This document shows, piece by piece, positions 1 to 22,198 of a stretch of 22,198 nucleotides of DNA. Origin of the DNA: a virus. The number at the start of each line of letters is the position of its first letter. Position 1 is the stretch's first letter. Location of the stretch: the IMG/VR virus record IMGVR_UViG_3300031251_000112, positions 1 through 22,198 of that record. One strand, given 5' to 3'. The notes beneath the pieces were generated by a model, which saw only the letters and a program-made list of their open reading frames with translations, was not told the origin of the DNA and made no database searches. The position numbers were made by a program, and so were the translations under genes.

Positions 1-2
1 AA

Positions 3-455
3 GCGCGAGAGAATGAATGGGAAGTCGGAAAGGACTTTGTGCCCCACGATGCCAAGGTTAAAGAATGGGGGACTGATCGGACCCGCGTAGAGACGATGAT
101 CGAGCTTGGTCTCCGCCCACATGTTGTTCCCCGCAGCTCCGACGCTGACGGGCATCAGGCCATTCGTTCCACGCTGCCGCGATGCATCTTCCACCCCCGC
201 ACCGAAGAGCTAGGAATGGCCTCGCTGGAGAGCTATCGGCGGGAGTGGGATGATACTCAGAAGACGTTCAGGGCAAGCGCACTGCACGACTGGTCCTCTC
301 ATGGCGCTAAGGCGTTTCAGTATCTCTCGCAGGCTTGGCACATGGACATCACTGAGCCGAAGAAAGAAACCAATTTCCGCCCCGTCCAAGACATGACGCT
401 TGATGAGATTTGGGACGAGTTTGCGCCTGCGCGTGGCTCACGCGGCAGGATATAA
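3..455 (+). CDS. Terminase large subunit, C-terminal part (partial, truncated by window edge)
   Basis: This is the end of the large terminase subunit, the motor and nuclease that cuts concatemeric phage DNA and drives it into the prohead. The frame is open from base 3, so the start lies left of the window. The visible 150 residues match the RNase H-like nuclease half of the family: an early PHDAK stretch with a probable metal-binding Asp, a TRVETM segment, a LPRC(I)F strand, then YRREWD and HDWSSHGAKAFQYL near the end. In relatives the last motif usually reads SHxADAFRY, so the Lys in place of Asp is slightly unusual, although the HD just before it is kept. Family assignment rests on recalled sequence patterns. 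The gene ends with TAA and is convergent with the reverse-strand HTH gene. Confidence 0.85.
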   Translation, partial: ARENEWEVGKDFVPHDAKVKEWGTDRTRVETMIELGLRPHVVPRSSDADGHQAIRSTLPRCIFHPRTEELGMASLESYRREWDDTQKTFRASALHDWSSHGAKAFQYLSQAWHMDITEPKKETNFRPVQDMTLDEIWDEFAPARGSRGRI

Positions 456-477
456 AGGCATCTGCGGCTGTTGAAAC

Positions 478-492
478 CGGCAAAATATGCCG
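478..492. terminator. Small hairpin between convergent genes
   Basis: A 5-bp stem CGGCA/TGCCG with an AAATA loop sits in the 42-bp gap between the terminase stop and the stop of the reverse-strand HTH gene. There is no strong T-run, so a terminator role is a weak inference from its position. Confidence 0.25.
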
Positions 493-497
493 AATTG

Positions 498-734
498 CTA
501 CCGCTCAGATATCTGATTTTCAGGAGATGGCCCGGTAACTTCCGGTAAAACATCTCCATATGGAGGCAAGTTCATCGCAATAGCCGAGCACGCCAGCGCG
601 ACATAGCGCGGGATACGCGACCAGCCGGTTTCATAGGCGTGGTATCCGTTAGGGGATAGGCCTAGGGCAAGCGCGGCCTCTGTTTTGTTGAGGTTCATGC
701 GCTCGCGCCATTGTTTGAGGGTGGTGGGGGTCAT
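498..734 (-). CDS. Small HTH (Xre/Cro-like) transcriptional regulator
   Basis: A 78-residue protein whose first ~55 residues look like a Xre/Cro-type helix-turn-helix: TLKQWRERMNLNKTEAALALGLSPNGYHAYETGWSRIP, with helix 2 NKTEAALALG and a recognition helix around SPNGYHAYETG. The remaining C-terminus is short and Pro-rich, so there is no room for a large dimerisation or peptidase domain as in CI or LexA-like repressors. It is the last gene of a three-gene leftward cassette; its ATG overlaps the stop of the preceding gene (ATGA), which suggests translational coupling. It probably binds the repeated dyad upstream of the cassette promoter and controls its own operon, but that is inferred. No strong Shine-Dalgarno site is visible. 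Confidence 0.75.
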   Translation of the reverse strand: MTPTTLKQWRERMNLNKTEAALALGLSPNGYHAYETGWSRIPRYVALACSAIAMNLPPYGDVLPEVTGPSPENQISER

Positions 735-949
735 GGGCGCATCTTTTTTGGTTGCATAAATCTGTCTGAATCATATCCGTCTAACCCGCGCCGTTCGGCT
801 TCTTGGAATTGTGCCATTTCAAACTCTATCCGGCATCTAAGTGCGTCGACGTCTTTTTGCGCTTCGATAGCCCGGCGCTCTAACGCTGTCAGATAGGCGT
901 GGCTGTTTTTTAGACATTCTTCGTGCCAAGCCATTGGCATCTTGCTCAT
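731..949 (-). CDS. Small conserved phage protein, charged helical
   Basis: A 72-residue protein beginning MSKMPMAWHEECLKN, followed by a long charged helix (about residues 18-55, LERRAIEAQKDVDALRCRIEFEMAQFQEAERRG) and a short DGYDSDRF tail. I recognise this as a small, widespread phage protein type of unknown function (same MxWHEECLKN start and coiled-coil-like body), but cannot name it. It is the middle gene of the leftward cassette, with a purine-rich AGAGAGA ribosome-binding region upstream and a 4-base overlap with the downstream HTH gene. Confidence 0.65.
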   Translation of the reverse strand: MSKMPMAWHEECLKNSHAYLTALERRAIEAQKDVDALRCRIEFEMAQFQEAERRGLDGYDSDRFMQPKKMRP

Positions 950-972
950 CTGTCTCTCTCTGTAAGGAATGG

Positions 973-988
973 AGGGGCCGAAGCCCCT
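973..988 (-). promoter_or_regulatory. UUCG hairpin inside the leftward cassette
   Basis: On the reverse strand AGGGGC-TTCG-GCCCCT forms a perfect 6-bp stem with a stable UUCG tetraloop just after the stop of the first cassette gene. No T-run follows, so it more likely stabilises or punctuates the mRNA between genes than terminates transcription. Confidence 0.45.
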
Positions 989-993
989 TGGTG

Positions 994-1221
994 TTAGATT
1001 TTGACGCTACCAGTCCACCCATCGTTTCTTGTATAGAAGCCTTTACGCTGAAGGCCCGCGAGAGTTGACGCAAACGTCCGGCCTGGCATTGTCGCAAGCG
1101 GAGCGTCAGACGCTTGAGCGCTCAAAAGACAAACAGTCGCCCAGCCATCAATCGGGTTCTTGGCTACGGTGCGAAGGCCTTCGAGAACTTTAACTTGAAG
1201 TGGCGTTAATTCAGTGGCCAT
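994..1221 (-). CDS. Hypothetical small phage protein
   Basis: A 75-residue protein, first gene of the leftward cassette. It opens MATELTPLQVKVLEGLRTVA and continues with alternating helical stretches and a C-terminal GFYTRNDGWTGSVKI that could be the wing of a winged-helix fold; that is only a resemblance and no function is claimed. The start is supported by GGAG seven bases before the ATG on the reverse strand and by a good sigma70-type promoter about 30 bases further upstream. Confidence 0.6.
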   Translation of the reverse strand: MATELTPLQVKVLEGLRTVAKNPIDGWATVCLLSAQASDAPLATMPGRTFASTLAGLQRKGFYTRNDGWTGSVKI

Positions 1222-1247
1222 TTGCTTACTCCGTTGTTGATGCCCTT

Positions 1248-1275
1248 ATGATACGCATATTTGCGATAGAGTCAA
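1248..1275 (-). promoter_or_regulatory. Sigma70-type promoter of the leftward cassette
   Basis: Read on the reverse strand: -35 TTGACT (1275-1270), a 16-base spacer, -10 TATCAT (1253-1248), about 27 bases before the ATG of the first cassette gene. The spacer contains one complete copy of the CGCATATTTGCG dyad, so a protein bound there would block RNA polymerase directly. Confidence 0.65.
1254..1265. promoter_or_regulatory. Operator-like dyad, copy 1
   Basis: CGCATATTTGCG is a CGCA-N4-TGCG dyad located exactly in the spacer of the leftward promoter. An identical copy lies 32 bp to the right (three helical turns). Likely binding site for the cassette's HTH protein; the protein-site pairing is inferred. 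Confidence 0.55.
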
Positions 1276-1285
1276 TAAGAATAAT

Positions 1286-1297
1286 CGCATATTTGCG
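1286..1297. promoter_or_regulatory. Operator-like dyad, copy 2
   Basis: Second exact copy of CGCATATTTGCG, 10 bp upstream of the leftward -35 box and 24-35 bp before the first rightward gene. A further TTTGCG half-site occurs at 1304-1309. The in-phase 32-bp spacing would suit cooperative binding. I do not see a convincing rightward promoter overlapping this copy. Confidence 0.55.
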
Positions 1298-1320
1298 GAA
1301 AAGTTTGCGAGGTCGGAACG

Positions 1321-1521
1321 ATGGCCGGTCACACTCCAAAACCGCAGCGGCCTGAAGACCTCGCAAAACCCATTGAAGGCGGCGATCTTCAGGATGGAAT
1401 GCTTGTGCATTTCAATGCTGAAGCTCCGAAGGCTGACGCCAATGTCGAGGCGCAAATCAAGCGCGAAACGAATTGGCAATTGCGAGATTTGATCCGGCGC
1501 GACCGTGGGGAGCCTCGTTGA
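1321..1521 (+). CDS. Hypothetical small phage protein
   Basis: A 66-residue, polar and highly charged protein (MAGHTPKPQRPEDLAKP..., ending RRDRGEPR) that I do not recognise. It is the first rightward gene after the operator region, preceded by a weak GAGG-containing ribosome-binding region. The next gene's ATG begins one base after its stop. It starts a chain of tightly packed small genes leading to the portal gene. Confidence 0.5.
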   Translation: MAGHTPKPQRPEDLAKPIEGGDLQDGMLVHFNAEAPKADANVEAQIKRETNWQLRDLIRRDRGEPR

Positions 1522-1522
1522 T

Positions 1523-1717
1523 ATGACCCGCACCCAAATCACCAACGATCCCGACTGGCCGACGCCGCGCTCCTTTGACGAGCGTGTGACTGAAGAGATG
1601 GTCGATCGCGCCTATGCCGTCCTCTATCCGGTCGAGAGCTGGCCGGATCGGCTTATCGCCACGGCCCGGGTCCGCGTTCGGACTGCGCTCGAGGCGGCGT
1701 GGTCTGCGGCGCAGTGA
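1523..1717 (+). CDS. Hypothetical small phage protein
   Basis: A 64-residue protein, MTRTQITNDPDWPTPRSFDERV..., with an amphipathic C-terminal half (PDRLIATARVRVRTALEAAWSAAQ). The ATG at 1523 is preferred over an in-frame GTG at 1505 because GGGGAG lies 10-15 bases upstream and the ATG follows the previous stop by one base. No domain recognised. Confidence 0.5.
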   Translation: MTRTQITNDPDWPTPRSFDERVTEEMVDRAYAVLYPVESWPDRLIATARVRVRTALEAAWSAAQ

Positions 1718-1720
1718 CGG

Positions 1721-1825
1721 ATGGAAACTGCGGCTGGGATCGTTGCGGCCGTCGGGGGCTGGCTCTTTGGGTTTCTGATCGTTCCGAAGGCGGCGGATCG
1801 CGTGAGGCGATGGATCAGGAACTGA
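1721..1825 (+). CDS. Very small membrane protein (34 residues)
   Basis: ATG three bases after the preceding stop opens a 34-residue frame: an N-terminal hydrophobic stretch (AAGIVAAVGGWLFGFLIVP, about residues 4-22) and a basic tail (RVRRWIRN). One membrane helix with positive residues after it is predicted. There is no clear Shine-Dalgarno site. Its end overlaps the next small gene by 16 bases. It could be a real phage membrane peptide or chance; the packing between coupled genes and the hydrophobic-then-basic layout favour real. Confidence 0.4.
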   Translation: METAAGIVAAVGGWLFGFLIVPKAADRVRRWIRN

Positions 1826-1899
1826 AAAACATCATGGGCGTCTATGGCGCCGTGATCCTTTGCATCTTTATTCTCTGGCTGATCGGTGCATCTCAATGA
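1810..1899 (+). CDS. Very small membrane protein (29 residues)
   Basis: Starting at an internal ATG preceded by TGAGGCG, this frame encodes MDQELKNIMG followed by a strongly hydrophobic helix (VYGAVILCIFILWLIGA, residues 11-27). It overlaps the previous tiny membrane gene in another frame, and its stop overlaps the ATG of the next gene (ATGA). A longer reading of the same frame from 1699 would prepend a Cys/Gly-rich stretch with no coding look, so the short form is preferred. Function unknown; holin-like peptides are one possibility, without direct support. Confidence 0.45.
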   Translation: MDQELKNIMGVYGAVILCIFILWLIGASQ

Positions 1900-2168
1900 A
1901 TAGCGGCTGGCATGCAAAACTGCACGTCGAAGAATTCGGCGAGCAATACTCGAAAGAGGATGCTGAATATCGCGTCGGCGTCCCGTTCGAGCGTTGCGGG
2001 CAGTGCGAGTTTTTCAAGAATCCCCACGCTTGCGAGATCGTCCGCGGCTACATCGTTCAGCAGCAAGTCTGCAAATTCTTCGATAAGAAGTTCGATTCTG
2101 GCTGGCCAATGAAGGCGGCTAAAGTCGAAGATGCCGAAGAAGAAGCGGAAGAGGCAGACAAAGACTGA
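1896..2168 (+). CDS. Small Cys-rich phage protein, HiPIP-like cysteine spacing
   Basis: A 90-residue protein with four cysteines in the pattern C-x2-C-x8-C-x12-C (RCGQCEFFKNPHACEIV ... QQQVCKFF, about residues 34-60) and an acidic, repetitive tail (EDAEEEAEEADKD). Small phage proteins with a CxxCxFF...CxLVxGxIxxxxxCKxF pattern are sometimes described as high-potential iron-sulfur-like; this copy fits that layout, so the cysteines may hold a metal or Fe-S cluster. The ATG at 1896 gives a 4-base overlap with the previous gene and is preferred to an upstream in-frame ATG at 1860. The stop shares its last base with the portal start. Confidence 0.6.
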   Translation: MNSGWHAKLHVEEFGEQYSKEDAEYRVGVPFERCGQCEFFKNPHACEIVRGYIVQQQVCKFFDKKFDSGWPMKAAKVEDAEEEAEEADKD

Positions 2169-4693
2169 TGGCGATCGCCCCGCGCGGCTCAGGCAAACGC
2201 ATCCGGCAGTTTGCCAATTCAGACGCCGATGTCGCGCCGCCCGTCGAAGCCGCTATTGTCGACGAAGATTGCGCGGCGTGGAAGCTGCAAATCAAGTTAG
2301 CAGAGCGACGTTCCGAGAAATGGGAAAATCGCTGCAAGCGGATCATCAAGCGCTATCGCGAAGAGCGCCCGGACGAAGGCGACAAGGCCGGGACGCCGAT
2401 GAGGATGAATGTCCTCTGGTCGAATGTCCAGACCTTGCAGCCTTCGATTTATGGACGCGAACCGGTTCCGATCGCGGAGCGCCGCTTTCTTGACCGGGAT
2501 GTTGTCGGGCGCGTCGCGGCTCAAATCCTCGAGCGCGCCATGCGCTATGAACTGGCCGATAGCGGCTTCCATGATACTATGGAGCAATGCGTCCTTGATT
2601 ATCTCCTTGTCGGTCGCGGCGTTCCGTGGCTTCGGTTCAAACCCGTCATTGGAGCCGCAAGCAGCCTGACGGACCGCGGCGACGATGAGCTGCAGGACCG
2701 TGCTGGCGATCCGCTGGATGATCAGGAATTCTTATCCGATCCGGAGAGGCAGGAAAGAGACGATAGCGACGCCGAGACGTTTGAGCCGCCGGCGGAGCGT
2801 CTTCTAAGCGCGAATGTCGATGTCGATTACGTCCACTGGCAGGATTTCTTTACATCCAAGGCGCGGTTCTGGAAGGAAGTCGATTGGGTTGCCCGGCGTG
2901 TCTACTCGACCAGGCAGGATCTGATTGACGATTTCGGCGAGGAAATCGGACGGGCCGTCCCGCTCGAGATGACGCCTGAGACTGACGAGCTGAATAAGAT
3001 CGGCCGCAATATCGAGCAGATGCCAGATAGTATGAAAAAGGCTATCGTGTATGAGATTTGGGATAAGCCAACGCGCAAGGTCTACACGATCGCGCAGGGG
3101 TTTGACCGGTTTCTCGAGGATCCGCGGGAAGACCCGTTGAACCTTGAGGGCTTTTGGCCGTGCCCGAAGCCGCTCTTCGCGACGATGACAAACGACACAA
3201 TCGAGCCCGTCCCTGATTATATCGAATACCAGGATCAGGCGCTCGAAATCGACAATCTGACCAACCGGATCAGCCTGCTGATCAAGGCGCTCAAGGTTGC
3301 CGGCGTTTACGATGCAAGCCAAAAGCAGTTGGCGCGCCTGCTGGACGAGGGGCACGAAAACAAGCTTATCCCCGTTTCGTCTTGGGCGGCATTCGCGGAA
3401 AAGGGCGGTTTAGCAAGCGCCGTTTCGTTCCTGCCGATCAAGGAAATATCGGAAGTTCTGCTCGGCCTCACCGAAGCCAGAGAGCAGATCAAGAAAGACC
3501 TCTACGAAATCACCGGCCTTGCGGATATTATGCGAGGGCAGGCCGATCCGCGGGAGACCGCAGAGGCGGTGCAAACAAAGGGCCGTTGGGGAAGCCTCCG
3601 CCTTCAAAACCGTCAGCAAGAGGTCGCCCGTCTTTGTCGGGACACGATCCGGATGATGGGCGAGATCATGGCGGAGCATTTCCCAGCGCAGACCTTGATT
3701 GAAATTTCCGGAGCGATGTTTGATGAAGGAATCGGAGGGCCGGCGCCCATCGCTCCCAAGCCCCCACAAGCCCCCCCTCAGCCGATTGCGCCACCTTCGC
3801 CGCCGCCCATGCAGCAACACGGGCCGATGCCTATGCCTGGCGCTCCTGGAGGCGGAATACCTGGACCTGCTGGATTACATCCCGGAATGCCAGTTCCCCC
3901 GCCAGCGGGCGGCCCTCCGATCGGCAACGCGCCGGGCATTCCGCAACCAATAGACCCACAGGCGCAATACGCCATGCAGATGGCGCAGTATCAAGCGGAC
4001 AAGCAAAACCTGATTATGAAAGCGATCGAGCTTTTGAAACAGGATAAAATGCGTGGGTTCCGCATCGATATTGAGACGGATTCCACGATCAATGATGACG
4101 TGAATGAGGATAAGGCGCAGCGCGTTGAATTCCTGAAGGCCGTCTCAATGTTTGTCGAGCAGAGCGCGCAGATCGGGGCGCAGGTTCCAGATGCGGTGCC
4201 GATGCTCGGAAAGATGCTCCTATTCGGTGTCCGTGGGTTCCGCGCCGGGCGCGATCTGGAAAGCACGATCGAAGAATTCGTCGACAAGGCCGAAAAGGAC
4301 GCCGCGGAGAAACAGAACGCGCCGCCTCAGCCTAATCCGGAGCAACAGAAGGCGCAGGCCGATTTGCAGGCCACGCAGGCCAAGGCATCGGCCGAGATCG
4401 AAAAGGCCAAGATCGATGCGCAGGCCTCCGCCGAAGATAATGCGCGGGCCATGGCGACCAATAAGCTTGATGCCCAAATCGCTCAGCAGAAAGCCACGAT
4501 GGAAATGATGCAGATGCAGCGTGAGGCTGAGTTCCGCGCTTCCGAGCACCAGGCGCGCATGGCGGAATTGGCGATGAAAGCGAGAATTGCCGAGGAATCG
4601 CATCGGCGCGATATTGAACGCGGCGCGATGGAGCATCAGCATCATATCGAAGCGCTGAAGGTGCCCAAGGCAAATGGCGGGGCAGCACGATGA
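2168..4693 (+). CDS. Portal protein (P22-like)
   Basis: An 841-residue portal: the dodecameric ring through which DNA enters and leaves the head. Family-like stretches include MRMNVLWSNVQTLQPSIYGR (about residue 78), VDYVHWQDFF (about residue 219), a YEIWDK strand, and EITGLADIMRGQADPRETA (about residues 447-465) in the core. Two additions stand out: a Pro/Gly/Met-rich segment (about residues 523-598) and a long Ala/Gln/Lys/Glu helix region to the end (about 680-830) that should form a coiled coil or barrel. The position directly before scaffold and coat genes supports the call. ATG overlaps the previous stop by one base; the stop overlaps the next ATG by four bases. Confidence 0.88.
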   Translation: MAIAPRGSGKRIRQFANSDADVAPPVEAAIVDEDCAAWKLQIKLAERRSEKWENRCKRIIKRYREERPDEGDKAGTPMRMNVLWSNVQTLQPSIYGREPVPIAERRFLDRDVVGRVAAQILERAMRYELADSGFHDTMEQCVLDYLLVGRGVPWLRFKPVIGAASSLTDRGDDELQDRAGDPLDDQEFLSDPERQERDDSDAETFEPPAERLLSANVDVDYVHWQDFFTSKARFWKEVDWVARRVYSTRQDLIDDFGEEIGRAVPLEMTPETDELNKIGRNIEQMPDSMKKAIVYEIWDKPTRKVYTIAQGFDRFLEDPREDPLNLEGFWPCPKPLFATMTNDTIEPVPDYIEYQDQALEIDNLTNRISLLIKALKVAGVYDASQKQLARLLDEGHENKLIPVSSWAAFAEKGGLASAVSFLPIKEISEVLLGLTEAREQIKKDLYEITGLADIMRGQADPRETAEAVQTKGRWGSLRLQNRQQEVARLCRDTIRMMGEIMAEHFPAQTLIEISGAMFDEGIGGPAPIAPKPPQAPPQPIAPPSPPPMQQHGPMPMPGAPGGGIPGPAGLHPGMPVPPPAGGPPIGNAPGIPQPIDPQAQYAMQMAQYQADKQNLIMKAIELLKQDKMRGFRIDIETDSTINDDVNEDKAQRVEFLKAVSMFVEQSAQIGAQVPDAVPMLGKMLLFGVRGFRAGRDLESTIEEFVDKAEKDAAEKQNAPPQPNPEQQKAQADLQATQAKASAEIEKAKIDAQASAEDNARAMATNKLDAQIAQQKATMEMMQMQREAEFRASEHQARMAELAMKARIAEESHRRDIERGAMEHQHHIEALKVPKANGGAAR

Positions 4694-4989
4694 GCCGAGC
4701 GACTTACGTTTTTCGGGAAGGCATTGGCGTCATCCCGAAAGAAGACGCAGAGCCCATCGAAGGCGGCTTCCATCTTATCCGAGACGACATGAGCCCGCTG
4801 CGCCATATGGCGGACGGAAAGGTCTACGACAGCAAGTCGGCATTTCGTCATGCGACGCGCGCGGCAGGCTGCGTCGAGGTTGGGGATCATCAATTCAAGC
4901 CTCGCGCGCCGATCAAACTTGATAAGCGCGAGCGCGTCGAAGCGATCAAGAAATCGATTTATGATTTGAAGAATGGGCGGCGCTCCTGA
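4690..4989 (+). CDS. Conserved phage protein between portal and scaffold
   Basis: A 99-residue protein (MSRATYVFREGIGVIP..., then HMADGKVYDSKSAFRHATRAAGCVEVGD, ending in a basic helix ERVEAIKKSIYDLKNGRRS). I recognise this as a type often found beside portal genes of P22-like phages, where MADGxxYxSKSxFRxxTKAxGCxExG is the conserved core, but its role is unknown. It overlaps the portal stop by ATGA and its own stop overlaps the next start by one base, so the genes are likely co-translated. Confidence 0.65.
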   Translation: MSRATYVFREGIGVIPKEDAEPIEGGFHLIRDDMSPLRHMADGKVYDSKSAFRHATRAAGCVEVGDHQFKPRAPIKLDKRERVEAIKKSIYDLKNGRRS

Positions 4990-5228
4990 TGGATCAATCC
5001 TATCAAAATCTCATGATCCAGCAGCTCATGGGCGCCGGCAATGCGCCGCAGGGCACGACTGGTCAGCTCCCGACGTCGCCCTACGGCCAGAACATGATAA
5101 CGGGCAACGGCATGGCCCAACAGCAGGCCATGCAGCAGGGCCAAAACGGCATGCTCGGCACTCCAGTGCCAGGCTCACAGCAGTTGATGCAGCCGATGGC
5201 GTCCTATCCTAGCGCCACGCAATACTGA
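4989..5228 (+). CDS. Small Gln/Met-rich hypothetical protein
   Basis: A 79-residue low-complexity protein rich in Gln, Met, Gly and Pro (e.g. NGMAQQQAMQQGQNGMLG). No domain can be seen. Tight coupling to the genes on both sides, in the portal-scaffold interval, suggests a small morphogenesis or head protein; that is only positional. Confidence 0.5.
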   Translation: MDQSYQNLMIQQLMGAGNAPQGTTGQLPTSPYGQNMITGNGMAQQQAMQQGQNGMLGTPVPGSQQLMQPMASYPSATQY

Positions 5229-5235
5229 GGATCAC

Positions 5236-6459
5236 ATGGAATTAGAGAAAGAAGTCGTCCGGGATACAGTTTCCGGCGCCGACGACGCGCGCGTCGAATC
5301 CCCGCGCGATGAGAACCCTAACCGCCATCCCCGCGATGAATACGCGGGAAAGGAAAAGGGCAAGGATATCCGTTCGATCGCCCGGGCCGCAATGCGCGAA
5401 GTCCGCGAGAAGAACGAAGCCGCAGAGCGCGGAGAAAACGTCAAAAGCGACAAGCGCGCCCCGGACGGCCGCTTTGTGCCGGCCAATCAATCAAAGCCTG
5501 AAGATGGAGGTGCCCCCGCAGGTGCTTCTCTTAAGGCTGATCCTAATTCCTCGACCGATGGGACTGTCAAGCCGGACGCGCCACAAGTTGCGCCAGCCCA
5601 TGCTGCCCCCGCCGCACTGTCGCAGGAGATCAAAGCCATGTGGGGCACGTTGCCCCCAGCCGTCCAGGCTGAATTTGTGCGCCGGGAAACCGACACGCAA
5701 AAAGGCGTTGATCAACTCAAAGCAAAGTATGAGCCTATCGAGGCGGCTTTCGCTCCCCATCGATCGCAATTGCAGCAGCTTGGCAAAACGGAGAGCCAGG
5801 CCGTCGAACAATTGCTGGGATGGCATGTCGCGCTATCTGGACCGAACAAGGCAGAAGCGTTCAAAGCCCTCGCGCAGTCTCATGGATTCGACATCTCAAC
5901 ACTAGGCCCTCAGCCCAATGTTGCGCCTCAATCACAGCCTGATCCGAACCAAGCCTTTCGGACCTATATCGACCCTCTGAACCAGAAGGTGTCCGCTCTC
6001 GAAACCGAGCTACAGCGCCGGGACCGTGAGCGCGTCCAGAACGACATTTCGAATTTCTCCAAGGACAAGCCGCACTTTGAAAAGGTGCGCATCGCCATGG
6101 GGCATTTGATCAACTCCGGCCTCGCCACTGGCGCCAATTCGAAGGAAATCTTCGATGACGCCTATGAGCGCGCTTGCCGCGCCGATCCGGAAACGTTCAA
6201 TCTGATCCAGCAGGAACAACGAGAAAAGCAGGAAGCCGAAGCCCGCACCGCTCAAGAAGCCGCTGCAAAGAAAGCAGCCGAAGAAGCGGAGCGCAAGCGG
6301 AAAGCGGACGCTGAAGAAGTCCAGAAAGCGCGCCGCGCCGGCGTCGGCCCACGCGCCGGATCTCCGAGCAGCGGAAAAGGTCTTGCAGGACAACCGCAAG
6401 GCCAATCAGTTCGAGACAGTCTCAAGAGCGCAATAAAGGAGCGGTCGGCCGTAATCTGA
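5236..6459 (+). CDS. Scaffolding-type head assembly protein
   Basis: A 407-residue, highly charged, mostly helical protein lying directly before the coat gene, where P22-like phages keep the scaffold that templates procapsid assembly. The N-terminus is acidic/basic low complexity; a Pro/Ala linker covers about residues 90-130; residues ~255-365 are rich in Glu, Lys, Ala and Gln and likely coiled coil (EEAERKRKADAEEVQKARR); the end (SVRDSLKSAIKERSAVI) is a basic helix, as scaffold C-termini that contact coat protein often are. The ATG is preceded by TGAGGA six bases away. The assignment depends on composition and position, as scaffold sequences diverge strongly. Confidence 0.7.
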   Translation: MELEKEVVRDTVSGADDARVESPRDENPNRHPRDEYAGKEKGKDIRSIARAAMREVREKNEAAERGENVKSDKRAPDGRFVPANQSKPEDGGAPAGASLKADPNSSTDGTVKPDAPQVAPAHAAPAALSQEIKAMWGTLPPAVQAEFVRRETDTQKGVDQLKAKYEPIEAAFAPHRSQLQQLGKTESQAVEQLLGWHVALSGPNKAEAFKALAQSHGFDISTLGPQPNVAPQSQPDPNQAFRTYIDPLNQKVSALETELQRRDRERVQNDISNFSKDKPHFEKVRIAMGHLINSGLATGANSKEIFDDAYERACRADPETFNLIQQEQREKQEAEARTAQEAAAKKAAEEAERKRKADAEEVQKARRAGVGPRAGSPSSGKGLAGQPQGQSVRDSLKSAIKERSAVI

Positions 6460-6472
6460 AAAGGCTTCAGTT

Positions 6473-7745
6473 ATGGCATTCCCAAATCTCTCCGAAATTG
6501 TCACCACGACGCTTCGAAATCGAACCGGCGTGCTGGCAAATAACTTTTCGCGGAACAACGCGCTTATTCGGCGCTTGAATACAAGAGGGCGAGTAAAGAC
6601 GTTCTCCGGCGGCCGGTCAATTGTTCAAGAATTGGCCTATGCTAACAACCAAACTTTCCAGTGGTGAGCAAATACGCCACTTAATCGGGTGAATTCGGTG
6701 AAACTCTCTAATCTATACTTAGAGACAATACCGAGCCAAGCTGCGCATGTAGGGTGAAAACCTCAGGGGCGCAGAAGGTGTAACGACTAGGCCTTGACGA
6801 AAGAATAATAGGCCCACGAGCGCCCGACGCTCTTATGAGCGAAGATATAGTCTGAGCTGCATGGTGACATGCAGAAGCGGTCCATAAACAGTTCCGCGAT
6901 AACAATCTGATTCCGGCTACCAAACCTTGAATATCGCGCCGTCTCAGACGTTTACTGCGGCGGAATTCCCGATCCGGCAGGCCGCTCTTGCGGTTTCCAT
7001 TTCGGGCCTCGAGGAACTCCAGAACTCAGGCGAAGAAGCCATCATCGATTTGCTTGAATCGCGGATCGAGAATGGCGAAGATACTTTCCTCAACGGCTTG
7101 TCTCTCGCCATGTACGGCGACGGCAGCGTGACGGGAACGATCAACGGCCTCGCGAACCTTGTCGCCAACACGCCGACTTCCGGCGTGATCGGCGGAATCG
7201 ATCGTGCGACATGGCTTTTCTGGCGTAACATCGCCTATTCTGCGGTGACGAATGGCGGCGCGCCGGCGACGAGCGCCAATATTCAGCACTACATGAACTC
7301 GCTGTGGAAGCAGCTGGTTCGCGGGCGCGATATGCCCGATCTGATTGTTGCGGACGGCAATTACTGGCAGCTTTATCTTGAAAGCCTCCAGGCGATCCAG
7401 CGCATTCAGACGGAAAGCCGCGCGCCGGACATGGCGGAAATCGGCTTCGAAACGCTCAAATATATGAGCGCCGATGTTGTGCTTGATGGCGGCTTCCAGG
7501 GCTTCTCGACTGATCCGTTCACTCCCGATATTTCGGGCGGTTCGGCGGTCGGCGGCGCTCCGGCGAATACTCTTTATATGCTCAACACGAAATATTTGCA
7601 TTGGCGGCCGCACGCCGATCGCGACATGGTTCCGTTGGACCCCAACAGGTTCTCCGTCAATCAGGATGCGATGGTGCGCCTGCTTGGCTGGGCGGGAAAT
7701 ATGACGCTCTCGTGTGGGTTCCTTCAGGGTGTTCTCACTGCGTAA
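6473..7745 (+). CDS. Major capsid (coat) protein, P22-like, split by a group I intron
   Basis: Exons 6473-6665 and 6910-7745 join to a 342-residue coat protein. Exon 1 reads MAFPNLSEIVTTTLRNRTG...NNQTFQW and exon 2 continues SGYQTLNIAPSQTF, and the T from exon 1 plus AT from exon 2 makes the missing Tyr65, giving the QWYSGY(x)TLNI run expected for this coat family. SISGLEELQNSGEEAIIDLLESRIENG downstream is another family hallmark. Read without splicing, the gene appears as two pieces: a 64-residue ORF ending at TGA 6665-6667, and a false TTG-started ORF from 6927. AAAGG upstream of the ATG serves as ribosome-binding site. A UUCG hairpin follows the stop. Coat subunits build the icosahedral head on the scaffold. 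Confidence 0.92.
6666..6909 (+). ncRNA. Group I self-splicing intron (ORF-less, 244 nt) in the coat gene
   Basis: Core elements: P strand TTCGGTGAAACT (6694-6705), Q AATACCGAGCCAAGC (6727-6741), R GACTA (6785-6789), S AAGATATAGTC (6842-6852). Helices: P1 exon AGTGGT (6660-6665) with GCCACT (6676-6681), ending in the U.G splice-site wobble; P3 6686-6691/6821-6826; P4 6695-6699/6730-6734; P5 6706-6711/6719-6724; P6 6741-6746/6769-6774, with a GAAA-capped inner stem; P7 6785-6789/6848-6852; P8 6828-6832/6837-6841; P9 6857-6863/6868-6874 with a GTGA (GNRA) loop; P9.0 6855-6856/6907-6908 just before terminal G6909. An extra stem between P7 and the 3' strand of P3 (6790-6794/6810-6814) suggests subgroup IA. 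No homing endonuclease is encoded inside. Confidence 0.95.
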
Positions 7746-7755
7746 GGCTGTGATT

Positions 7756-7775
7756 GGCGGGCGTTCGCGCCCGCC
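7756..7775 (+). terminator. UUCG hairpin after the coat gene
   Basis: GGCGGGCG-TTCG-CGCCCGCC is a perfect 8-bp stem with a UUCG tetraloop, followed by TTTCC, ten bases after the coat stop codon. The short T-run suggests partial termination or 3'-end protection, which would raise coat mRNA relative to downstream genes. Confidence 0.6.
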
Positions 7776-7810
7776 TTTCCTCTCATCTCATTCTTGGAAG
7801 GACGCCAATC

Positions 7811-8365
7811 ATGGCTGCTATCGCATCGGGGCTGAACTACAGCACCCTGTCTGAAGAGGGCATCGCCCTCAATATCTGCAACACGTGGAACGTCGCAAAC
7901 CCGGAATATCCGGCGCTTCCCTTTGCTTTCGGAACGGTCACGTTCGGCCTCGACGGAAGCGAATGGGTCTATGTGAAACCGGCCGCCAACTATGCCATCG
8001 GCACCGTTGGCTATCTCGATACGTCTTGGAACTTCACGGCGATCACGACCACGAATGCTTCGGGCATTTCCGGTCAGCTTATCGCCGTGATGTCGCAGGT
8101 GGCAAGCGTCACCGCGTCTCCCTCCGCATCCGTCTATGACGGTGTGTGGGTCCAGACGACGGGTCTTTGCCCGGCCATTCAGGCCGCCGCCTCGACTGCG
8201 GCGAACGCTCAGCTCTACACCTCGGCGACGGCCGGTCAGTTGACCAGCACAGCGTCGAGCAACGTGGCGGTGAACGGTATGATTCTGACGACTGCGATCG
8301 GTTCCGGCGGCGCCGCAACCGGTCCGGGCCTTCTGAATTCGCCCGAAGTTCTGTTGACCACCTAA
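7811..8365 (+). CDS. Probable capsid decoration / virion structural protein
   Basis: A 184-residue protein rich in Ala, Thr, Ser and Gly with little charge, predicted mainly beta (FAFGTVTFGLDGSEWVYVKPAANYAIGTVGYLD). The placement right after the coat gene, between two hairpins, is typical of head decoration or minor head proteins. The ATG at 7811 is chosen over an upstream in-frame start at 7754 because TTGGAAGGA lies just before it and the upstream segment overlaps the post-coat hairpin. No specific family recognised. Confidence 0.6.
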   Translation: MAAIASGLNYSTLSEEGIALNICNTWNVANPEYPALPFAFGTVTFGLDGSEWVYVKPAANYAIGTVGYLDTSWNFTAITTTNASGISGQLIAVMSQVASVTASPSASVYDGVWVQTTGLCPAIQAAASTAANAQLYTSATAGQLTSTASSNVAVNGMILTTAIGSGGAATGPGLLNSPEVLLTT

Positions 8366-8374
8366 TAAATTGGG

Positions 8375-8398
8375 CGGGGCGCAAAATTCGCCCCGTCT
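8375..8398 (+). terminator. Hairpin after the decoration-type gene
   Basis: CGGGGCG-(CAAAATT)-CGCCCCG, a 7-bp GC stem followed by TCT, nine bases after the stop codon. The weak T-run makes it a partial terminator or mRNA-processing structure, similar in placement to the hairpin after the coat gene. Confidence 0.5.
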
Positions 8399-8421
8399 AA
8401 CTCCTTGGAGAAAATCAACCA

Positions 8422-9255
8422 ATGAATAATCAGGTTACGATCGACGGCCAAGCCGGGACGATCCAGGCGAACGGAATGGTGCGCTTTGGGTCCGACGACT
8501 CCGTGAACGTGCTGTTTTATACAAAATCCGTGCTCGATCCGGTGAAATCGCGCGAGAAAAATCGCCCTTTTCATGTCTCAATGCCATATGTGAGAATTCA
8601 GCAGCCCGGCGAGAAAGATTATATCGATCGGCCTGTCACTGAGTTCGACGCCGCGAAGCAGCGCTGGCCGCATCATTGGGCGCGATACGAAAAAGGCCAG
8701 GAGCCCGCGCCGGCCGGAACGCCGCTCGAATGCCTCTTCCCGCAGAATCCTGAGATTGCCGCCAATTTGCATACGCTCGCCGTCCATACGGTCGAACAGC
8801 TCGCCGGCCTCACCGCGCACGGTCAGCAGACAGTCGGCATGGGCTCTGCGATGTGGCAGAAGAAGGCCAGGGACTTTCTCGCAGCCGCCAACGGCGGCGT
8901 TGGAATGCGGAAGTTTCAGGTCGAAAATGAAAAGCTTCAGGGCCAGATCGAGGTCCAGGCCAATCAGATCGCTCAGCTTCAGAAGCAGATCGAGGCGTTG
9001 CTGGCCCAATCGCAGGGGATCAACTCAGCCTCCGTCCCTCGCCCAATGCCGACCATCGCCCAGGAAGCGGCGGCAGGCATCATGTTCGAGGATGACAGCG
9101 AAATCATGGACGAGGCCTTTCCCCATGATGAGCGCCCCCAATCATTAGGGGATGCGATGTTTATCGAGGAATCCGGCGAGATGCCGGCCGAGCAAGAAAT
9201 CCCGGCGCCGCGTCGTGGATGGCCGAAGGGCAAACCGCGCAATCCGCGCGTTTAA
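8422..9255 (+). CDS. Conserved phage structural-module protein with coiled coil
   Basis: A 277-residue protein. The N-terminal half (FHVSMPYVRIQQPGEKDYIDRPVTEFD ... ECLFPQNPEIAANLHTLAVHTVEQLAGL, about residues 50-135) matches a hypothetical protein type I recall from many P22-like phages, in which NPEIxxxLHxLxVHTVxQLAxL is conserved. A coiled coil follows (about residues 164-196, KLQGQIEVQANQIAQLQKQIEALL), then an acidic stretch and a basic, AT-hook-like end (RRGWPKGKPRNPR). The end could touch DNA, but this is inference. TTGGAG is positioned for ribosome binding. Function unknown. Confidence 0.6.
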   Translation: MNNQVTIDGQAGTIQANGMVRFGSDDSVNVLFYTKSVLDPVKSREKNRPFHVSMPYVRIQQPGEKDYIDRPVTEFDAAKQRWPHHWARYEKGQEPAPAGTPLECLFPQNPEIAANLHTLAVHTVEQLAGLTAHGQQTVGMGSAMWQKKARDFLAAANGGVGMRKFQVENEKLQGQIEVQANQIAQLQKQIEALLAQSQGINSASVPRPMPTIAQEAAAGIMFEDDSEIMDEAFPHDERPQSLGDAMFIEESGEMPAEQEIPAPRRGWPKGKPRNPRV

Positions 9256-9279
9256 CCAACAGATCAAGGAAACACAGAA

Positions 9280-9663
9280 ATGGCTATCGTCTCCGATCTT
9301 ACCGGCCTCGGTATGGCGCCGGCTCTTGCCGGGAAAGCCGGACATCAGGCCACCACGGGTCTGGCGGGAACCGGGACGGCCCAGAGCGGCGCGACGGCAC
9401 TTACCACCTCCGTCACAGTCGGCGTTCCGACCGCGGGCCAGACGGCTTACACGCTCCCGACAAAAGCCAATGGGGCGACCTTCCTCAAGGAGTTCTATTT
9501 CTTCAATCAGGCGGCGACCGCTGTCACCGCTTTGATCTATCCCCCGGGCGATGGGTCATCCCTCAACGGAAGCACGTCAGCGGCCGTCTCTGTGGCTCAG
9601 AACAAGGGCGTCGTCTTCATGCAGATCACGCTTGGCGTCTGGAAGGCCATTCTCAGCGCCTGA
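9280..9663 (+). CDS. Hypothetical virion-type protein
   Basis: A 127-residue Ala/Thr/Gly-rich, low-charge protein with probable beta strands (YTLPTKANGATFLKEFYFFNQAATAVTALIYPPGDG). The composition resembles small head or fibre proteins. It has AAGGA before the ATG and lies between the coiled-coil protein and the adaptor gene in the head-tail module. No family recognised. Confidence 0.5.
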   Translation: MAIVSDLTGLGMAPALAGKAGHQATTGLAGTGTAQSGATALTTSVTVGVPTAGQTAYTLPTKANGATFLKEFYFFNQAATAVTALIYPPGDGSSLNGSTSAAVSVAQNKGVVFMQITLGVWKAILSA

Positions 9664-9679
9664 TTGAAAGGCTTTCATC

Positions 9680-10690
9680 ATGCCGATGACCTATTTGGGA
9701 ATGGTCCAAACCGTCTGCGATGAGCTTGGCCTTGATCGGCCGGCCGCCGTTGCAGGCGCGACGGACCTCCAAATTCGTCAGCTCGGCGCCCTGATGAACC
9801 GCGAGCTGCGAGAGATGCAGCAAAATTACGACTGGACCGCGCTTCAGACTGAATATGATCTGCATGTCTCCCCGCCCGTCAACGCGACAGGAGACATCAT
9901 CCAAGACAGCACGCTTGTCCGAAATATTAAAATCGTCGGAAATGATGATTTCAATAACGACTTTAACAACGATTTCGGCGGCGGAAACGCAACGCAATTC
10001 AGCTCGCTTTGGGTTGTAAACGGTCAGTTCATTCCCGTCGCAACTCGCGTCGCGGATGTTCCCGGCCCGACGATGGTCGTCCTCGATCAGCCCGCGACGT
10101 CAACGGCGACTGGCATTTCTCTGACCTTTTCGCAAGACACCTATCCTGGCCCTGCCGACTTCGATCGCTATATCAACCAGACATGGTGGGACCGGACAAA
10201 CCGCTGGTCTCTGATGGGTCCAGACAGCCCGCAGATGGACCAATGGCACCGCTCCGGCATCGTCACGATCGGGCCGCGCCGGCACTTCCGCCAGATTGGG
10301 TCAAATGGACTGACGCAAGCGACCGGGCCAATCAACAATTATCGCCTTTGGCCGCCGCCAGGGTCGAACGATACGCCAATCGACCTCGTATTCGAATACA
10401 TCTCCACGAATGCGGTTCTTAGCGCTGCCGGCGTTCCTCAGCCCACATTCGCCGCCGACACTGACATTCCAATTCTGGACGAGAATATCTTCATTCTTGG
10501 AACAAAGTGGCGCATGTGGCAAATCAAAGGGTTTGATTACGCCGCGATGCAGCAGGAACATCAGGATTACGTTGATCGAAAATACGGGAACGATGGCGGA
10601 GCGAAAACGCTCTCTTTGCCGAGCCCGCGTGTTGGATATCTCGGGTCTACTGTGCAAGACGGAAGTTTTCCGGGACCGGGGAATAACTAG
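9680..10690 (+). CDS. Head-tail adaptor, P22 gp4-like
   Basis: A 336-residue protein whose start (MPMTYLGMVQTVCDELGLDRP...DLQIRQLGALMNRELREMQQNYDWTAL) matches the adaptor proteins that bind under the portal and begin tail assembly in P22-like phages. The DFDRYINQTWWDRTNRWSLMGPDSPQMDQW block (about residues 155-187) and VFEYISTNAV near residue 245 also fit. It is about twice the length of P22 gp4, as is usual for this broader adaptor group. A short Asn/Asp/Phe repeat (NDDFNNDFNNDF, about residues 92-103) lies in an apparent loop insertion. GAAAGG precedes the ATG. Confidence 0.75.
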   Translation: MPMTYLGMVQTVCDELGLDRPAAVAGATDLQIRQLGALMNRELREMQQNYDWTALQTEYDLHVSPPVNATGDIIQDSTLVRNIKIVGNDDFNNDFNNDFGGGNATQFSSLWVVNGQFIPVATRVADVPGPTMVVLDQPATSTATGISLTFSQDTYPGPADFDRYINQTWWDRTNRWSLMGPDSPQMDQWHRSGIVTIGPRRHFRQIGSNGLTQATGPINNYRLWPPPGSNDTPIDLVFEYISTNAVLSAAGVPQPTFAADTDIPILDENIFILGTKWRMWQIKGFDYAAMQQEHQDYVDRKYGNDGGAKTLSLPSPRVGYLGSTVQDGSFPGPGNN

Positions 10691-10693
10691 CAG

Positions 10694-12331
10694 ATGCGCC
10701 TTACCGCACAAGCCCCCCGCCGGCCAAAAATGGTTGTCGCGGAGGGCGTTCCGTTGCCCGCGCCGGTTGGCGGATGGGATGCGATCTCGCCTCTCGCAAA
10801 CATGCCCGTCGATCGAGCGGTGCAGCTTGATAATTGGGTTTGCCGCCCCGGCTGGATAGAGCCTCGGCGTGGCGCCGTTATCCAATCGACGGGCCTCGGC
10901 CAAAGCAATTCCGCTGTTCAAACGCTTATGGCGTTCAACGGGTTCAACGGTTCACGGCAGCTTTTTGGCGTTGCTGCCGGCACGATCTATGATTGCACCT
11001 CGCCCGGAACCGCTGTTCCGACGACGATCACAGGCCTGCGGAATTCGCGCCTGCAATATACGATGTTCTCCAATGCATCGAATATTCAGCATCTCATCGC
11101 TTGCAATGGTGATGATGGCGTTTTCCTTTATGACGGGTCGTCCTGGACATCGGCGGTCATTACCGGAACCGGGATCGACCCGACGAAATTTATTGCGGTC
11201 ACGGCCTATCAGCAGCGGCTTTGGTTCGTTCAAGACAACTCTACTGATGCCGTCTATCTGACGACCATCGGCGGCATCCAGGGCGCGGCGCAGATCTTCC
11301 CGCTTGGTCAGCTCATGACCAAGGGCGGCTATCTCATGGCGATCGGGCGTTGGACGATCGACACGCGACAGACGGTTGATGAATATATCGCCTTCATCAC
11401 CTCGCGCGGCGAAGTCATCGTTTATGCCGGCACCGATCCGACCACGGCTTCGACATGGCAGCTTGTTGGAATCTATCAAATCGGGGCGCCGATCGGGCGC
11501 CGATGCACGCTTAGAATTTCAGGCGATTTGCAGATCATCACGATTGATGGCGTCGTCGGAATGTCCGAGATGCTTTCGACAGATCGCGCCGCGGCGAACA
11601 GGGTCTCCCTGACTTCAATCATCATGAACCAGATGGCGCTAGCCGCGCAGCAATACAAGAACAATTTTGGATGGCAGCTGGTCGAATATCCACTCGGCAC
11701 TTTGGCAATCTTAAACATCCCGATCCAAGAAACCGCATTCCAGATGCAGTTCGTGATGAACACGATCACCGGCGCATGGTCGAGGTTCATCGGCATCGAT
11801 CCAACGACAAATCAGCCGTCGTCAAAGTTTGGGATCAATGCGAATTGTTGGGAAGTTGACGCCGCCGATAACATTTTCTACGGCGGCAACAATGGAACTG
11901 TTTACCAGTGGAATATTGGGTCCGGGGATGGGCCAAACCAGATCTGCTGCATCGTCAAGGGCGCTTACAACAATTTCGGCAACGCGGCGCAATTAAAGCG
12001 ATACACTATGCTGCAGGCGCTGATTACAGCCTCCGCGAGCGTGATCCCCTCGATCGGGATCGATGTTGATTTCAAGAATGCGGCGACACTCTCGACTGAG
12101 CAGCCAGTGATAGGAAACCCCGCACTCTGGAACCAGGTCAAGTGGAACCAGTTCAAATGGGGATCCGCCCCTGGCGTAACGAACAACTGGCTTTCTCCGC
12201 AAGGTCTTGGACACTACGTCTCGATCTGGACGAAGGTGACGACGAAGCAAAACCTCAATTATCCGGCATCGGTTAGCCAGCTTCAGTTGAACGGCTGGAA
12301 TATCACAGCTGAACGAGGGGCGTTCATTTGA
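10694..12331 (+). CDS. Tail hub / DNA-stabilisation protein, P22 gp10-like
   Basis: A 545-residue beta-rich protein: VPLPAPVGGWDAISPLANMP near the start, then DNWVCRPGWIEPRRGA (about residues 47-62), followed by strand-dense sequence typical of gp10-type packaged-DNA stabilisation proteins that close the head channel and carry the tail. The adaptor gene immediately before it supports the call. Its stop overlaps the next ATG (ATGA). The similarity is by pattern and gene order, not by search. Confidence 0.65.
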   Translation: MRLTAQAPRRPKMVVAEGVPLPAPVGGWDAISPLANMPVDRAVQLDNWVCRPGWIEPRRGAVIQSTGLGQSNSAVQTLMAFNGFNGSRQLFGVAAGTIYDCTSPGTAVPTTITGLRNSRLQYTMFSNASNIQHLIACNGDDGVFLYDGSSWTSAVITGTGIDPTKFIAVTAYQQRLWFVQDNSTDAVYLTTIGGIQGAAQIFPLGQLMTKGGYLMAIGRWTIDTRQTVDEYIAFITSRGEVIVYAGTDPTTASTWQLVGIYQIGAPIGRRCTLRISGDLQIITIDGVVGMSEMLSTDRAAANRVSLTSIIMNQMALAAQQYKNNFGWQLVEYPLGTLAILNIPIQETAFQMQFVMNTITGAWSRFIGIDPTTNQPSSKFGINANCWEVDAADNIFYGGNNGTVYQWNIGSGDGPNQICCIVKGAYNNFGNAAQLKRYTMLQALITASASVIPSIGIDVDFKNAATLSTEQPVIGNPALWNQVKWNQFKWGSAPGVTNNWLSPQGLGHYVSIWTKVTTKQNLNYPASVSQLQLNGWNITAERGAFI

Positions 12332-12750
12332 ATCTTCTCTTCGGCCATGACAAGGCAGTCGCTGATTGGGCATCTCAGCAATTCGGCTCGCCTTTGCGAA
12401 ACTGGTATTTCGCGATCGGGTTGATTGATAATGAAGGGCTCTTGAGGGGCGCCGCGTCGTTTCATGATTTCAACGGATCAAACATTGAAATCTGCTTCTA
12501 CGGCCCCGGCGCCATGACGCCTTCTGCGGTTCGCGGGCTTATGAAATTTGCTTTTGTTGAACTGAAGGCCAACCGCATCACGGCCAGAACCCCCCGGCAG
12601 AATAAAGCGGTGATCCGCGCGCTTCCTAAGTTCGGGTTTCGATGCGAGGGCGTTGCAAAGCGCTATTTCGGAGCAACAAAGCGGCTTGACGCAATCATGT
12701 TCGGATTGCTCAAGGCAGATGCACAGAAGCATATCGAGAGGGCGGCATAA
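12328..12750 (+). CDS. GNAT-like acetyltransferase domain protein
   Basis: A 140-residue single-domain protein with the layout of GCN5-related N-acetyltransferases: a beta pair giving LLRGAASFHDFNGSNIEICFYGPGAM, then a helix (SAVRGLMKFAF) and the late strand-helix-strand KANRITARTPRQNKAVIRALPKFGFRCEGVAKRYFG, where NKAVIRALPKFGF mirrors the usual NxxAxxxxxKxGF motif. The acetyl-CoA loop (Q/R-x-x-G-x-G/A) is not clear, so the enzyme may be diverged. It is coupled by ATGA overlap to the gp10-like gene, suggesting virion or late expression. Substrate unknown. Confidence 0.65.
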   Translation: MNLLFGHDKAVADWASQQFGSPLRNWYFAIGLIDNEGLLRGAASFHDFNGSNIEICFYGPGAMTPSAVRGLMKFAFVELKANRITARTPRQNKAVIRALPKFGFRCEGVAKRYFGATKRLDAIMFGLLKADAQKHIERAA

Positions 12751-13739
12751 TGAGCCTAAGTCAACCAGCCTCCCCTGATCCGACGCAAACGGCGAATACG
12801 CAGCAACAGTACAATACCAAGGCCGCGCAGTCGCAGGCCGAAATGAACATGGTGAACCAGTCAACTCCGTATGGGTCTTTGACCTATTCGCAGACTGGAA
12901 CGAACCCGGACGGAACGCCGAAATACACCGCGACGCAGCAGCTCAGTTCCGCGCAGCAGGGTTTGCTAAACCAGCAGCAGGCGACGCAAGCCACGCTTGG
13001 CAGCGATGCCAACAAGCTGGCCGGAAATATGGCTAGCTCGCTGACGAACGGGCCGGATTTGTCGAATGACTCCCTCATCAAGACAATGATGGGATGGCAG
13101 ACCGATTATATGCAGCCGACGTTCAACAATCAGAATTCAAATCTGGATTCTCAGCTGGCGGCGCAAGGAATTACGCAGGGATCTGCCGCGTATGACAATG
13201 CAAAGCGCCAGTTGCAGCAGAGCCAGAATGGAACTGTAGAAAACGCCTTGGCTAATACGGAGAGCCAAGCTTATAACCAGGGGCTCTCGACTTATCAGAA
13301 CCAGCTTAGCACATTGGGCAGCTTGCTCGGAAGTTCATCGCCAGCGAATTTGTCGTCTTCGTTGACGCAGACGCCGCAGGAGCAGGTTCAGCCGGCGAAT
13401 TATGCCGGAACGGCCGAACAGAACTATCAGAACCAGAACCAGCAGTATGCAAACACGATGAGCGGCCTATTCAGCATCCCGAGCACTCTTCTCGGCGGAT
13501 GGGCGAAAAGCGGGTTTTCTCTTTCTGACCGCCGGGCGAAGCGCGATATTTCAAAGGTCGGCGCGCTGTTCGACGGGACGCCGGTTTATCGGTTCCGATA
13601 TTACGATGATCCGACAATGCATATCGGCCTTATGGCTCAAGACATCATTGAGGGCCGCCCTGACGCGGTTTGCATAGACGATCATGGATTTATGCGCGTC
13701 GATTATGAGCGCGCAACAGAGAACTCGGTGAGGGCTTAA
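12750..13739 (+). CDS. Gln/Asn-rich virion protein with C-terminal S74-type chaperone domain
   Basis: A 329-residue protein. Residues 1-245 are very rich in Gln, Asn, Ser and Thr and low in charge. The last 71 residues (from Ser259: SDRRAKRDISKVG ... VYRFRYYDDP ... HIGLMAQDI ... VDYERATE) match the peptidase S74 intramolecular chaperone domain of phage tail fibres and spikes, which trimerises the parent protein and then cuts itself off. Ser259 and Lys264 have the i/i+5 spacing of the known catalytic Ser-Lys pair. The domain is short against typical examples. The ATG shares a base with the preceding TAA, and the stop shares a base with the next start. It may belong to the ejection apparatus or the tail. 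Confidence 0.72.
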   Translation: MSLSQPASPDPTQTANTQQQYNTKAAQSQAEMNMVNQSTPYGSLTYSQTGTNPDGTPKYTATQQLSSAQQGLLNQQQATQATLGSDANKLAGNMASSLTNGPDLSNDSLIKTMMGWQTDYMQPTFNNQNSNLDSQLAAQGITQGSAAYDNAKRQLQQSQNGTVENALANTESQAYNQGLSTYQNQLSTLGSLLGSSSPANLSSSLTQTPQEQVQPANYAGTAEQNYQNQNQQYANTMSGLFSIPSTLLGGWAKSGFSLSDRRAKRDISKVGALFDGTPVYRFRYYDDPTMHIGLMAQDIIEGRPDAVCIDDHGFMRVDYERATENSVRA

Positions 13740-15592
13740 TGGCCGATCCTTCGACCGATCCGAATTCAATCGCGAATTTCCTCCCGAACTTCGTGAACCC
13801 AGCATATGCGACGCCGGCGCAGCGCGCGCAGATGTACGCCTATGCGAATGAATTGATCAAGCCGACGCCAGTCAATAATTGGGCGCAAGGGCTCGGATCG
13901 ATCGCGCGGGCCTTGATGGGGGGATACGAGTCTCATCTGGCCGATCAGGCGGAGCGCGGCGCCGTGACGCGCCAGCAGCAGCTCGAGGCTCCGCTTTATG
14001 GAGCGGCTGGGAACCTTGGCGGCGGCGCCTCCGCGCCGACGTCTCAGGTTGCTCCGGATGGATCCGGTCCGCAAGCGAGCAATATTTCTGGCTCGATCCT
14101 TCAGCAAGAGAGCGGCGGCAATCCGAACGCTCCGACAAGCATCGACGGCGCGCATGGGCCGGGCCAAATCATGCCGGCCACATTTGCCGCTTATGCCAAG
14201 CCGGGCGAAAAGATCGATAATCCGGCTGACAATCTCGCCGTGCATCAGCGGATCATTTCCGACTATGCGCAGCGTTACGATAATGATCCGGCGCGGGTAG
14301 CTGTCGCCTATTTTTCAGGGCCCGGCAACGTCGCGCCGCCTGGCTCGGCCACGCCATGGCTTCACGATCGCGAGGATGGCAACGGCAAAAGCGTTTCATC
14401 CTATGTTGCCGACGTCACCGGCAGGATTGCGCCGCATGGCGGCACGCAGCTTGCCGGCCCCGTTCCGACGCCAGATAGCGCGCCAGCGACGCAAGTCGCC
14501 CAAGGTGCTCCGCAGGCTCAGATGCAGGCCGGTCCTCGAGGCGGCATCAGCCCGCAGCAGGCCGCAGCGATCATGGCGAGCCCCGACACGTCGCCGGAAA
14601 CAAAGCACATGGTCATGCAGCTTTTCGGGCCGCAGGTGCTTCAAGATCCCTACGGCGGCAATCATCCCTATGTGCCGATCCAAGGCGCGGCCGCACCGTC
14701 CGCGACGCCGCAAGCGCATTTCGGAAATGTCGGCGTGCCGGGGGCATCCGTTGGGACCGTCACCACTCCAGGGCCCGGAGGGGTTCCTCAGACGCAGCTT
14801 GCCATTCCCGGCAACGGCATGCCGCCAAATCATTCGACGAACGGCGCTCCGATCGGCGGTCCTCTTGATGCGCTCGCTCCGATTGTCCAGCAAGGGCAGG
14901 GGATGGCGGCTGCCGGAGATGTCACCGCGGCCAAGGCGAAGGCCAATCAGGAGCGCTTCCAATCCGCGCAACAGCAAGGGCCGGCGCTCCTTGCCGCGGC
15001 TTATCCGCTACGCCAGCTCCAATCAGTGTTGGAAAAGAACGGCGGCCATCTCCCAACTGGCGAAGGCGCCACGCAGCTCATGCACGGACTTTCGCTGGCG
15101 AACACCCTTGGCTCGCTCATCGGGCACCCGATCGCGCAAGAGGATTCGACACTTCCCGCAATGGAATTGCTCAAGAAATATGGGATGCAGGCCGCGCAGT
15201 CTCAAGCACAATCGCTTGGATTGCACACTAATCTCGGGTTAGAATCGGCGGAAACAACATCGCCGAATACTTCCTTGAGCGGCGCGACCAATCAGCATCT
15301 TGTCGACAATCTCATTCGGCTCAATCAGGTTTCCCAGAAGAAAGCTCAGTTCGAGCATGATTATTATCTGTCTCATGGTCAGGGGCCGAACGCTTACGAC
15401 AATTTCACGCAAGATTGGCAAAATGCGATCAGCGGCCCGAATGCCATTCCACTCAGCAAATATGGGCGCGCAGTGACGCTTAAAAATGGCGGTAAGGGCA
15501 TGTACGTGCCCAGCACCGATCCGAGCGGGTTCTCTCTGTTCCCGGCCGATGATCCAGCCTTCAAATCATCCGTCATGGCGCCGGGGCAATAA
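13739..15592 (+). CDS. Virion-associated lytic transglycosylase (SLT domain)
   Basis: A 617-residue protein with a soluble-lytic-transglycosylase domain at about residues 117-205: ILQQESGGNPNA with the probable catalytic Glu124, GAHGPGQIMPATFAAY, a DPxxNL-like stretch (NPADNLAVHQRII), and VAVAYFSGPGNV corresponding to the AYNAGPG motif. Such domains cut peptidoglycan so that DNA can cross the cell wall at infection. The rest is Gln/Pro/Gly/Ala-rich, suggesting a flexible structural protein that is ejected with the DNA. Coupled by one-base overlaps to genes on both sides. Confidence 0.8.
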   Translation: MADPSTDPNSIANFLPNFVNPAYATPAQRAQMYAYANELIKPTPVNNWAQGLGSIARALMGGYESHLADQAERGAVTRQQQLEAPLYGAAGNLGGGASAPTSQVAPDGSGPQASNISGSILQQESGGNPNAPTSIDGAHGPGQIMPATFAAYAKPGEKIDNPADNLAVHQRIISDYAQRYDNDPARVAVAYFSGPGNVAPPGSATPWLHDREDGNGKSVSSYVADVTGRIAPHGGTQLAGPVPTPDSAPATQVAQGAPQAQMQAGPRGGISPQQAAAIMASPDTSPETKHMVMQLFGPQVLQDPYGGNHPYVPIQGAAAPSATPQAHFGNVGVPGASVGTVTTPGPGGVPQTQLAIPGNGMPPNHSTNGAPIGGPLDALAPIVQQGQGMAAAGDVTAAKAKANQERFQSAQQQGPALLAAAYPLRQLQSVLEKNGGHLPTGEGATQLMHGLSLANTLGSLIGHPIAQEDSTLPAMELLKKYGMQAAQSQAQSLGLHTNLGLESAETTSPNTSLSGATNQHLVDNLIRLNQVSQKKAQFEHDYYLSHGQGPNAYDNFTQDWQNAISGPNAIPLSKYGRAVTLKNGGKGMYVPSTDPSGFSLFPADDPAFKSSVMAPGQ

Positions 15593-17700
15593 TGGCCGCG
15601 ATCATCGATCCCGACGAATTGACGCACGTTCAAATGCAGTTGGGAGAGCCGACGCCGCCCGTCGGAATGGCGGCTGGGGCTCCTCAATCTGGACCTATTC
15701 TTGATCCTGACGAACTCGCCCACGTCCAAAAGCAGTTGGAAGCGGCACCCATTGTCGCCGCGCCCGCGGCCACTCCAGCTCATGACACATCGCGCGGGCA
15801 AGTCATGGAAGCGACGCCCGATCGTGGCGTCCTCGGAACGATCGGCGACGTCGGCCGCATGCTGACTTCGCAAATTCCATTCGCTGATCGCTTTTCGGCG
15901 GCGATGGATACGCTTGTTCCCGGCACTGGCCCGGGGAAATCGACGGATTACGCGGGCAACCTCCGTGATGAACGGCTTCAGAATGAGGCCATCGCCGCAC
16001 AGCACCCGATCCTTTCGAAGATCCTCGGGCTTGCCGGCGGCGCCGCGGGGATCGCCGCAACGGCGCCAGAGGCGGCTATCGCGCCTGCGGCAAGCCTCGC
16101 TGGCCGTGCGATCGCAGGAGCTGGAACGGGGGCGGCTTATGGCGGCATCCAGGGAGCTTCCGAGGCGCCCGATCTGACGAACACTGGCGATGTAGCCAAA
16201 AGAGCAGCGTCAGGGTTGGGGGTTGGCGCACTTGCCGGCGCGGCGATGCCTTTAGCGGCAGGCCTCATTGGCACCGGTTATTCCGCGGCGGCAGATGCGT
16301 TGACGGGCGGCGCGCCAGGTATCTCGATGGCGGCTTCTTCGCGGCTTCTCCCCGCTGTTGCGGCAGATACTCCGCAGGCGATCCAAGATGCGGCCGCGCG
16401 CTTTGGCGAACATGGCATGCTGGCAGATGCCGGGCCCGCGCTTCTCGGGAAAGCCCAAGGCGCCGCACTGAATAGCGACGAGGGCAGAAGCATCATGCAG
16501 TCGGCGCTTGCCGCGCGCGACGCCGGGACGAACAACCGTCTCGCGCAGGATCTCAATGCCGCTGTGGGGCCGGCACAGAGCCCGCAGGCGGCGACGAACG
16601 CGATCGCGGCGCAGCGGACGGCTGTCCATCAGGATCTGCCGCAAATCTTCGCCAATGCCGGACCGGTCGATACGAGTGCGGTCCTCGCCAACATCGGGCA
16701 GCGTCTTAACACGGCGCGCGGGCCTGAAGCTGCGGTTCTGTCGAGGGCGCGTGATTATCTGATGCAGGATGGCGTCGACGCCGCCGGCAATGCGATCCGG
16801 GTTCCTGTCACCAATCCAGAGACACTTCAAAACGCTAAAATGGCGATTGATACCCTGATTGATCGCGGCGATCCAACGCTCGGCGTCGCGCCGGGCGCGG
16901 TGGCAAAATCGCAGGGTTCAATTGGCGATATCCGCCGCAGCTTGAATGGCGTTCTCCGCGATCAAGTCCCTGGGTATGCCGATGTCATGGATCGATCCTC
17001 AGCGCTCGCCCGCGGCGCCGAAGGCATCGAGATGGGCGATTCTGTCCTGAACGCGGGCCAAGGCGCGCTGCGGCCGGACGATCTAAGCGCCGCGCTGCAA
17101 GGGATGACGCCCGAGCAGATTGCTGGATTGCGCGTCGGCGCGCGCGGCGCAATCGATCGAACCGTCGGCACGAAGGCGAACGATCTTGTCGCCCTGCGGA
17201 ATGCGATGCAGGGGGAGGGCGGCTGGAACGACGCCAAACTCTCAAGCATCTTCGGCGCCGGACCGACGGCGGAGATCGCGAATTCGATCGACCGGAATTC
17301 GGCTTTCCGAAACACGTATCAGAACGTCGCCCAGAATTCCCAAACGGCGCAGCGGCAGGCCGCGGCAGCAGCCATGAAGCCTGGCGCGGCGACCGGCGGC
17401 ATTCCCCTCATTAATCCGAACATGACGCTGACGGGCGCACTGGCGACGCCGGTCAAGGCTATCGGAAATGCGCTTTTGAACCAGCTCCGGCCAGATCCGA
17501 CGCGCTCCTATGGCGAAATCGCCCGCATTCTTTCGGCGCAGGGCCCGCAGCGGGACGCCTATACCTCAGCGCTGATCGACGCTCTTGCTAGGCAGGGGAG
17601 AAATTCAGCGACGGGAGCAGCCGTTGGCAACAATGCCGGGCTTGCCGCGGCGCTTATTGGCGGTCAATACGCCAACGATCGACTGCAGCGGACGCAATAA
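15592..17700 (+). CDS. Large Ala/Gly-rich probable DNA-ejection protein
   Basis: A 702-residue protein. The N-terminus carries a duplicated motif: IDPDELTHVQMQL (residues 5-17) and LDPDELAHVQKQL (37-49). A run of Ala/Gly-rich hydrophobic segments follows (about residues 143-245, e.g. ILGLAGGAAGIAAT and GVGALAGAAMPLAAGLIG), which could insert into or cross a membrane. The large C-terminal part is helical and polar. Position after the transglycosylase and composition suggest an internal virion protein forming part of the DNA-translocation conduit, comparable in role to P22 gp16/gp20; no direct similarity to those is claimed. Its 3' end overlaps the reverse-strand small membrane gene. Confidence 0.6.
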   Translation: MAAIIDPDELTHVQMQLGEPTPPVGMAAGAPQSGPILDPDELAHVQKQLEAAPIVAAPAATPAHDTSRGQVMEATPDRGVLGTIGDVGRMLTSQIPFADRFSAAMDTLVPGTGPGKSTDYAGNLRDERLQNEAIAAQHPILSKILGLAGGAAGIAATAPEAAIAPAASLAGRAIAGAGTGAAYGGIQGASEAPDLTNTGDVAKRAASGLGVGALAGAAMPLAAGLIGTGYSAAADALTGGAPGISMAASSRLLPAVAADTPQAIQDAAARFGEHGMLADAGPALLGKAQGAALNSDEGRSIMQSALAARDAGTNNRLAQDLNAAVGPAQSPQAATNAIAAQRTAVHQDLPQIFANAGPVDTSAVLANIGQRLNTARGPEAAVLSRARDYLMQDGVDAAGNAIRVPVTNPETLQNAKMAIDTLIDRGDPTLGVAPGAVAKSQGSIGDIRRSLNGVLRDQVPGYADVMDRSSALARGAEGIEMGDSVLNAGQGALRPDDLSAALQGMTPEQIAGLRVGARGAIDRTVGTKANDLVALRNAMQGEGGWNDAKLSSIFGAGPTAEIANSIDRNSAFRNTYQNVAQNSQTAQRQAAAAAMKPGAATGGIPLINPNMTLTGALATPVKAIGNALLNQLRPDPTRSYGEIARILSAQGPQRDAYTSALIDALARQGRNSATGAAVGNNAGLAAALIGGQYANDRLQRTQ

Positions 17701-17833
17701 TGAAACCGGCGGTTCCGACCGCACAAAATGCCATGCCGCCCCAAAAAGACCAGGCGATGATTGCATAAGCTAGTGATTTGATGCCCCAAATGACTAACCC
17801 AAGTATAATTGAGCAGATGACAATCTTTCTCAA
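17654..17833 (-). CDS. Small membrane protein, 59 residues, TTG start
   Basis: A reverse-strand frame from TTG encodes MRKIVICSIILGLVIWGIK...FWGGMAFCAVGTAGFIIASAAVDRWRIDRQ. Two membrane helices are likely (about residues 4-27 and 32-51), with a basic start and a charged tail. The start is supported by AAGAGG (17844-17839) five bases upstream; this ribosome-binding site overlaps the stop codon of the lipoprotein gene, giving a two-gene, translationally coupled operon. The last 47 bases run antisense to the end of the Ala/Gly-rich forward gene. Function unknown; holin-like or envelope-modifying roles are possible but unproven. Confidence 0.6.
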   Translation of the reverse strand: MRKIVICSIILGLVIWGIKSLAYAIIAWSFWGGMAFCAVGTAGFIIASAAVDRWRIDRQ

Positions 17834-17842
17834 GTCAGCCTC

Positions 17843-18091
17843 TTAATAGCAAGAAACAGTATTCCCGAATTTCGTACATGTGTCTGCCGGAGCGGCAATC
17901 GCCGCGGCTCGAAGTTGAGTCCGCTGTTGCTGCTGAGACATGCGGCATTGGATATAGGCATCTGATCCGATTTTTGCACCAAAGGATTGACAGGTCGCGT
18001 CATCATTTTGGGCTTGAGCGGCAATCTGCTGCTGCGTCGGTGCGCACCCGCACATGGCGAGGCAAAAGATGCCGAGAACGAAGAACCTCAT
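17843..18091 (-). CDS. Small lipoprotein (moron-type)
   Basis: An 82-residue protein with a lipoprotein signal: MRFFVLGIFCLAMCGC, lipidated Cys probably residue 16 followed by APTQQQ. The mature part has DDATCQSFGAKIGSDAYIQCRMSQQQQR, which resembles a small lipoprotein family I associate with Hyphomicrobiales. The ATG at 18091 is preferred over an in-frame ATG at 18103 because GGAGGGG (18101-18095) sits between them, ideally placed for the former. Reverse orientation amid rightward virion genes, with its own candidate promoter, fits a moron expressed in the lysogen that modifies the host envelope; that role is inferred. Confidence 0.75.
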   Translation of the reverse strand: MRFFVLGIFCLAMCGCAPTQQQIAAQAQNDDATCQSFGAKIGSDAYIQCRMSQQQQRTQLRAAAIAAPADTCTKFGNTVSCY

Positions 18092-18115
18092 ATTCCCCTC
18101 CATAAAAAGGGAGGG

Positions 18116-18144
18116 AGATTAATCCTGAATTACAGAATCGCCAA
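18116..18144 (-). promoter_or_regulatory. Candidate promoter of the lipoprotein cassette
   Basis: On the reverse strand, TTGGCG (18144-18139), a 17-base spacer and TAATCT (18121-18116) lie 24 bases before the lipoprotein ATG. The -35 box is fair, the -10 box modest, so this is a candidate only. Confidence 0.4.
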
Positions 18145-18148
18145 ATAG

Positions 18149-18172
18149 CCGCCCTCGCAGGGCGGTTTTTTT
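18149..18172 (+). terminator. Rho-independent terminator directly before the collar-fibre gene
   Basis: CCGCCCT-(CGC)-AGGGCGG, a 7-bp GC-rich stem followed at once by seven T residues; the next base begins an ATG. It would stop rightward transcription from the virion block, or act as leader control of the fibre gene. Confidence 0.75.
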
Positions 18173-18184
18173 ATGGGAAACGCC

Positions 18185-19150
18185 ATGCCGTTTAACGGTT
18201 CCGGGGTCTTCACCCCGCTGATCACATTCATCCCGGATTCGGATGCGACGGCGGGGGACCAGAACACCCAAGACGAGGATTTTGCGAGTGGTCTTACGAA
18301 TTGTCTAACCCGAGATGGGCAGTCCACTCCGACCGCTGCCCTCTCCATGAACGGGTTCGCGCTGCAAAATGTCGGGGCTCCAGTTGGGAGCGGCGATGCG
18401 GTCAATCTCCTATACTTAACGAGCATCATTAGCGCGCCGGCTCCAATTATTCCAGTGGTAGGCGGGACAAGCGACGTCATCACCGGCGCGTTCACGCCGC
18501 CAGTTACGGCTCTCGTAAACGGGTCTCAAGCTCTAGTCAGATTTACCGCAGAAAACACAACGACGACGCCCACATTTCAAGCCGACAGCACGCCCGCAGC
18601 TCAAATCTCTATGAATGGCGGCCAGCAGCTTTTGATTGGCAGTATTGCCGGGGCTGCGGCATGGGGCCTTCTAATTTGGGATGCTTCTCTCGGCCAATGG
18701 AGTTTGACCAATCCGGCGCCTGTAGAGGCCCCCGGCGTCGTCAAAATGCTGGCCATGCAAACCATTCCGGCAGGCTGGCTGGAATGCAAAGGAACGTCCT
18801 TAACCGTTGCCGCATACCCTCAGCTTTTCGCCGCGATCGGCTATACTTACGGCGGCTCTGGAGCAAACTTTAATATCCCCGATGCGCGAGGCCTTGTCCC
18901 GCGAGCATGGGACGATGGTGCAGGAGTCGATCCTTCTCGCGTCTTCGGTTCGACGCAACAAGACGCTTTGCAGGCCCATACCCATACATATAATAATCCA
19001 GCAGGAAGTTTCAATTTTACAACAACAGGCGGCTCGTTTGCTTACACTTCGGTAAATTCAGCTGCCACTTCCGGCGTTTCTAGCCCAGGTAGAACGGCAA
19101 CTGAAACGCGCATGAAAAACATCGCCTGGATGTTCATCATCAAGACTTAA
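18185..19150 (+). CDS. Tail fibre protein with Tail Collar domain
   Basis: A 321-residue protein starting MPFNGSGVF, a start common among phage fibre proteins, which is why ATG 18185 is preferred to the in-frame ATG at 18173 that abuts the terminator T-run. The middle has thin beta-rich repeats; the C-terminal third carries a phage Tail Collar domain: PAGWLECKGTSLTVAAYPQLFAAIGYTYGG and FNIPDARGLVPRAW. It ends with the usual trimer-type tail, HTHTY followed further on by ETRMKNIAWMFIIK. It probably forms a trimeric receptor-binding fibre. No signal peptide, unlike the three genes that follow. Confidence 0.82.
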   Translation: MPFNGSGVFTPLITFIPDSDATAGDQNTQDEDFASGLTNCLTRDGQSTPTAALSMNGFALQNVGAPVGSGDAVNLLYLTSIISAPAPIIPVVGGTSDVITGAFTPPVTALVNGSQALVRFTAENTTTTPTFQADSTPAAQISMNGGQQLLIGSIAGAAAWGLLIWDASLGQWSLTNPAPVEAPGVVKMLAMQTIPAGWLECKGTSLTVAAYPQLFAAIGYTYGGSGANFNIPDARGLVPRAWDDGAGVDPSRVFGSTQQDALQAHTHTYNNPAGSFNFTTTGGSFAYTSVNSAATSGVSSPGRTATETRMKNIAWMFIIKT

Positions 19151-19171
19151 GAAGACATAGGAATATCGAAA

Positions 19172-19822
19172 ATGAAACGATTTCTGATCGCTGGCGCGAT
19201 AGCGCTCGGCGCGATGTCCCATGCCGATGCGACAACGCTGACCTTGCCGCAAATTCTTGCGCTCATCAATGGCGAGATTATCACAAACGGAAACGGGCAG
19301 GTTACGGCCGCAAATGTTCGCGATGTTTTAACAAACATGGCGAATTCGGCCGGAACCTACACTGGCGCAACCAGCCCGCTGCAATATTGGGGGATTGACG
19401 GCAATTGGTCAGTCCCGGCATTGCCAAACCCCGCTCCATTCTCTGGAAACGTGAGCGTCGCCGGAACATTTTCAGCAAGTGGGATATCTACTCTTGGCTC
19501 CGTGATCGCGACGCAAATCAGCAATTCGGGCTCCGCGCCAACGGTGGCGAGCTGCGGGACGTCTCCGGCAGTTTCCGCCAACTCGACCAATATGGGCGGA
19601 AAATTCACCACCGGAACATCTGCGCCGACATCCTGCGCCATCACTTTTGCAACCAGTGGATGGGCTACGGCGGCATTCTGCACGATCACGGCCGCTAATG
19701 CCGCGGCGTCTGGATCCACGATCCTGCCCTATATTTCCACGCAGTCCAGCACCGGGTTCACAGTGACTTTTGCGGCAGGGCTGACGAGCGGCGCTTTCAA
19801 CTATCACTGCCAAGGCACCTAA
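19172..19822 (+). CDS. Fibre-like protein with N-terminal signal peptide
   Basis: A 216-residue protein. Residues 1-20 (MKRFLIAGAIALGAMSHADA) form a classic Sec signal with an A-x-A cleavage site. The mature N-terminus (LTLPQILALINGEIITNGNGQVTAANVRDVLTNM) resembles the helical start of phage tail-fibre proteins, and the C-terminal ~90 residues are Thr/Ser/Ala-rich beta sequence with paired cysteines ending AFNYHCQGT, as in fibre tips. The combination of an export signal with fibre-like sequence is unusual. A terminator hairpin follows the gene. Confidence 0.6.
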   Translation: MKRFLIAGAIALGAMSHADATTLTLPQILALINGEIITNGNGQVTAANVRDVLTNMANSAGTYTGATSPLQYWGIDGNWSVPALPNPAPFSGNVSVAGTFSASGISTLGSVIATQISNSGSAPTVASCGTSPAVSANSTNMGGKFTTGTSAPTSCAITFATSGWATAAFCTITAANAAASGSTILPYISTQSSTGFTVTFAAGLTSGAFNYHCQGT

Positions 19823-19850
19823 CACGCGCTGAACCTTACACCGCACCGCG

Positions 19851-19872
19851 ACCGCCTCCATGGCGGTTTTTT
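19851..19872 (+). terminator. Rho-independent terminator between fibre-like genes
   Basis: ACCGCC-(TCCAT)-GGCGGT followed by a six-T run (partly shared with the stem end), 28 bases after the stop codon of the preceding gene and 35 bases before the next ATG. Confidence 0.65.
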
Positions 19873-19906
19873 ATTGCCAAAAATCTGAACCGCAAGGGCA
19901 ATCAAG

Positions 19907-21313
19907 ATGAGATTATTCGCCAGGCTATTCACAATCATCTTGATCGTCTTGGGATGGTCGTCTGCGTCTGCGGATCCAATGATTTCCGGGTTTTCGGTAG
20001 CGAATACCGCAACTCTGGCAATCAGCACGTCCAGCGCGACCGGATCCCTCCCGATCGGGGGGACGCAAGTCCTCGTCAATAATCCAACATCGGCGACAGC
20101 ATATGCTGGGATCGGGACATTCACCGCCTCGGCGACGAACGCAACGCCAATCCCGGCGGGGGGATGTCAGCTTTTCAGCATAGCCTCATCGCAGACAAAA
20201 ATCAGCGCCATCGCCGCTTCTGGTTCCGGAAATCTCATTCTTCAGTCTGGATATGGGACTCCGCTTTCCTGCGGAGGGGGCGGGGGAAGCGGAGGCGGGG
20301 GAACCGCCACAACAGGTTTCACGGCGACCGTTCAAGGAACCCCGTTCACCGCCACGACGGGCGGCGTCACCAGCGCATCTTTTACCTCTTCGACTGAGGT
20401 TGTCGTCACCAATACCGGAACGACGAACGGGGCTTATTGCGCGCCCGGCGCATCCGCGACGCTTTCGAGCCAGTACGTTGCGCCGAATGGCGGCTGGTTT
20501 GGGTTCTATGCCTCGGGCGGAATTACGCAAATCTCATGCATTACTTCGACGTCGACCACGACGATCAATCTAGCTGGCGGCGCGGGGCTACCAACAGGAA
20601 CTGGTGGCGGGGGAGGTTCCGGAGGCGGCGGCGGGTCAACTGGCGTCGCCACGGCTATCGGCGCCTCGTCGCAAAACAGCGTCACCTTTTCAGGAGGCGC
20701 GGTATCTTGGCCCGGTTCGACATCGACATATCCAGCTGGCGTCCTTCACAATCTCGGGTCCAGCACGGTCGCGGTGACGATCGGCGGCGTGACGACGCAG
20801 CTGTCGCCCGGCCAGATCGGAAACTGCATCCCCTCAACCGGCGCGATCACGAACGCCGCGACGCTGGTTTCCGGCCTGGCGTCTACGCTCGAACTCTTGC
20901 AATACACGGTTTGCCCCTCGGGGATTTCGGCGACGTCGACGAATTCGGTTCCGTTCGGATCGGCCGCGGCAGGCACCTATAGCGACGCGACTTTAAGCTC
21001 GATCCCGAACGCTTTGGCGGCGATCTCTACCGGCGCCGCTCAGGTGACGACATCTGCCGCCGTTCTGGCGCCGGCGGCGTCCGGAGGGATCAGCGAAGGC
21101 GTTCTGTTCTACCTGCAGACCCTTGGCGTGAATGTCTGTCTTGGCGACGCCTCGGTCGCTTTCGTGACTGTGAACAGCCAGACGGTTTGCAATGAAACCC
21201 CGCTTTCGATCCCGCCCGGCGCGGTAAGCGCGGCCGCCGTCGTCAACCAAACGAATGCGGTTTACGCGGTCACTCAAACTGGAACCGCCGCTGTTTCATA
21301 TGTGAGGCAATAA
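19907..21313 (+). CDS. Fibre-like multidomain protein with signal peptide and Gly/Ser linkers
   Basis: A 468-residue protein with a Sec signal (MRLFARLFTIILIVLGWSSASA, cleavage likely after residue 22). Four beta-rich modules follow: about 30-122, 140-228, 248-340 and 355-468. The first two look paralogous, each ending ...TxIS(A/C)I...NL...G.G.P, and each is followed by a flexible linker (CGGGGGSGGGG at 122-132; TGGGGGSGGGGGS at 232-244). The last module (GVNVCLGDASVAFVTVNSQ...LSIPPGAVSAAAVV) matches small beta domains common in phage fibres. Paired cysteines in each module could form disulfides, which fits an exported protein. AAGGG precedes the ATG. Confidence 0.6.
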   Translation: MRLFARLFTIILIVLGWSSASADPMISGFSVANTATLAISTSSATGSLPIGGTQVLVNNPTSATAYAGIGTFTASATNATPIPAGGCQLFSIASSQTKISAIAASGSGNLILQSGYGTPLSCGGGGGSGGGGTATTGFTATVQGTPFTATTGGVTSASFTSSTEVVVTNTGTTNGAYCAPGASATLSSQYVAPNGGWFGFYASGGITQISCITSTSTTTINLAGGAGLPTGTGGGGGSGGGGGSTGVATAIGASSQNSVTFSGGAVSWPGSTSTYPAGVLHNLGSSTVAVTIGGVTTQLSPGQIGNCIPSTGAITNAATLVSGLASTLELLQYTVCPSGISATSTNSVPFGSAAAGTYSDATLSSIPNALAAISTGAAQVTTSAAVLAPAASGGISEGVLFYLQTLGVNVCLGDASVAFVTVNSQTVCNETPLSIPPGAVSAAAVVNQTNAVYAVTQTGTAAVSYVRQ

Positions 21314-21315
21314 GC

Positions 21316-22198
21316 ATGTTCAACCGAATTTTTAGCACGCTTGTTGCGGCATTTCTGCTCGCGCAACCGGCCGCGGCTGCATCCTTGCCGCCGCCGGCCA
21401 TCGGCCCGACTGAATCGCTCGGGACCACGTTGCGGCGGCTGGCCGATAGCGCGCTGCAAGGCGGCAATCCGGTCGATCGTCCTCCGATCTATGGGGCGAT
21501 CCAATATCCAACGTCCTTCAAGGGCACGTCGGCTCCTGCAGATACAACGGCGCTTGCGAGAGGTGACACTTATAATTTCAACTCGCATTGGTACACGGTG
21601 GGCGCGGCCGGCACGACCGGAACCGGAACGCGGCCGACGACCTGCTCCTATAACGCGGACGTCGCCGATGGAACTGTCCGCTGGGTTTGCCGAGACCAGT
21701 TGTGGCTCGTTGGCGGTCAATGGGCGGGCGTCGCGCTTCCCGATGGCTCACACAACGTCTTCAAGATCCGGCAGGCGGGCGTCCCTCAAACCACGACCTC
21801 GGTCTCGATTTCTGGAATTGTCTGCGCCACGGCGACGGGCGTCGCCACGGTCACGACGGCTTCGCACGGCATGCTCGGGCAAGGCGCCGTTACGATCGCA
21901 GGCGAGACTCCTTCGACCTATAACGGGACATGGAACGTCACGGTCGCCAGCGCCACGACGTACACGATCAACAATCTCGCTTGCACGGCCAATGACACAG
22001 TTCACGGAACCTCGGTCAACGCGGGGCCGGGGGCCGACTGCGCCGGACCGGTCAACGACGGCACAGTCATCCTGCAGTGCATGGGAAGGCTGCCGGCTCC
22101 GGTCGTCTCTCTCCCGACCTCGCACACTTCCGGGCTGAGTAACTGGTACGCCGCAGCCCCGTCGAGCGGTCAGACCATCAACACGATGCTGCCGCTTC
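21316..22198 (+). CDS. Fibre-like protein with signal peptide (partial, runs off window)
   Basis: The frame stays open from ATG 21316 to the window end (294 residues visible), so the gene is incomplete on the right. Residues 1-22 (MFNRIFSTLVAAFLLAQPAAAA) are a Sec signal peptide. The mature part has IYGAIQYPTSFKG and two carbohydrate-binding-like or fibre-type modules rich in Thr, Gly and Cys (SYNADVADGTVRWVC; GIVCATATGVATVTTASHG...STYNGTWNVTVASATTYTINN). The last motif resembles a short beta module repeated in phage tail and adhesin proteins. GAGG lies nine bases before the ATG, which follows the previous stop by two bases. Confidence 0.6.
   Translation, partial: MFNRIFSTLVAAFLLAQPAAAASLPPPAIGPTESLGTTLRRLADSALQGGNPVDRPPIYGAIQYPTSFKGTSAPADTTALARGDTYNFNSHWYTVGAAGTTGTGTRPTTCSYNADVADGTVRWVCRDQLWLVGGQWAGVALPDGSHNVFKIRQAGVPQTTTSVSISGIVCATATGVATVTTASHGMLGQGAVTIAGETPSTYNGTWNVTVASATTYTINNLACTANDTVHGTSVNAGPGADCAGPVNDGTVILQCMGRLPAPVVSLPTSHTSGLSNWYAAAPSSGQTINTMLPL

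What the first reader, a model, noticed from the sequence alone, without database searches (positions are those of the whole stretch)
6666..6909. Compact ORF-less group I intron inside a phage major capsid gene
All core elements of a catalytic group I intron can be drawn in 244 nt, including a P1 with the U.G splice-site wobble, P7 built from GACTA/TAGTC, P3 CGGGTG/CGCCCG, P9 with a GNRA loop, a 2-bp P9.0 and a terminal G. The predicted boundaries independently restore the coat reading frame at the base and amino-acid level. Phage group I introns are best known from nucleotide-metabolism, polymerase, terminase and lysis genes; one in a P22-type coat gene is, to my knowledge, seldom described. 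The 6790-6820 extension between P7 and P3 points to subgroup IA.
Basis: partly seen in the sequence, partly recalled or inferred. Interest (0 to 1): 0.95.

Follow-up and report, generated by a model that had tools for sequence, protein, structure and literature searches.

The report
Self-splicing intron in phage capsid gene
A 244-base RNA that is predicted to cut itself out of its messenger interrupts the gene for a phage's main shell protein; it belongs to a family of such introns that sits almost only in phage shell genes, in one relative nine times in a single gene.

Summary
The finding holds. Window 6666-6909 matches Rfam's group I intron model (72.9 bits, E=4.8e-17). Removing it joins 6473-6665 to 6910-7745 into an intact 342-aa major head protein (phrog_9953, E=3e-105). 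All 80 relatives compared read the junction residues (Y-S-G, Y-G-G in one) uninterrupted. On a sequence-only alignment of 13 related introns the drawn structure pairs in 95% of cells, with changes on both sides in 36 of 53 pairs. The intron has no ORF. Splicing itself was not observed.

Capsid-gene group I introns are already known (mycobacteriophage LittleE, crAss-like phages), so this is a new member of a known kind. The "P22-type" label is not supported; Mx8-type fits better.

The surroundings are more interesting. The same coat gene is invaded at about 20 sites in related metagenomic phages, with up to nine introns in one gene. Of 96 occurrences of the clade's core motif in IMG/VR, 95 adjoin major-capsid exons from four families, against 56 of 123 introns sharing only a wider core. 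The window intron groups (99/93) with introns at other sites of the gene, one sharing its six-base guide target: consistent with guide-directed movement, not proof.

The parts
6473..6665 (+). 5' exon of the major head (coat) gene, codons 1-64 and first base of codon 65
   Evidence: phrog_9953 E=6.8e-16 on this exon alone; spliced alignment
6666..6909 (+). ORF-less group I intron, 244 nt
   Evidence: RF00028 72.9 bits, E=4.8e-17; covariation; exact restoration of the coat frame
6910..7745 (+). 3' exon of the coat gene, rest of codon 65 to stop
   Evidence: phrog_9953 E=1.8e-78 on 6927-7742 alone
6660..6665 (+). 5' exon target AGUGGU of P1; U6665 forms the splice-site U.G wobble
   Evidence: pairs with GCCACU 6676-6681; AGTGGT occurs once in the coat CDS
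6676..6681 (+). internal guide sequence GCCACU (P1, 3' strand)
6665..6667 (+). in-frame UGA straddling the 5' splice site; unspliced message stops after codon 64
   Evidence: sequence; 20 of 59 mapped introns have a stop at this position against 7 of 118 in the other two frames
6686..6826 (+). P3 (6686-6691/6821-6826)
   Evidence: 96% of cells paired, 2 of 6 pairs change on both sides
6695..6734 (+). P4 (6695-6699/6730-6734) with P5 (6705-6711/6719-6725)
6735..6779 (+). P6 (6735-6737/6777-6779) and P6a (6741-6746/6769-6774)
   Evidence: P6a 6 of 6 pairs covary
6785..6852 (+). P7 (6785-6789/6848-6852), the guanosine-binding helix of group I introns
   Evidence: 3 of 5 pairs covary, 98.5% paired
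6790..6814 (+). P7.1 hairpin between P7 and P3 (subgroup IA-like extension) with the clade motif
   Evidence: 5 of 5 pairs covary; motif scan
6828..6841 (+). P8 with a 4-nt loop; siblings with an ORF carry the endonuclease gene here
6857..6874 (+). P9 with GUGA tetraloop
   Evidence: 6 of 7 pairs covary
6909..6909 (+). terminal (omega) G of the intron; P9.0 = 6854-6855/6906-6907
   Evidence: sequence

Best explanation
6666-6909 is a compact, ORF-less group I self-splicing intron in the major head protein gene of a tailed phage. The coat message is transcribed with it; the RNA folds into the P1-P9 ribozyme, positions the junction by pairing GCCACU with the exon end AGUGGU, uses a free guanosine bound at P7 to cut after U6665, then joins U6665 to A6910 and leaves ending in G6909, restoring Trp64-Tyr65-Ser66. 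Any ribosome on unspliced message stops at the UGA across the 5' splice site before entering the ribozyme. The intron belongs to a clade that sits in major capsid genes and has moved between sites of this gene and between unrelated capsid families. Siblings carry homing endonucleases (GIY-YIG, HNH) in P8; the window copy has none, so it was moved by such an enzyme acting in trans, lost its own, or moved by reverse splicing. Shown computationally: intron identity, boundaries, coat restoration, clade distribution. Inferred: splicing activity and route of movement.
For: RF00028 72.9 bits. Intact 342-aa coat after excision, phrog_9953 E=2.9e-105. 80 of 80 relatives read Y-S-G (Y-G-G in one) uninterrupted at the site. 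95.0% of cells paired against 35-40% when slid; 36 of 53 pairs change on both sides; 0 of 500 shuffles reach any of five measures. The same site is occupied by introns with the same GCCACT guide in L213, L214, L215 and L217. 95 of 96 clade motifs adjoin MCP exons.
Against: No RNA data: splicing is not shown. P10 is at best 3 bp with a gap. The outermost hairpin (P9.1) pairs in only 65% of cells. A single assembled contig carries this exact intron.
Confidence: 0.96

Rival explanations
1. A decayed group I intron: right ancestry but no longer self-splicing, so that the coat gene is broken and the contig is a defective phage or prophage remnant.
For: No ORF and no activity data; some siblings score below Rfam's cut-off.
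Against: Every core helix is intact and the whole model is matched; both exons are open in frame with no other stop in 342 codons and the surrounding head and tail genes have long open frames.
Confidence: 0.03
2. Not an intron: the coat is made as two proteins (codons 1-64 and the ORF from 6927) and the 244 bases are a structured intergenic RNA.
For: A mechanical ORF list gives 6927-7745 as its own ORF.
Against: Residues 65-70 conserved in relatives (YSGYQT) are encoded between 6910 and 6927 ahead of that ORF's start; relatives have one continuous gene; group I boundaries coincide with the exact junction.
Confidence: 0.01
3. Route of movement A: reverse splicing. The free intron RNA re-inserted at another AGUGGU-bearing site and was copied back into DNA.
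For: Best-supported kin (99/93) are introns at sites 105.0, 78.2 and 65.1 of the same gene. The site-105.0 introns have the same target AGUGGU and guide GCCACU, and the L216 105.0 intron is the closest match (170 bits, both 244 nt); the DNA beyond this short stretch differs between the two sites.
Against: The 78.2 and N4-type kin have other targets, so the guide must also have changed. One clade of five 65.1 introns is disfavoured (37.7 log units) but not rejected (p-AU 0.09). No step has been observed.
Confidence: 0.4
4. Route of movement B: DNA-level homing by an endonuclease encoded in a related intron or elsewhere, acting on a similar site; the window copy later lost or never had the gene.
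For: GIY-YIG-like ORFs at sites 19, 23, 25/26 and 58, HNH ORFs at 105.0 and 127.0; homing endonucleases tolerate variant sites (PMC3984707).
Against: The 65.1 and 105.0 DNA sites share little more than the six-base target; no ORF remnant in the window intron.
Confidence: 0.5

Closest known systems
Mycobacteriophage LittleE major capsid gene intron (PMC3706429)
   Same: Probable group I intron in a phage major capsid gene; exon 1 ends in U, intron ends in G; exact restoration of the capsid.
   Different: 819 bp with an endonuclease ORF on the opposite strand, in another phage's capsid gene; splicing proven by RT-PCR and protein sequencing. The window intron is 244 nt, ORF-less and untested.
crAss-like phage MCP introns (Delta and Zeta groups, PMC7886860)
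   Same: Several introns in one phage major capsid gene (five gene fragments in one Zeta genome).
   Different: Other phage order; three of its four intervening segments encode intron-specific protein domains. The relative L213 here has nine introns, mostly ORF-less.
Phage IA2-type introns of T4 (td, nrdD) and of T7-like DNA polymerase genes
   Same: Shared core segments around P4-P5 and P7-P9 in BLAST against isolate phages.
   Different: No isolate phage covers 80% of the window intron; those introns sit in nucleotide-metabolism, polymerase and terminase genes.
Faustovirus E12 MCP gene (PMC6247863)
   Same: Capsid gene with many introns, group I among them, some with GIY-YIG ORFs.
   Different: Giant virus of amoebae; 12 introns of which 5 are group I, the rest spliceosome-like.

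Membership tests
Group I self-splicing intron | Match to the family covariance model above the curated score | tested here: met
   72.9 bits against 50, full model
Group I self-splicing intron | Conserved core P3, P4, P6, P7, P8 supported by covariation | tested here: met
   95.0% of cells paired, 36 of 53 pairs changed on both sides, slid controls 35-40%
Group I self-splicing intron | P1 with U.G at the 5' splice site and a terminal G | tested here: met
   AGUGGU/GCCACU, U6665.G6676, G6909
Group I self-splicing intron | Excision restores a conserved gene product | tested here: met
   342-aa phrog_9953 head protein; 80 of 80 relatives continuous at the site
Group I self-splicing intron | Guanosine-dependent splicing of the RNA | not testable with these tools
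   needs an in vitro transcript or cDNA
Subgroup IA | Extra helix P7.1 between P7 and P3 | tested here: met
   6790-6794/6810-6814, 5 of 5 pairs covary
Subgroup IA | Best score against subgroup covariance models | not testable with these tools
   Rfam holds one undivided model
Mobile (endonuclease-bearing) group I intron | Homing endonuclease ORF inside the intron | tested here: not met
   no open frame over about 40 codons in six frames
   no Pfam hit, no PDB sequence hit up to E=1; structure model of a relative too poor to compare (pLDDT 45). A shared fold is not excluded.
Mx8-type major head protein (phrog_9953) | Full-length profile match | tested here: met
   E=2.9e-105 over residues 1-342; Mx8 head protein 47.5% identical over 100%

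The most novel reading that the evidence does not exclude
The window intron belongs to a group I intron lineage specialised on phage major capsid genes of at least four sequence families, which spreads between sites and families largely by guide-sequence-directed reverse splicing, and builds up in single coat genes to nine copies.
Probability: 0.3. Interest if true: 0.82.

Novelty: new member of a known kind. Interest (0 to 1): 0.62.

Why it matters
The gene for the most abundant virion protein looks like an odd place for introns, yet this gene family is invaded repeatedly, and the intron clade is tied to capsid genes from four families. That makes capsid genes a natural test bed for how group I introns choose and change sites. 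Reverse splicing as a route of movement has no direct experimental support (PMC3984707); here one intron type occupies two sites of one gene that share the six-base guide target, which can be tested directly. It also warns that coat genes of metagenomic phages can be missed or called as fragments.

Tried and rejected
P10 could not be drawn convincingly (3 bp with a 2-nt gap at best). The AlphaFold model of a coat relative was too poor (pLDDT 45), so no fold search was made. The genome-collection scan gave only three MAG contigs with a related coat and no firm host. A narrower sister motif gave two contigs. The tree of all introns is poorly resolved at depth; only the small clade around the window is leaned on. 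Two-gene reading of the coat considered and rejected. L214's region between its 129.1 and 165.2 junctions and L105's first junctions were not resolved reliably by the spliced alignment; counts for those loci are approximate. For several introns of the second lineage the automatic P1 search found only 3-4 bp. The first tree included introns truncated by endonuclease genes; the most divergent were left out of the tested tree.

Full report
OBSERVATION. Rfam's group I intron model matches window 6647-6874 over its whole length with 72.9 bits (gathering score 50, E=4.8e-17), the only Rfam hit in the window. The fold is more stable than all 200 shuffles, z=-4.1.

BOUNDARIES. Removing 6666-6909 gives one 342-aa frame. 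A spliced alignment to a profile of 70 intact relatives plus the window's own spliced protein returns 6666-6909, phase 1 of codon 65; donor U and acceptor G were imposed there. Independent support: P1 (AGUGGU/GCCACU) ends exactly at U6665. All 80 relatives that span the site are continuous across it, Y-S-G in 79 and Y-G-G in one. The junction codon is Tyr65, invariant in an alignment of 28 relatives, so the splice-site U is the fixed first base of a Tyr codon.

STRUCTURE TEST. Thirteen introns from this coat gene, aligned by sequence only, were scored on the window's structure: 95.0% of cells pair (35-40% when partners are slid by 1-3 columns), 36 of 53 pairs have changes on both sides, and none of 500 shuffles reaches any measure. 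P7.1 covaries in 5/5 pairs, P6a 6/6, P9 6/7, P8 4/5, P7 3/5. P9.1 is weak (65% paired).

HOST GENE. The joined protein is phrog_9953, major head protein, E=2.9e-105. It has no Pfam match and no PDB sequence match. Isolate relatives are Bradyrhizobium phage ppBjS10J-1 (52.8%), Stenotrophomonas BUCT555 and Myxococcus Mx8, each matched in a single uninterrupted piece. 'P22-type' is therefore not supported here. Neighbouring genes match a portal protein (phrog_12082), a tail protein (phrog_6013) and a family labelled amidase (phrog_5107).

MECHANISM. By established group I chemistry: guanosine attack after U6665, then exon joining at A6910, intron leaving with G6909. Splicing was not observed. The codon spanning the 5' splice site reads UGA in unspliced RNA; over 59 mapped introns a stop at that first codon occurs in 20, against 7 of 118 in the other two frames. 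I read this as keeping ribosomes out of the ribozyme (inference).

SAME GENE, MANY INTRONS. Related IMG/VR contigs carry introns in this coat gene at about 20 sites. The contig IMGVR_UViG_3300005434_000025 (L213) has nine, at codon.phase 6.2, 26.0, 65.1, 78.2, 122.0, 289.2, 305.2, 320.2 and 335.1, and still spells a full 342-aa coat. A model built from 13 coat-gene introns finds all nine, at E from 6e-75 to 3e-13 (four of the nine, 78.2, 122.0, 320.2 and 335.1, were among the sequences it was built on), and Rfam finds six hits in the gene independently at E<=0.01. L215 has six, L219 five, L217 four, L216 three; L214 about six. The most I found in the literature for a phage capsid gene is five fragments (crAss-like, PMC7886860); Faustovirus, not a phage, has 12 introns of which 5 are group I (PMC6247863). 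The library is partial, so 'most' is not claimed as a record.

ENDONUCLEASES. Siblings at sites 19, 23, 25/26 and 58 carry ORFs with GIY-YIG features (two tested: Pfam PF01541 E=2.2e-6, and E=2.8e-4 just under the curated cut-off); 105.0 and 127.0 carry HNH genes (phrog_374 E about 1e-31); 288.2 carries a gene matching phrog_5046. The window intron has none.

A CAPSID-BOUND CLADE. The motif TGACGAAAGAATAAN(3-8)CCACGAGYGCCC from P7.1 to P3 was scanned over IMG/VR: 94 stretches, 96 occurrences. 95 adjoin a major capsid exon: SU10_MCP 54, phrog_9953 33 (one of these also shows an SU10 match), N4gp56-like (phrog_1357) 7, Phage_capsid_3 1; the last is cut off by the end of the stored piece. 'N4gp56-like' is my reading of the sequence; the tool result is the weaker phrog_1357 major head match, E=3e-8. 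Some contigs are near-duplicates, so 96 occurrences are not 96 independent events. IMG/VR is enriched for contigs with capsid genes, but the contrast lies inside one database. BLAST against isolate phages finds only core fragments, none covering 80% of the intron, in td, nrdD, polymerase and terminase genes.

MOVEMENT. The window intron's starred clade (bootstrap 99, SH-aLRT 93) holds introns at 65.1 (window and L113), 105.0 (L216) and 78.2 (L213); adding an N4-family intron gives 91/87. Sites 65.1 and 105.0 share the target AGUGGU and guide GCCACU, and the L216 105.0 intron is the best BLAST match among the mapped coat-gene introns, both 244 nt. Forcing five 65.1 introns into one clade costs 37.7 log units, p-AU 0.09, not rejected. 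So movement between sites is well supported; its route (reverse splicing or endonuclease) is open.

NOVELTY. A group I intron in a phage capsid gene is known (PMC3706429). This is a new member. The capsid-bound clade and the nine-intron gene were not found described in the searched library.

Noticed in passing
L213 (IMGVR_UViG_3300005434_000025, contig about 3781-7661, minus strand): One coat gene with nine predicted group I introns and ten exons that still spells an intact 342-aa major head protein.
   Followed up: yes
L213 6.2 and 289.2, L215 41.2, L218 124.1, L219 6.2, 288.2 and 318.0, L072 289.2, L214 329.2: A second, divergent lineage of group I introns in the same coat gene, weaker against the model built from the window's kin (about 37-61 bits).
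   Followed up: partly
IMG/VR loci (L226 onward): Among 123 phage introns with a general core but without the clade motif, 56 adjoin one of four major capsid families, so capsid introns look common in metagenomic phages; database bias not excluded.
   Followed up: partly
L113, site 65.1 intron (1027 nt): About 1 kb long at the window's site but with no ORF over 83 codons; may hold a decayed endonuclease gene.
   Followed up: no
window 12328-12750: GNAT-type acetyltransferase (PF13302, E=7e-8) set among tail genes.
   Followed up: no
window 455-1860: About 1.4 kb without a long ORF; only short candidate ORFs on both strands, including a helix-turn-helix-like one at 498-734 on the minus strand; almost no match in the related contigs.
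   Followed up: partly
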